In this document: piece by piece, positions 1 to 64,000 of the stretch | Layout of the letters: each line of letters starts with the position of its first letter | Numbering within the stretch: the stretch's first letter is position 1 | Origin: Candidatus Sulfopaludibacter sp. | GTDB taxonomy: Bacteria > Acidobacteriota > Terriglobia > Bryobacterales > Bryobacteraceae | DNA: 64,000 nt | Direction: 5' to 3' | Assembly (NCBI GenBank): GCA_031292755.1 | Contig: JARLGM010000004.1 | Coordinates: 1 to 64,000 of the forward strand | Notes under the pieces: generated by a model | The model's database searches: none | Told to the model about the DNA's origin: nothing | The model's input: the letters and a program-made list of their open reading frames with translations, nothing else | Made by a program: the position numbers and the translations under genes

Positions 1-867
1 GATGGGGCCGCCCAGGTTTGCGCCGAATTCGTTCTGATGGTCCGCCGGCAATACCGAGGCGAAGAAACCGCGCGCGTCGAAGTCGGTGTTCCGGAAGTAT
101 TCGTAAACACCGCCGTGAAACTGGTTGGTTCCCGATTTGAGGACGTAATTCTCCACGCCTTGCCCGTCATACATGGCCTTGGCGCCGGACGTCTGCACCT
201 GAAACTGCTCCACGGCTTCCACCGAAACCCCGAATGCCATGTTACGTGTATCGGCTTCGGTTCCCGCGCTGGTCAACGGCAGGCCCTCCAGGTACACCTC
301 GTTCTGATACGTCTGGCCGCCGTTAAATGAGCCGAATGACGGGCCTGCCGCCTGCGTGCTGTAACTGCTGACGCCGATGGCGAGACCGGCGAATGCCGAG
401 GGGTCGCGCGGAGAACCCGCCGCGTTCATCGCCAGCGGAAGAGCATCGTAGACGTTGTTCTCCATGGAGGAGCCCAGCGAAACATCATCGGTCTTTAGCA
501 CAGGTGGCGCGGCATCTACCGTAATCGTCTGGTTCGCCTGTCCAATTTCCAGCGTGGAATTCAGGCCCACCACCTGGAGTGCGTCCACCACGACATTTCG
601 CTGGTTGAACGTTTGAAATCCGGCAGCCTGCACGGTCACGTTGTACGTTCCCGCCGGAAGCAGGGGGAGCACAAAAAAACCGGCGTCGGTGGTCTTGCGG
701 CCGGTCGGGACACCTGTGGCAGCGTTGGTTGCAGTCACCGAGGCGCCGGCCACAGCGGCTCCCGATGGATCGGTGATCGTGCCTTGAATTGTACCAGTAC
801 CGCCGACTTGCCCGAATCCCGCGCCGGCCGCTACCAGTAATGCAAAACAGGTTACAACGTGACGCAT
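1..867 (-). CDS. TonB-dependent-receptor-like outer-membrane protein, N-terminal part (partial)
   Basis: The gene starts at 867 with GGAG six bases upstream and runs off the left edge; 289 residues are visible. After a signal peptide (MRHVVTCFALLVAAGAGFGQ) comes a carboxypeptidase-regulatory-like beta domain (about residues 25-110: GTIQGTITDPSGA, then PLLPAGTYNVTVQAAGF). A plug-like region follows, with SFGSFNGGQTYQNEVYLEG and, near the edge, the family motif NEFGANLGGPI. This is the usual design of the large acidobacterial TonB-dependent receptors, which import oligosaccharides or other nutrients across the outer membrane. The barrel lies outside the window, so the substrate cannot be read. 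The nearby pectin-degrading genes suggest a plant polysaccharide, but this is only inferred from position. Confidence 0.88.
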   Translation of the reverse strand, partial: MRHVVTCFALLVAAGAGFGQVGGTGTIQGTITDPSGAAVAGASVTATNAATGVPTGRKTTDAGFFVLPLLPAGTYNVTVQAAGFQTFNQRNVVVDALQVVGLNSTLEIGQANQTITVDAAPPVLKTDDVSLGSSMENNVYDALPLAMNAAGSPRDPSAFAGLAIGVSSYSTQAAGPSFGSFNGGQTYQNEVYLEGLPLTSAGTEADTRNMAFGVSVEAVEQFQVQTSGAKAMYDGQGVENYVLKSGTNQFHGGVYEYFRNTDFDARGFFASVLPADHQNEFGANLGGPI

Positions 868-1061
868 GACTGACTCCTTATCCGCAAATTCGCTCGCATG
901 TAGTTGAATGCGTCGAAACCGGGTGGCAACTCGCCGGCCGGCAGCATCCGATGGAGTTTCTCGATGTGTTGCCGCCGCTCCGCGGGGGGCAAGCGCGCGC
1001 CCCTGCACCAGCCGGGCAATGCGATTCCAACGCAGATCGAGACCGACGCGAGACGTGACAT
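852..1061 (-). CDS. Small hypothetical secreted protein upstream of the receptor
   Basis: This is a 69-residue reading frame whose ATG at 1061 follows a strong ribosome-binding site (GAGGAG, about seven bases upstream). The N-terminus (MSRLASVSICVGIALPGWCRGA) resembles a short signal peptide. The rest is charged and contains two potential helices (PAERRQHIEKLHRML, GFDAFNYMRANL). Its end overlaps the start of the receptor gene by 16 bases, so the two could be translationally coupled. I recognise no family. The ribosome-binding site and the overlap are the main support; it could also be a leader peptide or non-coding. Confidence 0.45.
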   Translation of the reverse strand: MSRLASVSICVGIALPGWCRGARLPPAERRQHIEKLHRMLPAGELPPGFDAFNYMRANLRIRSQSCVTL

Positions 1062-1289
1062 GGTCCGCTCCTCTAGGTTCCTGGGAGCGGATGTTTTCAT
1101 AGTCCGGAGCGCTTCGCAAGGGGCCTAAAGTCCATTCCCTGCGATTTCACAATGCAAAACACCGAGCACTTGACGGCCGCGTCGTTGAACCGGCGCTGTT
1201 TCTTGGGCTTGGGATGGAAACTCGCGCCCCCCGCAAGCCTCGAAATGAGCCGGCAGAGCGGTCCCGTTGTGTCACATGGCGTAACGTTC

Positions 1290-2639
1290 CTACCGGCGCT
1301 GATCCGCCTTCGCGATTTCCACCGCGAACACGTGCACCGGACCGAGCATGTTCGACCGGAAGACGACCCACTTCATGTCCGGTGAGAATGTGACGTTCGG
1401 CTCGAGCCGGTAATCGTGCTTGCTCATATTCACCAGCCGTTCAGCCTTGAAGAATCCGGTATCGATCAGTTCGTCGGAATTCGGGGCCTTGATACCGGCC
1501 ACATCCGGCACACGCTCCGGCCGGAACAGATAGATCCATTTGCCGTCGGGGGCGCGCGCCACCATTTCGCTGTCGCCGCCATCGCCGGCAAACAAGGTTC
1601 CGTCGGCCGATACATTGTAGTGCACCGACCATTCGTTCTGTTGCAGGTGATACCAGGTCCGCTTGCCGGTCGCGATCCGGTAGCCCGCCAGCCAGAAATC
1701 CTGGCCGCGCGGCGTTTGCAGGTCATACCAGATCATGCTGCCATCGGCCGAGAAAAACTCGTGGCCGGCGATTTCCATGTTCATGGTGCGGGTGTGAATT
1801 TTCTTCAGACCGGTGCCATCGGTGTGGATGTTCCAGATGCGGTCTACTTCGTGCCACGTGCCCTCGTGACAGAACATGATGAGGGTGGGATCGGTCGGCG
1901 AGAACTGCAAGTGATTGAGCCATTCGTGGTCGCGGAAGACCTCCTTGATCTCACCCGTCCTCGTATTCACGGTGAACAGGACGCGCGGCGGACCGGAGCG
2001 AGCCGCCATCAGCGAGTTGTGCAAGCCCAGGTCTTTGGCGTCCGCGAAGGTCATCGGCTTGCCGTCCGGACCCACCGCCTGGTAGTTTGGCTGTCCGAAA
2101 CGTGCGGCTGCGCCCGGCTGCCGGTTGCCGCCCGTCGCTTGCCGCGGAGGACCGTCGATATAGCTGCCCAGCAGGAGGGTTTCGTCCGCATTGAGGGACG
2201 CCACATTCCGCCCCGGCTGCAACTTCACCACCTCGCGCGTCGCTCCGGTATCGACATTCGTGGCGTATACCGTGGCCGCGGCTGAACCGCGTCCGCCACT
2301 CCCGCCGCCCGGCTCACCTTCACCGCGCCTGGTGTAATAGACATCGCCGGTCTTGCGGCCCGCCACCAGGACAGACACTGGCCCCGGAACCAGCGGCTTC
2401 ACCTCGCGCGTGGCCAGGTTGATGGTCGCAACGCCGCCGCCGGCGGTGGTGACAATCAGCTTCTTGCCGTCGGCGGTATAGGCGTTCTGATGGAAGTAAA
2501 GGCTCTGGGTGCCGTCGTCGCGCGAAAGCCGTATGATGCGATGCCCGGTATCTTTATCGATCCATTCGGTGGGAAGCGTGGATTGCGCGCAAAGTAGCCG
2601 CATTGCGGCGAGCGAAACAAACAAGCATTTTCGGATCAT
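1290..2639 (-). CDS. Oligogalacturonate lyase-like beta-propeller protein (paralogue 1)
   Basis: This 449-residue protein begins at 2639 (MIRKCLFVSLAAMRLLCAQS), which gives it a signal peptide; the longer upstream extension is basic and not signal-like. The mature part starts with EWIDKDTGHRIIRLS and continues as a WD40/PD40-type propeller. It shares diagnostic segments with the oligogalacturonate lyase family: FCHEGTWHEVDRIW, GHEFFSADG, WYDLQTPRGQDFWLAGY and EWSVHYNVSADG. The His-rich positions fit the family's metal site. Family members cleave unsaturated digalacturonate in pectin breakdown; the exact substrate here is inferred. It has a Gly-rich insert near residue 125. It is a close paralogue of the gene at 7817-9049, on the other side of the PIG-L and PhoD genes. 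Confidence 0.8.
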   Translation of the reverse strand: MIRKCLFVSLAAMRLLCAQSTLPTEWIDKDTGHRIIRLSRDDGTQSLYFHQNAYTADGKKLIVTTAGGGVATINLATREVKPLVPGPVSVLVAGRKTGDVYYTRRGEGEPGGGSGGRGSAAATVYATNVDTGATREVVKLQPGRNVASLNADETLLLGSYIDGPPRQATGGNRQPGAAARFGQPNYQAVGPDGKPMTFADAKDLGLHNSLMAARSGPPRVLFTVNTRTGEIKEVFRDHEWLNHLQFSPTDPTLIMFCHEGTWHEVDRIWNIHTDGTGLKKIHTRTMNMEIAGHEFFSADGSMIWYDLQTPRGQDFWLAGYRIATGKRTWYHLQQNEWSVHYNVSADGTLFAGDGGDSEMVARAPDGKWIYLFRPERVPDVAGIKAPNSDELIDTGFFKAERLVNMSKHDYRLEPNVTFSPDMKWVVFRSNMLGPVHVFAVEIAKADQRR

Positions 2640-2715
2640 AGATACCTGCTGAGCTTTCGGTGATTTGGCGGCGGCGCACCGCCAAAGGTTACGCTTCCAT
2701 TCCGCCGCGCGTGCC

Positions 2716-5469
2716 CTACCGGGCGCCGGCACTGCGCGGAAGGCTGATCAGGTTGGCAAGAAGTTGATACGCTCCATCGGTGCCCGCGGGAAGCTGGCGC
2801 CACAGACCGAGCCCGAGATAGATCCAGCGTCCCTTGCCCAGTTTGCCTTCCACCAGTGAGCCGAGCTTTTCGCCGGGATTGTCCTTGAACGAATCCGTCA
2901 TCGCGACCAGGTCCGTGTATTTCTTGTCCTTCTCGCCCAGGAAATAGAGGCCGCGCTCCTGCACCCAGTTGTCCCACGTCTTCGGTCCGATTTTGTTGGG
3001 GAAATTGAAAATGGGGTGCGCCGGCGCCAGCACCTTCACCGGCACCGTTTCATCGCAGATACGATTGCCGCTGACCTTGGCGGGGAACGGGCCGTACTCC
3101 GACTGGTTGAACTCCATCTTGTTGTACTGCACAATCACGGTGCCGCCGCGCTCCACGTAATCCAGAAGGCGGCGGTTGTAAGCGCGCAGGTCGGCGCGGC
3201 GCTCGTAGGCACGCACGCCGGTGATGATCACATCGTGTTTGGACAGATCGCCCCATGCCATCTCGTCCGGGTCGATAAAAGCCAGCTTGGCGCCCAACTG
3301 CTGGATGGCCTCGGGGACCTGATCGCCCACGCCTACAATGTATCCCACGTTGATGTTGGGGGTGATTTTCACGTCCACCACTTTGAGCGCGGTCTCCGCC
3401 GGCTTGATCACCTGGCGGCGCTGGATGTGCGGATATTCGATCTCCTGATATCCCGTGGTGAACTTCTCGCTCCCCGTGGCCGGCGAGGTCACCACCGCAC
3501 GGAGTGTGTACTCGCCGGTCTTCACGGCCACCGGAGCGGTCACCTGAAAGCGCGCCGAGAGCGATTCGTCTTCGTGCGCGAACGCAAGAGGCGCGCTGGC
3601 AGGCGTGGCTTTCCAACCCGCCGGCAGTTCCAGCGCCACGCTGGCCTGCGCCGCGCCCTTGGTTCCGTTGGTCACGGTGACGTGGATCTCGCGCTGCGCC
3701 GGTTTGGCGGCCGCGGCCGCCAGGGGAATCACCGCGAGCAGCGGCGTGACGCGCACCGAAAAGGCAGGCACCACGTTCATCTCCATGCGCTTGTCGCCCG
3801 CATACACGTCTTTCACGTAGCGATACTGCAGCGGGATCTCGCGAGTCACTTCCACGCTACCCGCCTTCACATGGAACGTGGCGCGAAACGGGCTCGGCGC
3901 GAAGGGCAAGCCGAACGGCACGCCCGCGTCGCAGACATTGATGGCATGGTTATCCGGGTGCTTCCAGTAATCGGTGTGGAAGTACGGTGTGGTGAGCTTG
4001 GCATCCTTCGGCACGTGAGCGTCTACCGGGCAGGTGAAGACGGCGTCTTTCTTCAAAACCTCCGGCTTGCAGGCTCCGGGAGAATCGAAGCCGGCCACCG
4101 TGACATTGGTGACCGCAACGTCACCGGCGCCGCGATTGACGGCGATAAGCGAAAGCTTGACCGGCTGTCCGGCGATCGCCAGGCCGTCATCGGCCACGGC
4201 GTCGAAGGTCACGCCGTGCGCGGCCAGGACCGCATCCTCGTAATCGCGCTCTTTCCGTTTCAGACGGAAGTCGATTTCATACGCCGCGGAGTCGGACAAC
4301 CCCAGCGACGGCAGTTGCGCGCGCAGAGCGCGAACGGCGGCGAGTCCGGCTTCCACCGGTGCGGCGGTGCCTGCATCATTGCCCGCGGCGAACGCCTCCT
4401 GCGCCTTCCGCCCCTCGGCTGTAATCGCCGCGAGACCGCCGGTGAGCACCTGCGGCGGGTTGGAGCCGGCATACTTTGCGAGAGCATTCAGGTTGGTATC
4501 GATGCCGTCCAGCAGCGAAGTTTCGTCCTTCCCCACCTGGCCGGGAATGCTGCTTTCCACCAGTTGATACCCACCGCCGCCGCGTCCTCCGCGTCCTCCT
4601 CCGCCGCCCGGCAGCGGAGGCAGTCCGCCCGTGCCCTGGCACTTGTGATAGCTGCGGGCGTCGCTTCCGATCTCGGCATACGTACGGCCCAGCAGGGGAT
4701 CGTAGGCCGCAGTGCTGACAGGCGTCAGCTTCACCGGCGGCGTCGCAGGTTGCGGTGGCGCCACCGGCGGAGCCTGCCCCCCGCGACCGCCGCGGCCGCC
4801 CGGTCCGCCGCCAAAGCCCGCACTGAAGTACAGCTTTTTCGGCTGCCACGGCCGGAGCCCTTCTTCGAACTGTTCGCGATACGCGGAGGGATCGCCCGCC
4901 GCGCGATACGCTTCGCGGACCAGCACGGTAGTGGCTTCGTGGGCCCGGTCGCCGCCGCGGCCCTGAATGTTCATCGTCACGATCAGGTCCGGACGAAGCG
5001 TGCGGATCAGGCGCACGTAATCGCCCACGATCTCCTGCCGCCCCCACTTATCGATCACCTCCTGAGGATCGAACGAGTAGCCATAATCGATGGCGCGCGT
5101 AAAGTACTGCTCCGCGCCATCGATGCGGTGCGCGGAAAGCAGTTCCGAAGTCCGCAGCACGCCCATATCGCCGAACAATTCGGGGCCGATCTCGTTCTGG
5201 CCGCCATCCCCGCGATTGTTTTGCACATCGATGGAGCGCAGTCCCAGGCCGTAGCAGAAATAGGCGAGCAGCGCGTTGGTCTCATCGTCGGGATGCGCCG
5301 GGGCCTGCATGAACGTGCCGGAGACGGTGAGTTTGCGGAGCAGCAGGCCGAGCGCGGCGTGCCCGCTATCCTGCGCCACAATGGGAAACGCCATGCGCGT
5401 TTGCGCCAGCACGAGCCCTCCCATCAGCACAACGGCAGTTCCAGTGGCAATCAGGGCAGAGCGTCTCAT
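2716..5469 (-). CDS. PIG-L/LmbE family deacetylase with NEW3-like and C-terminal GATase-like domains
   Basis: This 917-residue exported protein starts at 5469 (MRRSALIATGTAVVLMGGLVLA, a signal peptide or anchor). The N-terminal third is a PIG-L deacetylase domain with the metal-binding motif APAHPDDE near residue 55 and a later DRAHEATTVLV. The family removes acetyl groups from N-acetylglucosaminyl compounds in a zinc-dependent reaction. A long Gly-rich linker follows, then a beta-sandwich resembling NPCBM-associated NEW3 (VTVTNGTKGAAQASVALELP). The last 200 residues form an alpha/beta GATase-1-like fold (VGYIVGVGDQVPEAIQQLG, DVIITGVRAY, GGTVIVQYNKMEF). This large version is common in soil acidobacteria, with unknown substrate. 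Only 26 bp separate it from the divergent PhoD gene. Its stop lies 76 bp before propeller paralogue 1. Confidence 0.87.
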   Translation of the reverse strand: MRRSALIATGTAVVLMGGLVLAQTRMAFPIVAQDSGHAALGLLLRKLTVSGTFMQAPAHPDDETNALLAYFCYGLGLRSIDVQNNRGDGGQNEIGPELFGDMGVLRTSELLSAHRIDGAEQYFTRAIDYGYSFDPQEVIDKWGRQEIVGDYVRLIRTLRPDLIVTMNIQGRGGDRAHEATTVLVREAYRAAGDPSAYREQFEEGLRPWQPKKLYFSAGFGGGPGGRGGRGGQAPPVAPPQPATPPVKLTPVSTAAYDPLLGRTYAEIGSDARSYHKCQGTGGLPPLPGGGGGRGGRGGGGYQLVESSIPGQVGKDETSLLDGIDTNLNALAKYAGSNPPQVLTGGLAAITAEGRKAQEAFAAGNDAGTAAPVEAGLAAVRALRAQLPSLGLSDSAAYEIDFRLKRKERDYEDAVLAAHGVTFDAVADDGLAIAGQPVKLSLIAVNRGAGDVAVTNVTVAGFDSPGACKPEVLKKDAVFTCPVDAHVPKDAKLTTPYFHTDYWKHPDNHAINVCDAGVPFGLPFAPSPFRATFHVKAGSVEVTREIPLQYRYVKDVYAGDKRMEMNVVPAFSVRVTPLLAVIPLAAAAAKPAQREIHVTVTNGTKGAAQASVALELPAGWKATPASAPLAFAHEDESLSARFQVTAPVAVKTGEYTLRAVVTSPATGSEKFTTGYQEIEYPHIQRRQVIKPAETALKVVDVKITPNINVGYIVGVGDQVPEAIQQLGAKLAFIDPDEMAWGDLSKHDVIITGVRAYERRADLRAYNRRLLDYVERGGTVIVQYNKMEFNQSEYGPFPAKVSGNRICDETVPVKVLAPAHPIFNFPNKIGPKTWDNWVQERGLYFLGEKDKKYTDLVAMTDSFKDNPGEKLGSLVEGKLGKGRWIYLGLGLWRQLPAGTDGAYQLLANLISLPRSAGAR

Positions 5470-5495
5470 GGGATTCACGGCGTAGTATATATCAT

Positions 5496-7460
5496 GTGAC
5501 ACGCAGACGGTTCGCTGCAATCGCCGCCCAGATGGGCGCCTCCCTGGCATTCGGAGTATCGCGCGCCAATGCCGCATGGAACGAACGGCGCGAGTTCTAT
5601 CCGGAAGGGGTGGCATCGGGCGATCCGCATCCCGATAGCGTCCTGCTCTGGACCCGGCGCCCACCCATGCAGGGGACCGCCGCGCAGCATCTCACGCTGC
5701 AAGTGGCGGCCGATCCCCGGTTTCGAGAGATCGTCGCTACCGGCCACGCGCCCCTTTCGGCCGATGCCGATTGGACCTGCCGCATCCTGGCCGCGGGACT
5801 CCGCCCCTCGCGTGAATACTGGTACCGCTTCACCGATGAGCACGGCTTCGGCAGTCGCGTGGGACGCACCCTCACCGCGCCGGAAGCCGCCGACCAGCGC
5901 CCCGTCCGCTTCACCTTCGTGAGTTGCCAGAACGTGACGCAGGGCGCGCAGAATGCCTATCGCCGCATGATCTCCGAGGATGAAACGCGTCCCGCGGAGG
6001 AGCGGCTGCAATTTGTGCTGCACCTGGGCGATTTCGTGTACGAGATTGTCTGGTATCCCGAGGACCGTCCCCAGGGAATGTACGATCGCCGCATTCGCGA
6101 CGTGGTGCGCTATCCCCACGGGGAGAAGATCGGCGATTACCATGTGCCCACCACGGTGGACGATTACCGCGCCCTCTACCGCGGATATCTGCACGACCCG
6201 GACCTGCAGGATGCGCGCGCCCGCTGGCCTTTCGTCTGTATGTGGGACAATCACGAATTCTCCTGGAAGGGCTGGCAAAGCCTCCAGAATTTCGGCGGCG
6301 TGCGGCCGGCACAAACCCGCAAAGTGGCCGCTAACCAGGCTTGGTTCGAGTACCAGCCGGCCCGCGTGATCAAGACGGGCGGCGGCGGGCTGGAACGATT
6401 TGGACCGCCCGCCGTGCAGGACGCGCCCGTGCGGCATTTCGATGAGCACGGCCTCGGACAGGAGCCCGGCAACCTGGCCGCCATTGAAAGCCTGAAGTTG
6501 TTCCGCGCCTTTCGCTGGGGCCGCAACGTGGAACTGGTCCTCACCGACAACAGGTCGTTCCGCTCGGAGTGCGTGATGGACCGGCCCGAGGCTGCCCGGT
6601 TCCAATCGAAGGATTTCCCATGGGCGATTCCCGAAGAGGCGCTCGATGCTTTGGACGGCGGCCCTCCGCCCCAGTCCATGCTGGGCGCGGAGCAGAAGGC
6701 GTGGTTCCTGAAACGGCTGCAGGCGTCGAGCGCCAAGTGGAAGATTTGGGGCAACACTGTAGGCTCGCTCGACTGGCGCACGGATTTTCAGAACCTGCCG
6801 CACGGCGCCGGCCCGCGGTGGCCCGGCCAGGGCTATGCGATTTTCAGCGCGGACGATTGGGGCGGCTATCGCACCGAGCGGGCGGAGATACTGGATTTCG
6901 TGAAGCGGAACGGCATCGCGGGTTTTGCCTCGCTGGCGGGCGACCGGCATGCATTTTTCGCCGGAGTGCTTTCGAAGTCGCTGCCCCCGCGGGAATTCGA
7001 ACCGGTGGGCGTGGAGTTCATCGTGGGCTCCGTATCCGCGCCGGGCCTGTTTGAGGCGGCCAAATACGCCTTCGCGCAGGACCATCCCCTGCGCGCGGCG
7101 TTCCTTTATCAACCGCCCGGTGGCGGACTACAGCCGGCCATGAATCTCTCGGGACTGCACGGCGTCCGGGCCAGTCTGGCATTGCAAAAGACCAATGAGT
7201 TGAGCCAGGCGCGCGCGCTAAGCAACCCCGAAGTAGCGCCTCACCTTTCCTTCCTCGACTTGGGCGGCCACGGATACGCCATGGTGACCGCATCGCCGGA
7301 AACGCTCAATGTAGAGTTCGTCTGCGTGCCGCGCCCGCTGGAAGTCAGCGCCGATCTGGCATATCGAGTGACGCATCGTGTGGAGCTATGGAAGTCCGGC
7401 GAAAGACCCAGGATGCATCAAAAAGTCCTGGAAGGAACGCCACCCCTGGCCTGCGCTTAG
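5496..7460 (+). CDS. PhoD-family alkaline phosphatase/phosphodiesterase, Tat-exported
   Basis: This 654-residue protein starts at a GTG codon (5496); the ATG two bases earlier is followed at once by TGA and cannot be used. The N-terminus (MTRRRFAAIAAQMGASLAFG) is a twin-arginine signal. An Fn3-like PhoD N-domain follows (FYPEGVASGDPHPDSVLLWT, DWTCRILAAGLRPSREYWYR), then the metallophosphatase domain with LHLGDFVYE, MWDNHEFSWKGW, LTDNRSFRSE and LAGDRHAFFAG, the metal ligands and catalytic segments of PhoD. The enzymes hydrolyse phosphomono- or diesters in the periplasm with Ca/Fe. The 3' end is followed by the GxxExxY remnant on the opposite strand. It is divergent from the PIG-L gene, so any promoter must lie inside that gene's 5' end. 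Confidence 0.93.
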   Translation: MTRRRFAAIAAQMGASLAFGVSRANAAWNERREFYPEGVASGDPHPDSVLLWTRRPPMQGTAAQHLTLQVAADPRFREIVATGHAPLSADADWTCRILAAGLRPSREYWYRFTDEHGFGSRVGRTLTAPEAADQRPVRFTFVSCQNVTQGAQNAYRRMISEDETRPAEERLQFVLHLGDFVYEIVWYPEDRPQGMYDRRIRDVVRYPHGEKIGDYHVPTTVDDYRALYRGYLHDPDLQDARARWPFVCMWDNHEFSWKGWQSLQNFGGVRPAQTRKVAANQAWFEYQPARVIKTGGGGLERFGPPAVQDAPVRHFDEHGLGQEPGNLAAIESLKLFRAFRWGRNVELVLTDNRSFRSECVMDRPEAARFQSKDFPWAIPEEALDALDGGPPPQSMLGAEQKAWFLKRLQASSAKWKIWGNTVGSLDWRTDFQNLPHGAGPRWPGQGYAIFSADDWGGYRTERAEILDFVKRNGIAGFASLAGDRHAFFAGVLSKSLPPREFEPVGVEFIVGSVSAPGLFEAAKYAFAQDHPLRAAFLYQPPGGGLQPAMNLSGLHGVRASLALQKTNELSQARALSNPEVAPHLSFLDLGGHGYAMVTASPETLNVEFVCVPRPLEVSADLAYRVTHRVELWKSGERPRMHQKVLEGTPPLACA

Positions 7461-7487
7461 AACTCGAGCACCACGCGCTTCCACTCG

Positions 7488-7610
7488 ATCGTAAACTATC
7501 TCCAGAAATCCCGCCCCAAGCGTGTTGGAAACCTCAAAGACTGCGCCGAGCACAGTCTCAGTCAACGAATTCATCCATCCGCGTTCATCTGCGTTCATCT
7601 GCGGCCCATT
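7488..7610 (-). pseudogene. Truncated GxxExxY-family gene (5' remnant)
   Basis: On the minus strand, 28 codons from 7571 to 7488 read as the conserved start of the GxxExxY family (NSLTETVLGAVFEVSNTL, then GAGFLEIVYD). They follow the ADERG-type leader made by the repeat at 7576-7684. Intact members are about 120-130 residues of a PD-(D/E)XK-like fold. Here the frame continues only into sequence antisense to the PhoD tail, so about three quarters of the gene is missing. The ORF itself stays open to 7386, but homology ends near 7488. This is a deletion relic; no function is expected. Confidence 0.72.
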
Positions 7611-7684
7611 TCTTTTGTGCGCATTTCGCCCCAAGCCTCTCAAGAAGATTGTTCGCCGCAGATGAACGCAGATGAACGCAGATG
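7576..7684. repeat. Long inverted repeat built from GCAGATGAAC tandem units
   Basis: The left arm (7581-7605) is GCGTTCATCT twice plus GCGGC. Its perfect 25-base reverse complement is at 7655-7679. Pairing extends to 30 bases with one mismatch (7576 to 7684). The 49-base spacer is AT-richer than the arms. In RNA this would form a long hairpin. The same ten-base unit encodes the NADER-type leader of the adjacent GxxExxY remnant, so the repeat and the gene appear to travel together. No transposase is present. Confidence 0.85.
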
Positions 7685-7816
7685 TTTTGCAATACAAAAC
7701 ACCTCTCAGTCTCCGTAAGCTCGAAATCATTGATTTTCCGATCCATATCGTTTTTGCCAGCAGAACGACAACGCCTTTTGCGCAGCCGCTGGACTCGAAT
7801 TTGCAAACGCGTCAAC

Positions 7817-9049
7817 ATGAATGTCATGCTCCGCATTGCTGTCTGCCTCTGCGCCACGCTGTCGCTCTGCGCGCAAACCGCTCCCCCGAAAACCTGGATC
7901 GATCCCGACACCGGGCACCGCGTCTTCCGGCTCACCGGGGAACCCGGCAGCGCGAGCCTCTACTTCAACCAGAATGGATACAGCGCGGACGGGAAGAAGC
8001 TGATCTACACCACTCCGCAAGGGATCTCCACATTCGATCTTGCGACTCACGCCACCCGTAGCGTGGTGGAGGGCCGCGTGCGCGTCATCGTCACCGGGCG
8101 TAAGTCGCAAAGTGTGTACTACACCAAAGATGGGACAATCTATGCCACTGACGTGGACACCCTGGCAACTCGCGAGATCGCCAAACTGCCGGCGCGCAAC
8201 TCCGTTTCGGTGCCGACGGTAAATGCCGACGAGACTCTGTTGGCGGGCACCTACATTGAAAATGACGGGCAGGATTATAACTCCAACCGCTCGCAGCAAC
8301 CACAACAGCAAAGCCTGATCCAGCCGCCCAACAAAGGGCAGATGATGGAGCAGCGCCTGGCCGCCCATCTGCCCATGGCGATGTTCACCATCAGCGCCAA
8401 AACCGGCGAGGTGAAAGTGATCCATCGTGCCACCGACTGGCTGAATCATCTCGAATTCTCGCCCACCGATCCCACCTTGCTGATGTTCTGTCACGAAGGC
8501 CCCTGGCACAAGGTGGATCGCATCTGGACCATCCGGACCGATGGCTCGCACATCACCAAGGTCCACAACCGGACCATGGCCATGGAGATTTTCGGCCACG
8601 AGTTCTGGAGTCACGATGGGAAGACCATCTGGTACGACCTGCAGACGCCGCGCGGCGAGGATTTCTGGCTCGCCGGCTACAACGTGGAGACGGGTCAGCG
8701 CACCTGGTATCACCTGCAGCGGAACGAGTGGTCGATCCATTTCAATGTCACAGCCGATGGCACACTGTTTTGCGGCGATGGCGGCGATCCCCGCCAGGTG
8801 GCCAAGGCGCCCGACGGCGAATGGATCTATCTGTTCCGTCCGGAACTGTTTCGAAACCAGGGACTGGCCGATCCGGGCTTTGTCCAGCCGGGAGTGTTTC
8901 ACGCCGAAAGGCTGGTCAACATGTCGAAACACAAATACAACCTGGAACCCAACGTGAGTTTCACGCCGGATCAGAAGTGGGTGGTGTTCCGGTCGAACAT
9001 GTTCGGCCCGACGTACGTGTTCGCGGTGGAAGTGGAGAAGGCCCAATGA
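7817..9049 (+). CDS. Oligogalacturonate lyase-like beta-propeller protein (paralogue 2)
   Basis: This 410-residue protein starts at 7817 (MNVMLRIAVCLCATLSLCAQ, a signal peptide); a second ATG at 7826 is also possible. The mature part opens with TWIDPDTGHRVFRLTG. It carries the same family segments as paralogue 1: FCHEGPWHKVDRIW, GHEFWSHDGKTIWYDLQTPR and EWSIHFNVTADG, with the His/Gln positions of the oligogalacturonate-lyase metal site. It ends in an ATGA overlap with the rhamnogalacturonan lyase gene, so the two are co-transcribed and likely coupled. This overlap strongly favours a role in pectin or rhamnogalacturonan breakdown. The 5' region lies next to the inverted repeat at 7576-7684. 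Confidence 0.85.
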   Translation: MNVMLRIAVCLCATLSLCAQTAPPKTWIDPDTGHRVFRLTGEPGSASLYFNQNGYSADGKKLIYTTPQGISTFDLATHATRSVVEGRVRVIVTGRKSQSVYYTKDGTIYATDVDTLATREIAKLPARNSVSVPTVNADETLLAGTYIENDGQDYNSNRSQQPQQQSLIQPPNKGQMMEQRLAAHLPMAMFTISAKTGEVKVIHRATDWLNHLEFSPTDPTLLMFCHEGPWHKVDRIWTIRTDGSHITKVHNRTMAMEIFGHEFWSHDGKTIWYDLQTPRGEDFWLAGYNVETGQRTWYHLQRNEWSIHFNVTADGTLFCGDGGDPRQVAKAPDGEWIYLFRPELFRNQGLADPGFVQPGVFHAERLVNMSKHKYNLEPNVSFTPDQKWVVFRSNMFGPTYVFAVEVEKAQ

Positions 9050-10923
9050 GGTTGCTGAAGCTTGCCGCCATCACCCTCGCCGGCCTGTCGATCGCCGTGG
9101 CCGCGGACCGGCCGGTCACAATTACGCAGGAGGGCAACGCATTCACCCTCTCTAACGGCATCGTGACGGCGAAAATCAACAAAACCACTGGCGACCTGAT
9201 GTCGCTCCAGTATCGTGGCCTAGAGACCATGGGCCACGGCTCCGGTCATCCGGCGGGATATTGGGAGCAGACGCCCGCGAAAGCCACACGCCTTGCCGCC
9301 ACCCTGACCATCGATCCGGCCACCAACGGCGGAGCGCGTGGCGAGGTTTCCATTAAGGGAGAATCCGGCGGCAAAGCGCTCGATGGCGGCGGCCAACCGG
9401 GCGGCTCCACGCTCTGCGATCTGGAGATCCGCTACACCATGGCACGCGGCGAGAGCGGCGTGTACACGTACGCCATCTTCACTCACCAGCCCACTTATCC
9501 GGCTACGCAGATCGGCGAGAGCCGCTTCGGCGCCAAACTGAATGCCAAGGTGTTCGATTGGATGTCCATCGACGCACGGCGCAATAAGTTGATGCCCACG
9601 GGCGAAGATTGGGATAAAGGGGCTCTGCTGAACATGAAGGAAGCGCGGCGCCTGACAACCGGCACTTATGCCGGACAGGTGGAGCATAAGTATGATTACT
9701 CCGCCCTGCAATTCGATATACCCGCATTCGGCTGGTCCAGCACGAAAGAACATATCGGGTTGTATTTCATTAATCCTTCCATGGAGTATCTGAGCGGCGG
9801 GGCTACCAAGGTGGAGCTGACTGGGCACTTAGACAATGGCGCGGGTGGTGACCCCACCTTGCTGGACTATTGGCGCGGCACCCACTACGGCGGCAGCGAA
9901 TTGCGGATCGCCGCCGGCGAAGATTGGAGCAAAGTGGTCGGTCCGATCCTCGTATATCTGGATTCCGCCCCTGATCCCAACGCGATGTATAAGGACGCCT
10001 TGGCGCAGGCCGCCAAAGAGTCCGCCAAATGGCCGTACGATTGGGTGCAGGGCGCGGACTATCCCAAAAAGAGCCGACGCGGCGAGGTCACCGGCCAACT
10101 GGCGCTCAACGATCCGCAAGCGAAATCCCTGCCGAACCTGCTGGTCGGGCTGGCATTCCCGGATGCGCCGCCGCGCGGGAGCTGGCAAAACGACGCCAAG
10201 CACTACGAATTCTGGGTGCGTGGTGCCGCGGACGGCCGATTTACGATTCCCAACGTGCGCCCAGGCACTTACCAGTTACACGCCATTGCCGATGGTGTCC
10301 TGGGCGAGTATCAGAAGGCGGATGTCACCGTGGAGCCCGGCGGCAAGGTCAATTTGGGCAAGCTGGAATGGAAACCCGTACGCTACGGGAAACAGATCTG
10401 GGAGATCGGCGTACCCAACCGCAGCGGCGCCGAGTTCTTCAAAGGTGACGATTACTTTCATTGGGGTTGGTATCTGGAATACCCCAGGTTATTCCCCAAC
10501 GATGTGACTTATACGATCGGGCAGAGCGACTACCGCAGGGATTGGTTCTTCGAGCAGGTTCCTCGTGCCGATCAGCCGGACCCTACCGGCCGTGGTACCG
10601 GCCGCGCCACCACGTGGACCATCAACTTCACGCTACCCCAGGATCTGAAAGGGCAAGCCACGCTGCGCCTGGCGCTCGCCGGCGTGTCCGCACGGAGCAT
10701 CGACGTATCGGTGAACGATCAGCCGGCAGGCACGGTCAGCGGCCTGGTCTACAACGCCACCATCAATCGCGACGGCATTCAGGGATCGTGGGTGGAAAAG
10801 GATGTAACCTTCGACGCATCCCTGATGAAGGAGGGCAGGAACGTCCTCAAGCTGACCATCCCGGCGGGCGGCCTCACCAGCGGAATCATCTACGACTACC
10901 TGCGCCTGGAAGTAGCCCAGTAA
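9046..10923 (+). CDS. Rhamnogalacturonan lyase, polysaccharide lyase family 4
   Basis: This 625-residue secreted enzyme starts at 9046 inside the ATGA overlap (MRLLKLAAITLAGLSIAVAA signal). Domains in order: an N-terminal beta-super-sandwich (about 25-330; FTLSNGIVTAKINKTTGDLMSLQYRG split over two strands), a middle Fn3-like domain (about 345-430; RGEVTGQLALND, GRFTIPNVRPGTYQLHAIADG) and a C-terminal CBM-like jelly roll (about 440-625; IWEIGVPNRSGAEF, WTINFTLPQDLKGQATLRLALAG). This three-domain order is that of family PL4, which cleaves the rhamnose-galacturonate bond of rhamnogalacturonan I by beta-elimination. Catalytic Lys/His were not assigned. It is the clearest carbohydrate enzyme in the window. 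Confidence 0.88.
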   Translation: MRLLKLAAITLAGLSIAVAADRPVTITQEGNAFTLSNGIVTAKINKTTGDLMSLQYRGLETMGHGSGHPAGYWEQTPAKATRLAATLTIDPATNGGARGEVSIKGESGGKALDGGGQPGGSTLCDLEIRYTMARGESGVYTYAIFTHQPTYPATQIGESRFGAKLNAKVFDWMSIDARRNKLMPTGEDWDKGALLNMKEARRLTTGTYAGQVEHKYDYSALQFDIPAFGWSSTKEHIGLYFINPSMEYLSGGATKVELTGHLDNGAGGDPTLLDYWRGTHYGGSELRIAAGEDWSKVVGPILVYLDSAPDPNAMYKDALAQAAKESAKWPYDWVQGADYPKKSRRGEVTGQLALNDPQAKSLPNLLVGLAFPDAPPRGSWQNDAKHYEFWVRGAADGRFTIPNVRPGTYQLHAIADGVLGEYQKADVTVEPGGKVNLGKLEWKPVRYGKQIWEIGVPNRSGAEFFKGDDYFHWGWYLEYPRLFPNDVTYTIGQSDYRRDWFFEQVPRADQPDPTGRGTGRATTWTINFTLPQDLKGQATLRLALAGVSARSIDVSVNDQPAGTVSGLVYNATINRDGIQGSWVEKDVTFDASLMKEGRNVLKLTIPAGGLTSGIIYDYLRLEVAQ

Positions 10924-10937
10924 GACGGCTTGTCCGG

Positions 10938-12005
10938 TTACACAATCAACATGCAGTCGCCGTACGAATAAAACCGGTACCGCGCCTCCACCGCGTGCCG
11001 GTATGCCGCCAGCGCCAGTTCGCAGCCGGCGAAGGCGCCCACCAGCAGCAGCAGGCTGGTCTTCGGCAAGTGGAAATTGGTGAGCATGGCGCCGGTGCCT
11101 CGAAATGCGAAGCCGGGGTAAATGAATATGTCCGTCTCCCCGTTGGAGTCGCGCAGTTCGCCGGAACGTAACGCGCTCTCCACCGTGCGCACGCTGGTAG
11201 TGCCGACCACCACCAGGCGGCGTGCCGCGCGCATCCTGGCCGCGTTCTCTTCGGTGATGCAGTAACGCTCCGAGTGCAGCTTGCCTTGCTCCACCTGCTC
11301 GGCGTGCAGCGGCTGAAACGTTCCCAGGCCCACATGGAGCGTCACGTATGCCACCTCCGCACCCGCCGCGCGGCACTGCTCCAGAATCTCCGGCGTGAAG
11401 TGCAGTCCCGCGGTAGGCGCCGCCACGGAGCCTTTCTCGCGCGCGAATACCGTCTGATACCGCTCCCGGTCGCGCGCCTCATCGCCGCGCTTAATGTACG
11501 GAGGCAGCGGCACATGGCCGATCTTTTCGAACTCGCCGAACAGGTCGGCCTCGGTATGGAATCGGATAGTCCGCTCCCCGAACTCGCCGCGGCCGGTGAT
11601 TTCCGCTTCCAGGCCAGCGGCAAAATGGATCCGCTCGCCCACCGGCATTTTGCGGCCGGGCCGCACCAGGGCGTCCCAATCGCGACCGTCCCCGCTCACC
11701 GGCCGCAGTAGGAAAACTTCTACTTCCCCGCTCAGATACTCGTTTCGCTTGGGATTGTTTTTGCCGATGGGCAGCGCGTGAATGCCTGCGCGATGCCCGA
11801 ACAGCCGCGCCGGAAACACACGCGAATCGTTCAGCACCAGGCAATCCCCGGCACGCAGGAAAGACGGGAAGTCGCGGAATGTGCGATCTTCCCAGCGACC
11901 CTCCGCGCGATAAACCACCATCATGCGGCCGCCGGCCCGATCGGCAGGCGGTTCCTGGGCAATTAGCTCTTCCGGCAATGCGTAGTCAAACTGGTCGAGT
12001 TCCAA
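10938..12005 (-). CDS. queA: S-adenosylmethionine:tRNA ribosyltransferase-isomerase (queuosine synthesis)
   Basis: This 355-residue protein has the normal length for QueA. It starts at 12005 with the family opening MELDQFDYALPEELIAQEP and contains LVLNDSRVFPARLFG, GSVAAPTAGLHFTPEIL, YVTLHVGLGTFQPL, TTSVRTVESAL and TNFHLPKTSLLLLV. It transfers and rearranges the ribose of SAM onto preQ1 in tRNA to form epoxyqueuosine. It converges on the rhamnogalacturonan lyase gene with a 14-bp gap and shares a 65-bp upstream region with the divergent PadR gene. Confidence 0.97.
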   Translation of the reverse strand: MELDQFDYALPEELIAQEPPADRAGGRMMVVYRAEGRWEDRTFRDFPSFLRAGDCLVLNDSRVFPARLFGHRAGIHALPIGKNNPKRNEYLSGEVEVFLLRPVSGDGRDWDALVRPGRKMPVGERIHFAAGLEAEITGRGEFGERTIRFHTEADLFGEFEKIGHVPLPPYIKRGDEARDRERYQTVFAREKGSVAAPTAGLHFTPEILEQCRAAGAEVAYVTLHVGLGTFQPLHAEQVEQGKLHSERYCITEENAARMRAARRLVVVGTTSVRTVESALRSGELRDSNGETDIFIYPGFAFRGTGAMLTNFHLPKTSLLLLVGAFAGCELALAAYRHAVEARYRFYSYGDCMLIV

Positions 12006-12013
12006 GTTTTACT

Positions 12014-12050
12014 GTAAGGCATTGACACGCCGGGAGGCCTGCCTTACGCT
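12014..12050 (+). promoter_or_regulatory. Candidate promoter and operator of the PadR gene
   Basis: TTGACA (12022-12027) is followed after 17 bases by TACGCT (12045-12050). The two are framed by the inverted repeat GTAAGGC (12014-12020) / GCCTTAC (12041-12047). The repeat overlaps both promoter elements, a suitable place for autoregulation by the PadR protein that starts 20 bases downstream. The repeat also lies close to the queA start. Assignment is by sequence pattern only. Confidence 0.35.
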
Positions 12051-12070
12051 AATATGGGAATCCAATAGGT

Positions 12071-12415
12071 ATGGGAAAACAGCTCGATATCGCACAAGGC
12101 ACGCTGGCCCTGATGGTGCTCAAGACCCTGGAGGCCCTGGGACCCCTGCACGGGTATGGCATTGCGCGGCGCATTGAGCAGACCAGCGGCGACCGCCTGG
12201 TGCTCAACTACGGTACCCTCTATCCCGCTCTGCTCAAGATGGAGCAGGAGGGCTACATCGCCTCGGAGTGGGGCGTATCCGATAACAATCGCAAGGCCAA
12301 GTTCTACAGGCTGACTCGCGCAGGCCGGGCACGCCTGGAGAAGGAAGCGCGCGAGTGGCGCCAGACTGCCGATGTGATGGATTGCTTCCTTTCGCCCGGC
12401 AAGGAAACGGCGTGA
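12071..12415 (+). CDS. PadR-family transcriptional regulator
   Basis: This 114-residue protein is the usual length for a short PadR. It contains a winged helix (LALMVLKTLEALGPLHGYGIA, split across helices; NYGTLYPALLKMEQEGYI) and a C-terminal dimerisation helix (RAGRARLEKEAREWRQT). In acidobacteria such genes usually precede a MacB-like ABC permease. Here the next gene is on the opposite strand, so it stands alone and its target is unknown. The inverted repeat at its promoter suggests that it represses itself. Confidence 0.93.
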   Translation: MGKQLDIAQGTLALMVLKTLEALGPLHGYGIARRIEQTSGDRLVLNYGTLYPALLKMEQEGYIASEWGVSDNNRKAKFYRLTRAGRARLEKEAREWRQTADVMDCFLSPGKETA

Positions 12416-12437
12416 GCCAGGCCGATCCTCCGCGGCA

Positions 12438-13001
12438 TTACGGCAGGAGTGATTCCAGCACCGCCAGGGTGCGCACCACTTCGCAATACTCGCCGTGCAG
12501 ATTCGCCAGGCTCATGGCGTGGACTTCCCCGGCCGTCCGCCACACTCCGTCCCAGTCGCGCTGTCCGAAGGTGAAAGTGGCGTCGTCCACCAGCAGAGTC
12601 CGGAAGCCCAGATTGCCCGCCATGCGAACCGTGGCCTCCACGGAATTGTTGGTGATCACACCGGCCACGACAACAGTGGTGTGCCCTGCTGCGCGCAAAC
12701 GCGCCTCCAGGTCCGTGCCGATGAAGGCGCTGTTGGTGCGCTTCCCAATCACCGGCTCGCCGTCTACGGGCAAAGCTTCGGGTTTGAAATCGTGACCCGG
12801 CTGTCCCGGACGGTAGTGCGAGGCCCGCTCAACGGAATCGTGGCGCACGTGGTACACCGGCCGTCCGCCGGCGCGCCATGCCGCCAGCAGCGCGGCCACA
12901 TTGTTCTCCGCCTGCGGATTGTTGCGCTCTCCCCAATCGGGATGGTCGATCGCCTTTTGCAGATCGATCAGCAGAAGCACGGCGTTTTCCGGAAGCCTCA
13001 T
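12438..13001 (-). CDS. Isochorismatase-fold hydrolase with Ser in place of the catalytic Cys
   Basis: This 187-residue protein starts at 13001 (MRLPENAVLLLIDLQ) in an ATGA overlap with the upstream metalloprotease gene. The fold is clear: the Asp of LLLIDLQ, the Lys of VIGKRTNSAFIGT and the segment VVVAGVITNNSVEATVRMAG. In cysteine hydrolases of this superfamily the motif is GVxTxxCVxxT; here the Cys position is Ser (codon TCC). True isochorismatases do not need the Cys, so a vinyl-ether or other hydrolase activity is possible, but amidase activity is doubtful. The natural substrate cannot be read. No siderophore or phenazine genes are nearby. Confidence 0.85.
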   Translation of the reverse strand: MRLPENAVLLLIDLQKAIDHPDWGERNNPQAENNVAALLAAWRAGGRPVYHVRHDSVERASHYRPGQPGHDFKPEALPVDGEPVIGKRTNSAFIGTDLEARLRAAGHTTVVVAGVITNNSVEATVRMAGNLGFRTLLVDDATFTFGQRDWDGVWRTAGEVHAMSLANLHGEYCEVVRTLAVLESLLP

Positions 13002-14743
13002 TGGAATTCCACGCCCCGCACAATGCCTTCTTTGTCCTTCATGGCGGCGTACTCCACCAGTACCGGATTCCCGGGCTGCGGCCCGCAGACGAACGCTTCG
13101 GGCGCATGGCGCATCTGCACGCGGGTGGGATCGGGAATGGTGAGCGAGAGTTTGCCATCCGGCGTGTCCAGCGTGATGCGGAGCGCGGTTTGGCCGCATG
13201 CGATTTCGAGCAGCTTGCCGCGCACGCGGCGCAGGTCGTCGGCCGGTTCGATGAACGGGTTGAACACCTCGGCGTTGTTGGGCGCGCGCGTGGTGACCAT
13301 TTGCGGGTTGCCTGCGGCGTCGCGCGCCAGCCGCACAGCCAGGTGCGTTTCGGCGATGTACGCCAGGCGCGCGGCGTAGGCGCGCTCTTCGGCGGTCGCG
13401 GCCCGCCCGGCGGCGCGTTCGGCAGCCGCCTTGGCCTCGTCACCTCGTGCCAGTGCGGTCAACGCGTCTGCCTTGGCGCACCAGTAAGCGAAGGCACGCG
13501 CCGGCGCGATTTCCCGCATGGCCTGCAACTGCGAGAGCGCAGCTTCGGGGCGGTTGGAATTCTGCTCCAGTATCGCCAGCATCCATCGTGCATCTTCGAA
13601 ATCGGGACGGAGAGTGACGGCAAGCTCCAGCGCCGCGCGGCGTTCATCCCGGCGGGAAGGGTCTGCGTCCAGCAGTTCGGCGTAGCGGAAGCAGATGGCC
13701 GCATTGTTCAAGCCCAGATCGACTGCCCGCTTCCACAGCTTGCGCGCTTCGTCATCCTGCTTGCGGGCGGCGGCCACACTGCCCAGGCCCGCCCACGTTT
13801 CGGCGGATTCGCCAGTCTCGCGGGCCAGGTCGCGATAGGCCGATTCCGCGCCATTCAGGTCACCCGTAATCAGGAGTAATTCGGCCATGAGCAACTGCAC
13901 CGCGCTGCCGGACGTTTGGGTGATGGCCGGGAGCGCGGAATCCGGCTCGGGAGCAGCCAGGGGAATGGGTTTCGAGCCCTCGCGTGCCACCCAGGCCGTC
14001 AAATCGTGCATCAACCCGTGAAGCGGTTTGTGACAGGCCGACTGCACCGCAGCGGGTCCATCGGCGCCTGCTGCCAGCGCGGCCGTCAGGTCGCCGAAGC
14101 ACGGCCGGTAAGCGGGAGAAAGCGCCAGCATTCCGGTGAGCGCCCAGCTTTCCGCATAGAACAGCGCCGAAGTGGCGCGCTCGTCGCGGAGGGGCGAGTT
14201 GGCGGGCATGGCCATCAACTGCTCCAGCGGCATCCAGCGGGTGTGACGCAGGACGGACAGGCGCCCCGGCAACGCGCCGCCGATCCGGCTGCCGCGCCGG
14301 TCAACGCGCAGCGTGGAAAACAGGTCCGCGAGGCCTTCGCTCAGCCACGGCGGAAACCGGCGCGACGCGGCGTGTTGAATCAGGTGGGCGTACTCGTGGG
14401 CCGCCATCGGGAAGGCTTCTTCACCCAGTGAGGGCATCACGATATAGTTCCGGTCTCCTGCGGCCACGAAGTAAGCGTCCGCCGTGGGCGTCATGCGGTA
14501 GCGGGCGTACTCGGTTTCGGAGTGGAATCCGATCACGCGGACCGGCGTACGTCCGGCGACGTCCAGTCCGGTTTCCTGCCGCACAGTGGCGCGCAGTTGC
14601 TCGAACCAGCGTAACGCTGCACGCGCGGGCGCTTCGCCATCCTGCGAGTAAATCTCGAAATGTGGATTGCGCGCCAGAGTCCAGTCGGCCGCCACCCCGA
14701 GGGCCGGGAGGAGCAGGGCCGCGAGCAGGCGAGGCGCAGGCAT
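12998..14743 (-). CDS. Secreted zinc metalloprotease-like protein with TPR repeats (DUF1570/peptidase MA type)
   Basis: This 581-residue protein has a signal peptide (MPAPRLLAALLLPALGVAAD). Residues 20-200 form the protease-like domain, with NPHFEIYSQDG at its start and the HExxH motif in MAAHEYAHLIQH, followed by PPWLSEGLADLFS, whose Glu is the usual third zinc ligand. Residues 280-460 are helical TPR repeats (GDLNGAESAYRDLARETG, RPDFEDARWMLAILEQN). The last 100 residues form a small beta domain. The substrate is unknown. It is cotranscribed with the isochorismatase-fold gene. Confidence 0.82.
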   Translation of the reverse strand: MPAPRLLAALLLPALGVAADWTLARNPHFEIYSQDGEAPARAALRWFEQLRATVRQETGLDVAGRTPVRVIGFHSETEYARYRMTPTADAYFVAAGDRNYIVMPSLGEEAFPMAAHEYAHLIQHAASRRFPPWLSEGLADLFSTLRVDRRGSRIGGALPGRLSVLRHTRWMPLEQLMAMPANSPLRDERATSALFYAESWALTGMLALSPAYRPCFGDLTAALAAGADGPAAVQSACHKPLHGLMHDLTAWVAREGSKPIPLAAPEPDSALPAITQTSGSAVQLLMAELLLITGDLNGAESAYRDLARETGESAETWAGLGSVAAARKQDDEARKLWKRAVDLGLNNAAICFRYAELLDADPSRRDERRAALELAVTLRPDFEDARWMLAILEQNSNRPEAALSQLQAMREIAPARAFAYWCAKADALTALARGDEAKAAAERAAGRAATAEERAYAARLAYIAETHLAVRLARDAAGNPQMVTTRAPNNAEVFNPFIEPADDLRRVRGKLLEIACGQTALRITLDTPDGKLSLTIPDPTRVQMRHAPEAFVCGPQPGNPVLVEYAAMKDKEGIVRGVEFQ

Positions 14744-14762
14744 CTTCTTTTAGAATAAGGCC

Positions 14763-15134
14763 ATGAGTGTGGATTGGATCCGGCGCTGCTGCATGGCGTT
14801 TCCGCACGCCACCGAGCAGGTGCAGTGGGGCGACAATCTGGTATTCAAAGTGGGCGGAAAGATCTTCGCCATCGCTGCCCTGGAACCCTCGGCGCTGTTT
14901 GTCAGCTTCAAGGTGACGCCGGATGATTTTGCCGAATTGACGGAACGGCCGGGCGTGATCCCCGCGCCTTACCTGGCGCGCGCGCTGTGGGTGGCGCTGG
15001 AGAGCGAGGACGCTCTGCCGGCGGCGGAAGCGAAAAAGCTGTTGCGGCAGTCGTACGATCTGGTGTTCGCCAAATTGCCGAAGAAGATGCAAGCAACGCT
15101 GGGTCAGCGCGCCGGAAGGGCGAAGGCCACGTAA
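14763..15134 (+). CDS. MmcQ/YjbR family protein
   Basis: This 123-residue protein has the normal length and hallmarks of the MmcQ/YjbR family: FPHATEQVQWGDNLVFKVGGKIFA near the start (read as two segments), FVSFKVTPDDFAEL, and a C-terminal helix with LLRQSYDLVFAKLPKK. The fold resembles a DNA-binding cyanobacterial-type domain, but the function of the family is not known. Its last 31 bases overlap the end of the convergent PQQ dehydrogenase gene. Confidence 0.9.
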   Translation: MSVDWIRRCCMAFPHATEQVQWGDNLVFKVGGKIFAIAALEPSALFVSFKVTPDDFAELTERPGVIPAPYLARALWVALESEDALPAAEAKKLLRQSYDLVFAKLPKKMQATLGQRAGRAKAT

Positions 15135-17173
15135 GTTCCGCCGGAGGGACCGCCGCGGCCGGCCTTTCCTCCCGTCGCGAAGATCACGACATACTGCCTG
15201 CCATTCACCTCGTACGTGATCGGCGTGGCATTGCCGGCGAAGGGGAGAGTGGTCTCCCACAGAAGCTTCCCCGTCGCCTTATCGAAGGCGCGAAACTTGC
15301 GGTCGAAGTTGGTCGCGGCGATGAAGACCAGGCCGCCGGCCGTGACGATGGGCCCGCCGTAGTTCTCGCTGCCGGTGTCCTTCAGACCCTGCGCCACCAG
15401 CGCGGGGTATTCTCCCAGCGGAATCTTCCAGGCGTACTCGCCGGTATTCAGGTCGATGGCGTTAAGCGTGCCCCACGGCGGGACGACGGCGGGATAGCCG
15501 TCCGGATCTAAAAATTTGTGATAGCCGGTGAAGCGGTACTTCGCCGCGGCCTGTGGTTCCGCGCCATCCAGTTCTTTGCTTTCGCCGCTCAACACGTACT
15601 GCGCGGTGGCGCGAACGTCGGCGGGGCTGAGGTTCGGAAACGCGGGCATGCGTCCGGCGCCCTGGCGGATCACCGTGGCAATCTCCGGAGCGGTGCGCCT
15701 GCCGCGCAGCGCCAGTAGCGAAGGAATCTGCGGCGGCGCTCCCGACAGATCGTCGCCGTGGCAATCGGCGCAGTGGGTCTGGTAGGTGTGGCGCGGGGAA
15801 CTGCCTCCGTGATCTTCAGCCAGGCTGGATGTCCACGGCAGGTCGTTGGCATTCACGTAAAGACGGCCCGTTTCCGGATCGAAGGCGGAGCCGCCCCACT
15901 CCGCGCCGCCATCGAAGCCGGGAAAAATCACCGTCTCCTGGTCCACACGCAGCGGGACGAACTGGCCATCGCTTTGCAATTTTCGAAACTGCTCCAGCGC
16001 CGAGGCGTGCGCCTCGGGAGTGCGATTGGTGAGCAGGTCTTCGGTCAATCGCTGGCGCGCATAAGGAGCAGGCCGCACCGGGAGCACCTGCGTCTCCGCG
16101 GCCACTTCACCCGGCACGGTGCTGGCCGGGTAGCGGCGCGATTCGAGAGGGAAGAGGGGCTTGCCCGTGGCGCGATCGAAGAGGTAGACCCATCCCTGCT
16201 TGCTGGTCTGCGCCACCGCATCGACAAGTTTGCCATCGTGCCGGACGGTGACCAGCGATGGCGGCGACGGAAAATCGCGATCCCAGATGTCGTGCCGGAC
16301 GCCCTGAAAGTGCCAGACGCGCTCGCCGGTATCGGCGCGCAGAGCCAGCAGCGTGTTGGCGAACAGGTCGTCGCCCACGCGGTCCGCGCCGTAGAAGTCG
16401 CTGGCTGCCGAGCCGGTCGGCACGTACACGATACCGCGTCTGGCATCCACCGCCATGCCGCACCAGTTGTTGGCGGAACCGGTGTAGGTCCAGGCATCTT
16501 TCGGCCAGCTGTCGTAGCCGAATTCACCGGGATGCGGAATGGTATGGAAACTCCACCGCAATTTGCCGGTGCGGACATCGAAGGCGCGGATATCGCCGGT
16601 GGGCGATGGCAGCGCCTCGGGCGTGCGGCCTCCCACAATCAACAGGTCCTTATAGATGATGCCTGGGCTGGTGAGCACAATCGACTGTTTTTCAGGATCC
16701 CGGCCGAGCCCTTCGCGCAGGTCGATCCGTCCGTCCTTGCCGAATTCAGCGGCCGCTTTGCCGGTACGTGGATCGATGGCGTACACAAAACTCTGCACCG
16801 CGGCAAACAGGCGCGCCTGCCTGCCATCGGTCCAATACACGAGCGAGCGATTCGCGCCGCGTCCAGCGATTCCGGAATCGAAACTCCAAAGCAGTTTGCC
16901 GGTGGCCGCATCGAGCGCGATCGCCTTGTGGCGCGGCGTCAAGCCGAACAGTACGTTGCCCACCATAATGGGCTGGGTCTGCGGATCGCCGGGGCCATCC
17001 GCCGTATCGTAGCTCCACGCCACGCGCAACTGCTTCACGTTGGAGCGATTCACCTGGCGCAAATCGGAATAACGAATATCCGCGGGACCGCCGCCGTACG
17101 CGGGCCAATCGTGCGCCGCCGCGCCCACCAGAGGCGCCAGCGCGGCCAGAAGAATGCACCGGCTTAGGATCAT
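15104..17173 (-). CDS. PQQ-dependent dehydrogenase with an inserted cytochrome c domain
   Basis: This 689-residue periplasmic quinohaemoprotein has a signal peptide (MILSRCILLAALAPLVGAAA). The beta-propeller repeats are those of PQQ enzymes (ALDAATGKLLWSFDSG, IRAFDVRTGKLRWSFHT, DTGERVWHFQGVRHDIWDRD, LNTGEYAWKIPLGEYP, FDKATGKLLWETTLPF). Near residue 466 a class I cytochrome c is inserted between blades (QTHCADCHGDDLSG, CxxCH haem motif; distal Met probably in GRMPAFPNLS). The layout matches glucose/alcohol dehydrogenases of the quinate type that pass electrons from sugar or alcohol to the respiratory chain. The substrate is not determined. The strand is opposite to purC, 94 bp away. Confidence 0.92.
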   Translation of the reverse strand: MILSRCILLAALAPLVGAAAHDWPAYGGGPADIRYSDLRQVNRSNVKQLRVAWSYDTADGPGDPQTQPIMVGNVLFGLTPRHKAIALDAATGKLLWSFDSGIAGRGANRSLVYWTDGRQARLFAAVQSFVYAIDPRTGKAAAEFGKDGRIDLREGLGRDPEKQSIVLTSPGIIYKDLLIVGGRTPEALPSPTGDIRAFDVRTGKLRWSFHTIPHPGEFGYDSWPKDAWTYTGSANNWCGMAVDARRGIVYVPTGSAASDFYGADRVGDDLFANTLLALRADTGERVWHFQGVRHDIWDRDFPSPPSLVTVRHDGKLVDAVAQTSKQGWVYLFDRATGKPLFPLESRRYPASTVPGEVAAETQVLPVRPAPYARQRLTEDLLTNRTPEAHASALEQFRKLQSDGQFVPLRVDQETVIFPGFDGGAEWGGSAFDPETGRLYVNANDLPWTSSLAEDHGGSSPRHTYQTHCADCHGDDLSGAPPQIPSLLALRGRRTAPEIATVIRQGAGRMPAFPNLSPADVRATAQYVLSGESKELDGAEPQAAAKYRFTGYHKFLDPDGYPAVVPPWGTLNAIDLNTGEYAWKIPLGEYPALVAQGLKDTGSENYGGPIVTAGGLVFIAATNFDRKFRAFDKATGKLLWETTLPFAGNATPITYEVNGRQYVVIFATGGKAGRGGPSGGTYVAFALPAR

Positions 17174-17203
17174 GCCGCCGATATTGTACCAGCGTTTTCT
17201 CGA

Positions 17204-17232
17204 TTTGCATTTTGCGCGGGACAGGTTATCAT
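17204..17232 (+). promoter_or_regulatory. Candidate sigma-70-type promoter of the purC operon
   Basis: TTTGCA (17204-17209) and TATCAT (17227-17232) are 17 bases apart in an AT-rich stretch. They lie 35 bases before the GTG start of purC and outside any gene. The match is partial (4/6 and 5/6 to the consensus). Confidence 0.35.
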
Positions 17233-17267
17233 TTTAGTTACTCCCCCGATAGAAATCGAAGGCAAGC

Positions 17268-18179
17268 GTGAACTCCACCAGCGACTCTACAAGCAAATCA
17301 ATCATCCTGGAAACCGATCTTCCCGGCGTCACCCTCGTTGGCCGCGGCAAAGTCCGCGACGTTTACAGCGTGGATGAACGGCTGGTGATTGTGGCCACGG
17401 ACCGCATTTCGGCGTTCGATTACATTTTGGCCACCGGCATTCCCGACAAGGGCAAAGTGTTGACGCAACTTTCCATTTTCTGGTTCGATTTCTTGCGCGA
17501 TCTCACGCCAACACATTTCCTGAGCGCCAATGTTGACGAATATCCGGCGCCCCTGCCGGAGTTCCGCGACCAACTCGAAGGCCGGTCGATGCTGGTCAAG
17601 CGCGCGGAGATGGTGCAGATTGAATGTGTGGCGCGCGGCTACATTTCCGGTTCGGGCTGGAAGGAGTACCGGCAACAGGGCACGGTGTGCGGCATCAAGC
17701 TGCCAGCGGGCCTCAAGGAAAGCGAGAAGCTGCCCGAGCCGATTTTTACTCCGGCCACCAAGGCGCAATCCGGGCACGACGAAAACGTGTCGTTCGAGCA
17801 CGTGGTTTCGCTGATCGGCGAAGACCTGGCGCGACGCCTGCGCGACCTCACGCTCAACATCTACCATCGCGCGGCGGAGTACGCGGAAACCAAGGGCATC
17901 ATCATCGCCGATACGAAATTTGAATTTGGATTCGCGGGCGGCGAACTGGTGCTGGGCGATGAAGTGCTGACGCCGGATTCCTCACGCTTCTGGCCCGCGG
18001 AAACCTACAAGCCGGGCGGAGCGCAGTACTCTTTCGATAAGCAGTTCGTACGCGACTACCTGGAATCGATCCACTGGAACAAGCAGCCGCCGGCGCCGGC
18101 GCTGCCCGCGGAAGTGGCCGCTAAGACCGGCGAAAAGTATCGCCAGGCTTACCGCGTGCTGACCGGCCGCGACCTATGA
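17268..18179 (+). CDS. purC: Phosphoribosylaminoimidazole-succinocarboxamide synthase
   Basis: This 303-residue protein starts at a GTG with GAAGG just upstream. Family motifs: GRGKVRDVYSVDERLVIVATD near the start, TDRISAFDYILATGIPDKGKVL, VARGYISGSGWKEYRQQGTVCG (read in two parts), FTPATKAQSGHDENVSFE, IIADTKFEFG and DEVLTPDSSRFWP. It makes SAICAR from CAIR, aspartate and ATP in purine synthesis. The length fits the longer fungal/acidobacterial type. It leads a four-gene operon with ATGA-type overlaps. Confidence 0.98.
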   Translation: MNSTSDSTSKSIILETDLPGVTLVGRGKVRDVYSVDERLVIVATDRISAFDYILATGIPDKGKVLTQLSIFWFDFLRDLTPTHFLSANVDEYPAPLPEFRDQLEGRSMLVKRAEMVQIECVARGYISGSGWKEYRQQGTVCGIKLPAGLKESEKLPEPIFTPATKAQSGHDENVSFEHVVSLIGEDLARRLRDLTLNIYHRAAEYAETKGIIIADTKFEFGFAGGELVLGDEVLTPDSSRFWPAETYKPGGAQYSFDKQFVRDYLESIHWNKQPPAPALPAEVAAKTGEKYRQAYRVLTGRDL

Positions 18180-18751
18180 ACTGGCTCGATGCGGTGCTGC
18201 TGCTGATCCTGGCCGGTTCGATTGTCACCAGTTTCCGCAAAGGTCTTTCGCGAGAGATTATCGGGTTGGTCTCAGTGGTCCTTGCATTACTTCTGGGCAT
18301 TTGGTTCTATGGCACCGCGGCGGCTTTTCTGTTACCGTATCTGAGTTCGCACGCCGCCGCGAATTTCGCCGGATTTGTGCTGGTGTTCTGCGGCGTCGTG
18401 CTGATTGGCGGTTTGGTGAGCGCGATCGTCGGGAAGTTTCTCAAGGTGACCGGACTTTCCATTTTGGATCACGCACTGGGCGCGGTGTTTGGCGTGGTGC
18501 GCGGTGTGGTGGTTTCGATCGCGCTGCTGGTGGCGATCCTGGCGTTTGCGCCGGGCGGGCAGCCGCCCGATTCGGTTCTGCATTCGACAATGGCTCCCTA
18601 CGTGACCGGCGCGGCGAGCGCCTTTGCCTCGCTCGCGCCCCACGAGTTAAAAGAAGGCTTCCACAGAACCTATGGTCAGGTAAAAGACTACTGGGGATCG
18701 GCCCTGGATCCGGGGACACGGAACCCCAAAGCGGAAAAAGGCAAAGAATGA
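18176..18751 (+). CDS. cvpA: CvpA-family membrane protein
   Basis: This 191-residue protein overlaps purC by 4 bases. Four hydrophobic segments lie at about residues 3-20, 28-50, 63-82 and 100-125, with the CvpA signature at the start (WLDAVLLLILAGSIVTSFRKG, split) and REIIGLVSVVLALLLG. A soluble tail follows (HELKEGFHRTYGQVKDYWG). CvpA proteins affect colicin V production and envelope stress; the mechanism is unknown. Association with purine genes is common (E. coli has cvpA-purF). Confidence 0.88.
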   Translation: MNWLDAVLLLILAGSIVTSFRKGLSREIIGLVSVVLALLLGIWFYGTAAAFLLPYLSSHAAANFAGFVLVFCGVVLIGGLVSAIVGKFLKVTGLSILDHALGAVFGVVRGVVVSIALLVAILAFAPGGQPPDSVLHSTMAPYVTGAASAFASLAPHELKEGFHRTYGQVKDYWGSALDPGTRNPKAEKGKE

Positions 18752-19017
18752 AAAGTGAATTCGACGGGGTCGTGGAGCATCTGCTGCGCGGCAACATTTT
18801 GATGCAAGAAGCCGTAGAGCTTCTGGAAAAGAAAATGATCGAAGGGGCGCTGCTGGTGAAAGATGGCAACCAGTCGGCCACCGCCAAGCAACTGGGGATA
18901 CATCGCAACACGCTACAGCGCAAGATGTGCCAATACGGTCTGGATAACGGCCGCTCCCACCGCCGCAAGCCGGTCAAGACCGAGGCCCGCCGGCCGCGCA
19001 AACGGAAACTGGCCTGA
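18748..19017 (+). CDS. Small Fis-type helix-turn-helix protein
   Basis: This 89-residue protein starts in an ATGA overlap with cvpA. The first half is helical (VVEHLLRGNILMQEAVELLEK). The second half is an HTH_8/Fis-like domain (GNQSATAKQLGIHRNTLQRKM), followed by a very basic tail (SHRRKPVKTEARRPRKRKLA). Such HTH domains usually end sigma-54 activators or stand alone as nucleoid proteins such as Fis. Here it is a stand-alone protein in a purine/membrane operon. The target is unknown. It overlaps the next gene by one base (TGATG). Confidence 0.85.
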   Translation: MKSEFDGVVEHLLRGNILMQEAVELLEKKMIEGALLVKDGNQSATAKQLGIHRNTLQRKMCQYGLDNGRSHRRKPVKTEARRPRKRKLA

Positions 19018-19664
19018 TGGACCTGCTGATCTTCGACCTGGACGGAACCCTCATCGATTCCAGACTGGACCTGGCCCAAGCGGTAAATGCCACTCGCAGG
19101 CATATGGGCAAAGAGCCGCTGGCGAACGAGCGGGTGTACTCCTACGTAGGGAACGGCGCGCCGGTGCTCATCCGGCGCGCGATGGGCGAGCAGGCCACGG
19201 AAGCTGAACTTCAAGAAGCGCTGGAATACTTCATGGAGTATTACGGCGATCACGATCTGGATTTCACCACGCTCTATCCCGGCGTTAAGGAATCGCTGGA
19301 CCGCCTGCTGGCGGCGGGAAAGCGCATGGCCATACTCACCAACAAGCCGGTGCGCATGAGCCGGTCCATCGTGAAAGGACTCGGCGTGGCAGATCATTTC
19401 GTGCAGGTCTACGGCGGCAACAGCTTCGAATTCAAGAAGCCGAATCCCATCGGCATTGAAGCACTGATGCGTGAGACGGGCATCGATCGCGCGCGTACCC
19501 TGATGATCGGCGACAGTTCGGTGGACGTGCAGACGGCGCGCAATGCCGGGGTGCAGTGCTGCGGCGTCACCTACGGATTTCAGCCGGAGACGCTGGCAGA
19601 CCCAGCGCCGGAACTGCTGGTGGACCGCATGGAAGACCTGGCCGATTGGGTGTTGGCTCGATAG
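19017..19664 (+). CDS. HAD-family phosphatase, phosphoglycolate phosphatase-like
   Basis: This 215-residue protein has all HAD motifs: FDLDGTLIDS (nucleophile Asp and acid/base Asp), ILTNKP (motif II), KKPNPIGIEAL (motif III Lys) and MIGDSSVDVQTARNAG (motif IV). The cap is helical, as in Gph. The likely activity is removal of phosphate from 2-phosphoglycolate or a similar small sugar phosphate. It is the last gene of the purC operon. Confidence 0.92.
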   Translation: MDLLIFDLDGTLIDSRLDLAQAVNATRRHMGKEPLANERVYSYVGNGAPVLIRRAMGEQATEAELQEALEYFMEYYGDHDLDFTTLYPGVKESLDRLLAAGKRMAILTNKPVRMSRSIVKGLGVADHFVQVYGGNSFEFKKPNPIGIEALMRETGIDRARTLMIGDSSVDVQTARNAGVQCCGVTYGFQPETLADPAPELLVDRMEDLADWVLAR

Positions 19665-19671
19665 GCCAAGC

Positions 19672-21309
19672 TCACATTCCGGCCACCTTCAGCATTTCCA
19701 GAAACTGCGATTCGGTGCGCATATCGATGGCCTGGGCCACCAGTTTGCCATCGCGATCGAAGAGGAAACTCTTGGGAATTCCTTCGACGTTGAACGCGTC
19801 GTTGACCTTGCGGTCCGGGTCAAGCAGGAGGGGGAAGGTGTACTTCTGTTTCTCCTCGAAACCGGCGACGGTTTCGCGATCTTCATCGGAGACGGCGAGC
19901 ACGATGAAGCCTTTGGACTGGAGACGCTGATACAGCTTCTCCATGTCCGGCATTTCCTTACGGCAGGGCGGGCACCAGGTGGCCCAGAAGTTCAGGAGCA
20001 CCACATGGCCGCGCAGGTCCGCGAGCGAGTAGGTCTTGCCATCGAGGGCGGTGAGGGTGAAGCCGGCCTCCTGGTGCAGCTGGTTCTGCAAGGCAATCAG
20101 CGAGCCGGCGGCGTCGAGCGCCGGGTCGGACTTGGGCGCCGGCAAGTGCTCGAAGCGGACCAGGCTGGCGAGTTCCAGGTAGGGATCGGCGGTGGACGCG
20201 GGCGCAGTCTCAAGCGCGGTGGCCAGGGTACCGGAGACGGCGGAGAGCGCCTCTTTGCCCAAGTCGCCTTCGGTCGATAGATTGGCCAGGCTGCTGGCCA
20301 TGCCTACGCGAACCGGTCCGGCGGGCAGTGCGCGAATCTCACCGGCGAGTTGAAGGACCACGCGGGCGCGGTCGGCGTCCGTCGGGAGGCTGCGAATCTG
20401 GCCCATCTGTTTGGAGATGGCGGAAGTATCGATTGCGTCTTTCCGCGGGGCGGCATTGGTATTGCGGAAAGACATGCCTTTCACGGTCAGCGGGCCGGCG
20501 AGCTTCCAGCGCTCGAACAGAGCTCTGCGTGCGGCAAAGCGCTCCGGCGCCAGATCGTGAAGGCGGCTGCCGCTGGCCACCAGGAGCGTGTCGCGCGAAT
20601 TGGCGGTGGCGATGGTTTCGCCGCCCACCTGGAAGGTGGCGGAAATGGCCGTCTTGGCATTAGCGCCGTAGTCCGGCGCAGAGGCGGCGGTGGCGACGCG
20701 CTCACAGGCATCGGCGGCCGGCCCTGCCGCCACGGGCGCGACGGTCTTGGCGCAGTTCAGGAAACCATAGGCGTCATACGGATCGAGTGTGTCGAAGTGC
20801 GCCGCGGCGAGCATCTCCTGGAAGAGTTTCGCGGCTTCCGCGGGCTTCTCTTTGAGCAACCGGGAGAGGAGGACATTCGCAGTCGCCGGCTGCAATTGAC
20901 CCTGGGCCAGCAACTGCCGGTAGACGGACAGGGCCTCCGGAGTGCGATTGGCGCGCGCCAGGGCGCCGATCATCATGCCGGCCTGGTCCGTCGCGAGATG
21001 CGGCAGAATGGCGACGCCTTCGGCGGGCGCCACGGTGGCGAAGGCTTGCATGGTGGCGTTGCCGAGTTGCCAATCCTTGCCGGCGTTGATTTCCTGCACG
21101 GCCTGGCTGACGATCTTGCGGGCCAGATCGGGATGCCGCCCGGACAAAGACTGCGCGGCGCGCATGCGGAACTCCATGCGGAGAGCGGCGGGCAGTCCGG
21201 CGGTTTGTTCCTGGAGGCGCGAGAGGGCCTGATCGACCGATTCGGAGCCACCCGCGGCATACGCGGCGAGGGCAAAAAGCAAGGAAGCGGAAAGACTGCG
21301 GAAACCCAT
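19672..21309 (-). CDS. Exported protein with C-terminal TlpA/ResA-type thioredoxin domain
   Basis: This 545-residue protein starts at 21309 behind a perfect ribosome-binding site (AAGGAGG, 8 bases upstream) and has a signal peptide (MGFRSLSASLLFALAAYAAG). About 400 residues of mostly helical, TPR-like sequence follow (IGALARANRTPEALSVYRQLL). The last 150 residues are a thioredoxin fold (FTLTALDGKTYSLADLRGHVV, NFWATWCPPCRKEMPDMEKLY), with the CPPC active site, GIPKSFLFDRDGKL and the cis-Pro. It probably acts as a periplasmic thiol reductant, as in cytochrome c maturation. The N-terminal part is of unknown function. Confidence 0.9.
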   Translation of the reverse strand: MGFRSLSASLLFALAAYAAGGSESVDQALSRLQEQTAGLPAALRMEFRMRAAQSLSGRHPDLARKIVSQAVQEINAGKDWQLGNATMQAFATVAPAEGVAILPHLATDQAGMMIGALARANRTPEALSVYRQLLAQGQLQPATANVLLSRLLKEKPAEAAKLFQEMLAAAHFDTLDPYDAYGFLNCAKTVAPVAAGPAADACERVATAASAPDYGANAKTAISATFQVGGETIATANSRDTLLVASGSRLHDLAPERFAARRALFERWKLAGPLTVKGMSFRNTNAAPRKDAIDTSAISKQMGQIRSLPTDADRARVVLQLAGEIRALPAGPVRVGMASSLANLSTEGDLGKEALSAVSGTLATALETAPASTADPYLELASLVRFEHLPAPKSDPALDAAGSLIALQNQLHQEAGFTLTALDGKTYSLADLRGHVVLLNFWATWCPPCRKEMPDMEKLYQRLQSKGFIVLAVSDEDRETVAGFEEKQKYTFPLLLDPDRKVNDAFNVEGIPKSFLFDRDGKLVAQAIDMRTESQFLEMLKVAGM

Positions 21310-21372
21310 GGGCGAGACCTCCTTGAGCCAGAGTATAGCATCCGCTGTTCGTGGTATTTTCGTCTCTAGCCT

Positions 21373-22251
21373 ATGAGACTCCATCTTGCCCTTGTAACAA
21401 TTGCGTTTGCCGGATACCTCTTCGCGCAAGCGCCGGAGTACGGTCCCGCCAAAGGAACGCTGGTGATTCAGGGAGGCGGTTCCGATGCCGGGACCGGGAT
21501 CTTCGAAACCTTCGTGAATAAAGCCGGCGGACTGGGCGCGAAAATCGTCGTGGTGCCCACGGCCGGCGGCAACAAGAATCCGGACGGCAGTTGGAAAGTG
21601 TACAAGGAAGACGAAGTACTGGCCACATGGAAGAAGCGTGGACTGACGAACGTGTGGATGCTGCACACGCACGATCCCAAAGTGGCGGACACCGAAGAGT
21701 TCGCCAAGGTGCTGCGCGATGCCAAAGGCGTGTGGTTCGTGGGCGGGCGGCAGTGGAACGTCGTCGATTCGTACGCCAATACACTGACGCTGCGGGAATT
21801 TCACAACGTGCTGGAGCGCGGCGGAGTAATCGGCGGTAGTTCGGCGGGCGCGACGATTCAGGGCGACTACCTGGTGAGAGGGGCCATCGCCGGATCCGAG
21901 ATTGTGATGACGCCGGAGCCGGAGCACGAGCATGGCTTCGCCTTCCTGCGGAAGGTGGCGATCGACCAGCACATCAATACGCGCAATCGCTGGGACGACC
22001 TGATTCCGGTGATCAGGAAGTATCCGAACATGCTCGGGATCGGCCTGTCCGAAGGCACCGCGATCGTGGTGACCGGGGACCAGTTCGAGGTGATCGGAAA
22101 ATGGAAAGTGGCGATTCATGACAATACGCGCGTGTATCAGCCTTGGGAGAAGCCCTACTATGTCCTTTCTATCGGCGATGTGTACGACATGAAGGCGCGC
22201 AGGATCGTGAAGTACGGCACCGGAGTGCTGGCGCCCGCTGCGATCAAGTAG
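21373..22251 (+). CDS. Cyanophycinase-like peptidase, family S51, secreted
   Basis: This 292-residue protein has a signal peptide (MRLHLALVTIAFAGYLFAQ). The peptidase S51 fold is clear: GTLVIQGGGSDAGTGIF, KIVVVPTAGG, GVWFVGGRQWNVVDSY, and the nucleophile elbow GGVIGGSSAGATIQGD with its Ser; then GLSEGTAIVVTGDQFEVIG. Members cleave cyanophycin or beta-aspartyl dipeptides. Its substrate is not known; no cyanophycin synthetase is seen. Its last eight bases overlap the end of the convergent desaturase-family gene. Confidence 0.9.
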   Translation: MRLHLALVTIAFAGYLFAQAPEYGPAKGTLVIQGGGSDAGTGIFETFVNKAGGLGAKIVVVPTAGGNKNPDGSWKVYKEDEVLATWKKRGLTNVWMLHTHDPKVADTEEFAKVLRDAKGVWFVGGRQWNVVDSYANTLTLREFHNVLERGGVIGGSSAGATIQGDYLVRGAIAGSEIVMTPEPEHEHGFAFLRKVAIDQHINTRNRWDDLIPVIRKYPNMLGIGLSEGTAIVVTGDQFEVIGKWKVAIHDNTRVYQPWEKPYYVLSIGDVYDMKARRIVKYGTGVLAPAAIK

Positions 22252-23512
22252 CGCCGGCGGCGAGGGCGCGGCCCCTGCCCCACCACAGCGCTGCAGCCAG
22301 GGTCGCCACGGAAGCCACGGCCAGCGCGGCGACCATCCAGACGACGCGGGCATCGCGCACGCCGCCGAACCAGGCGCCCGAAGCCGCGACGGCCAGACAC
22401 ACCAGTGACACGCGGGCCATTTCCAGAATTAAGAACTCGCGGCGATTCTCCAGCACGCCGCCGAGCGTGACCAGGCTGGCCATGATGAAGGCGAAGTAGG
22501 CCAGGTTCCACGCGCCGGATTGCTTCGGCAGCAGCGCCAGGAAGTGGCTGTTGGCAACCATCAGCAAGGCGAACTGCGCCAGCACGTAGAGGCTCAGGGC
22601 CAGGCGGCGGGGCGGATCGAAGCGGGAGAAATCGCGCCGCGGATCGTAGGGCCGTTTGGGGAAGCGCGCGGCCACATCCGGCGGGCGCCAGCCGGGAGGC
22701 GCGAACCAGACGCGGAGCTTGTCGGCCCAGGACGTAGCGCGCCACGAATCTTGCAGCATGACCCAGTAGTAGTGCACGTTGGCCCACACCGGGTTCCAGC
22801 TTTTCAACTGCCCGCGGACTCCGTAGACGATAGGCTCGTCCGCGCGCTCTTCCTGGAAGGTGCCGAACAGATGGTCCCAGATGAGGAACACGCCGACGTA
22901 ATTCTTGTCCAGGTAAATATCGTTCTGCGCATGATGCACGCGGTGGTTCGAAGGTGTCTGAATCCAACGATCCAGCACGCCCATGCGGTCGATGAACCGG
23001 GTATGGGGCCAGAACTGGTAGAAAAGCTGGGCCACGCCGACCAGCAGAAACACCGGGACCGGCACTCCGCAGAGGGCGAGCGGCAGGTAGAACAGCCAAC
23101 TGGTGAAGCTGCCGGTTCCCGGCTGGCGCAGGGCCGTAGTGAGGTTGAACTCCTCGCTCTGGTGATGGACGGAGTGCGCGGCCCAGAGGAGCCCGACGGT
23201 GTGTCCGAGGCGATGGTTCCAGTAATAGCAAAGGTCGAAAAGGACGAAGGCGAACAGCCAGGTGAGCCAATGGCCGGCCGGCAGTCTCACGGGCGCGAGG
23301 CGGGTGAGCGTCCATTCGTAAGTGAACAGGCCGATGAAACCGAAGAAGACCCTCATGCCGGTGCTGACGATGCCGCAACTGAGGCTGTTGATGGCGTCGG
23401 CGAGATGGTAGTAGCGGCTGCCGCGGGCGCGGTCCACCGCGATTTCCACGGCGATGAGGGTGACGAAGACCGGGACAGCCAGAGCCACCGCCTGCCCGTA
23501 GGTGGTGTCCAT
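22244..23512 (-). CDS. Sterol desaturase/fatty acid hydroxylase superfamily membrane enzyme
   Basis: This 422-residue protein has about eight hydrophobic segments. The di-iron histidine boxes are at YYWNHRLGH (HxxxH), WAAHSVHHQSEEFN (HxxHH) and NHRVHHAQNDIYLDKNYG-like (HRVHH), followed by IWDHLFGTF, the usual order of the superfamily. Length and C-terminal four-helix part recall alkylglycerol monooxygenase-type members. Possible substrates are lipids or ether lipids; this cannot be decided here. It is unrelated in sequence layout to the second family member at 55207-56271 except for the boxes. Confidence 0.9.
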   Translation of the reverse strand: MDTTYGQAVALAVPVFVTLIAVEIAVDRARGSRYYHLADAINSLSCGIVSTGMRVFFGFIGLFTYEWTLTRLAPVRLPAGHWLTWLFAFVLFDLCYYWNHRLGHTVGLLWAAHSVHHQSEEFNLTTALRQPGTGSFTSWLFYLPLALCGVPVPVFLLVGVAQLFYQFWPHTRFIDRMGVLDRWIQTPSNHRVHHAQNDIYLDKNYVGVFLIWDHLFGTFQEERADEPIVYGVRGQLKSWNPVWANVHYYWVMLQDSWRATSWADKLRVWFAPPGWRPPDVAARFPKRPYDPRRDFSRFDPPRRLALSLYVLAQFALLMVANSHFLALLPKQSGAWNLAYFAFIMASLVTLGGVLENRREFLILEMARVSLVCLAVAASGAWFGGVRDARVVWMVAALAVASVATLAAALWWGRGRALAAGAT

Positions 23513-23533
23513 GGAGACATGATAGCGCGGGGC

Positions 23534-24610
23534 CTACCGCGCGACCGCCGGCACCACCCAGACGAAGGTCGCCAGGCTGAAGAGGAGGAGCACCACGCCG
23601 ATGCCGGGCAGCCAGAGCGATGCGCCGGTGTTGCCAGGTTCGAGGACGGCGATATCGGGATCGGCGGGGAAGTAGGATACCTTCACGTCCGCGCCGTTAC
23701 GGTAAAGCGAGGCGATCCGGGCAGCGTCTTCGACGCTCCCGCCTTCCACCTGCGCGAAGCGCCGGAGATTGTTGAAATGGGTGGCGCCGGCGACATCGTA
23801 TCGATACACGAAGCGGGCGTAGGCCGCCGAATCGGTGGAATCGCCGGGGCCAACTTCACCGCTCATGACTACGACGCCCGCGGTGGTGGGCCAACTCTGG
23901 CTGGCGTAGCCGTGCCAGGCGCGCTCGATGCCGGCGGTGAGGGCCAGGACTCCCAGGCAGCAGGCCACGGCGCCGAAGCCTATGGCGGCGGCGGTCATCA
24001 CCTTGTCCCCGGAATCGCGAGGCGGCATGGGAATGAGCGGGACCGGCTCGTTCCGCCGGGCAGCGTCGATGGCGGCTTGCACGGAATTCGCGAAGTCCGA
24101 ATCGCCCCGCGGGATGCTGCGCCACATTAGGGGGACGGCGAACAGGCAGAGGACGGCGGGAAGCAGGAACGCCAAACCCGCGCCGGGCAGCCAAAAGGCA
24201 TCGGCGTGGAGGCCCGGGGTCATGACGGCGATGGAAGGATTGGCGCGATTGTAGGACACCGCCACCGGCTTACCGCGCGGGTAGCGGATGCGCTGGAGGG
24301 CGGCTTCCGATTTGTCGCTGGAGCCCAGGGTCTGGCCGAAGTGAAGCACGTTGGTGGTGTGGGTCCGGCCGTCCACCACGTACTGAATTACGGTGGTCGT
24401 GTCGAAGGTGACGGACCCCGCGGTTCTGCGCGTGCCGCGCGTGACGTCGCGAACGGTATCGGAACGGATTACGACCCCGGGAGTGGAAGGCCACTTTGTG
24501 CTGGCCATGGCCCACTGGATGTTGCGCGCGCCTTTGAGGAACAGAAACAGGCCGAAAAAAAGAACCATGCCGATGACGAAATAACTGATCGCCGCACCGA
24601 TTTTGATCAT
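23534..24610 (-). CDS. Membrane protein with two DUF3592 domains
   Basis: This 358-residue protein starts at 24610 one base after the stop of the upstream gene (TGACATG). An alternative start at 24628 would overlap that gene. It has hydrophobic segments at about residues 5-25, 135-160, 200-225 and 325-350. Each half carries a DUF3592 beta domain: WPSTPGVVIRSD with VSYNRANPSIAVM, and WPTTAGVVVMSG with VSYFPADPDIAVL. It is an internal duplication. No function is known. Confidence 0.85.
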   Translation of the reverse strand: MIKIGAAISYFVIGMVLFFGLFLFLKGARNIQWAMASTKWPSTPGVVIRSDTVRDVTRGTRRTAGSVTFDTTTVIQYVVDGRTHTTNVLHFGQTLGSSDKSEAALQRIRYPRGKPVAVSYNRANPSIAVMTPGLHADAFWLPGAGLAFLLPAVLCLFAVPLMWRSIPRGDSDFANSVQAAIDAARRNEPVPLIPMPPRDSGDKVMTAAAIGFGAVACCLGVLALTAGIERAWHGYASQSWPTTAGVVVMSGEVGPGDSTDSAAYARFVYRYDVAGATHFNNLRRFAQVEGGSVEDAARIASLYRNGADVKVSYFPADPDIAVLEPGNTGASLWLPGIGVVLLLFSLATFVWVVPAVAR

Positions 24611-24611
24611 G

Positions 24612-26546
24612 TCATTTGGCCAGGGCATCCCACAGGTTCAAGGCGCGCTCCACCACGAAATCGCGGTCTTCCGGCAGCACGAACCGCTGGCGGATGAGGG
24701 CCGACGCAGCGTCATCGACGCGCTTCAGATAGTCATCGCGGCCGGCATATCGCTCGGCGATGGAGAGGCGCGGGTCGTGGACCAGAGCGCGCGCCTCCTT
24801 CGTTTTGGCAAACGGGAAAGTGGAGCCGTAGAACTCGGCGATTTCCGAAGGCGCGCCGCGCTCCGGAGCGCGCAGGTTCCAGCCGGTAAAGGTGGCGAGC
24901 GGAATCGATACTTCCGGCAGACGCACGCCGCCCAGATCGATTCCGTCGGCATCGACTTGCGGCACCATCACGGGAAATGCGCCGCTGACTTTGGGAGGCT
25001 CCTGAAGGATCACGCCGTGAGAGGCGAACTCCGGTCCGAAATCGAGACGGCGCGCGACACGCGGATGGCGAGGCGTGGTGACGCCCTCGATGGCGGGGAA
25101 TTTCAAGCCCGCGAGGCCCGTCAACTGCCCGGCCGCGATATGCGGATAGACGGAAGGGGGCGGCGGCGTGCCGTCTTTGGTCCAGGCTTCCAGATCGGCC
25201 AGCAGGGCGCGCTGCACCGGGCGGTGGTCCACCACGTCGATTGTGTACCGCGTGCCCTGCTTAGCGAAAGGCAGGGAGCGCGGGAAGTGCTGCACGCCGG
25301 CGATGAAATAGATGCGGGTGTCCGGCGAGAGGAGCGCGTCGCGTTTGCCGTCGGCGGTGATGTGGATGAGGGCAGCGGCCCGGCCCCAGTATTCGGAAGA
25401 ATCATTGGTGAAAAAGATTTTGGGAATGACGCGAGCCGCGCGGGCACGGTCGAGGAGGCCGCCGGAAATTCCGGTCACGGGATCGGTTTCGTCGGTGTCG
25501 GTGAACGGAAACAGGTCGGTGGGATAGAAGACGTTGATGTAGGGCCAGCCGTCGCGCGAGGGCTGGGCGTAGCGAAAATTGAAGCTGCCGCGGCCGGCGC
25601 CGGCCACGTCGGCCCAGACACCGTCGAAGACTTTGCGGCCGTCTTCGGCGGCGTTGAAGCCGTCGTAAAGAAACTCGCGGAGCCAGCGGCCGCTTTGCGA
25701 GATGCCGAAGCCGATAGCGCGTTTCACGGCGGGACGCGACCCTGTCCAGCCTTCAGCTTCGCCGCCGTATTTCAGGTAGGCAATGAAATCGCGCACGGCG
25801 GCCAGTCCGGCGCCGGCGACCACCGGGCCGGCGCCCTGATAGACGAATTCGTAGATCATGCCGGCTTCGAATCCGGCGGGCATTTGGATGGAGCGGCCAT
25901 CGGGAGCCAGCGAATAAGCCGACGCGGGCAACTGGCGCGGGACGGAATCCGTGCCGCTGCGCACGTAGAGGGCGACGGGTTTACCGATGGGGATGGCGTC
26001 CTGCGCACGATCTCCCAGCGGCATGACGACGCCGCTTTTTTCGGGGGTGAATTCAGCACGCACCAGACCTTCCCGAGGGGCATCGGAACGGTAGTGCGGC
26101 GCCGTGAAGTGGAGGGCGGTGGCGTTGGACGCGGGGATGTCCCACTCCCAGCCGAGCCACACCAGCGTGAAACCTTGCCTCATGACCCACTCGTCGCCGA
26201 AATCCGAGGCGCCGCGCGCGAAGTTGAAGCGGCTGAGCATGCCCTTGCCGCCGCGATTGGAAACTTCGAAGAGTACGGTGCCATTGGCTTTGGCGGGGTC
26301 GGCGGGCTGGAGGATGTAGAAATCGGCCGCGGATTCGGCTTCGCCGTTGGCGTTGAGTTGCGCCAGGTCCAGGTCCCGGACAATGCGGTTCGCGGCGAGT
26401 TTGGGGTTCATGCCGAAGTGAACGCGCCCCACCACGCGCTCATACGCGCCGTTCAGGATGGATGTGCGCTCCGTGATTTCCACGCTGCGCACGGCGCCGC
26501 TACCCGAACATGCCAGGGCCAGAATACAAAGGTACCAGCGGATCAT
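24612..26546 (-). CDS. Secreted alpha/beta-hydrolase domain protein
   Basis: This 644-residue protein starts at 26546 (MIRWYLCILALACSGSGAV signal); an upstream extension would be translation of the G-rich repeat. The beta-rich N-terminal half (about 30-270; TVLFEVSNRGGKGML) precedes the alpha/beta-hydrolase half, with the nucleophile elbow GFGISQSGRWLREFLYDGFN (GxSxxG) near residue 300. Late residues include FIAGVQHFPRSL and LADLEAWTKDG. This two-part design is a recognisable large hydrolase family common in proteobacteria and acidobacteria, with no established substrate. Followed by the DUF3592 gene with a one-base gap. Confidence 0.85.
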   Translation of the reverse strand: MIRWYLCILALACSGSGAVRSVEITERTSILNGAYERVVGRVHFGMNPKLAANRIVRDLDLAQLNANGEAESAADFYILQPADPAKANGTVLFEVSNRGGKGMLSRFNFARGASDFGDEWVMRQGFTLVWLGWEWDIPASNATALHFTAPHYRSDAPREGLVRAEFTPEKSGVVMPLGDRAQDAIPIGKPVALYVRSGTDSVPRQLPASAYSLAPDGRSIQMPAGFEAGMIYEFVYQGAGPVVAGAGLAAVRDFIAYLKYGGEAEGWTGSRPAVKRAIGFGISQSGRWLREFLYDGFNAAEDGRKVFDGVWADVAGAGRGSFNFRYAQPSRDGWPYINVFYPTDLFPFTDTDETDPVTGISGGLLDRARAARVIPKIFFTNDSSEYWGRAAALIHITADGKRDALLSPDTRIYFIAGVQHFPRSLPFAKQGTRYTIDVVDHRPVQRALLADLEAWTKDGTPPPPSVYPHIAAGQLTGLAGLKFPAIEGVTTPRHPRVARRLDFGPEFASHGVILQEPPKVSGAFPVMVPQVDADGIDLGGVRLPEVSIPLATFTGWNLRAPERGAPSEIAEFYGSTFPFAKTKEARALVHDPRLSIAERYAGRDDYLKRVDDAASALIRQRFVLPEDRDFVVERALNLWDALAK

Positions 26547-26575
26547 AAGGTCGAGTCTAGCAGGGGGCGGAAAGC

Positions 26576-26606
26576 GGGGGTTGGGGATGGGGATTGGGGA
26601 TAGGGG
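26576..26606 (+). other. G-quadruplex-capable G-run cluster
   Basis: Five runs of four or five G (26576-26580, 26583-26586, 26589-26592, 26596-26599, 26603-26606) are separated by only two or three bases on the plus strand. This fits a stable intramolecular G-quadruplex. It lies about 30 bases upstream of the start of the minus-strand alpha/beta-hydrolase gene. The rest of the 26547-26810 gap shows no clear gene. Confidence 0.75.
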
Positions 26607-26810
26607 AGCAGGGTACAAACAGATTCCAGCACTCAGCAGAGAATTGGAAATGCTTGGCGCCGTCTAAGAAAGCCGTTGTCAAGGCGAGAAAGGCGTCGTA
26701 GAGTGGATGACGCGGGAGTCGTTACGTTCAACGGAACCCCGGGCATTCCTTCTTCGCCAGACCTGCACGATAGATACGTGCTCACAGATGACGAGAGCAG
26801 AATCTTGCCT

Positions 26811-27155
26811 ATGAACCCTCTACTCCAGCGCGGGATCGAACTGTTCAACCGGGAGGAGTTCTTCGAGTGCCACGAGGTGCTGGAAGCGCTTTGGACTCCG
26901 GAACGGGGACCGCATCGTTTGTTTTTGCAGGCAGTGATTCACATAGCGGTAGCCTGCTATCACTGCCAGCGGGGCAACCCGCGGGGCGCGGAGGGGCAGT
27001 TCCTCAAAGGACTGCGGAAACTCGACGCCTACTTGCCGGTGTGTCAAGGGATCGATACCCGGCGTCTAAGTAGTGAGGCGCGGGCAGTGCTGGAGAGAGT
27101 CCAGGCCGGCGCGCCGGTGGCAGAATATCCAAAGATTCACGGCGGAGGCGAGTGA
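26811..27155 (+). CDS. DUF309 family protein
   Basis: This 114-residue protein starts at 26811 (MNPLLQRGIELFNREEFFEC). The family pattern is HEVLEALWTPERGPHRLFLQAVIHIAVACYH (read as two segments), with conserved Glu/His of FFECHEVLE, and a second helix pair GNPRGAEGQFLKGLRKLDAYL. DUF309 is an all-helical fold with unknown function. An in-frame extension upstream to 26676 exists but does not match the family. Its stop overlaps the next ATG (TGATG). Confidence 0.87.
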   Translation: MNPLLQRGIELFNREEFFECHEVLEALWTPERGPHRLFLQAVIHIAVACYHCQRGNPRGAEGQFLKGLRKLDAYLPVCQGIDTRRLSSEARAVLERVQAGAPVAEYPKIHGGGE

Positions 27156-27538
27156 TGAGATGGCTGGTGATTCTGTGGGCCGCGGCACTGTTCGCGCAGA
27201 CCGGGGAGTATCCCGCGGACAAAGAGAATGTCGTTTTCAAGACGCAGATCGGCAAACAGATCGATAAAAGCGATGTCCAGTGCGGCGAGTATTTCTGGAG
27301 ATCCGAAAAGGCCGATAAGAAGGGCGTGCCCACGGTGTATTACTTTTACGGCGACCCCTCGTATGGCAAGAATAAGCTGGGGCTGTATCGCCAGAGCCTG
27401 TACAAGGTTGTCGTGAACCCGGAGAAAGACCCTCCCACCGTGCAGGTGGTTCGCGACGGCGAAGGCAACCTGAAGGAGGTCCGGGTGCGGATGACCGAGG
27501 CACAACTGAAGGTCTCGAAGGCGTGTTTCTCCCAGTAA
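27155..27538 (+). CDS. Small secreted protein of unknown function
   Basis: This 127-residue protein starts at 27155 (MRWLVILWAAALFAQ), overlapping the DUF309 stop by one base, so the two are probably cotranslated; GTG at 27152 is a less likely start. A signal peptide precedes a charged, mainly beta mature part with two Cys (SDVQCGEYFW, KACFSQ) that could form a disulphide. I do not recognise the family. Confidence 0.7.
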   Translation: MRWLVILWAAALFAQTGEYPADKENVVFKTQIGKQIDKSDVQCGEYFWRSEKADKKGVPTVYYFYGDPSYGKNKLGLYRQSLYKVVVNPEKDPPTVQVVRDGEGNLKEVRVRMTEAQLKVSKACFSQ

Positions 27539-27541
27539 CTC

Positions 27542-27727
27542 TCAGGCGGCCTTGGACCAATCGGCAGTAAACCGGTCACAGGAGCAAAATTCGCGCGCGA
27601 GCAGGTCGCCGGTCATCGCCAGGCAGGGTTTGCTGCCGGTAGTTCCATGCTGGGATTCCCGGTGGCCGCAGGCGGCGCACACAAGTTCCGGAGACTGCTC
27701 CGGCTTCTGAGCAGTTCGTGAGTGCAT
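27542..27727 (-). CDS. Small Cys-rich protein, probable zinc-binding
   Basis: This 61-residue protein starts at 27727 with AGGA ten bases upstream. It has CAACGH early, then GSKPCLAMTG and EFCSCDRF, giving a CxxC...C...CxC arrangement plus His that could hold one zinc. No signal peptide. Family unknown, but the even spread of Cys over a short frame and the ribosome-binding site support coding. It lies downstream of the TPR gene, with the same strand. Confidence 0.58.
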   Translation of the reverse strand: MHSRTAQKPEQSPELVCAACGHRESQHGTTGSKPCLAMTGDLLAREFCSCDRFTADWSKAA

Positions 27728-27781
27728 TGCGCAATATCCTTTACTACTTGCTACAGACGTAGCAGGTAAGGGAAAGGTTGC

Positions 27782-29434
27782 TCACTGCACCGGCGGTTCG
27801 AAGTAAGTCTGCGCCAGTTCGGGCTTTTCGCGGATCGCCTTGCGCCAGTAGGAGCGCGCTTCGTCCTCCTGCCCCATGGCCATCAGCACGTGGCCGAGAT
27901 TCAGCAGGGCTTCGGCGAATTGCGGATTCTCGTTTAGTGCCTGTTGATACAAATTGACCGCGTCCTCGGTCTGTCCGCGCTTCTGGCAGATGAGGGCGGC
28001 GTTGTAGAACAACTCCGGGCTGCGTTCGCCCAGGTCCAGCAGCCTGCGATGCAGGTCGTAGGCTTCGTCGTAGTTCTGCTCTTCCATAGCGAGTGCGGCG
28101 AGGCCGCGGACCGCGTCGGAGGAATCGGGACGCATCACCAGGGTCTCCTGGAAGTAGCGTTTCGCCAGATCGGGCTTGCCGCTCCGCGCGAAGGCAATAC
28201 CGGCATTCAGACAGGCTTCGGGCCATTCGGGGCGCTTGGCGAGGCACTCCTGGAAGTCCGTCGCACTGGCTGCGTAATCGCCGCGCAACAGCCGCAGATA
28301 GCCCAGGCGGAAAAGGGCGTCGCTGAACTCGGGAGCATCTTCAGGGATCTTGGCGTACAGCTTCTCGGCCCAATTGCGCTCGTTCTGCTGCTCCAGGACC
28401 AGGGCCAGGTTCCACATCACACCGGCCTGGCGAGGGTCCACCTCCAGAGCTTTTTCGTAACAGCCGCGGGCAGCGGACAGGTCCGAGAGTTCCTGGTGTG
28501 CCACGCCGAGATTGAGCTGCGCCTGCGCCGATTGCGGGTTCAGCACGGTGGCCTGCTGGTAGGCTTGCGCGGCCTTTTGGAAGTTGCCCATTTTGTGATA
28601 GGCGACACCCAGGTTGAACCAGTTCTCAAACCGGTCGGGGACCATTTCCGAGAGGTTGCGGCAGAAGCGCGCGGCGCTCAGGTAATCGCCATCGGCGAAG
28701 GCCAGGGTCGCCATGGCTTCCATCGCTACGGTGGAATCGGGCTGGAGTTCGGTGAGCATGGCGGCATAGCGGCGCACGGATTCGTGATCTTTCCGCTCGA
28801 GGAACATGGCCACCAGGTTGGACAGCGCCTCTTCGCAGCGCGGATTCCGCGCCAGCACCTTGCGATACACCTCGACAGCTTCGTTGGGCCGTCCGGTCTG
28901 CTGCAGGCTCACGGCCTTGCCGAAGAGCGCCTGTTCGTGTTCGGGGAACAGCCGGAGGTATTTGTCGAGCGGTTCCATGGCCTGCGCGGGGCTGCCGGTA
29001 TGGATCATCGAAATGCCGAGCCCGAGGAGGGCGTCGGCGCGCGTGGCATCCACTTCGGCGGCGCGACGGAAGGCGTCGGCGGCTTCCTTCCAGTTCTTCA
29101 GGTTGCCCTGGCACACTGCCAGGTTGAAGTAGGCGGTGCGGTGCAGGGGCTCGAGTTCCACCAGTTGCGCGTAAGTGGAGGCGGCCGAATCGTAATCGCG
29201 CATTTCGTAGTGAATATGGCCGAGGGCCGAGTAGAGGGAGGCATCGCGCTCGCCCGCCTCAATGGCTTTGGTCAGCATTTTGGCGGCGCTTTCGCGCTTC
29301 CCCTCAAGGTGGAGGGAGACGGCTTTGGATAAAGTCCGGCTGCCGACGCGCTTGGGGCTTTTGGCATCGTCGATCGATGTTATGCCCAGCGGCATGGCGA
29401 CCACGTTAATTGATTCATTTGTCACGAATTCCAT
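27782..29434 (-). CDS. TPR-repeat protein
   Basis: This 550-residue protein starts at 29434 with GGAGG six bases upstream, inside the 3' end of the preceding gene (13-bp overlap). After about 45 residues it consists almost entirely of TPR repeats (about 14), for example LHRTAYFNLAVCQGNLKNW, PDRFENWFNLGVAYHKMGNF and PQFAEALLNLGHVLMAMGQ. No signal peptide or membrane segment. It is a protein-interaction scaffold, and the tight coupling suggests a partner in the zinc-ribbon membrane protein encoded upstream. Confidence 0.92.
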   Translation of the reverse strand: MEFVTNESINVVAMPLGITSIDDAKSPKRVGSRTLSKAVSLHLEGKRESAAKMLTKAIEAGERDASLYSALGHIHYEMRDYDSAASTYAQLVELEPLHRTAYFNLAVCQGNLKNWKEAADAFRRAAEVDATRADALLGLGISMIHTGSPAQAMEPLDKYLRLFPEHEQALFGKAVSLQQTGRPNEAVEVYRKVLARNPRCEEALSNLVAMFLERKDHESVRRYAAMLTELQPDSTVAMEAMATLAFADGDYLSAARFCRNLSEMVPDRFENWFNLGVAYHKMGNFQKAAQAYQQATVLNPQSAQAQLNLGVAHQELSDLSAARGCYEKALEVDPRQAGVMWNLALVLEQQNERNWAEKLYAKIPEDAPEFSDALFRLGYLRLLRGDYAASATDFQECLAKRPEWPEACLNAGIAFARSGKPDLAKRYFQETLVMRPDSSDAVRGLAALAMEEQNYDEAYDLHRRLLDLGERSPELFYNAALICQKRGQTEDAVNLYQQALNENPQFAEALLNLGHVLMAMGQEDEARSYWRKAIREKPELAQTYFEPPVQ

Positions 29435-32400
29435 TTTTCCCTCCTGCTGGCTTTGGTCACTCGGTTCTGAAGTTCTGCCGCGGTTGCGGCGAGTGCGGCT
29501 TCCTGCGTGCGCTCCGGCAAGGGTTGCGGCTGCGGAGTCGGCGTCGGTATCTGATCGGGCCATAAATCGGCGCTGGCGCGCGATCCATCGCCCAGCGTAT
29601 TGGCAACATAGGCACAGATGCGGCCAAGGAAATCTTCGTTCTTGGAGATCTTCATCCAGTAGAGCCGGGCCCGCTCGCCGGCTTCACTGAAGAAGCCAAC
29701 ACCGCCGGCCACCAGCGTATCGTCAATCCAGGTATCCACCAGTTGGCCGTCGACGGAGGTGAGCAGCTTGTTGCCGCGAACGTCCACCTCCACCTGCATG
29801 GGCCTGCTGTTGTGGACCATGACGTTCAAGGGAATCTCCACCGGGCGGCCTTTCTTGCCGGCGACCACGGGGTAGTGCACCATGGCGATGACAGGGCGGA
29901 GCCCCGGCTCGATCACCTTGAGTTTCATGGCGTAGTAGTTATCGGTGTTGGTGGCCCGCACGGCCCAACCCATGCTCTTGCTTTCGATCTGGCCGAAGAA
30001 CTCCAGGTGATAGTCCTTATATCCAAGCGACGGGTGGAACAGCGCCATTTGGCCGGTCTGCACATAGCCATCGGGGTGGCGCGACCAGCCGGGAGCCCAC
30101 TGTTTGGTCGCGGCGCCCCAGGCTTCCATGCCGGTCCGGAAGCTATCGGTCATGCTGGCGGCGGCACGGTCAGAGATCGCCGTGCGGATACGCGCCATGG
30201 CGCCGCGGGGCGCCGCTGCGGCGCGCGGGCTGCCGGCCAGGGGCGAACCGGCGGCGGGCGACAACGACCGAGACGGCGAATTCGCGGCCATATCTCCGAA
30301 CGAGATGTCGCGGCTGACCGCGGGCGTCTGGTTGCCGAGCTGAAGGGCGCCCATGCCGAACCAAAGAATGGCTCCCAGCACCAGGCAGGCGGCAAGCGCC
30401 CTGATGGCATACCGTACGCCGGCATTGCCGGCTTTCTTGCGCGCCACTTCGGGCAGGCGGAAGATGGCGGTGAAAGCCGGGTGGTCCTGCGTGGGCTTCT
30501 GCGGCGCAGTCTCTTCGGTGCGCTCGACGATGATCGGCAGGCCCATGCCGGGAAGAGTGGGCCGGTTCACCGGCGCGCACCAGGCCATCCCGCCGGTGGG
30601 GGCGCCGGAAGAGCGCTGGCAATGGAAATCCAAGGGCACGAAACCGCGCGCGACTACCGTTGCGGCGGGAGGTTCGGACCGGTACGGCTCGGGCGGTACG
30701 ACGAAGAGTGTACGCAACGGCTCCACGCCGGTGGTGTGTGCGGCCGCTGCCGGGCGGGACGGGCGCACCCCGGGCATAATGACCACGTTGACATCGTCGA
30801 TGCCGGGGTCTTTGGTTTGCGGCTGCGCCAACCGGGGCAGTTGCAATTCCGGAGTCACCGAGACCGGCGCCGGCCGGCACCCGCCGCAGGACGGCATGGT
30901 TTCTACCGGTTCAGCCGGAAGACCGGGAGCAGCACCCGCCAGATGCGCGGCAGGCTTCATCTGGCGGTGCACGAAAGCCGGCATCTGAAGAGCCTGGGCG
31001 CCGCAGGCCGGCACCAGCGCCGGTTCGCAGAGCGGAAACACCATGCGTTCCGCCGGCTCGGCCGCCAGACCGTGCGCGGCCGGCGCGAGGGACACGCGAG
31101 TTGCACCGGCACCCGCGGCCAGGAGCTCGCGCCCGTCCGGCATTCCCGGCTCGGGCAGTTCGTCATAAGCGGGCAGCGCGGCGGTGGCGGTCTTTGGCCA
31201 GACTCTCATGGAGACCGGCTCAGCGGTGAGAGGCGGCTTGGGGTGGAGGCTGACGGGCATCCACGGGTCGGTCACGGAGAAGATGTGGATGCCTGGCAGC
31301 CAGGCCTCGGGGACGCCGATGCTTTCCGGAACGGAGATGGCGAGTACTTCGATGCAAACCGGCTCGGCGGACAGATTCGGCATCCACTCGTTGCAGGCTT
31401 GCGGAACCGGGACGGGTTCGAGGCAGACATCCGCCGGCGGGACCTGGAATTTCGGCAGCCGGGGCTGAGCGGCGGCCGGGTCCGCGGCACTGGGACCGGG
31501 CGAAGCAGGAACCGGCTGGCTGGCGGATGCCGGTGTCCAGCGTTCGCGCACCCGCGGTTGGGGCGTGGATGCGAGACCGGGCTCGAACGGCACCACCTGG
31601 AATTTCGGCAGCCACGGCCGGACCATGGCCGCTTCCGCCACTTCCGGGGCGGGCAAAGCGTGCACAGGTTCCGCGCCGGGAGCCGGTGTCCAACGGGTGC
31701 GCGGTTTGGAGATGGGCACAGGTTCAAGAGAAGGCTCGAACGGCTCCACCTGGAATTTCGGCAGCGAGGGTTCAGTTGACGTAGCGTCAGCCGCGCCGGC
31801 GGCAGGCGACGCGTAGACCGACTCGACCGCGGGGATCGCTGTCCAGCGGTTGCGCGTTTGCGGCACTGGCACCGGCGCCAGATACGGTTCGGCAGCGGCG
31901 ATCTGAAGATCCGGAAGCCTGAGATGGGCCGGACACGCCGCTGCGAAGGTGGCCGCGGGCGAGGCATGCGCCGGCGTCACAGGTGCAGTGGAGACCTGTA
32001 AAGGTCGACCATACTCCGCCCGCGATAACAGGGGCTGTGAGGCAAGGGTAGCAAGGACGGGCGCAATTGCGTTAGCGGCCGCGGCGACATGGTGTGCCGA
32101 CCCGATGGCGAAGACCATCCGTTCGGCCGCTTCGGGACGAAGCGGCATGGGGCGGGTAGCCGCGTGCGGTCGACCATACTCCGCCCGCGATAACAGGCCC
32201 TCAAGGGCGCGGGTGGGGAGCACGGGCGCAGTTACGGCCGCGGCGCCCGCAACCGGATGTGCCGACGCCACGGCGAAAACCATCCGTTCGACCGCTTCGG
32301 GACGAAGCGGCATGGGGCGGGTCGCCAGGGGCGGCACGAATTCGGTTTCTCCCGGGGCGGGCAAACCGGTGGCGGCATCGATGACCAGACGCGGGATGCG

Positions 32401-32778
32401 CACGTCACCGCGGTATTCGGCAGGGGGAGCCTCGGACCCGGTCTGAACCGCATCGGCCGGTGCGGGAGGCGCAAGGGAACGGGGCGTGTCGCCCAGCAGG
32501 GGCGTGATCGAAAAAGGCAGGGGGCGGCGATAAATAAATGGCTCAAAGCCGTGTTCCAATTCCCAATTAATTCCGATGAATTGTTGGGCCCCGGATTGAA
32601 TTAGGAAATCGGACACAAATCCGGCGGGCGGTGCGGGAGGAGGCTCCGGCGCGCCAATTTTCGTCAACGCTTTTCCGAGCCTCTCCTTATACTGTTTGCG
32701 GTGCGCCGAGCTGCAAAACTCGTCATCGCGAATCAGTCGAAAAGGCCCGATTTCTTTTCCACAAAAAAGGCAGCCCAA
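29422..32778 (-). CDS. Zinc-ribbon, proline-rich, single-span membrane protein with C-terminal lectin-like domain
   Basis: This 1118-residue protein starts at TTG (32778) with GAGG about nine bases upstream. Residues 1-30 contain GCLFCGKEIG and FCSSAHRKQYK, a zinc-ribbon or TRASH-like motif (CxxC...CxxxH). Residues 45-780 are a proline/alanine-rich low-complexity region with internal repeats (two ATRPMPLRPEA units, four LPKFQV units). A single membrane helix follows near 790-815 (YAIRALAACLVLGAILWFG). The last 250 residues form a beta domain resembling laminin-G/3-keto-disaccharide hydrolase jelly rolls (SLGYKDYHLEFFGQIESKSMGW, NKLLTSVDGQLVDTWID). The cytoplasmic tail with a zinc ribbon and an outside lectin-like domain suggest a sensor or anchor. 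I do not know a described family. Confidence 0.72.
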   Translation of the reverse strand: MGCLFCGKEIGPFRLIRDDEFCSSAHRKQYKERLGKALTKIGAPEPPPAPPAGFVSDFLIQSGAQQFIGINWELEHGFEPFIYRRPLPFSITPLLGDTPRSLAPPAPADAVQTGSEAPPAEYRGDVRIPRLVIDAATGLPAPGETEFVPPLATRPMPLRPEAVERMVFAVASAHPVAGAAAVTAPVLPTRALEGLLSRAEYGRPHAATRPMPLRPEAAERMVFAIGSAHHVAAAANAIAPVLATLASQPLLSRAEYGRPLQVSTAPVTPAHASPAATFAAACPAHLRLPDLQIAAAEPYLAPVPVPQTRNRWTAIPAVESVYASPAAGAADATSTEPSLPKFQVEPFEPSLEPVPISKPRTRWTPAPGAEPVHALPAPEVAEAAMVRPWLPKFQVVPFEPGLASTPQPRVRERWTPASASQPVPASPGPSAADPAAAQPRLPKFQVPPADVCLEPVPVPQACNEWMPNLSAEPVCIEVLAISVPESIGVPEAWLPGIHIFSVTDPWMPVSLHPKPPLTAEPVSMRVWPKTATAALPAYDELPEPGMPDGRELLAAGAGATRVSLAPAAHGLAAEPAERMVFPLCEPALVPACGAQALQMPAFVHRQMKPAAHLAGAAPGLPAEPVETMPSCGGCRPAPVSVTPELQLPRLAQPQTKDPGIDDVNVVIMPGVRPSRPAAAAHTTGVEPLRTLFVVPPEPYRSEPPAATVVARGFVPLDFHCQRSSGAPTGGMAWCAPVNRPTLPGMGLPIIVERTEETAPQKPTQDHPAFTAIFRLPEVARKKAGNAGVRYAIRALAACLVLGAILWFGMGALQLGNQTPAVSRDISFGDMAANSPSRSLSPAAGSPLAGSPRAAAAPRGAMARIRTAISDRAAASMTDSFRTGMEAWGAATKQWAPGWSRHPDGYVQTGQMALFHPSLGYKDYHLEFFGQIESKSMGWAVRATNTDNYYAMKLKVIEPGLRPVIAMVHYPVVAGKKGRPVEIPLNVMVHNSRPMQVEVDVRGNKLLTSVDGQLVDTWIDDTLVAGGVGFFSEAGERARLYWMKISKNEDFLGRICAYVANTLGDGSRASADLWPDQIPTPTPQPQPLPERTQEAALAATAAELQNRVTKASRREKWNS
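32003..32197. repeat. In-frame 165-bp internal repeat of the proline-rich protein
   Basis: A 30-base segment starting GGTCGACCATACTCC is identical at 32003-32032 and 32168-32197. A second near-identical pair occurs around 32109-32157 and 32277-32323. The period is 165 bases, exactly 55 codons. Low substitution suggests a recent tandem duplication that could change in copy number. Confidence 0.8.
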
Positions 32779-32816
32779 CCGTTAATCCTCAGACAAATAC
32801 TATCGGTACCAGGACC

Positions 32817-32822
32817 ATTATA
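32817..32822 (-). promoter_or_regulatory. Candidate -10 box of the zinc-ribbon/TPR operon
   Basis: On the minus strand this is a perfect TATAAT, in an AT-rich 164-bp intergenic region and 38 bases before the TTG start. No convincing -35 hexamer was found at 16-18 bases, so the call is provisional. Confidence 0.38.
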
Positions 32823-32875
32823 GGCGGATAACAAGTGAAATTATGCCGGTTTAATGTTGGAAAATTACCATAGAT

Positions 32876-32904
32876 TTGGTTAAGACCTGGCTGGTAACTA
32901 TGGT
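32876..32904 (+). promoter_or_regulatory. Candidate promoter of the S9-like gene
   Basis: TTGGTT (32876-32881) and TATGGT (32899-32904) are separated by 17 bases, and lie 38 bases before the TTG start. Both hexamers are partial matches (4/6). They sit back to back with the -10 box of the opposite operon, so the two promoters may compete. Confidence 0.32.
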
Positions 32905-32942
32905 TAATCTCCCCCTCCGCGGGGTGTGCGAAACTGAATCTG

Positions 32943-34793
32943 TTGACTAGAACGATCTTGCTTTTTTTGTTTGGCTTGAGCGCTTGGGCGCAGCGCCGCC
33001 CGATGACGCCCGGCGATCTCTGGTCGTGGCGGCAGGTGGAAAGTCCGCGCATCGCCGCCGACGGCCAAGGGGTCGTTTATGTCGAAAAATGGAGTGATCG
33101 GACCCACAACGTTCTTTTCTCCGACCTGCAATTTGTGGATAGTAAGGGCAAGCAACAGCGCGCGCTGACCGAAGGATCCTTCCACGATCGGATGCCACGG
33201 TGGTCGCCCGATGGAACGCGCGTGGCGTTCCTGTCCGACCGGTCGGGAAAGGTACAGATTCACGTTGTGGCGCTGACGCCGGGGGCGGCGGTGGCACAAG
33301 TGACGCGGGGGGATCTGGAACCACTCACGCTGGCGTGGTCGCCCGACGGAAAATCACTGGCATTCACCGCGCGCATGACTCCGGAAGCGGTAAAGGCGCC
33401 GTGGGCTCCGGCATCGATCCTGCCATTGCTGCGCCCGCGCCCCCATGGGCCGGTGCAAATCTTCGTGGCGCCGGCGGCGGGCGGTACGCCGGCGCGTGTC
33501 ACCATCGGCGACTTGGATTACTCCGGCGAACCGGCATGGATGCCCGATAGCCGCTCGCTGGTCTGCGCCGCGCAGGGGCAGATCTTCAATATTCGTGTGG
33601 CCGACCATGCGGTGCGGGAACTGACCGGCAACCAATTGAGCAATCGGGAACCGGTGCCTTCGCCCGACGGCAGTAAAATCGCATGGATCGCCGCGGACGT
33701 GAAACCGCAGAATTACGTGGTGCGCCGGTTGTGGGTGATGAATGCCGACGGCGGGCGCGTGCGTATGCTGACCGGCGCGCTGGATCGCGACGTGATGGAT
33801 CCGCAATGGAGCAGCGATTCGCGCACCATCTATTTCCTGGCCGACGACCGGGGATCGACACACCTGTACGCCGGGCGGAACGACGGCACGGCGCGGCAGG
33901 TCACCACGCGACTGGAGCGGCTCCGCGATTTTTCGCTGGCCGATAACGGGCGCGCCGTGACGGTGCGCTCTACCGCGACCGAAGGCGGCAATGTGATCAC
34001 CTTCAGCGCGGATCTTCCCGGCGGAGTGGTGACGCTGGCCGAGCCGAACGATCGCCTGATGGCCGACCGGAATTTGGGCGACGTGGAGGAGATTCATTAC
34101 GATTCGGACGGCAAGAGCATACAGGGCTGGCTGGTTAAGCCTCCGCATTTCGAAGCCGGCAGGAAATATCCCCTGCTGCTGGACATTCGCGATGCGCCGC
34201 GCGCCATGTACGGCGTAGAATTCCAACTCCGCGCCCAGATTTTCGCGTCGGCGGGTTACGTGGTGTTGTGCGCCAATCCGCGCGGCACGCCGGGATACGG
34301 CGAAGAGTTCGGGCACCTGCTGCGCACGCGCTTTCCGGGAGACGATGCGGACGACTTGCTGCGCGGCGTCGAGTTCGTCATAAATAAAGGATACGTGGAT
34401 CCCAAACGGGTGACGATGGCGGGCGGCCTGGTGGCGGCGTGGCTGCTGGGTCATAGCGACCGGTTCACCGCGGCGGTGGCGCATCATGCGATCGTAGACT
34501 GGGCCGCGGATGTGGCGATGGATCCGGACGGCGTGCGGCGCGCGGCGGAGTGGATGGGCGCAATGCCGTGGGACGATCCGGAGCAGTACATGAAACGATC
34601 GCCGCTGTTTTTCGCGAGCAGCTTCAAAACGCCGACGCTGGTGATCGCACGCGATCCGGACCCGGAAAGCGAACAACTCTTCTTCGCGCTGCGCCAGCGC
34701 AAGGTGGAATCGGCGCTGGCGAGAATCGCGGAGGGCACGCCGTCCGCGCGCGTGCTGGAGTTGGAGGCAACTTTGGGGTGGCTGGGAAGATAG
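32943..34793 (+). CDS. S9-type prolyl-oligopeptidase-like protein lacking the catalytic triad
   Basis: This 616-residue secreted protein starts at TTG (32943; TRTILLFLFGLSAWAQ signal). The N-terminal propeller has PD40 blades (MPRWSPDGTRVAFLSDRSG, DPQWSSDSRTIYFLADDRG). The C-terminal domain aligns with acylaminoacyl-peptidases up to LCANPRGTPGYGEEFG. The nucleophile loop, normally GGSYGG or GGSGGG, is reduced to MAGGLVAAWLL and has no Ser. The Asp region is ARDPDPESEQLF in place of HGxxDxRVP. The His-containing tail is missing (ARIAEGTPSARV). It is probably a non-catalytic peptidase homologue, possibly a peptide-binding protein. Confidence 0.85.
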   Translation: MTRTILLFLFGLSAWAQRRPMTPGDLWSWRQVESPRIAADGQGVVYVEKWSDRTHNVLFSDLQFVDSKGKQQRALTEGSFHDRMPRWSPDGTRVAFLSDRSGKVQIHVVALTPGAAVAQVTRGDLEPLTLAWSPDGKSLAFTARMTPEAVKAPWAPASILPLLRPRPHGPVQIFVAPAAGGTPARVTIGDLDYSGEPAWMPDSRSLVCAAQGQIFNIRVADHAVRELTGNQLSNREPVPSPDGSKIAWIAADVKPQNYVVRRLWVMNADGGRVRMLTGALDRDVMDPQWSSDSRTIYFLADDRGSTHLYAGRNDGTARQVTTRLERLRDFSLADNGRAVTVRSTATEGGNVITFSADLPGGVVTLAEPNDRLMADRNLGDVEEIHYDSDGKSIQGWLVKPPHFEAGRKYPLLLDIRDAPRAMYGVEFQLRAQIFASAGYVVLCANPRGTPGYGEEFGHLLRTRFPGDDADDLLRGVEFVINKGYVDPKRVTMAGGLVAAWLLGHSDRFTAAVAHHAIVDWAADVAMDPDGVRRAAEWMGAMPWDDPEQYMKRSPLFFASSFKTPTLVIARDPDPESEQLFFALRQRKVESALARIAEGTPSARVLELEATLGWLGR

Positions 34794-34806
34794 AATTGGA
34801 TTGATT

Positions 34807-35902
34807 ATGCTTAAGCGCATCTACATCGACAACTTTCGTTGTCTGGTGAACTTCGAACTCCAACTGGGACGCCAGCAACTCATCATGGGTTTGAACGGGA
34901 GCGGCAAGTCGACGCTGCTGGACGCGCTGAGAGCGATCAAGGGGCTCGTGACCGGCGACAAGTCGCCGAGCGACGCGTTCCCCCCGGGACAGCCGCACGC
35001 GTTGGCAAAGCCTCTCACAACAGACATTCGAACTCGATGTGGATCTGGGCTCGGCTTATCGATTCAGGCTGGAACTCGATGTATGGGGATCGCCTCCCAA
35101 GGCTAAAATCAAGCGCGAATTGGTCCTCTGCGATCGCAAACCTGTGTTTGACTTCCTGGAGGGAGAGGTACATCTCTTCAATGACAACTTCCAAGATAAG
35201 GTTCAATATCCCTTTGACTGGTTCCGGTCCGCGCTAGCAACCGTCCAAGCGCGGCCGGAGAACCGAAAGCTCATAAAGTTCAAGAATTGGATTGAGAACC
35301 TGCATTGCCTGTCCTTGAACCCTTGGAACATGTCTGACCTCGCGGAGCGGGAGGAGGCACAACCAAAGCCGGACATGTCGAACTTTGCATCCTGGTATAG
35401 GTATATGAGTCAGGAGCGGGCTGCTTCGGCTTCAAAGCTCCAGGAACAACTGCGCAGGATAATGCCCGGGCTGGAGTCTTTTGATCTGCGCTCGGCGGGA
35501 ACTACTGCCCGCAGTGTGGTTCTGAGTTTCGTCGGCAACGGGGACGACCGCAAGGCGCAATTCGACGTAACGCTTAACGAACTTTCCGACGGTCAGCGGG
35601 TGATGATCTGCCTCTATGCACTTTTGAATTTCGTCGTCGGACCAGAGTCCTGCGTATTTTTGGACGAACCTGAGAACTATATAGCTATTCCAGAGATCCA
35701 GCCGTGGCTCATGGAATTGCAGGACCGTCTTGACGATGGCGGACAAGCTATCCTGATCTCTCATCACCCCGAAATGCCCAACTATCTGGCGCCGGAGCTT
35801 GGGCTGGTATTCGAGCGTACGGGGACCGGGCCAGCGCGAGTTCGAACTTACCACTCCGAATCTTCTCTTTCGCCGGCAGAACAGATGGCGCGAGGCTGGT
35901 GA
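34807..35902 (+). CDS. RecF/ABC-like ATPase, AAA type, with one frameshift
   Basis: The gene opens at 34807 (MLKRIYIDNFRCLVNFELQL) and has a Walker A (GLNGSGKST) near residue 30. The frame ends early, but the second frame from about 34985 continues TRWQSLSQQTFELDVDLG and encodes the rest: the ABC-signature-like LNELSDGQRVMICLY, Walker B CVFLDEPENYIAIPE and a His-switch segment LISHHPEMP. Removing one C from the six-C run at 34980-34985 restores a single frame of about 365 residues. The two halves clearly belong together. Function: ATPase of the RecF/OLD/AAA15 group, as used in several phage-defence systems. Base composition is less GC-rich than the neighbours, which suggests recent acquisition. 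Confidence 0.83.
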
Positions 35903-36450
35903 CGACTACGCGAATTGCCAAAATCATCCTTCTGGTTGAAGACCAAACGACCGAAAGCCTGCTTCGGCGGTATCTGCAGCGACTCGGCGACGACAACCGC
36001 AACATTCGCGTTAGGAGGATCCAGGATGGTAGAGGATCCGGAGAACAGTTCGTCCGTGAGCGTTACGCGTCTGAAGTGCGAGTACTGCGAACCTCGCATA
36101 CAAAGGCATGCCTGATCGTGTCTATTGACGCGGATACAAAAACTACTTCCGAACGCAGGCAGCAACTGGAGCGTGCGCTTCGCGACGCGGAGGAACCCGC
36201 GCGCGAAGCGCGCGAACGTATACTGAATCTGGTTCCGAAGAGGAACATAGAAACCTGGATTTTGTGTTTGAACTCGGCCGCCGACGACGAAACTACGGAT
36301 TATCGCCACGACTCGCGTGTCGATCCGAAGTCGATTCGTTCCGCCGCGCAAGCGCTGTACGCCTGGACCCGGCCAAACGCTCTCATCCCGGACATTTGCG
36401 TCGCGTCACTCACAGAGTGCCTGCCCGAATTCGACAGGATTCCGGAATAG
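35899..36450 (+). CDS. TOPRIM-fold-like protein paired with the ATPase
   Basis: This 183-residue protein starts at GTG in a GTGA overlap with the ATPase stop, so the two are coupled. The N-terminal strand KIILLVEDQTTESLL has the conserved Glu, CLIVSIDADTK has a DxD motif and PKRNIETWILCLN has an acidic residue near the end, the layout of TOPRIM/RloB/DUF4276-like nucleases. No signal peptide. I could not assign a precise family. The combination with the ATPase recalls PARIS, Gabija-like and OLD-type modules, in which ATPase sensing controls a nuclease. Confidence 0.66.
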   Translation: MTTTRIAKIILLVEDQTTESLLRRYLQRLGDDNRNIRVRRIQDGRGSGEQFVRERYASEVRVLRTSHTKACLIVSIDADTKTTSERRQQLERALRDAEEPAREARERILNLVPKRNIETWILCLNSAADDETTDYRHDSRVDPKSIRSAAQALYAWTRPNALIPDICVASLTECLPEFDRIPE

Positions 36451-36455
36451 TCGCT

Positions 36456-37727
36456 TCACTTCTTGTAGACCACCCCGCCCTTCATGACGAAGCTCACCTT
36501 CTGCACCGCCGTGATGTCCTCCAGCGGATTGCCTGGCACCGCGATGATGTCCGCGAAATATCCGGCCTTCACGTTGCCGGTCTGCCCCTGCCATCCCAGC
36601 AGCTTGGCGCCGTTCAATGTGCCGGCCTGAATGGCCGCCAGAGGAGTCATGCCGAATTTCACCATCAGGACGAATTCGCGCGCCTGCGTGCCGTGGGGAA
36701 ATGGTCCGACGTCCGATCCCACCGCGAAAGGCACTCCCGCCGCCAGTTGTTTCTTGAATTCCTGCGCGTGATAGCCCACCAGCACCTTCTCCCGCTCGGC
36801 CTGCTCCGGCGTAGGCGCATGGTCCGCGAAGAACTCGGAGATCGTGAAGGTCGGCACGGCGAAGATCTGCTTCTCGCGCATGATCCGCATGGTCTCATCG
36901 CTCAACTGGTCGGCGTGATCGATCGAAACAACCCCGGCTCGCGCCGCGTACAGCGTGCCCGGTTCGCCGGTGGCATGCACCGCGACGTACTTACCCACGC
37001 GGGCCGCTTCCTGCACCGCGGCGCGCAATTCCGCCTCGGTGTACTGAAACGGAGTGTGGAACTTGCCGTCGCGAAAAGAATCCGGCCCGGTCTCGTAAAT
37101 CTTGGTGAAGTCGGCGCCTTCCTTATACTGCTGGCGCATCACCTTCACCAGATCCAGGGCATCATTGGCATAGTCGGCATTGGAAAGCACGTGCTGAGCC
37201 GGATTGAAATCGTTGGCGTCTTCGTGCCCGCCCAGAATGTCCACCGCATTGCCGCTGACGCGCAGACGCGGTCCAGGAAACATGCCTTTATTAATCGCAT
37301 TGCGGACGGCGGTATCGGCCGAGCCCGCACCCTCGGTTCCCATGTCGCGCTCGGCGGTGAAACCCGCCAGCAGGTCGTCCCTGGCCGCCGATACGGCGAT
37401 CAGCGTGCGTTGCGGAACGGACTCCTGGACCGTCTGCAAGTCTTCCGCGCCGGGATGCAGGAACAGGTGAGTGTGCGAATCGATCAGGCCCGGCATCAGC
37501 GTGCGATCGCCCAGATCGATGATTTCCGCTCCCGCGGGGTGGGTCACCTGCGTGCCCACCGCCACAATGCGTTCGTTCTGTACCAGCACCTCGGCGGGAG
37601 CCAGGATTTTGCCGGTTTCGACATCCAGCAGGCGCGCCGCGTGCAGCACGATGGCGCGCGTTTGACCGAACACGGCGGACCCCGAAAGCAGGGCCGCCAG
37701 CGCGGCAAGGCAGATTGTGCGTTTCAC
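36456..37727 (-). CDS. Secreted metal-dependent amidohydrolase
   Basis: This 423-residue protein has a signal peptide (MKRTICLAALAALLSGSAVFG). The amidohydrolase superfamily signatures are complete: the HxH of LIDSHTHLFLHPG, the probable carbamoylated Lys in ADFTKIYETG, the His residues of YVAVHATGE and GVVSIDHADQL, and the Asp in AVGSDVGPFPHG. The type is imidazolonepropionase/Xaa-Pro dipeptidase-like. The substrate is unknown. It is the last gene of the operon led by the peroxiredoxin, overlapping the DsbA-like gene by ATGA. Confidence 0.93.
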   Translation of the reverse strand: MKRTICLAALAALLSGSAVFGQTRAIVLHAARLLDVETGKILAPAEVLVQNERIVAVGTQVTHPAGAEIIDLGDRTLMPGLIDSHTHLFLHPGAEDLQTVQESVPQRTLIAVSAARDDLLAGFTAERDMGTEGAGSADTAVRNAINKGMFPGPRLRVSGNAVDILGGHEDANDFNPAQHVLSNADYANDALDLVKVMRQQYKEGADFTKIYETGPDSFRDGKFHTPFQYTEAELRAAVQEAARVGKYVAVHATGEPGTLYAARAGVVSIDHADQLSDETMRIMREKQIFAVPTFTISEFFADHAPTPEQAEREKVLVGYHAQEFKKQLAAGVPFAVGSDVGPFPHGTQAREFVLMVKFGMTPLAAIQAGTLNGAKLLGWQGQTGNVKAGYFADIIAVPGNPLEDITAVQKVSFVMKGGVVYKK

Positions 37728-38638
37728 TTTTTCTTAGCCGTCTTCTTCAGTTCCGCGTCGATCACGTTCTTCATCGGCTCCAGGTCCAGCGATCCGTTGT
37801 ACCGCTGGCCATCGATGAAGATGGTGGGAGTGCCTTCCACGCCCGCCTTGTCGCCATCCTGCTGGTCGCGTTCCACCGTCTTGCGCGTCGACATGGAATC
37901 CAGGTCCGCCGTGAATCGCTTCATGTCCAGTCCGATACGGCCGGCCAGCGCCATCAGGGAAGGCCGGGCCAGGTTCGACCGGTTGGCGAACATGATGTCA
38001 TGCATCTCCCAGAATTTGCCCTGCTGATTGGCCGCAATCGCCGCCTGCGCGGCCAGCAGCGCCTGCCCGTGCGAATCCAGGGGATACTGCTTGAAGATCA
38101 GTTTCACCTGCGTGGGGTAAGCGTGCATCACCGCGTCGAGTTGCTTGATCGCCTTGGCGCAGTAGGGGCACTGAAAATCGCTGAACTCCACCAGCGTGAT
38201 TGCCGCATCGGCCGGACCCTTCACCGGAGCGCCGGCCACCGGAATCGCCACCGCCGTATCCAGCAGCTTCGGGGGCGCCGGCGGATGGCCCCAACGAGAA
38301 GCGGAGGCCGCCGCCAGCGCGGCGTTTTCGTCCTTGCCCTGGCGCAGCGCATTGATCACTTCGTTACTCCAGCCCTTGCTCCATCCGCAGCCCGGGTCCT
38401 TTACGCGGCACTCGGCCATCTTCATGTCGCATCCGCAATTGCAGTTATGATTGCGGATCAGGCGCAGCGCCGTGTTGACCTTCGCGGGGGACAGGCCGCT
38501 GAAATCGAGCCCAGGCAGTTGGGTCATGGTCTGCCATTCCTGCGCGAGCAGCAACGCTCCGCCCGCCAGCAACAGGCCTGCGGCCGCCCAGCGACCCCTC
38601 ATCGGGAAAACTTGCATGATCCTATTGTAAAAGGTCAT
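37724..38638 (-). CDS. DsbA-family thiol oxidoreductase with N-terminal Cys cluster
   Basis: This 304-residue protein starts at 38638 in an ATGA overlap (later starts at 38617 and 38602 are possible). A membrane anchor or signal peptide follows (AAAGLLLAGGALLLAQE). Residues 50-90 have a cluster of Cys (NHNCNCGCDMKMAECRVKDPGC). The thioredoxin fold starts near residue 130 with FSDFQCPYCAKAIKQ, whose CPYC is the active site, and the cis-Pro is in GVEGTPTIFIDGQRY. It is a probable periplasmic disulphide isomerase or reductase. In this operon it could be a redox partner of the UGA-containing peroxiredoxin. Confidence 0.9.
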   Translation of the reverse strand: MTFYNRIMQVFPMRGRWAAAGLLLAGGALLLAQEWQTMTQLPGLDFSGLSPAKVNTALRLIRNHNCNCGCDMKMAECRVKDPGCGWSKGWSNEVINALRQGKDENAALAAASASRWGHPPAPPKLLDTAVAIPVAGAPVKGPADAAITLVEFSDFQCPYCAKAIKQLDAVMHAYPTQVKLIFKQYPLDSHGQALLAAQAAIAANQQGKFWEMHDIMFANRSNLARPSLMALAGRIGLDMKRFTADLDSMSTRKTVERDQQDGDKAGVEGTPTIFIDGQRYNGSLDLEPMKNVIDAELKKTAKKK

Positions 38639-39564
38639 CGCCTGGGTTGCTGCGGCCATACGGTAAAATCGCGCAGGGCCATCCGCGCGGGCTTGTCCTT
38701 CATGCCGGCCAGCGCGCCGGCCAGTTCCAGCAACTGGCCGCGGGAAAGTTCCAGCACGTGCTCCTCCGGCTGAAATTTCGTGCCCACCGGATAATCCTTG
38801 TACGGCGTGGACGATTCCTCGATGTGGGTTCCCAGCACATGCGCCACAATCTTCCCGCGGGTGAACTCCACCAGGCGAGAGGTGCTGCGCACGAATTCCG
38901 GAAAGTCGCGGACATACAGCCGGCCAGGATACAGGCTGTCGCCGGTGAGCAGGATACCGGTCTGCCGGTCATAAAGCGCGATGCTCAGGGTATCGTGGCC
39001 GGGAATCGGGATCACGTCGAGCACGCGCTCGCCCAGGTCGATCTGCCCTATGCTCTCGGGCCACTTGGCGATTCCGAAGAATTCGCGGGTACCGTCCACG
39101 GTCAGCGGCACCATAGTCACATGAGGCAGCTCGCGGAAGCCCGCGTCGCCCGCCACATGGTCGCCGTGCGAATGGGAATGCGCCACGATCAACGGAATCC
39201 CGGGCCGCCCTTTCGCCGCCGCCCATTTGGCCACGGTCTCAGTCACCACGCGCGCCGCATCGCTCTTGCCCGCGCCGGTATCTTCCAGCAGCGCTTTGTC
39301 CTTGCCGAATATCAGGTACAGGAAGGGCTTCTCGTAGTTGGTGCAGCCCGATTCGCGGAGGATATAGAAATCTTCGTTGTACGGTTGCACCTGCCAGTCC
39401 GGGACGGCACTGCAATCCGGTCCGCCGGTAATCCACTTCGCCGCGAGGGTGCCGGGACGAACGCCCGCGCCATCGGGTTGCGGGGCCTGCGCCAGGGCGG
39501 CGCAACTCACCACGGAGCAGCGAAGAACACGGAGGAAGACACGGAGAAGACCCCCTCCACTCAC
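38635..39564 (-). CDS. Metallo-beta-lactamase-fold hydrolase, secreted
   Basis: This 309-residue protein begins at GTG 39564, in a GTGA overlap with the NTF2-like gene. The metal-binding motif is in LIVAHSHSHGDHVAGD, with further ligands in PIPGHDTLSIAL and GDSLYPGRL, and HVLGTHIEESS near the end. The substrate is unknown. Its first 25 residues (SGGGLLRVFLRVLRCSVVSCAALAQA) look like a signal peptide, but are encoded by the CACGGAG repeat (39511-39546). An alternative start near 39513 is possible. Confidence 0.85.
   Translation of the reverse strand: MSGGGLLRVFLRVLRCSVVSCAALAQAPQPDGAGVRPGTLAAKWITGGPDCSAVPDWQVQPYNEDFYILRESGCTNYEKPFLYLIFGKDKALLEDTGAGKSDAARVVTETVAKWAAAKGRPGIPLIVAHSHSHGDHVAGDAGFRELPHVTMVPLTVDGTREFFGIAKWPESIGQIDLGERVLDVIPIPGHDTLSIALYDRQTGILLTGDSLYPGRLYVRDFPEFVRSTSRLVEFTRGKIVAHVLGTHIEESSTPYKDYPVGTKFQPEEHVLELSRGQLLELAGALAGMKDKPARMALRDFTVWPQQPRR
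39511..39546. repeat. CACGGAG repeat cluster
   Basis: CACGGAG occurs at 39511, 39528 and 39540 on the plus strand (spacing 17 and 12), in a purine-rich stretch. Reading frames of this stretch give HHGAAKNTEEDTEK-like text, typical of the leader found in front of many GxxExxY genes. Here the repeat lies within the 5' end of the metallo-hydrolase gene on the other strand. No GxxExxY gene follows. Confidence 0.55.
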
Positions 39565-40019
39565 TTCGGTGGACCCAGGGGACCGGGCTTGCAGCCTTCG
39601 GTCTCTGAGGTGTAACTGATGGCCGTGGCCTTCCAGCCTTCCTCGGTTTTCAGCATCAGGAACGAATCCACTCCGCAGTGATTGAAAGTGCCGTTGGCGT
39701 GAAAATCGTACTCGGCCCAGACCATGGCGATGTTGCCGCGCATCAGCACCTGGGGATTCCAGATGCGCTCCAGGAGCTGCGATTTGTTGGCCGCAATCGA
39801 GGCCGCGAAATCGTCGCGCGAGACCGTTGCCGCCGGCCGGCCGGTGCGCGCCCCGATCAGTTTCGCGTCCGGCGTCATGGCGCCCTTGATCATGGCCGCA
39901 TCGTGCGCGGCCATGCCGCTGAAAACCTGCTGCACCGCCGCCAGAACAGCTCTTTCCTCCTCGCTGCCGGCGGCGGCCAGCGTGCAACATGCAAACAAAA
40001 GCAACGTCAGAACGCGCAT
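39561..40019 (-). CDS. NTF2-like (SnoaL/DUF4440) secreted protein
   Basis: This 152-residue protein has a signal peptide ([18 protein letters not shown]) and the cone-shaped NTF2 fold pattern: RAVLAAVQQVFSGMAAHDAAMIKGAMTPDA (split), NPQVLMRGNIAMVWAEYDFH and HCGVDSFLMLKTEEGWKATAISYT (split). DUF4440 proteins bind small ligands or act as weak isomerases. Its ATG overlaps the peroxiredoxin stop (TGATG), so it is read right after the selenoprotein. Confidence 0.9.
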   Translation of the reverse strand: MRVLTLLLFACCTLAAAGSEEERAVLAAVQQVFSGMAAHDAAMIKGAMTPDAKLIGARTGRPAATVSRDDFAASIAANKSQLLERIWNPQVLMRGNIAMVWAEYDFHANGTFNHCGVDSFLMLKTEEGWKATAISYTSETEGCKPGPLGPPK

Positions 40020-40564
40020 CAGTTCTTCTTATGACTTAACCGGCTGCAGGCTTCGTCCGCCTTGGTGGGGTCGACCGCATCGTTGCCTTCCTGGATCATG
40101 GCGATCTTCCCCTGCATGTCGACCACAAACGTGGTGCGGTTAGCGATACCCATGGCGGGATTCAGCACCCCGTACAATTCGGAAACCTTGCGGTCGTGAT
40201 CGCTCAACATGGGAAACTCCGCTCCCAACTCCTTGGACCAATGCGAGAGCGTCGCTATAAAATCCGTGCTGATCGCCAGCACCTGCGAATCGTTAGCTGT
40301 AAATTTTCCGATACCAGCCTGGTATCCCGAGAGTTCCTTGGTTCAACCACCGGTAAAGGCGGCCGGGAAAAACGCCACGATCACGTTTTTCCTGCCGCGG
40401 AAATCCGACAGCTTGATATCTTTGCCGCTGGTGTTCATGCGAGCGGAAATGGTGAAATCGGGCGCCATGTCGCCTTCTTTCAACGTCAATTTGGATGGCG
40501 CGGGAGCCTGCGCAAATGCCGGCGCAAGGCTGCACGCCAGCGCCACCAGTCCAAGTGTCTTCAT
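40019..40564 (-). CDS. Selenocysteine-containing peroxiredoxin (in-frame UGA at the catalytic Cys)
   Basis: The frame from 40564 ([19 protein letters not shown] signal) to 40019 is continuous except for TGA at 40343-40345, codon 74. Around it the sequence is [27 protein letters not shown], the peroxiredoxin active-site strand, in which the TGA stands exactly at the peroxidatic Cys (usual FTxxCTKE). Downstream the family continues with [29 protein letters not shown] and [12 protein letters not shown]. The whole is 181 residues if the UGA is read as Sec. It would reduce peroxides in the periplasm with high reactivity. GGAGGG precedes the start. A hairpin at 40310-40326 fits a bacterial SECIS. 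The alternative, a nonsense pseudogene, is less likely because no other damage is seen. Confidence 0.87.
40310..40326 (-). promoter_or_regulatory. Candidate bacterial SECIS hairpin
   Basis: On the minus strand the RNA reads GATACCA-GGC-TGGTATC: a perfect 7-bp stem with a GGC loop. It begins 17 bases after the UGA at 40343-40345. Bacterial SECIS elements lie just downstream of the Sec codon and have a G in the first loop positions, as here. The coding sequence is also part of the hairpin. Confidence 0.65.
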
Positions 40565-40661
40565 CGTTAGATTCCCTCCAACATGGCCGGAGAGTACCAC
40601 GCCCGCGTCAGCATGTGCAAGCGCGCTATATTCAAATTTCACACGAAAGGAGCAGTTTCTC

Positions 40662-41453
40662 ATGTACATCAACCAAACCCGCGAGCGTCTGGCCCGGGGT
40701 GAGACGGTTTTCGGGTGCGGACTCCAGGTCTACCGTTCCGCGGAAATTCCGCGCGCCTTCGCCGCCGCCGGCTTCGACTATGTCTTCATCGATATGGAGC
40801 ATGGAGCCTACGACCTGGAAACGGTGCAGGACATGATCGCCGCCTGCAACATGGCCGGCATCACCCCCATCGTGCGCGTGGGCGAGCTGCTGTACTCGCT
40901 GGTGGCGCGACTGCTGGATGCCGGCGCGCAGGGCATCATTCTGCCGCGCGTGGAAGACCCCAAGCTGCTGGCGGAGGCCATGAGCTGGATGCGCTTCCCG
41001 CCCGTGGGCAAGCGCGGCTACGGCGTCAACCCCACCATGGTCAGCTACGAAGGCCACACTTTCGCCGAGATCATCGAACACCAGAATCGCAATACCGTTT
41101 CGGTAGTGCAGTTCGAAACCCGTGTCGCCATGGAGCGCGCCGACGAACTGCTCTCCGTGCCCGGCGTGGATATCGCCATGGTCGGACCCGCCGACCTTTC
41201 CATCTCGCTCGGCGTGCCCGGCGATTTCGAAAACCCGCTCATGATTTCCACCATCGGCGCGCTCATCGAAAAGTGCAACCGCCACGGTGTGGTGCCCGGC
41301 ATCCAGACCCGCAGCGTCGCCATGGCCAAAGCCTGGGCGGAACGCGGCATGCGCTTCGTGGGCGCCGGCGCCGAGCACGGACTGCTGCTGGAAAAGGCCA
41401 AGGAAGCCGTCTCCCAGCTCAACCAGGTCCGCATCGCCGCCACTACGCGTTAG
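40662..41453 (+). CDS. HpcH/HpaI-type aldolase
   Basis: This 263-residue protein starts at 40662 with AGGAG eight to twelve bases upstream. The family features are [29 protein letters not shown] (two segments; catalytic His in MEHG), [33 protein letters not shown] (metal Glu) and [15 protein letters not shown] (metal Asp). It would cleave 4-hydroxy-2-oxo acids to pyruvate and an aldehyde in a TIM barrel. It forms a two-gene operon with the isomerase-like gene, probably for breakdown of a sugar acid or aromatic. Confidence 0.94.
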
Positions 41454-41464
41454 GAGAGCAAGCC

Positions 41465-42475
41465 ATGCCGGCATTCCCCCTGGGCCTGAACACCTACTGC
41501 CTGCGCGCCATGCGCTGGCCCGACCGCAAACTTCTGGAATACACCGCCGGCCTGAAGCTGGACGGCGTATTCCTGCAGGATTCGGTGGACCCCGGCACCA
41601 ACGATCCGGCCCACTGGAAAGAGGTGAAGGAGCAGGCGGCCACGCTGGGCCTGCATCTGGAAACCGGCAACGGGGCCTCGCTGCCGCGCACGCCGGATCG
41701 CTTCGACGCCTCCGTCAAGATCCTCACCGACGCCATCCGGCGCAGCGCCGCCATGGGCTCGAAACTGGTCCGCACGCTGATCGCCAGCGATCGCGCGGCG
41801 CTTCCTCCGGGTCCCGTGGAGCAGCACATCGAGACCATGATCAAGCTGTTCCGCGCGGTGCGTTCGCAAGCCATGGACGCGGGCGTGAGTTTCGCCCTGG
41901 AAAATCACAAGGACCTGTTGTGCTGGCAGACGCGGCAGGTGATCGAAGGCGCCGGCACGGAGTTCGTGGGATCGTACCTGGATACCGGCAACCCGGTATT
42001 CGTCATGGAAGATCCCATGGAGACGGTGGAGACGCTCGGGCCCGTGGCGGTGACCTTCCACCTGCGCGATTCGGTGGTGTACGAAACGCGCAACGGCATC
42101 GCCGTGCAGTGGGTGCCGCTGGGAGACGGCGTGGTGGATTTTAAGCGCATCGTCGCGCGCGCCAAGGAGATCCTGCCGCCGGTGTATGTGTACATCAAGC
42201 CCATCACCGGCCGCCCGCCCGAGATCCTGCCCACCCTGGAGGCGGATTTTTGGAAGAAGTGGCCCGACAAGCGCGCCGAATCGTTCGCGCGTTTCCTGGC
42301 GCTGGCCAAGAGCGGCCACCCTTACGAGCGCGAGATGGTGATTGAAGATGTGCCCGGCCGCTCGAACCTGCCGGAATTCGCGCAGGCCCTTCAGTTCCAG
42401 CAGCGCGACCACATGGAGCGCAGCGTGGAGTACGGCAAAAAGACGCTCGATCTGGGCGTGAAATGGCGGTCGTAG
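41465..42475 (+). CDS. Sugar phosphate isomerase/epimerase-like TIM-barrel protein
   Basis: This 336-residue protein starts at 41465 behind AGGAG. AP endonuclease 2/xylose-isomerase-like barrel features: GLNTYCLRAMRWPDRKLLEY, LETGNGASLPRTPDRFD, VSFALENHKDLLCWQ (metal Glu), VGSYLDTGNPVF (Asp) and AVTFHLRDS (His), with a longer C-terminal extension than usual. It probably isomerises or epimerises a sugar or keto-acid. It is 11 bases after the aldolase. Confidence 0.87.
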   Translation: MPAFPLGLNTYCLRAMRWPDRKLLEYTAGLKLDGVFLQDSVDPGTNDPAHWKEVKEQAATLGLHLETGNGASLPRTPDRFDASVKILTDAIRRSAAMGSKLVRTLIASDRAALPPGPVEQHIETMIKLFRAVRSQAMDAGVSFALENHKDLLCWQTRQVIEGAGTEFVGSYLDTGNPVFVMEDPMETVETLGPVAVTFHLRDSVVYETRNGIAVQWVPLGDGVVDFKRIVARAKEILPPVYVYIKPITGRPPEILPTLEADFWKKWPDKRAESFARFLALAKSGHPYEREMVIEDVPGRSNLPEFAQALQFQQRDHMERSVEYGKKTLDLGVKWRS

Positions 42476-42484
42476 AAGGTCGCC

Positions 42485-42796
42485 CTACCGCTCGAATTGC
42501 CGCTCCCGCAGTTCCAGCGCGCAACGGTGTTCATCCAGGTGCGAGTAGATCTGCTTGCGGATATCGGCGCAGTATTTTCGCGCATTTTCGCACTGCTCCC
42601 ACGCCCGGTTGAAAGCGTCTATTTCGTAAGACAGGGCAATATCTCCCAGCCGTGCTACCAGGTATGAGAAATCGCCGGTGGCGGAGGAGTAAAGATCCAG
42701 CAGGCGAGCCCGCTCCGCGCAAGAAAATTGCCGTACTCGCAAACCGGGGTTCGCCTGCCTTTTCGGCGAATCGGAGTAGCTATCGCGCGCCATCAT
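42485..42796 (-). CDS. Small helical protein of unknown function
   Basis: This 103-residue protein starts with two ATG codons (42796 and 42793), GAGGGG nine bases upstream. The sequence is helical and has three Cys (FSCAERARLLDLYSS, AWEQCENARKYCADIRKQ). No signal or membrane segment and no known family. The ribosome-binding site and consistent composition support coding. It converges on the isomerase gene. Confidence 0.6.
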   Translation of the reverse strand: MMARDSYSDSPKRQANPGLRVRQFSCAERARLLDLYSSATGDFSYLVARLGDIALSYEIDAFNRAWEQCENARKYCADIRKQIYSHLDEHRCALELRERQFER

Positions 42797-42998
42797 ACGG
42801 ACGCCCCCTCACGGATTGCGGATCAGGCCAATAATCCGGTCCCGCAGTTCCTCAATGCTACCTCCGCCGGCCAGCGAACACAACCGCGCCGGAAGTCGTT
42901 TCCGGGCCGATTGTGCTTTTTCGCGGGATGGGGCTTTAACTGCCTGTCTAGGACATTTGACTGATGCGGAATCCGATATTCAAGGCCAGACTTGTTGC

Positions 42999-43214
42999 AT
43001 GGACTATAGCCGGTCTGCCATGCAGGTTGCGCTGCGAGTGGTGAAGGCAATCACCGAAGACAGGGCTCCCAGTCCCGTGGATTTGCGGGAACTCCGGCGG
43101 CTGCTGCCTTCCGTGCCCGATCTTCCTGCCGCGGAACTCGCTTGCGGCGTAATTCACCGGGTAGTCGAACTGCGCGCTGCCGAAGCCCGCAAGTGCCTGG
43201 GTGAAGGCGCGTAG
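42999..43214 (+). CDS. Small hypothetical protein upstream of the hybrid kinase
   Basis: This 71-residue frame starts at 42999 (MDYSRSAMQVALRVVKAITE). It is helical, with LRELRRLLPSVPDLPAAELAC in the middle. It ends 49 bases before the CheB-CheR-kinase gene on the same strand and could be cotranscribed. The family is unknown. Confidence 0.5.
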   Translation: MDYSRSAMQVALRVVKAITEDRAPSPVDLRELRRLLPSVPDLPAAELACGVIHRVVELRAAEARKCLGEGA

Positions 43215-43263
43215 TTTTCCGGTTTGCAACCGCTGTTCCGTTAGCGCGATACTCGGCTAGGCA

Positions 43264-46200
43264 ATGAAAAAAACGAAACCCGCCGCCACGCCGAAACGGC
43301 CGGTGCCGGTACGTGCCTCTCCGGGGCCAACGCCGGCCGGCGCAGTTCCCCAAGACAACAACGAATGCTGTCCGATTGTCGGCTTCGGGGCCTCTGCCGG
43401 CGGCTTGGACGCATTCACTTCGCTTCTCCAGGAGATGCCTGCCGACCCCGGGCTGGCGCTGGTTTTAGTGCAGCATCTCGATCCGCAGCACTCCAGCATC
43501 CTGACCGAGCTGCTGGCCCGCGCCACGCCGATGCGTGTGACCCAGGTGGTGCACGAAACCAAGGTCAAGCCGAATCATGTGTACGTGATCCCACCCAATA
43601 AGGACCTGCTCATTTCCGGCTGCGCCCTGCGCCTGGAACCGCGTTCCGCGGCCGTGCCGCACATGCCCATCGACCGCTTTTTCCGCTCGCTCGCCGCCGA
43701 TCAGGCGGAAAAAGCCATTGCCGTAGTCCTGTCCGGCACGGCGTCGGACGGAAGCCAGGGTGTGAAAGCCATCAAAGCCGGAGGCGGGATCACTTTTGCC
43801 CAGGAACCGTCAAGCGCCCAGTACGACGGAATGCCCAGAAGCGCCATCGCCACCGGCTGCATCGATTCGGTGCTTCCCGTGCCGGAGATTGCCCGCGAAT
43901 TGCTGCGGCTGCGCCAGCATCCCTACCTGCGCGAAGAGCCGAAACCGCAGGACGAGGCGGAAACGGAGAGTGATAGCCGGCACCAGCGTGAGATCTTCAA
44001 CGTGCTGCGCAACGCCACCGGCGTGGATTTCAGCCTCTATAAACCCGGCACCATCCAGCGGCGTACCCAGCGGCGAATGGCGCTGCTCAAAATGGAGAAC
44101 CTGGGCCAGTACGCCGATTTCATCCGCCAGCATCCGGACGAGCTTTCCGCGCTTTTCCAGGACATTCTGATCAACGTCACCTCTTTCTTTCGCGAGACCG
44201 CCACGTTTGACGCGATCCGGACGCAAGTGCTTCCAGTAATTTTCAAGGATCGCGGCACCACCGACCCGCTGCGCATCTGGGTGCCGGGCTGCGCCACCGG
44301 TGAGGAAGCGTACTCCATTGCGATCTGCGTGTGCGAGTACCTGAAAGAGGCGGGCTCCATCGTACCGATTCAGGTTTTCGGCACGGACCTGAGCGAATGG
44401 GCGCTCGAAAAAGCCCGGGCCGGCATTTATCCCGAAACGATCGCGGCGGACGTTTCGCCGCAGCGCCTGCGCCGCTTTTTTGTGCGCGCGAACAGCAGCT
44501 ATCAGATCGCGCGCACCATCCGGGATACCTGCATCTTCGCGCGGCAGAATCTCACCAAGGATCCGCCCTTTTCCAAGTGCGATCTGATTCTCTGCAGAAA
44601 TGTGCTGATCTACCTGGGACATCCCCTGCAAAGCACCGCCATGCGGCTGTTCCACTATGCCCTGCAGCCGCACGGCTACCTCATCCTGGGACTCTCGGAA
44701 AGCATCGGCAACGCCACCAACCTGTTTGAGCCCACCGATAAGAAGCTCAAGATTTACTCCAGGAGACCAGCCAATCCGCAACTGGGCGGCGACCTGGGAC
44801 CTTACCAGGATTCGCGCCACCACGAACCCCGCCGAGAGCCGCCCCCGGCCCATGTCCTGCTGAACACCCATCACAAGGTGGACCAGATGCTTTTGGCGCG
44901 CTATTCGCCCGCCGCCCTGGTGGTGGATCCGGCGCTGCGCATCGTCGAATTCCGGGGCCACACCGCTCCGTATGTCGAGCATGCCGCCGGGGAGGCCACG
45001 CTCGATCTCACCAGAATGGCGCCCGGCGGCCTGGCCGTTGAGGTGCAAAGGCTGGTCCGCAAGGCCCATGGCAAAAACAGCCAGGTCAAGGGCGCCGTCT
45101 CGGTCGCGATGGGAGAACACATCCGCGCCCTGGACGTGACCGTGATTCCCATTCAGACCGAACATGCCGCCTCTGAGCAGTTCCTGGTCATCATCGAAGA
45201 ACAGGTGCGGAGCGCGCCTGTTGAGAAGAAGAAGGGCGCCATCAAACTGCCCGCCAGCAGCGCCGCCTGGGCGCAACGCGTGAAGGAAATGGAGCAGGAA
45301 CTGGCGGCCACGCGCGAATACCTCCAGACCGTCATCGAAGAGCAGGAAGCCGCCACCGAAGAGCTGAAGTCCGCTCATGAAGAGGTTCAATCCGGCAATG
45401 AAGAGCTACAGAGCACCAACGAGGAATTGCTGACCGCCAAGGAAGAGCTTCAGTCCACCAACGAAGAACTCACCACGGTCAACGAGGAGATGCAGGGCCG
45501 CAACACGGAACTTCAGCAGATCAACAACGACCTGCTCAATCTCCTCAGCAGCGTCAATATTCCCATCCTTATGTTGGGCGGCGATCTGCGGATCCGGCGA
45601 TTCACCCCGCAGGCCGAGAAGCTGTTCAACCTTCTGGCCACCGATGTGGGCCGGCCAGTGAGCGATCTGCGGCTGAAGATCAATGTGCCGGATGTAGTTG
45701 CGCTCAGCCAGGAAGTGCTCGACGACCTCAGGCCGCGCGAGCGGGAGGTGCAGGACACCGATGGCCGGTCGTACTCCATGTGGGTCCGGCCATACCGGAC
45801 GACGGAGAACCGCATTGAAGGCGTGTTGCTGGCACTTCTCGATATCACCGAGCGGAAGCAGACGGCCGAGGCCCGCTACCGGCGGCTTTTCGAGGCGGCC
45901 GCCGACGGCATTCTGATTGCCGATGCTTCCAGTGGCGAGATCCTGGACGTGAATCCCTTCCTGCTGCGGCTGGCGGGCTACACGCGGAGCCGGATCATCG
46001 GCGCCAAGCTGTGGGAGAGTCCGCTGTTCCAGGGAACCGGAATCGACGAAAAGGCGATCCGCCAACTGGGGGAAACCGAGTCGCTACGCAAAACCGTTCC
46101 TCTCCTAGCCGAATCCGGCCAGACGATTGAAACCGAGATCCTATGCAATCTCTATTCCGAGGGCGAACGGAAAGTCATTCAATTCGGTATTCGCGACATC

Positions 46201-47352
46201 AGTGCCCGCAAGCGCATGGAAGCGCAGTTCCGCACGCAGGCGCAACAGGCCCAACAAGGGCAGCAGTTGGAAACCGTGGGACGGCTTGCCGGCGGGATTG
46301 CGCACGACTTCGGCAACCTGCTCACCTCACTGCTGGGACATTGCGAACTGCTGGAAAAGGAACTCGGGGGAGCCGGCGCGGACGGAGCGCACCTGCGCGA
46401 GATCCGGTCCGCGGCCGAGCGGGCGGCCCAGCTCACCAGGCAGTTGGTGGCCTTCGGCCGTAAACAGGCGGTGCAGCCCGCCGTGCTGGATCTGAACGAT
46501 GTGATCCGCGGAATCCAGCAGCCTTTGCTGTCGATGCTGAATAAGGACGTTCATCTGGACGTGCGGCTGCAGGCGCGGGAGGCTCTGGTGAAAGCCGATC
46601 GCAGCGAACTGGAGCAGGTGGTCTTGAACCTGGCACTCAACGGGCGCGATGCCATGACCGAAGGCGGGCGGCTGGTGGTGCAGACCGGAGCGCTCTCCCT
46701 GCCGGAAGCGCATGGCGACGGCGCGTCGGCCATACCAGCCGGCGATTACGTCACCCTGACCGTAAAGGACACCGGCGCGGGCATGGATCCGGAACCGTTT
46801 TTCACCGCCAAGGGGAGCGGCGAGGGGGCCGGGCTTGGCCTGGCGGCCAGCTATGGCACTGTTCGCAAATCCGGCGGTTACGTGGTCGCCACCAGTACCC
46901 TGGGGGCGGGAACCACGTTCACCGTGTACCTGCCGGCTGCCGTTCGCGAAGAGGCCGAAGCCAGCCCGCCGGCTCCTGTCCGCGGAGGCGTCGAAACTAT
47001 ATTGCTGGTGGATGATGAGCCCGCTGTCAGGCAGGTTACCGCGCAATACCTGAGCGGCCTCGGCTACCGCGTGCTGGAAGCCGCCGGCGGCCGTGAGGGA
47101 ATCCGCGCCGCTAAAGAGCACGAGGGCTCCATCGAACTCCTCCTCGCCGACGTGGTGAGCGGGCGCGAAGTGGCCTTCCAACTGGCTCCCCCGCGTCCCG
47201 CAATGAAGGTGGTGTACATGTCCGGTCACAATGAGGACACGATCGCGCACCACGGCGTCCCGAGCGATGGGGATGCGTTTCTGCAAAAGCCATTCCGGCT
47301 GCCGGAACTGGGCGCCCGGGTGCGCGCCATCCTGGATCGCCGGAAATCCTAA
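43264..47352 (+). CDS. CheB-CheR-PAS-histidine kinase-receiver hybrid
   Basis: This 1362-residue protein has: CheB methylesterase (about 36-215) with triad Ser44 (GASAGG), His71 (VQHLDP) and Asp162 (SGTASDG); CheR methyltransferase (about 244-510) with the SAM site WVPGCATGEEAYS and LCRNVLIYLG; a coiled coil (about 660-760; NEELQSTNEELLTAKEELQS); two PAS domains (about 760-860 and 872-985); HisKA with GGIAHDFGNLLT (His1014); HATPase (LNLALNGRDAM, DTGAGMDPEPFFTAKG, AGLGLAASYG) and a C-terminal receiver (ILLVDDEPAVR, LLLADV, LQKPF). It lacks a membrane segment. The ATP lid after DTGAGM is shorter than usual. Such proteins link chemotaxis-type modification to a phosphorelay. Confidence 0.93.
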   Translation: MKKTKPAATPKRPVPVRASPGPTPAGAVPQDNNECCPIVGFGASAGGLDAFTSLLQEMPADPGLALVLVQHLDPQHSSILTELLARATPMRVTQVVHETKVKPNHVYVIPPNKDLLISGCALRLEPRSAAVPHMPIDRFFRSLAADQAEKAIAVVLSGTASDGSQGVKAIKAGGGITFAQEPSSAQYDGMPRSAIATGCIDSVLPVPEIARELLRLRQHPYLREEPKPQDEAETESDSRHQREIFNVLRNATGVDFSLYKPGTIQRRTQRRMALLKMENLGQYADFIRQHPDELSALFQDILINVTSFFRETATFDAIRTQVLPVIFKDRGTTDPLRIWVPGCATGEEAYSIAICVCEYLKEAGSIVPIQVFGTDLSEWALEKARAGIYPETIAADVSPQRLRRFFVRANSSYQIARTIRDTCIFARQNLTKDPPFSKCDLILCRNVLIYLGHPLQSTAMRLFHYALQPHGYLILGLSESIGNATNLFEPTDKKLKIYSRRPANPQLGGDLGPYQDSRHHEPRREPPPAHVLLNTHHKVDQMLLARYSPAALVVDPALRIVEFRGHTAPYVEHAAGEATLDLTRMAPGGLAVEVQRLVRKAHGKNSQVKGAVSVAMGEHIRALDVTVIPIQTEHAASEQFLVIIEEQVRSAPVEKKKGAIKLPASSAAWAQRVKEMEQELAATREYLQTVIEEQEAATEELKSAHEEVQSGNEELQSTNEELLTAKEELQSTNEELTTVNEEMQGRNTELQQINNDLLNLLSSVNIPILMLGGDLRIRRFTPQAEKLFNLLATDVGRPVSDLRLKINVPDVVALSQEVLDDLRPREREVQDTDGRSYSMWVRPYRTTENRIEGVLLALLDITERKQTAEARYRRLFEAAADGILIADASSGEILDVNPFLLRLAGYTRSRIIGAKLWESPLFQGTGIDEKAIRQLGETESLRKTVPLLAESGQTIETEILCNLYSEGERKVIQFGIRDISARKRMEAQFRTQAQQAQQGQQLETVGRLAGGIAHDFGNLLTSLLGHCELLEKELGGAGADGAHLREIRSAAERAAQLTRQLVAFGRKQAVQPAVLDLNDVIRGIQQPLLSMLNKDVHLDVRLQAREALVKADRSELEQVVLNLALNGRDAMTEGGRLVVQTGALSLPEAHGDGASAIPAGDYVTLTVKDTGAGMDPEPFFTAKGSGEGAGLGLAASYGTVRKSGGYVVATSTLGAGTTFTVYLPAAVREEAEASPPAPVRGGVETILLVDDEPAVRQVTAQYLSGLGYRVLEAAGGREGIRAAKEHEGSIELLLADVVSGREVAFQLAPPRPAMKVVYMSGHNEDTIAHHGVPSDGDAFLQKPFRLPELGARVRAILDRRKS

Positions 47353-47903
47353 ATCAGCCCGAGCCGGATCACCGCACTAACCAGGGACGCCGCGTTTTGA
47401 ACGCCGAGCTTGCTCATGGCATTGCCCCGGTGGCAGGCCGTGGTTTTAAACGTGATGCCGAGCCGGGCGGCAATCTGCTTGGTGCTCAGGCCCTCCGCCA
47501 CCAGCTTCACCACATCCCGTTCCCGGTTGGTCAAGTGCGCAGCCGCACCGCCGGCGGGGGCGGGCGTGGCGGGCGTGGCTGGACCGCACTCCGCCTCCGG
47601 CTCTCCCAACTCACCCAGCGCCATCCTTAGGTCCTCTACGCGCGCGTGCATTACCCCTACGTCCACGCCGTCCAGGCGAGCCCTTTCCAGCCATTCCAGC
47701 GCAGTCCAATATCCCCGGCGAGCCAGGCGAAGACAGCGCTCGCCCGTCTCGATAAAGCCTAATTCGAGATCTACCCGGCCCGCCGCAGCCAGCGTGAGAC
47801 TGACCTGGATTCTCGACTTCAGGGATTCGACCCTGAGCAACTGCCCCTGGCTCATGAGAGTCTTAAGTTCGGATCGAGCGAAAGCCGCGGCTGCTTGGGT
47901 CAT
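47349..47903 (-). CDS. LuxR-type regulator without a receiver domain
   Basis: This 184-residue protein has a helical N-terminal region (about 1-100) and a LuxR HTH at the end (LTNRERDVVKLVAEGLSTKQIAARLGIT, read in two parts; FKTTACHRGNAMSKLGVQNAASL). No Asp-containing receiver is seen. The N-terminal domain could be an ANTAR-like or sensory helical bundle. Its last four bases overlap the end of the facing kinase gene. It is coupled by ATGA to the small gene upstream. Confidence 0.88.
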   Translation of the reverse strand: MTQAAAAFARSELKTLMSQGQLLRVESLKSRIQVSLTLAAAGRVDLELGFIETGERCLRLARRGYWTALEWLERARLDGVDVGVMHARVEDLRMALGELGEPEAECGPATPATPAPAGGAAAHLTNRERDVVKLVAEGLSTKQIAARLGITFKTTACHRGNAMSKLGVQNAASLVSAVIRLGLI

Positions 47904-48175
47904 CGGTTGGACTTGTCTGCGATGCGCCCTGGGATTGAGTCGCCACGCGTCTTCCGTAACACCGCGTCGGAGAACTTCTGAAGGGCATTCCGAAACTGTT
48001 CGGCGGCTATCGAGAACTCGCGATTCGCATTTCTCAGCACTTCGGTACCATCGGGATGGCTCCCCCCTAAATCCGTGTAAACGCCCTCGGCGCGGCGCAA
48101 CTCCGCCAGCGCCAGCTCGTACCGTTTACGGGCAACCTGAAGCCCAGTTCCGACATCCGGATCTTCAGCCGCCAT
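47900..48175 (-). CDS. Small helical protein coupled to the LuxR regulator
   Basis: This 91-residue protein overlaps the LuxR gene by four bases (ATGA). The sequence is charged and helical, with a probable coiled coil (ARKRYELALAELRRAEGVY, FSIAAEQFRNALQKFSDAV). No known family. It could be a regulator partner or sensor of the LuxR protein. Confidence 0.72.
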   Translation of the reverse strand: MAAEDPDVGTGLQVARKRYELALAELRRAEGVYTDLGGSHPDGTEVLRNANREFSIAAEQFRNALQKFSDAVLRKTRGDSIPGRIADKSNR

Positions 48176-48181
48176 TAGCGC

Positions 48182-48449
48182 CTATTGTACCCTATAACTC
48201 CCCGATCCGTACCCCCGGAACTTCAGTTTATGGCACGCGCGATCCTGGCCGTCGAGCAACATCCAGCGAACGTCACACCGGCCTTCCCCCAGCAGATAGC
48301 CGCCGCCCATCTCCACTACCACCTTGTTCTTCGGCGCCCTCCCGCGGCGTAATGCGCGTCAGAATCGCCCATCCGTGCCCCTTGCCCTCAAACTGGTTGA
48401 TCGGTATCCGCACCGTGAAGCCGGCCGGAATGCGAAAAGCGAAATCGGT
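48182..48449 (-). pseudogene. Frameshifted remnant of an acidobacterial secreted protein
   Basis: On the minus strand, from 48449 the frame reads TDFAFRIPAGFTVRIPINQF then GKGHGWAILTRITPREG. A second frame continues with KNKVVVEMGGGYLLGEG, DVRWMLLDGQDRAC and stops at 48182. The two halves match one conserved region of a larger acidobacterial protein family, as I recall it, with the middle lost. The start codon and signal are absent. No function is expected. Confidence 0.5.
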
Positions 48450-48450
48450 T

Positions 48451-49602
48451 TTACTTCAATGTATAGGTCAGGCCGGTTGTCAATTGAAAAGAGTTCTTCT
48501 TGAACCCCGGCGGCGGATTGTTCAGAAACGAATCCGCCGTGGAGATGGAAAAGGACAGCCGTTTATAAACCGGCACGTTGAGCCCGGCATTCGCCGTCGC
48601 GGCATAGGCGCTGGGCTCGTTAAACGCGGGTATCACCGAGATCTGCTCCAGGAACTGAATGCCCTTGGCGAACTTATGGGTGTAGTCCTGCGCGAGCACC
48701 GCGCCCACCAGGTTGTGACTGTCGTTCACCGTGCAGGGGCTGGCGCAGTTGGCCGGCGGAGCGAATTGCTGCCTGGTATAGCTGAGGCTGCCTTTGATAT
48801 CCAGCGTGGTGTCGGCGCGCTTGATGGCGGTCCAACCGATACCGCCGCCGTAATTCTGTTGCAGGTCCAGGCCCTGCGAATAATTGTGGTCGAAGGCGGC
48901 GCGGCCAAAAGCGAACACGTTCTTCGAAGAAAAGTATTCGTCGCGTTCGATGTCGCCGTGAATGATATCCGTCTTTATCGAGGGGCTTCCCGGCTGTGAC
49001 AGAAAACCGTCGGACGCGCTGAAGTCGATCGACGTGCGATTGCGCGCGGCAAGCCAGTTTGCCGTCGGAATCGCCCTTACCAGGTTGAACGCGCCGGTAA
49101 AGGTCCGGCTCTGCTGCGTGGCTTCCACCAGCGTCGCACCCGCCATCACAGCACCGTTCCAGGCATCGAAGAAGCCGGGGCTGTGCAAGACCACCCGCTC
49201 GAAGGCAGGCTGATCCACCAGGTGAGCGGCATCGGCGACCGGCATGGTTTCAGGCGCGCCGGCCGCCGGCGTGACAGTGATTTTCTGGTCCGTCATCGAC
49301 ACCGTGCCGGTGGGCAACTTCGAGAGGTCCGACTTGCGATTGAGTTCGACATTTTTATGAATCACAACGAAGGTCTCCGACGCGTGAAGTTCCTGGACCT
49401 TCTTCCAGTCGATAGTGAGGTCGCCGAGCGAATCGCTTTTGAAGGTCAGGGTGCCACCGTGCGACGCTACCAGGTGGCCCACCAGCTTCTCACCGTTAGC
49501 GAAGATCAGAACGTCGGGTTCCGGCTTCGGGGCAGCCGCGGGAGTTTGGCCGCGAAGGCCCAAACAGAGCGGCAAAAGTAGCAGAACGTTGCGAACGGAC
49601 AT
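48451..49602 (-). CDS. DUF481 outer-membrane protein
   Basis: This 383-residue protein starts at 49602 (MSVRNVLLLLPLCLGLRGQ); an ATG at 49614 is also in frame. Residues 30-120 form a beta domain with ADVLIFANGEKLVGHL-like strands (DVLIFANGEKLVGHL, LTFKSDSLGDLTIDW). The rest is an outer-membrane barrel: FFDAWNGAVMAGATL, SYTRQQFAPP and a terminal aromatic-strand ending LTTGLTYTLK. DUF481 proteins are of unknown function; some relate to stress or efflux. Confidence 0.87.
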   Translation of the reverse strand: MSVRNVLLLLPLCLGLRGQTPAAAPKPEPDVLIFANGEKLVGHLVASHGGTLTFKSDSLGDLTIDWKKVQELHASETFVVIHKNVELNRKSDLSKLPTGTVSMTDQKITVTPAAGAPETMPVADAAHLVDQPAFERVVLHSPGFFDAWNGAVMAGATLVEATQQSRTFTGAFNLVRAIPTANWLAARNRTSIDFSASDGFLSQPGSPSIKTDIIHGDIERDEYFSSKNVFAFGRAAFDHNYSQGLDLQQNYGGGIGWTAIKRADTTLDIKGSLSYTRQQFAPPANCASPCTVNDSHNLVGAVLAQDYTHKFAKGIQFLEQISVIPAFNEPSAYAATANAGLNVPVYKRLSFSISTADSFLNNPPPGFKKNSFQLTTGLTYTLK

Positions 49603-49647
49603 AAATATCAGCATACACGCTGAAGCCCGTTCGTCCACTCCGTGGGA

Positions 49648-50124
49648 TCACGCCGCGCGCGCAATCTGGCGATATTCTTCTTCCGATTTCGCGGGCAGCA
49701 GCACCCACAGCGTGTAGATTCCAAGCGCCGTGCCAAACGGCATGTCGATCAGGTTGAAACAGCCCAGCACGATCGACAGCATGCGCGCCCAAGGTTGGCG
49801 CTCCAGCAACCCCCACCCGGCGATAATTCCCACCACGCCGCCGAAGAGCAGGGCCACACCCACCAGACGCAGAATGCCGTGCACGAACAACGGTGCGTCC
49901 GGTGGCAGGAAGCCGACTCCCCCGTGGCGGAACATCGACATCAGAAACAGCCCCGGAAGCAAGCGGAAAACCGAAATGGCCAGCCACAGAATGCCCAGCA
50001 TCCGAATGTGGCCGCCAATGCGGCTCTGCGCCGGCATCAGCGGAATCACCCTTGCAGACTTGCCGCAGGTGGGGCAAAAGCCCGCCGTGTCCGGCAAGCG
50101 CGTACCGCAGCGATCGCAAAACAT
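49648..50124 (-). CDS. Zinc-ribbon membrane protein
   Basis: This 158-residue protein starts with a zinc ribbon (MFCDRCGTRLPDTAGFCPTCG), and has four hydrophobic segments at about residues 42-65, 78-105, 112-128 and 130-145. No enzymatic motif. It belongs to the common class of zinc-ribbon plus DUF-like membrane proteins of unknown function. Confidence 0.82.
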   Translation of the reverse strand: MFCDRCGTRLPDTAGFCPTCGKSARVIPLMPAQSRIGGHIRMLGILWLAISVFRLLPGLFLMSMFRHGGVGFLPPDAPLFVHGILRLVGVALLFGGVVGIIAGWGLLERQPWARMLSIVLGCFNLIDMPFGTALGIYTLWVLLPAKSEEEYRQIARAA

Positions 50125-50227
50125 CTTCGAACCTCCAGTCGCTCTCTACATTAGCAACGACAAGATGCCGGGATTTGTTCCCCGTGGCCTTTTTCCTGTT
50201 GACAGGCGCACCGTGGCGCTTTAAACT

Positions 50228-50245
50228 GGTAACCGATTGGTTACC
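50228..50245 (+). promoter_or_regulatory. Probable operator of the ArsR operon
   Basis: GGTAACC (50228-50234) and GGTTACC (50239-50245) form a perfect 7-bp inverted repeat with spacer GATT, five bases before the ATG of the ArsR gene. The location fits self-repression by the ArsR protein. Confidence 0.65.
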
Positions 50246-50250
50246 TATCA

Positions 50251-50568
50251 ATGGGAACTCAACAGGTTGATGTCTTTCACGCAGTATCGGATGTGACGCG
50301 CCGTGCCATTCTGGACCGCTTGCGGCAGGGCGCGCAGCCGGTTCACGAAATCGCGCGGCTATTTCCAGTCAGCCGTCCGGCCATCTCCAAGCACCTGAGG
50401 GTGCTGCACGAAGCGCAACTGGTGACCGAGCGGAAGCAGGGCCGGCAGCGCCTGTACTATCTGAATCCCGAGCCTTTGCGCGATGTCGACAAATGGCTGG
50501 AAACGTACCGCAGCTTTTGGAGCGTGAGCCTGGCCAACCTCAAACGCCACTTAGAGAGGAAACAATGA
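50251..50568 (+). CDS. ArsR-family transcriptional regulator
   Basis: This 105-residue protein has the ArsR winged helix: FHAVSDVTRRAILDRLRQGAQPV, EIARLFPVSRPAISKHLRVL and QGRQRLYYLNPEPL. No Cys-based metal site is visible, so it may sense something else. It heads the operon ArsR-SRPBCC-DinB-YCII, where ArsR genes of this kind often precede an AHSA1-like protein, and has a clear operator. Confidence 0.93.
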   Translation: MGTQQVDVFHAVSDVTRRAILDRLRQGAQPVHEIARLFPVSRPAISKHLRVLHEAQLVTERKQGRQRLYYLNPEPLRDVDKWLETYRSFWSVSLANLKRHLERKQ

Positions 50569-51023
50569 CGGTAGAAATTCAAGGGGAAGCCATCGTCGGT
50601 GAAATCGAGATCGCGGCGCCGCCGCAAAGAGTGTTCGACGCGCTGGTAGATCCGGCGCAACTGGCCGACTGGTGGGGATCGGCCGAGACGTATCGCACGT
50701 TCAACTGGCAGGTGGACGCGCGCGAGGGAGGCGCCTGGAGTTGTAACGCGCAAGGTCCCGCCGGACCGGTCGCCACGGTGGGCGGACGGTATCTGGTAGT
50801 GGAACCCCCGCACAAGCTGTCTTACACCTGGAACCCGAGTTGGGAGCCGGGAGAGGAATCCCAGGTGCACTATACCTTGGAGGCGATTGCTTCCGGCACG
50901 CGGGTATCGTTCCGGCACGAGGGCTTCCACACGGCGAAATCGCGGGAAGGCCACGGCACGGGCTGGATGCGTGTTGTGGGCTGGCTGCGGAATCACTTCG
51001 AGAAAGGGGAATCGCGACAATGA
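50565..51023 (+). CDS. SRPBCC/AHSA1-family protein
   Basis: This 152-residue protein starts in an ATGA overlap with ArsR. The Bet v1-like fold is clear: EIEIAAPPQRVFDALVDPAQLADWWG, FNWQVDAREGGAWSC, GRYLVVEPPHKLSYTWNP and VHYTLEAIASGTRVSFRHEGF (each read in parts). It probably binds a hydrophobic ligand. It overlaps the DinB gene by ATGA. Confidence 0.92.
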   Translation: MTVEIQGEAIVGEIEIAAPPQRVFDALVDPAQLADWWGSAETYRTFNWQVDAREGGAWSCNAQGPAGPVATVGGRYLVVEPPHKLSYTWNPSWEPGEESQVHYTLEAIASGTRVSFRHEGFHTAKSREGHGTGWMRVVGWLRNHFEKGESRQ

Positions 51024-51694
51024 AAAACAGCTGCGCGCTTTTCATTCTGGCCGCGGCGCCGCTGATCGCGGCCGGCACTGGAAAAATGAACGACGCCGAG
51101 CGGGCATACCTGCTGGACCAGCTCGAGCAGACCAGGAAGAACGTGCTGGCCACCATTCAAGGCTTGAGCGATGCGCAATGGCGCTGCCAGCCGGCGCCCA
51201 CGGTGTGGAGCGTACAGGAATGCGCCGAACACATCATTCTGTCCGAGGAATTCCTCTTCAGCGGGGCACAGGTAGCTCTGAAATCGCCCGCGGTGGAGCG
51301 TCCGGCGAATTCGAACCTGGATTTCGACAGGATGCTGGCGGGCAAAATTCAGGATCGCGGCCTGAAGTTCACGGCGCCGGAACCGCTGGTCCCCTCGAAG
51401 CGCTTTGCCACGCCGGCCGATGCCGCCAAAGAGTTCGCATTGCGGCGCGATAAGACCATCGCCTATGTGAAATCCACGAATGACGATCTGCGCGTGCACG
51501 TCGGCGACGGCCCGGGCGGTCCCATGGACTCGTACCAGTTCCTGGTGCTGCTGGCAGCACACTCCGCGCGCCACACCGCCCAGATCCGCGAAGTGGAGAG
51601 CAATGCGGCTTACCCCAAGCCCGCGGTGCGGTCGCAGTTCCTGGTGGTCTACTCCCTCGCGCACGGAACGCCGGACCAGATCACGCCGCCATAG
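51020..51694 (+). CDS. DinB-superfamily protein fused to the start of a YCII domain, ended by TAG
   Basis: This 224-residue protein has a possible signal or anchor (MKNSCALFILAAAPLIAAG) and the DinB four-helix bundle with metal-ligand His in ECAEHIILSEEFLFSG and LAAHSARHTAQIREVE. The last 20 residues (SQFLVVYSLAHGTPDQITPP) do not belong to DinB but match the first strand of a YCII domain. The TAG at 51692-51694 is where the YCII domain normally has Gln, so a DinB-YCII fusion is interrupted by one amber codon. Confidence 0.84.
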   Translation: MKNSCALFILAAAPLIAAGTGKMNDAERAYLLDQLEQTRKNVLATIQGLSDAQWRCQPAPTVWSVQECAEHIILSEEFLFSGAQVALKSPAVERPANSNLDFDRMLAGKIQDRGLKFTAPEPLVPSKRFATPADAAKEFALRRDKTIAYVKSTNDDLRVHVGDGPGGPMDSYQFLVLLAAHSARHTAQIREVESNAAYPKPAVRSQFLVVYSLAHGTPDQITPP

Positions 51695-51925
51695 ATGGCC
51701 AAGCTCCAGGAGCACGCCGCCTATCTGGCGAGCCAGATCCAGCAGGGCGTGATCGTCTGTGCAGGCCGCACCGGCGACCCCGTGCATCCCCACGGCTATG
51801 CCGAGATTGAAGTTGCCTCCGAGGCGGATGCCAAGACCTTCATCGGCAACGATCCGGCGGTGAAGGCCGGCGTCTTCGAGTGCACCCTGGCGCCCTTCAG
51901 CGAAGTGGCGCGCGCCGCACGATAG
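51695..51925 (+). CDS. YCII-related domain, continuation after amber codon
   Basis: This 76-residue frame begins with ATG directly after the TAG of the DinB gene. It holds the rest of the YCII domain (LQEHAAYLASQIQQGVIVCAG, HPHGYAEIEVASEADAKTFI, NDPAVKAGVFECTLAPFSEV) but lacks the first strand, which is present as the DinB tail. Typical members are about 95 residues. The TAG-ATG junction could allow reinitiation. It may be a fusion broken by a single CAG to TAG change. Confidence 0.82.
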   Translation: MAKLQEHAAYLASQIQQGVIVCAGRTGDPVHPHGYAEIEVASEADAKTFIGNDPAVKAGVFECTLAPFSEVARAAR

Positions 51926-51990
51926 GGCCGCCGCCGGTCGAGTGCCGGCCTGAGCCGCGGCCCTGGAAGAGTGAAGTACTCTAGGGAGTG

Positions 51991-54270
51991 ATGAAAACAC
52001 TTCGACGTGTTGCGGTGCTCGGGGCCGGCACTATGGGTGCGCGCATCGCGGCCCATTTCGCCAACGCCGGCTTCCCGGTGGACCTGCTCGATCTCACTGA
52101 TGCCGCCACGCTCGCCGGCATCGAAAGCGCAGTCAAACAGAAGCCCGTGGCCTTCTTCACCGAGAAGGCCAGATCGCTCATCACACCCGGAAATTTCGAC
52201 GAGCACCTGGGCCGCCTCGGTGCCTGCGAATGGATCGTGGAAGCCGTAGCCGAGAACCTCGCCATCAAACGCAGCCTGCTGGAGCGCGTCGCCGCCGTCC
52301 GCTCGCCCGGCACGATATTCTCCACGAACACCAGCGGAATCCCCCTGGCGCATATCTCCGAGGGTTTCCCCGTCGAACTGCGGCAGCATTTCCTGGGCAC
52401 GCACTTCTTCAATCCGCCGCGTTATCTGCATCTGGTCGAAATCATCCCGGGCGCCGACACGCTGCCCGAGGTGCTCCAGGCCACCTCCACGTTTTGCGAC
52501 CTGCACCTGGGGAAGGGGGTAGTGCCCTGCAAGGATACCCCCAACTTCATCGCCAATCGCATCGGCTGTTTCTTCGGCGCCACGGTGCACAAGCTTACGG
52601 TGGAGGGCGACTACACCATAGAAGAGGTCGATGCGCTCACCGGTCCGCTCATCGGACTGCCGAAGAGCGCCAGCTTCCGGCTGGTTGACATCGTGGGGCT
52701 CGACGTCTGGGTTCACGTGTTGCGCAACCTGCATGAACTGGCGCCGGAAGATCCGGCCCGCGACCGCTTCCTGGTCCCCGAATTCATGGAGCGCATGCTG
52801 GAGCGCGGTGATCTGGGCGAAAAACGCGGCCAGGGCTTTTACAAGCGGGTGGGCAAGGGAGCCGAAAAAGAAATCTGGGCCATCGATCGGAAAACGCTGG
52901 AGTATCATCCGGCGATGCCGGTGAAGTTTCCGCTGGCTGACCTGCGCACGCTGGTGACGGGCGACAATCGCGCGGCCCGTTTCCTCTGGCCGCTTTTCCG
53001 TGACCTGTTCCTTTACTCCGCGCAAATGGTGCCCCAGATTTCCGGCCGTATCGTGGAAATCGATCGCGCCATGCTCTGGGGCTTCGCTTTCGGCACGGGA
53101 CCGTTCGAGACCTGGGACGCTCTGGGTGTGCCCGAAACGGTAGACCGGATGCGCTCGGAAGGGTTCGCTCCGCCGGCGAACGTCGAGCGCATGCTGGCTT
53201 CGGGCGCGCGTTCGTTCTACGAGTTCGCCGATCGCGACCGCCAGCCCCACACGCGCTATTTCGATCTCAATGCGGGCGCTTACCAGGAGCTCGAACCACG
53301 CCCGGGCGTGCTGGTGCTCCGGGATATCCGGCGCGCGCGTGGAGTGGTGAAACAGAACGCCGCCGCCTCTCTGCTCGACCTGGATGACGGGGTGCTGTGC
53401 CTGGAGTTCCATAGCAAGATGAACTCCCTGGATGCCGCGTCGCTGGACATGCTGGAAGGCGCCCTCGACGAGGCCGCGCGCAATTACGCCGCGCTGGTGA
53501 TCGGTAATCAGGGCACGCATTTCAGCGCCGGAGCCAACCTGGCGATGATCCTGGAGGGCGCGCAAAAAGGCGATTGGAGCGAGCTCGACGCCGCCGGGCG
53601 GCGTTTCCAGCAGGCCGCCATGGCGGTGAAATACTCGCCCCGCCCGGTAGTGGCCGCGCCGTTCGGCATGACCCTGGGGGGAGGCTGCGAGTTCGTGCTG
53701 CACGCCGCGCGCGCCCAGGCTTCCGCCGAAACCTATATGGGACTGGTAGAGACCGGCGTGGGCCTCATCCCGGGCGCCGGCGGGTGCAAGGAGATGCTGC
53801 TGCGATTCGGCGCCGCGCGCCAGGCCTTCGACCTGATCGCTTACGCCAGAGTCTCCACCAGCGCGGCCCACGCCCGCGAACTGGGGCTGCTACGCTCCTG
53901 CGACGGCATCACCATGAACCCGGAGCGTCTGCTTGCCGATGCCAAGGCCGCGGCACTCGCTCTGGTGGCCGGCTATGCGCCCGGCGCGCCACGGCAGGAT
54001 ATTCCGGTAGAAGGCGAGGCCGCCTACGCCAACCTGAAGATGGGCATCCTGCTGGCCCGCGAGGGCGGATTCATCAGCGAACACGATGTGGCGGTGGGAG
54101 AAAAGCTGGCTCATATTTTGACCGGCGGCCGTCTCACCGGCTCGCAGACGGTGAGCGAGCAGTATCTGCTGGACCTGGAACGCGAAGCTTTCCTGAGCCT
54201 CTGCGGGCAGCCCAAAACGCAGGAACGCATCGCCTACATGCTCATGAATGGAAAGCCGCTGAGGAATTGA
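51991..54270 (+). CDS. 3-hydroxyacyl-CoA dehydrogenase with enoyl-CoA hydratase domain
   Basis: This 759-residue protein starts at 51991; a GTG just before is less likely. The dehydrogenase domain comes first (RVAVLGAGTMGARIAAHFANAG, the NAD fold, then FSTNTSGIPLAHISEGFP, GTHFFNPPRYLHLVEIIPG). The second half is a crotonase domain (about 460-720; LCLEFHSKMNSLDA, NQGTHFSAGANLAMI, TLGGGCEFVLHAARAQA, ETGVGLIPGAGGCKEML). The order is opposite to that of E. coli FadB. It performs the middle steps of beta-oxidation. It forms an operon with the thiolase. Confidence 0.95.
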   Translation: MKTLRRVAVLGAGTMGARIAAHFANAGFPVDLLDLTDAATLAGIESAVKQKPVAFFTEKARSLITPGNFDEHLGRLGACEWIVEAVAENLAIKRSLLERVAAVRSPGTIFSTNTSGIPLAHISEGFPVELRQHFLGTHFFNPPRYLHLVEIIPGADTLPEVLQATSTFCDLHLGKGVVPCKDTPNFIANRIGCFFGATVHKLTVEGDYTIEEVDALTGPLIGLPKSASFRLVDIVGLDVWVHVLRNLHELAPEDPARDRFLVPEFMERMLERGDLGEKRGQGFYKRVGKGAEKEIWAIDRKTLEYHPAMPVKFPLADLRTLVTGDNRAARFLWPLFRDLFLYSAQMVPQISGRIVEIDRAMLWGFAFGTGPFETWDALGVPETVDRMRSEGFAPPANVERMLASGARSFYEFADRDRQPHTRYFDLNAGAYQELEPRPGVLVLRDIRRARGVVKQNAAASLLDLDDGVLCLEFHSKMNSLDAASLDMLEGALDEAARNYAALVIGNQGTHFSAGANLAMILEGAQKGDWSELDAAGRRFQQAAMAVKYSPRPVVAAPFGMTLGGGCEFVLHAARAQASAETYMGLVETGVGLIPGAGGCKEMLLRFGAARQAFDLIAYARVSTSAAHARELGLLRSCDGITMNPERLLADAKAAALALVAGYAPGAPRQDIPVEGEAAYANLKMGILLAREGGFISEHDVAVGEKLAHILTGGRLTGSQTVSEQYLLDLEREAFLSLCGQPKTQERIAYMLMNGKPLRN

Positions 54271-54282
54271 AGGGAGAGACGA

Positions 54283-55443
54283 ATGCAGGAAGCTGTCATC
54301 ATCGATTGTTTGCGAACGGCTGTAGGCAAAGCGCCGCGCGGCGCCCTGCGCAATTCGCGCCCCGACGACCTTGCCGCCGCGGTGATCGGCGCGCTGCTGG
54401 AAAAGTATCCCGCGGCCAAGGACGGCGTGGAGGATGTCATTCTGGGCTGCGCCATGCCGGAAGGCGAAGCGGGCAACAACATGGCACGGCAAGCCGCGCT
54501 GCGCGCCGGTCTGCCCGATAGCGTCAGCGCGCTGACCATCAACCGCTTCTGCAGTTCGGGCCTGCAAGCCATCGCCATGGCGGCCGACCGCATTCGCTCC
54601 GGCGGCGCCGGCATCCTGATCGCCGGCGGCAGCGAGTCCATGAGCCTCACGCCCGCCGGCGGCCGCAAGCCCGCGCCTAACCCCTGGTTCGTGGACCACT
54701 GGCCGGAGGTCTACATGAGCATGGGTCTCACCGCCGAACGCGTGCAGCGCAAATACGCGGTCACGCGCGAGGATGCCGACGCGTTCGCCCTGGCCAGCCA
54801 TCGCAAAGCCGTGCAGGCGCAGCAGGCAGGCCGCTTCGACGAAGAGATTGTGCCCTTCGAAGTGGAAACCGTCACACCGCAAGGCACGAACCGGATCACG
54901 TTCCGCAAGGACGAAGGGCCGCGCCCGGATTCCACGCCCGAAGCCCTCGCCAAACTGAAACCCGTGTTCCACGCGAACGGCACGGTGACCGCGGGAAACA
55001 GTTCTCAGACCAGCGATGGCGCCGCCGCGGCTTTGGTGATGTCCGAACGGACAGCGCGGCAACTCGGGCTGAAGCCCAGGGCGCGCTTCGTTGCCTTCGC
55101 CACCGCCGGCGTTCCGCCGGAGATCATGGGGATCGGTCCGGTGGTGGCGATTCCGAAGGCGCTGGCGATGGCCGGGCTGAAGCTGGAAGAAATCGGGGTA
55201 ATCGAATTAAACGAGGCCTTCGCCGTTCAGGCACTCGCCGTGATCCGGCGCGCCGGTCTCGACGAAGCGCGCGTCAACCCCAACGGAGGCGCCGTCGCGC
55301 TGGGCCATCCCCTGGGATGCACGGGAGCCAAGCTCACCGCCACCATTTTGCGCGAGATGGAGCGCACCGGCGCGCAATATGGCATGGTCACCATGTGCGT
55401 CGGCGGTGGACAAGGCGCGGCGGGAATCCTCGAGCGGATGTAA
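54283..55443 (+). CDS. Acetyl-CoA C-acyltransferase (thiolase)
   Basis: This 386-residue thiolase has the active-site Cys in INRFCSSGLQAIAMAAD, the His of NPNGGAVALGHPLGCTGAKL and the second Cys of MCVGGGQGAAGIL. It performs the last step of beta-oxidation. It lies 12 bases behind the multifunctional enzyme. Its last 237 bases are also read on the opposite strand by the second desaturase-family gene. Confidence 0.97.
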   Translation: MQEAVIIDCLRTAVGKAPRGALRNSRPDDLAAAVIGALLEKYPAAKDGVEDVILGCAMPEGEAGNNMARQAALRAGLPDSVSALTINRFCSSGLQAIAMAADRIRSGGAGILIAGGSESMSLTPAGGRKPAPNPWFVDHWPEVYMSMGLTAERVQRKYAVTREDADAFALASHRKAVQAQQAGRFDEEIVPFEVETVTPQGTNRITFRKDEGPRPDSTPEALAKLKPVFHANGTVTAGNSSQTSDGAAAALVMSERTARQLGLKPRARFVAFATAGVPPEIMGIGPVVAIPKALAMAGLKLEEIGVIELNEAFAVQALAVIRRAGLDEARVNPNGGAVALGHPLGCTGAKLTATILREMERTGAQYGMVTMCVGGGQGAAGILERM

Positions 55444-56271
55444 CCCGCCTCTCGCCGGCATCAGCGGCTCCAGCAGTTGCGCTGTCAGTCCGGAAGGCAC
55501 GGGTGCTTCGATTCCGTATCGGGATGGCCACTCGGGCGGCATGTGATAGGTCCCGAAAATCCGGTCCACCCAAGGCAGCATCGGGGAATAATTCCTGTTG
55601 AGCGGCTCCTCATAGGTATGGTGCCAATGGTGGAAGGCGGGGGTGGCCACAAACCAGCCCAAAGGTCCGAATCGCCAGTTGAGATTCGCGTGAATGAAGA
55701 AGCCCCACAGAGTGCCGGTCAGAATTACCAGTAATGACACCGTATCCAACGTGCGCGAGGTGGGCTGCGCCAGCCCCACTACATAGAGAGGAACGAACCC
55801 GCACAGTCGCGTGAAAACCATGTCCACGGGATGCGCGCGCGTATTGACCAGCCAGTCCATCTCTTCCGCGCTGTGATGGATGGCGTGGAAACGCCACAGA
55901 AACGGGATTTCGTGCGACCAGCGGTGCCCCCAATAGAAGCCGATTTCGCCCACCACCAGCGCCGCCCCAAATCGCATCCCCAGAGGCAGGGCCGCGGCGC
56001 GTGCCTGCAGGCTGCCCGGTACCACGAAATGCAAAACCCAACCGACGGCTGCCATCGGTAAAATCAGCAGCATCTTTGGCAGTAGACTGCTCAGGAAATA
56101 GTAGCCCAGGTCAGACACAAACCCCAGGCGAAAGACCTTCTGCGGATGCAGGGCGAAGACTCTCTCCAGCGGCACAAAAATCATCATCAGCAGCGCCAGC
56201 CAAACGCAGAGACGGAAGAAATCCACTGCGAAAGGAAAGAGTTGGCCGGCAACCGTGGTGAGAGTCTCCAT
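55207..56271 (-). CDS. Sterol desaturase/fatty acid hydroxylase-family protein with antisense tail
   Basis: This 354-residue membrane protein starts at 56271. Histidine boxes: YWGHRWSHE (HxxxH), WRFHAIHHSAEEMDW (HxxHH) and FHHWHHTYEEPLN, followed by PWVDRIFGTYH, all family features. The recognised part ends near residue 275 (GLTAQLLEPL). The last 79 residues are read from the strand opposite the thiolase and have no family likeness; the original stop was probably lost. Whether this tail is made is uncertain. Substrates are unknown. Confidence 0.85.
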   Translation of the reverse strand: METLTTVAGQLFPFAVDFFRLCVWLALLMMIFVPLERVFALHPQKVFRLGFVSDLGYYFLSSLLPKMLLILPMAAVGWVLHFVVPGSLQARAAALPLGMRFGAALVVGEIGFYWGHRWSHEIPFLWRFHAIHHSAEEMDWLVNTRAHPVDMVFTRLCGFVPLYVVGLAQPTSRTLDTVSLLVILTGTLWGFFIHANLNWRFGPLGWFVATPAFHHWHHTYEEPLNRNYSPMLPWVDRIFGTYHMPPEWPSRYGIEAPVPSGLTAQLLEPLMPARGGLHPLEDSRRALSTADAHGDHAILRAGALHLAQNGGGELGSRASQGMAQRDGASVGVDARFVETGAPDHGECLNGEGLV

Positions 56272-56275
56272 GCGG

Positions 56276-56422
56276 TTAGGTCCGGCCCTTCCGCCGCATA
56301 CGAACCGTCACGTAGATCGCGCCGGGTTCCGGAGCGCTGGTGGAAATCAGAGAAACCCCATCCAGCCGGGAGACCGGCGGAACTCCCGAGGGAGTGGCCA
56401 CTGATGTCGTCTGGAAAGTCAT
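56276..56422 (-). CDS. Short reading frame upstream of the desaturase-family gene
   Basis: This 48-residue frame (MTFQTTSVATPSGVPPVSRL, then DGVSLISTSAPEPGAIYVTV) ends four bases before the desaturase start. No signal or clear domain; the final RMRRKGRT is basic. It could be the C-terminal relic of a larger secreted protein. No good ribosome-binding site was found. The rest of the 56272-56591 gap is AT-rich near 56530-56575 and shows no other gene. Confidence 0.28.
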   Translation of the reverse strand: MTFQTTSVATPSGVPPVSRLDGVSLISTSAPEPGAIYVTVRMRRKGRT

Positions 56423-56591
56423 AGTCTGTCGGCTTGAAAGCCGTGGTTGGGCTTATTCATGAGCGTCGATAGTTGGCTGTCTGGACTCCCCTCCGAGCGT
56501 TTCTTTTTACCCCGGCCGGATCCGGAGAGTCAAGCTAATTACCGATAACATTCGATTACTATCTGCGCAACTCAAACCAGTGCGCCCGTCC

Positions 56592-57263
56592 CTACTTATT
56601 GAAGTACGCGCAGCACTCCTTCACGGGACAGAGTTCGCATTTCGGATTGGTGCGTTTGCACAGTTCCTGGCCGTGAAACTTGAGCAGCAGGTAGGCTCGC
56701 GTGCGCGCGCCAAACGCGGCAGGCGTCTCCGCCTCGATGGCCTTCTGCGCCTCCTGGTACGTGGCCCCGTAATTTTCGCGCTCGGGCCCCCGCCGGATGC
56801 GCACCAGCACATGAGGGCAATTGGATGGCACCGCGGGCACAGGCGCAATGCCGCCGAACAACAGGATGCGGTCCGCGCCCGGACCGGCAATGCTGGGAAA
56901 CTTCTGCAAAGCCTTCCGCACATTCGGAAGTGTCCCGGTGAGCCCGTTTCGAAGATCGCCGGCAAACTCGCGCTGCACTCGCGAGGCGATCTCGATCAAT
57001 CGCTGGGCGCGCAACTCCGGCACCATGCCGCCTGCCTTGAGAGCACCCGCGAGTTTCGCGGCGCCCGCATCCAGAATCTGCGCCGGCTCGATCCCCACCA
57101 TGCGCCCCAGGGCGTCCCAACCCCTGGCACAGGCAGCGTCGCTCGCCGGATATCCGCAATGCCACCAGATCAGAAACTCGTACGGCTCGGTGGGCCAATG
57201 CGGCTGCTGGGGGCCATGAAACTGTTCCAACCGGTCCAGAATTCCCGCCAGGGACTCACTCAT
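56592..57263 (-). CDS. Endonuclease III-like HhH-GPD/iron-sulphur protein without catalytic Asp
   Basis: This 223-residue protein starts at 57263 (MSESLAGILDRLEQFHG). The helix-hairpin-helix is KALQKFPSIAGPGADRILLF and the C-terminal 4Fe-4S cluster loop is CKRTNPKCELCPVKECCAYF. In DNA glycosylases the hairpin has a Lys (bifunctional) and the next motif VDxHV contains the catalytic Asp. Here the Lys position is not conserved and the second motif is VPSNCPHVLVRIRRG, with Pro at the Asp position. It may bind DNA without glycosylase activity, or use another residue. It overlaps the next gene by ATGA. Confidence 0.84.
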   Translation of the reverse strand: MSESLAGILDRLEQFHGPQQPHWPTEPYEFLIWWHCGYPASDAACARGWDALGRMVGIEPAQILDAGAAKLAGALKAGGMVPELRAQRLIEIASRVQREFAGDLRNGLTGTLPNVRKALQKFPSIAGPGADRILLFGGIAPVPAVPSNCPHVLVRIRRGPERENYGATYQEAQKAIEAETPAAFGARTRAYLLLKFHGQELCKRTNPKCELCPVKECCAYFNK

Positions 57264-57682
57264 TTGGCGGCAGGCACGAGTTTCAGCGGGTAGCCCACCT
57301 TGGCGCCGGCTGGGCTTACCCAATATCCATCCCAACGGTCGCCGTTTCTGGTCATCGTCATGGTGGGCATCTCGGCTTGCGATTTGCCGTCGCCAGCCGT
57401 CATCTGGAATCGCAGCGTGTGGCCATCGCTCTCCACGCGCACCAGCGCAAATTCCGTGCCATCATTCCGGCGCGAAACGATGGCGCCTCTCTGCACCCCG
57501 GACTCGCTCCAGAACCGCAGGTCCATGCGATGCTGCGGAATGCGCCGCTCATCGTCGTTGATGCCAAGCAGGTACCAGGTTCCCGCGATTTCCGCGGTTC
57601 CCGCCTGACCCCGAACCGCCTGGCCACCGCAAACCATCGCCACTCCGCCGGCGATCATCTGAACCAGAAACGTACGGCGCAT
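57260..57682 (-). CDS. Small secreted lipocalin-like protein
   Basis: This 140-residue protein starts at 57682 with GAGGT about seven bases upstream, and has a signal peptide (MRRTFLVQMIAGGVAMVCGG). The mature part has GTWYLLGINDDERRIP and alternating beta strands (TLRFQMTAGDG, MTMTRNGDRWDGYWV). It is a possible lipocalin-type barrel, but no family is assigned. Located upstream of the endonuclease III-like gene in the same operon. Confidence 0.68.
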   Translation of the reverse strand: MRRTFLVQMIAGGVAMVCGGQAVRGQAGTAEIAGTWYLLGINDDERRIPQHRMDLRFWSESGVQRGAIVSRRNDGTEFALVRVESDGHTLRFQMTAGDGKSQAEMPTMTMTRNGDRWDGYWVSPAGAKVGYPLKLVPAAK

Positions 57683-57739
57683 AACGCTTACCTCGCCCCA
57701 GATTATATATCCAACGCGAGGGTGTAGAATGTGCCATTC

Positions 57740-59074
57740 ATGCCCGCGAACGGGAATTACCTCATCCTTCTGACCACGGCATCCATCGCTCTTCTTTTGG
57801 TCTTGATTCTGGCGGTCAAGCTGCACGCATTTCTGGCCATGCTGCTCACCAGCATGGCGCTGGGTCTCGCCGCTGGAATGCCGCCGGACAAAGTTTTGAA
57901 ATCGATCCAGGCGGGCTTCGGCGACGCTCTGGGCTTCATCGCCGTGGTAGTAGGGCTGGGCGCGATGATCGGCCGGTTCCTGGAGCAATCCGGCGGCGGG
58001 CGGGCGCTGGCCGATTGGCTGCTCCTCAAATTCGGAAAGGACCGCGCCGCCTGGGCGCTTCTGGTTGCCGGGTTCCTGGTCGGCCTCCCGCTGTTCTTCG
58101 AAGTGGGCGTGGTGATCATGGCGCCGCTGGTATGGAGCGTCGCCAAAGAAACACGCCGTTCCCTGCTCTACTACGCCCTGCCCACGCTCTCCGCGCTGAC
58201 CATTGTGCACTCGCTGGTGCCGCCCCACCCGGCGCCGGCGGCGGCGTCCCAGCTTTTCGGCGCGGACCTGGGCCATACCATCCTCTACGGCATCGCCGTC
58301 TCCATTCCATCCGGAATTGCCGGCGGCATGTTCTACGGCCGCTGGATCGCCAAACGCATTCACATCGATCCGCCCGACTTCGCCGCTTTGGATAAATCCG
58401 GCGACGGGCTTCCCGCGCCCTCCATCCCCATGGTCGTGCTGCTCCTGCTGCTGCCGGTGCTGCTGATTTTCGGAGCTACCCTGGCCAATCTGTACAACGT
58501 TCCCTTCCGCGGCGCGGCGGTGTTTCTGGGGCATCCGTTCACGGCTCTGGCGATCACCGCCCTGATCGCCATCTACGTCTTCGGCACCCGCCGCGGAGTC
58601 TCGCGCGCGCAGGCGGCCCGCATGGCGGGTGAATCGCTGGCTCCCATGGGAGCCCTGTTGTGCATTATGGGCGCGGGCGGGGCGTTCAAACAGATCATCG
58701 TCGATTCCGGCGTGGGCGCGTATGCCGGCAGGATGCTGTTGACCTCATCGATCTCACCGCTACTGGTGGCGTTCGTGATCGCCATGGCGATGCGGCTGGC
58801 GCAAGGCTCGGCCACGGTGGCCATCATCACCGCGGCCGGCATTGTCGCCCCCATCGTCAAGGGCATTCCGGGATACAGCCCGGACATCCTGGTGCTGGCG
58901 TTGTGCTGCGGCGGCTCAGGGTTTTCACACGTCAGCGATTCGGGTTTCTGGATGGTCAATCAGTACTTCAACATGTCGGTCTCGCAGACGCTGAAAACGT
59001 GGACCGCCATGAAGGTGGTTTCCATGTTTGTGGGCCTGGCGCTCGTGTTACTGCTGCAGGCATTGCTACGATAG
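57740..59074 (+). CDS. GntP-family gluconate:H+ symporter-like permease
   Basis: This 444-residue protein starts at 57740; GTG at 57731 is a weaker alternative. About 12 hydrophobic segments are present. GntP features: LGLAAGMPPDKVLKSIQAGFGDALG, VGLGAMIGRFLEQSGGGRALAD, LVGLPLFFEVGVVIMAPL, LPTLSALTIVHSLVPPHPAP, RLAQGSATVAIITAAG and GSGFSHVSDSGFWMV (each read in parts). It imports gluconate or a similar sugar acid with protons. Followed by pyrophosphatase with a 4-bp gap. Confidence 0.95.
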   Translation: MPANGNYLILLTTASIALLLVLILAVKLHAFLAMLLTSMALGLAAGMPPDKVLKSIQAGFGDALGFIAVVVGLGAMIGRFLEQSGGGRALADWLLLKFGKDRAAWALLVAGFLVGLPLFFEVGVVIMAPLVWSVAKETRRSLLYYALPTLSALTIVHSLVPPHPAPAAASQLFGADLGHTILYGIAVSIPSGIAGGMFYGRWIAKRIHIDPPDFAALDKSGDGLPAPSIPMVVLLLLLPVLLIFGATLANLYNVPFRGAAVFLGHPFTALAITALIAIYVFGTRRGVSRAQAARMAGESLAPMGALLCIMGAGGAFKQIIVDSGVGAYAGRMLLTSSISPLLVAFVIAMAMRLAQGSATVAIITAAGIVAPIVKGIPGYSPDILVLALCCGGSGFSHVSDSGFWMVNQYFNMSVSQTLKTWTAMKVVSMFVGLALVLLLQALLR

Positions 59075-59078
59075 CGGA

Positions 59079-59621
59079 GTGGAAAAAAGACTATACGATT
59101 TGGATCCCGGTCCGGACGCGCCCGAGATTGTCCGCATGATCGTGGAGATCCCGAAGAACTCCAGCAACAAGTATGAATACGATGGCAAGCTCGGGCTGTT
59201 CCGGCTGGATCGCGCCCTGTACTCGCCCCTGCACTATCCGGGCGATTACGGATTCATTCCCGGCACCCTGGCCGAAGACGCGGACCCTCTCGACGTGCTG
59301 GTGATGGTGGATGAGCCCAGCTTTACCGGAGTGCTCATCGCGGTTCGCCCCGTGGGCATGCTGGAGATGATGGACCAGGAAGAGCCGGACCAGAAAATTC
59401 TCGCCGTGCCCAATCGCAATCCGCGATACGACCAGATCCACACCATCGATCAGGTCTTCCCGCACAAACTCCGCGAGATCGAACATTTCTTCGCGATTTA
59501 CAAGGAACTGGAAGGCAAGCACACCGAAATGCGTGGATGGAAGGGTCCGCGGGAAGCGCGCGACTGCATCCGTTCCTGCCGCGAACACTACCTCGCCGCC
59601 CATCCGGAACAAACCACCTGA
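59079..59621 (+). CDS. ppa: Inorganic pyrophosphatase
   Basis: This 180-residue protein starts at GTG 59079, four bases after the permease stop. Signature: SSNKYEYDGKLGLFRLDRAL (with Lys and Arg), HYPGDYGFIPGTLAEDADPLDVLVMV (the EDADPLD metal motif), and ILAVPNRNPRYDQI, HKLREIEHFFAIYKELEGK. It hydrolyses PPi to phosphate in the cytosol. The length is normal for family I enzymes. Confidence 0.96.
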   Translation: MEKRLYDLDPGPDAPEIVRMIVEIPKNSSNKYEYDGKLGLFRLDRALYSPLHYPGDYGFIPGTLAEDADPLDVLVMVDEPSFTGVLIAVRPVGMLEMMDQEEPDQKILAVPNRNPRYDQIHTIDQVFPHKLREIEHFFAIYKELEGKHTEMRGWKGPREARDCIRSCREHYLAAHPEQTT

Positions 59622-59634
59622 CGGGCGAGCCGAG

Positions 59635-61803
59635 CTACTTCAGCACCAGGATGAAGCCGTCGCTGTATCCGCAATGGACGGGCGCGATCTCGAGGCTGGG
59701 ATCGCACCCTCCGAAGAAGGTCTGGTAAGCGTTGCCGGTGAGGGGAAACAGTCCGGTAGTCCAGCCTGCGGTGTAAATCCGGCCGTCCGGACCGATCGCC
59801 ATACCGGTCGCGGAATTGAGGGTCGCCCCTCCGAAGTAGGTGGAGAATGTCGCCGGGCTGGTGCCGGGCTTGAACTTGGTGATGAACAGATCGACGCCCT
59901 GACCCCAGGGCTGAAGCGTATCGCTGCTGACCGGGAAGTCGCTGGACAAGGTATAGCCGGAGACGTAAATGTTGCCCGCGGCATCGGTGGCCACGGCGTA
60001 GGCGACTTCACCATCGCTTCCACCCAGGTATGTCGAGTAGAGAACGAACTTGGAGGGATTCAGGACATCCACAATGGAGATAAACGCGTCGCCACCGCCC
60101 GCATTGCTGACCTGAAGACCATCGCCGGTGACCGGAAAATCGATCGACAAGGTGTAGCCCACGACAATCAGGTGCCCGTTGTTATCCAGTTGGATTGCCT
60201 CGGCGGCGTCGTTATCGGAGCCGCCGAAGTACGTGTCATAAACCAGCGAAGGGGTGCCGCTTTGCGTGAAATCCATGACACCGATGATGGCATCCATAGG
60301 ACCCTTGCGGTTGACCTGGTAAGAGTTCGGCCCAAGCGGAAACTCGGCGGAGACGGTGTTGGCGGCAAAGTAGACCAGGCCGTTGGCGTGGTTCACCGTG
60401 ATGGCAACTCCCCAATCGTCCAACTCGCCGCCCAGAAACGTGGAGTACAGCAGATTGGCGCTGTTGGGATTGAACTCGCAGAGAAAAGCGTCCTGCGGGC
60501 CGAAGATCACGCCCGCGTAGGCGCTGGCGGTGACCGGGAAATCATTTGCCTTGGTGGTGCCGATGACGTAGATGTTTCCCGCCGCGTCCAGGTCGATGCC
60601 ATTCCCCTGGCTGTTGCCGCCGGTGCCGCCGAGGAACGTGGTGTACTGCAATCCTCCGGCGCCGGCGATCTGCGGATTCACGATCGCCACGAATGCGGAA
60701 GAGGTAGTCGCCGCGCCGGTAGTCTGCACGGAATTACCCACCACCGGAAAATCGGTGGAAGTGGTGGTGCCGACCAGGTAGACGTTGCCCTGCGCATCGA
60801 GTTGCAGAGCGTTGGCAACATCGGTGCCGCTGCCACCCAGGTAGCTGAAGTAGATGAGGCCGTAGTCACCGTTGGCGCCGGTGGTATCGACGATGGCGAG
60901 GAAAGCGTCCGTCAGTCCGGTGCTGTTGGGCTGGTAGTAGTTGCCGATGGCCGGCAGGTCGCCGAGGTAGCCGATTGAGGCGCCGTTGGTGTTGGTCTGC
61001 CCGGCGACATACAGCAAGCCGTTGACATCCAGCCGGACGGCATTGATGCGGTCGGTGTTGCTGCCGCCCAGGTAGGTGGAGTACACCAGCACCGGATCGA
61101 TCACCAGGGTCCGGGCCCGGTCATAACCGTCCAGTCGCAGACCCACCACGTCCTTGGCCAGGAGCACATACCGGCCGGAAACTTCCTGGCGAGCGCCGGT
61201 GTGGGGATCCTGCTGGTAAATCACCGGGCGCTTCTGAGTCAACGGACCGCCGGCAGTCTGGAATGTAACATCGCCCTCGGGAGTGAGGGCCACGTGAGTG
61301 GCGCCGCTGAACTTGAGGCGGATGGCCCGCGGATTGGCGCCGGGCCGGAGCTCAAAATCGTATTCCAACCGGCCCTGGCTGCCGTAGTAGACCACGTCAA
61401 CCCCGGGATAAACACCGCCATACCGGACCTTCCCATAGCTCCGGACCCCGGTTTGCCAGCTTTCCCTCCGGCCCACAAAGTAGTCGGTGCGAGCCGCCAG
61501 AGCGTCCAGCGGCTCAATGGCGGGCGACTGATTGGAATGGAGGAGTGTGAGGGAGACAGGCTGTGCGGCGCCCACCGCAATCTGGGGCCCGCGATCGGTC
61601 AACAGAAGGTTGAAGCCGCCGGCGCGCGCGGCGTAGCGAACGTCCGGGCGGAACTGACCCTGGTTGGCTTCAAAGCGCAAAGGCAACCGGGCCAAAGCGG
61701 CGCGGCCTTGCGCACGGGATGCGGAAGGGGCCGGGGGCCGGCTGGCCGCGGTAAGCGAAACCGCGGCGCAGACGCATAGTGCGAACCGATGAAAGCGAGA
61801 CAT
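59635..61803 (-). CDS. SBBP-repeat beta-propeller secreted protein
   Basis: This 722-residue protein starts at 61803 with a signal peptide (MSRFHRFALCVCAAVSLTAA). Residues 40-230 form an N-terminal domain typical of this family (PLRFEANQGQFRPDVRYAARA, KVRYGGVYPGVDVVYYGSQGRLEYDF). The rest has about eight SBBP beta-propeller repeats with DANGNVY-type text: VYSTYLGGSNTDRINAVRLD, IYFSYLGGSGTDVANALQLD, YDTYFGGSDNDAAEAIQLDN. Such proteins are abundant in Solibacter; a surface or secreted binding role is suspected, but not known. Confidence 0.9.
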   Translation of the reverse strand: MSRFHRFALCVCAAVSLTAASRPPAPSASRAQGRAALARLPLRFEANQGQFRPDVRYAARAGGFNLLLTDRGPQIAVGAAQPVSLTLLHSNQSPAIEPLDALAARTDYFVGRRESWQTGVRSYGKVRYGGVYPGVDVVYYGSQGRLEYDFELRPGANPRAIRLKFSGATHVALTPEGDVTFQTAGGPLTQKRPVIYQQDPHTGARQEVSGRYVLLAKDVVGLRLDGYDRARTLVIDPVLVYSTYLGGSNTDRINAVRLDVNGLLYVAGQTNTNGASIGYLGDLPAIGNYYQPNSTGLTDAFLAIVDTTGANGDYGLIYFSYLGGSGTDVANALQLDAQGNVYLVGTTTSTDFPVVGNSVQTTGAATTSSAFVAIVNPQIAGAGGLQYTTFLGGTGGNSQGNGIDLDAAGNIYVIGTTKANDFPVTASAYAGVIFGPQDAFLCEFNPNSANLLYSTFLGGELDDWGVAITVNHANGLVYFAANTVSAEFPLGPNSYQVNRKGPMDAIIGVMDFTQSGTPSLVYDTYFGGSDNDAAEAIQLDNNGHLIVVGYTLSIDFPVTGDGLQVSNAGGGDAFISIVDVLNPSKFVLYSTYLGGSDGEVAYAVATDAAGNIYVSGYTLSSDFPVSSDTLQPWGQGVDLFITKFKPGTSPATFSTYFGGATLNSATGMAIGPDGRIYTAGWTTGLFPLTGNAYQTFFGGCDPSLEIAPVHCGYSDGFILVLK

Positions 61804-61910
61804 ATCGATTATAAACATCGAGATACAGGTAAGCTCTATTAAAACATGCGTGCCCTCCTTCCTGAAATGGGCGGATTCGTCACAGGCGTTCCCGGCGGAC
61901 TACAAGCACG

Positions 61911-61935
61911 GCCAGAGCTAGTAGCCGGCTCTGGC
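61911..61935 (+). promoter_or_regulatory. Hairpin in the rhodanese upstream region
   Basis: GCCAGAGC (61911-61918) and GCTCTGGC (61928-61935) pair perfectly over 8 bp with a 9-base loop, 46 bases before the rhodanese start. There is no T-run, so it is not a standard terminator. Function unknown. Confidence 0.35.
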
Positions 61936-61981
61936 GTCGAAAGGAACATTTCCCGGCGCGCGCCGTGTTATAGCTGAGTAC

Positions 61982-62380
61982 ATGCGAACTGTTCTAGCCG
62001 GTCTCCTGCTCTGGATGGCGGCCGATTTCCCGATGGTGGAACCGAAAGATGTAGCGGCATCCCTGGCGAAGGGCAACGCCCCTGCCATTCTTCACGTGGG
62101 TCCCAACGTTTTGTACCGCAGCAAGCACATCCCCGGATCGGTGTACGCCGGAATGGGGGCGCGGCCCGAAGGCCTGGCGCAGCTCAAGGCGACTGTGGCC
62201 AAACTGCCCCACGATCGCGAGATCGTACTCTACTGCGGCTGCTGTCCGTGGGACCACTGCCCGAACATCAAGCCCGCCATGGAGTTGCTGCGAAGCATGG
62301 GATTTACCCACGTGAAAGCCATGTACATCCCTGAGAACTTCAAGGCCAGTTGGATCGACCGCGGCTACCCGACAGAATGA
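61982..62380 (+). CDS. Secreted rhodanese-like protein
   Basis: This 132-residue protein has a signal peptide (MRTVLAGLLLWMAADFPMV). The rhodanese fold is seen in PAILHVGPNVLYRSKHIPGS and EIVLYCGCCPWDHCPNIKPA, where the Cys of the YCGC loop is the expected persulphide site, followed by a second Cys pair. It would move sulphur or act as a redox/arsenate-related enzyme in the periplasm. The CGCC...C arrangement is more Cys-rich than in most rhodaneses. Confidence 0.88.
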   Translation: MRTVLAGLLLWMAADFPMVEPKDVAASLAKGNAPAILHVGPNVLYRSKHIPGSVYAGMGARPEGLAQLKATVAKLPHDREIVLYCGCCPWDHCPNIKPAMELLRSMGFTHVKAMYIPENFKASWIDRGYPTE

Positions 62381-62389
62381 GAAACGGCG

Positions 62390-63415
62390 TTATTTCTGAT
62401 GGCTGGCCTGGTAGTGCATGGCCAGCAGATCCATTCCAAAATCGCCGTTGAAATCACGCCACACGCTGTGGATGTGGTTGGCGTTGTTCTGGGTATCGTC
62501 GTACTCGATGAGAAACGCCGGGGTCTGCACGCGGTAATAGTGAGGCTGGCCGGGCTCGACACCGCCGGCCCAGGCGAAGAATAAACTGGCCTGGTTCTTG
62601 CGATACTGATCCAACCGGAAATCCGCGATCTGGGGCGGAAAATTATTGGCGTACTCGCTGATCAGGGCGGTCATGGCCTCCTTCTGTTTCGCGTTCATCT
62701 TCGAAAACGGCAAGCCGCTGGGTTGTCCGTTTAGAGCCGCCTTGCGCGAATCGAACGTGATGATGTCCTTGGGCGCGGTCTTTTCGACGATGGCGATGGA
62801 GCGCTGCGAGTCATCCAGGCTCTTGACCAGGGCGCGTCCCAGATCTTCTTCGCGCATGAGGGCGCGCAGGCCGGCGCGCGGTCCCTCTTTCACCAGAGCG
62901 GGGTTGTCCCCGAAGAAACTGGGGCTCGAAGCGATGTGCCCATTGACAATGGTGAAATTGAGGCTGATGTGGTGGCCTTCGAAGCGGTACCCCCAAGTGC
63001 CCGATTCGGAAGGTTCGCCGAAGATCGAGACGTAATACTTTTCCGGGTCGCGTTCCGGACCGGTGCCTTTTTCCATGTCCTTCAGAACCTGGTCGAGGCT
63101 CATGATCGTGTGCGCCTTGATGATGCCCTGCTGGGAAAGGCCGGCGGAGAGCAGCGCTTCGGCCAGGTGCTTTTGCGCGGAGGTCATTTCGCGCAGGGCC
63201 ACGCCCTTGCGGTCCAGGGGCACGAAATGCCAGTTGGTGCGCTCTTCAGGGTCCATGGGGAAACTGGTTCGGGCGCGCAATTCGGGCGAGAGCGAGTTCA
63301 GATAAGCCCGGGCGGCGCCGGTCATGATGCCGGGAGAACTGGTGGTTTCATAGGCAAAGGCCAACAGGGCCACGGCACAACCCGCAACGAGCAGGCGTTT
63401 CCAGCGATTGATCAT
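62390..63415 (-). CDS. DUF3500 family secreted protein
   Basis: This 341-residue protein has a signal peptide (MINRWKRLLVAGCAVALLAFA). DUF3500 features: YVSIFGEPSESGTWGYRFEGHHISLNFTIV (two parts), SSPSFFGDNPALV, REEDLGRALVKSLDD and a conserved end FLIEYDDTQNNANHIHSVWRDF, DFGMDLLAMHY. A metal site from the His residues is possible. Function unknown. It follows the partial gene at the right edge with a 24-bp gap. Confidence 0.92.
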   Translation of the reverse strand: MINRWKRLLVAGCAVALLAFAYETTSSPGIMTGAARAYLNSLSPELRARTSFPMDPEERTNWHFVPLDRKGVALREMTSAQKHLAEALLSAGLSQQGIIKAHTIMSLDQVLKDMEKGTGPERDPEKYYVSIFGEPSESGTWGYRFEGHHISLNFTIVNGHIASSPSFFGDNPALVKEGPRAGLRALMREEDLGRALVKSLDDSQRSIAIVEKTAPKDIITFDSRKAALNGQPSGLPFSKMNAKQKEAMTALISEYANNFPPQIADFRLDQYRKNQASLFFAWAGGVEPGQPHYYRVQTPAFLIEYDDTQNNANHIHSVWRDFNGDFGMDLLAMHYQASHQK

Positions 63416-63439
63416 GTTCCCCTCTCTCAGCGCAGCTTA

Positions 63440-64000
63440 TCACTTCTTGACGGGCGGCGGCTTGTCTTTTTCCCCGGCCTTGTCCTCGGGGGCCGGTTCG
63501 AATGTGATGGTGGATTCGCCGGCGAACTTGCGGTAGGCGCTGAAGTCCATCACGTTCCGGGTCTTGAGTTGGATGGTGCCCATGCGCGCGTCGGCGTGGA
63601 GCGGGAGCAGGAATTTCCGCCCGCTGATATCGACGAAATCGTAATCCAGCACGGTGCTGGAAGCGGTGACCGGGAAATCGGGCGGCAGGCTGTCGGCATC
63701 GGCGATGACGCGGACGATGAGGCCGGAGTCGCGGTCGACATAGAGAAAGCCATGCTGGCCGGCGACGGCGGTCTGGTGGGTGAGGCCTTCCATGCCGAAA
63801 TCCATCCGGTAATGGGAATTCTGCTGCTTGATCTGGAAGCGGAAGACGTGGGTGGCGCGCTGCCGCAAGGTGGTCCAGTGGTCCCACCAGAATTCGGTTT
63901 TGGCGGAGGGCTCGAAGACGTTGACCAGCATGCTGGCGAACTCGCCTTCCGTGACGGCGCCGCGCAGATTTTCGTAGGTCAATTTCGTGGCGTGCCCGTT
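63440..64000 (-). CDS. Hypothetical secreted protein, C-terminal part (partial)
   Basis: The frame runs off the right edge; 186 residues of the C-terminus are visible (HATKLTYENLRGAVTEGEFA onward). It is beta-rich: THVFRFQIKQQNSHYRMDFG, VAGQHGFLYVDRDSGLIVRVI (parts), DYDFVDISGRKFLLPLHADA. The end is a Lys/Glu/Pro tail (EDKAGEKDKPPPVKK). Its style resembles outer-membrane lipoprotein or LolA-like domains, but I do not recognise the family. Confidence 0.75.
   Translation of the reverse strand, partial: NGHATKLTYENLRGAVTEGEFASMLVNVFEPSAKTEFWWDHWTTLRQRATHVFRFQIKQQNSHYRMDFGMEGLTHQTAVAGQHGFLYVDRDSGLIVRVIADADSLPPDFPVTASSTVLDYDFVDISGRKFLLPLHADARMGTIQLKTRNVMDFSAYRKFAGESTITFEPAPEDKAGEKDKPPPVKK

Follow-up and report, generated by a model that had tools for sequence, protein, structure and literature searches.

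The ATPase gene and the small gene behind it in the window (the whole stretch of DNA that was analysed, 64,000 nucleotides long and taken from a draft genome of 278 contigs) form a two-gene module that recurs in other genomes. Protein A is, by its sequence motifs, a Rad50/OLD-type ABC ATPase, and protein B is, by its predicted topology and motif, a TOPRIM-type nuclease. The pair probably represents an uncatalogued subfamily related to PARIS, although the Aravind ABC-ATPase survey may already have described it. The explanation that we favour, and consider fairly probable, is a horizontally moving two-gene immune cassette composed of a PARIS-like sensor ATPase and a TOPRIM effector. The features of the locus are listed in Table 1.

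Table 1. Features of the ATPase/TOPRIM locus and its neighbours (window positions)
Feature	Position	Strand	Evidence
ATPase gene, N-terminal part, ~58 codons, Walker A GLNGSGKST	34807-34980	+	Pfam AAA_15, AAA_23; 76% identity to L082
Frameshift segment at C6 run	34978-35005	+	Comparison with L082 and L083; frame switch between 34980 and 35018
ATPase gene, C-terminal part, shifted frame: LSDGQR, Walker B FLDEPEN, ISHHPE switch, ARGW	35018-35902	+	Pfam AAA_21; 63% identity to L082
Small TOPRIM-type nuclease gene B (predicted), 183 aa	35899-36450	+	AF2 model, invariant residues, relatives in 80 loci
Interval taken up by the ATPase/TOPRIM pair	34791-36457		Homology to relatives' genomes stops on either side
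Left neighbour, S9-type peptidase, chromosomal, outside the module	32943-34793	+	ORF list; 57% homologue in G002
Right neighbour, amidohydrolase, chromosomal, outside the module	36456-37727	-	ORF list; 87% identity in same-genus G001

The two genes overlap by GTGA, as in the original prediction, with the GTG start of gene B at 35899 and the TGA stop of the ATPase gene at 35900-35902. Homology to the genome G002 reaches window position 34786, at the 3' end of the S9 peptidase gene, and homology to G001, a congeneric genome, starts at 36458, at the 3' end of the amidohydrolase gene. The deviating base composition described at the outset was borne out: the GC content of the pair is 0.557 compared with a mean of 0.630 (SD 0.023) across the rest of the 64 kb, and none of 591 equal-sized, overlapping segments taken elsewhere in the 64 kb is as low. 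No tRNA insertion site was found in the window. Beside the S9 peptidase lies a block (29422-32778, minus strand) with a Pro/Ala-rich low-complexity ORF of 1118 aa and an open antisense frame of 678 aa, which is partly conserved in G002. Six bases past the amidohydrolase, G001 encodes a 776-aa protein with an HEACHFWYGH motif (L113, 5860-8187, minus strand), a different protein from that of the window; the amidohydrolase-side spot is variable.

The motifs predicted for the ATPase, namely Walker A (GLNGSGKS), the LSDGQR signature and Walker B (FLDEPEN), are all present and are accompanied by an AAA_15 match, but they do not share one ORF. The gene is split over two frames, with Walker A read from 34807 and LSDGQR, Walker B and ISHHPE one base on; a single intact ATPase ORF in the window was rejected for this reason. 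Compared with its nearest intact relative, L082 (63-76% identical), the window has one extra base (net +1) in the interval 34978-35005, where a CCCCCC run lies, and the frame is unbroken in both L082 and L083. Because third codon positions account for most of the divergence from the relatives, in the two ATPase halves as well as in gene B, the shift either arose recently or reflects an assembly error, and a sequencing or assembly error at the C run may account for it in this draft genome. Recombination at the frameshift, an idea derived from the higher GC3 of the N-terminal part, was rejected since the intact L082 shows the same contrast. With its ATPase frameshifted, the window copy may not work; barring an assembly error at this point, it is probably inactive. 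We give about an even chance to the view that it is a decaying remnant without present function, a view compatible with the explanation favoured for the family as a whole. The frameshift points in this direction, as does the HEC-01-like pair of the same genome, the ATPase of which is likewise broken, whereas the catalytic residues and the coding-type divergence kept in B and in both ATPase halves, together with the chance that the extra base in the homopolymer is an error of the draft assembly, speak against it. That HEC-01-like pair (L234, G000:C229:17001-29000, 5870-7674, minus strand) consists of a DUF4276 protein with an open frame and an AAA ATPase that is apparently interrupted by an in-frame TAG at Walker B (VAIE*PELG).

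Searched with the frameshift in place, the N-terminal part of the window ATPase matches Pfam AAA_15 at 36.9 bits (cut-off 32.1) as well as AAA_23, and the C-terminal part matches AAA_21 at 35.7 bits (cut-off 27). The ATPases of the family are ~370 aa long, and in 45 aligned intact members the residues of Walker A are conserved, as are the LS(D/E)GQ signature, DEPEN, SHHP, a TRW motif and an ARGW at the C terminus. Walker A, LSxGQ, Walker B and the H-switch, which mark the ABC/OLD type, are thus found together in intact relatives, and the window has all of them in its two frames. A model of the ATPase from the relative L003 (pLDDT 92.5) retrieved Rad50 as its top Foldseek match, followed by PtuA of Septu and the ATPases of retrons Ec78/Eco7 (E 1e-12 to 1e-10). 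All 45 ATPases are matched about equally by the PADLOC models AriA, AbiLi, HEC-01A, mad3 and NsnB, several HEC-01A models matching 44-45 of the 45 (best 2e-26) and AriA, AbiLi and mad3 doing equally well. These near-equal matches make the ATPase superfamily clear but not the named system.

Protein B proved to be the 183-residue protein originally described, with the E...DxD...E spacing formed by E14, D77xD79 and E118, the last of these within NIETW (116-120), which is itself part of PKRNIETW. All 64 aligned relatives have E14, D15, R64, D77, D79, P113, R115, N116, E118, T119, W120 and Y135; these motifs are far beyond chance, although some conserved segments served as search probes and their conservation is therefore partly biased by the search. 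The TOPRIM-like fold proposed earlier agrees with the AF2 model (pLDDT 94.8, pTM 0.90), in which the predicted elements follow the order beta1-E14, alpha, beta2, alpha, beta3-DxD, alpha, beta4 and then the PKRNIETW helix (strands at 8-13, 36-40, 70-75 and 108-111, helices at 16-28, 48-65 and 83-96, acidic residues E14, D77, D79 and E106/E118). Protein B thereby combines the hallmarks of TOPRIM: a glutamate after beta1, alternating beta and alpha elements, DxD after beta3 and a further acidic residue. Foldseek against the PDB placed the OLD TOPRIM domains 6nk8 and 6njx among the top matches, weakly (TM 0.4) and mixed with lumazine synthases, so that the TOPRIM assignment rests on topology and motif; against viral models, an RloB-like protein ranked third. 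A PDB sequence search with B gave no meaningful match.

Searches of Pfam and NCBIfam with the window's B gave nothing above cut-off, the best matches being DUF4276 (25.1 bits, cut-off 30.2) and PADLOC HEC-01B (E 5e-6). Weak Pfam matches among the 64 members were to DUF3226 (13), DUF4276 (6) and RloB (2; best E 9.6e-4), and none of the 64 matched DUF4435 at E 0.01. The likeness to DUF4276 and RloB that had been suggested holds for the order of the motifs, E14...D77xD79...NIETW in B running parallel to E...DxD...NPCFELW in RloB, but not for the profiles: DUF4276 stays under its cut-off, the RloB profile (PF13707) does not match the window's B, and hhalign of B against RloB is not significant (E 0.34). 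Against genuine DUF4276 (PF14103), hhalign gave E 1.8e-4 and a probability of 48%, with the catalytic positions in register.

The two genes are closely coupled across genomes. In 79 of 80 homologous loci of other genomes (split and contig-edge copies included) the ATPase gene lies directly upstream of B, and the side-by-side arrangement was also found in all 17 loci of the window's order and in all 28 further loci, mostly cyanobacterial and desulfobacterial. The genes mostly overlap by 4-14 nt, most commonly by 8, 14 or 4 nt, and no third gene recurs at these loci apart from lineage-specific neighbours. The occurrence of the pair is patchy: of 150 genomes from the window's family, 20 have it (in 15 of 76 genera), as do 27 of 193 Nostocaceae genomes and 5 of the 395 genomes from one phylum, and a genome with the pair almost always has a single copy. 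It was not found in G001, which is ~80% complete. The tree of B spans 13 phylum labels; its branching reflects the phyla to some extent, but they are also mixed. No relative examined carries the pair at the window's chromosomal position. About half of the examined Nostocaceae copies are flanked by an E1-E2 ATPase gene on one side and a MerR gene on the other, a site that is occupied in L164 and L176 and empty in L183 and L184, where ~90-110 bases separate the flanks; within the window's own genus no complete empty site was found, only two half-junctions. Broken or remnant copies occur in L011 (a B remnant without ATPase), L056, L076, L081 and L026, as well as in the window. Patchiness, site changes, empty sites and broken copies indicate an accessory module that is gained and lost, and the horizontal transfer proposed originally is supported by the low GC content, the patchy occurrence, the different chromosomal sites and the empty sites. 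No copy was detected in the phage, plasmid and IMG/VR collections, the viral scan having used one short motif.

Several copies of the pair adjoin known or candidate defence genes. In L019 (Desulforhabdus), L070 and L075 (two Desulfobacterales-type loci) it directly precedes pglZ-brxL of a Type I BREX system, and in L019 and L070 it directly follows the end of pglX; PADLOC confirmed PglX, PglZ and BrxL in L019, PglZ in L070, and PglZ and BrxL in L075, the rest being assigned by homology. The three BREX-linked copies are related and may stem from a single recruitment event. This association fits a known pattern, since TOPRIM-linked OLD-ABC modules recur in BREX neighbourhoods in a published survey (PMC12839542). 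In L019, IS3-type transposase genes (6827-8895) lie upstream of a truncated pglX end, so the ATPase/TOPRIM pair is intact there in what may be a disrupted BREX locus. In two Hormoscilla genomes the pair is directly followed by a HEC-01-type ATPase/DUF4276 pair (identified by profile in L065 and by homology in L076). Copies in BREX operons or beside HEC-01 mean that the pair does occur near defence genes, contrary to what was named as a refutation of the original prediction, but this holds for a minority: most copies lie amid ordinary genes, and a broad location in defence islands was rejected. No general defence enrichment was found in the near and far neighbours of 37 loci, which belong mostly to housekeeping families, and within the window's own order the neighbours include few, scattered defence matches. 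In a Magnetococcales locus (L030, 8883-17588) the pair has an RNase adapter-like P-loop gene on one side and SbcD/SbcC-like genes on the other.

That the pair could not be assigned to a nameable system was upheld, no match to any named system exceeding its cut-off. PARIS, which occurs standalone or in BREX neighbourhoods (PMC9122126, PMC12839542), shares with the pair the arrangement of an ABC/OLD-type ATPase gene and, behind it, a second gene for a TOPRIM nuclease, and the window ATPase exceeds the AAA_15 or AAA_21 threshold by which PARIS ATPases are recognised. However, PARIS is also defined by a partner or fusion with DUF4435 (PF14491) (PMC9122126), which AriB carries and no B member matches, and this places the pair outside PARIS by its defining domain; moreover, AriA measures 464 aa in PDB chains against ~370 aa for the family ATPase. 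An open frame with an ATP-binding motif and a DUF4435 match at a contig end of the same genome (L233, G000:C273:22001-28392, 4881-6392, plus strand) is possibly a fused PARIS-type gene. HEC-01, a PADLOC candidate, likewise joins an AAA_21/AAA_15 ATPase to an E...D...E TOPRIM-like protein and is among the closest profiles for both genes, but family B has DxD and PKRNIETW instead of VEGQTEE...HEFE, and a true HEC-01 pair adjoins the family pair as a separate module in L065. One HEC-01B model weakly matches 22 of the 64 B members, with a best E of 1.7e-7 compared with 1e-71 to 1e-82 for true HEC-01B near family members. Among the papers accessible to our search, none was found on DUF4276 or HEC-01. 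It is unlikely that the pair is a divergent PARIS or HEC-01 in the strict sense and so already named: the same two-gene logic, the matches of A to the AriA and HEC-01A models and the weak matches of B to HEC-01B and DUF4276 would fit such an identity, but the lack of DUF4435 in all 64 members, the gulf in HEC-01B scores and the sub-threshold DUF4276 score oppose it. Other systems differ in their composition. OLD and Gabija GajA also unite an ABC ATPase with a TOPRIM nuclease, and the OLD domains named above are near B by structure, but they carry both in one polypeptide instead of the two separate genes of the loci examined here, and Gabija adds a helicase where the family pair has no third gene. 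Septu PtuA and retron Ec78 share the ATPase fold (Foldseek E about 1e-11), but the partner nuclease in Septu is an HNH protein (PtuB) rather than a TOPRIM. MADS is distinguished by its scores (NCBIfam MAD3 40.4 bits against a cut-off of 420; mad4 E 1.1e-3), and no other MADS genes recur in the neighbourhoods of the pair.

Among these systems PARIS is the closest worked-out case, resembling the pair in its two-gene layout, in the type of its ATPase and nuclease and in its BREX context. Its own features are an AriA hexamer that holds AriB and tRNA cleavage on a trigger; when a phage protein such as Ocr is sensed, AriB becomes a tRNA-cutting TOPRIM nuclease (PMC12409363). By analogy, protein A (~370 aa) would serve as sensor and holder and protein B (~183 aa) as a minimal TOPRIM two-metal nuclease, which A would keep inactive; on recognition of a phage component by A, B would be released or activated and would cut host (or invader) nucleic acid, stopping the infection. 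We infer the anti-phage activity of the pair, and likewise the binding of A to B, the trigger and the substrate, which may be tRNA or DNA. The generally ordinary neighbours, the lack of copies in phage, plasmid and viral collections, the weak Foldseek match of B and the frameshifted window ATPase were counted against an immune role. A function in DNA repair or chromosome maintenance, in which a RecF/Rad50-like ATPase would act with a TOPRIM partner in the manner of RecF-RecR, would suit the ordinary neighbourhoods, the top structural match of protein A to Rad50 and the SbcCD-like genes adjoining the pair in L030, and it has a precedent in Cran1, an archaeal OLD protein with a cell-cycle rather than an antiviral role (PMC12796447). 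Nevertheless, ~86% of the species in two families lack the pair, as does G001 from the window's own genus, and the decayed copies, site changes, empty sites and embedding in BREX are at odds with such a role; patchiness, decay and empty sites argue against housekeeping, which is improbable. Improbable, too, is a toxin-antitoxin addiction pair with B as toxic nuclease and A as ATP-dependent antitoxin, acting without dedicated phage sensing. The tight overlap of the two genes, A ahead of B, the small size of the nuclease and the insertion of lone cassettes at ordinary loci are all compatible with addiction, but the window's combination of an intact B frame and a broken A, the B remnant without A in L011, the absence from plasmids and the finding that loss of ariA in PARIS is not toxic (PMC9122126) weigh indirectly against it. 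A bolder form of the immune reading, possible but tentative, would set the pair apart from PARIS (class 4) as a split OLD-type immunity class in its own right. The pair would then have a trigger and a TOPRIM substrate of its own and would span ~13 phyla, and Type I BREX would have taken it up in sulphate reducers to guard against anti-restriction proteins.

If the favoured PARIS-like immune cassette is active, the pair would be a widespread, uncatalogued two-gene addition to the ABC-ATPase/TOPRIM immune group, carried by ~13-14% of the sampled species in two quite different bacterial families and matched just weakly and non-specifically by current defence libraries. At ~550 residues in all, an active pair would offer a minimal model for the control of a TOPRIM nuclease by an OLD-type ATPase, and its position within the BREX operon makes the idea of a guard of the restriction system directly testable.
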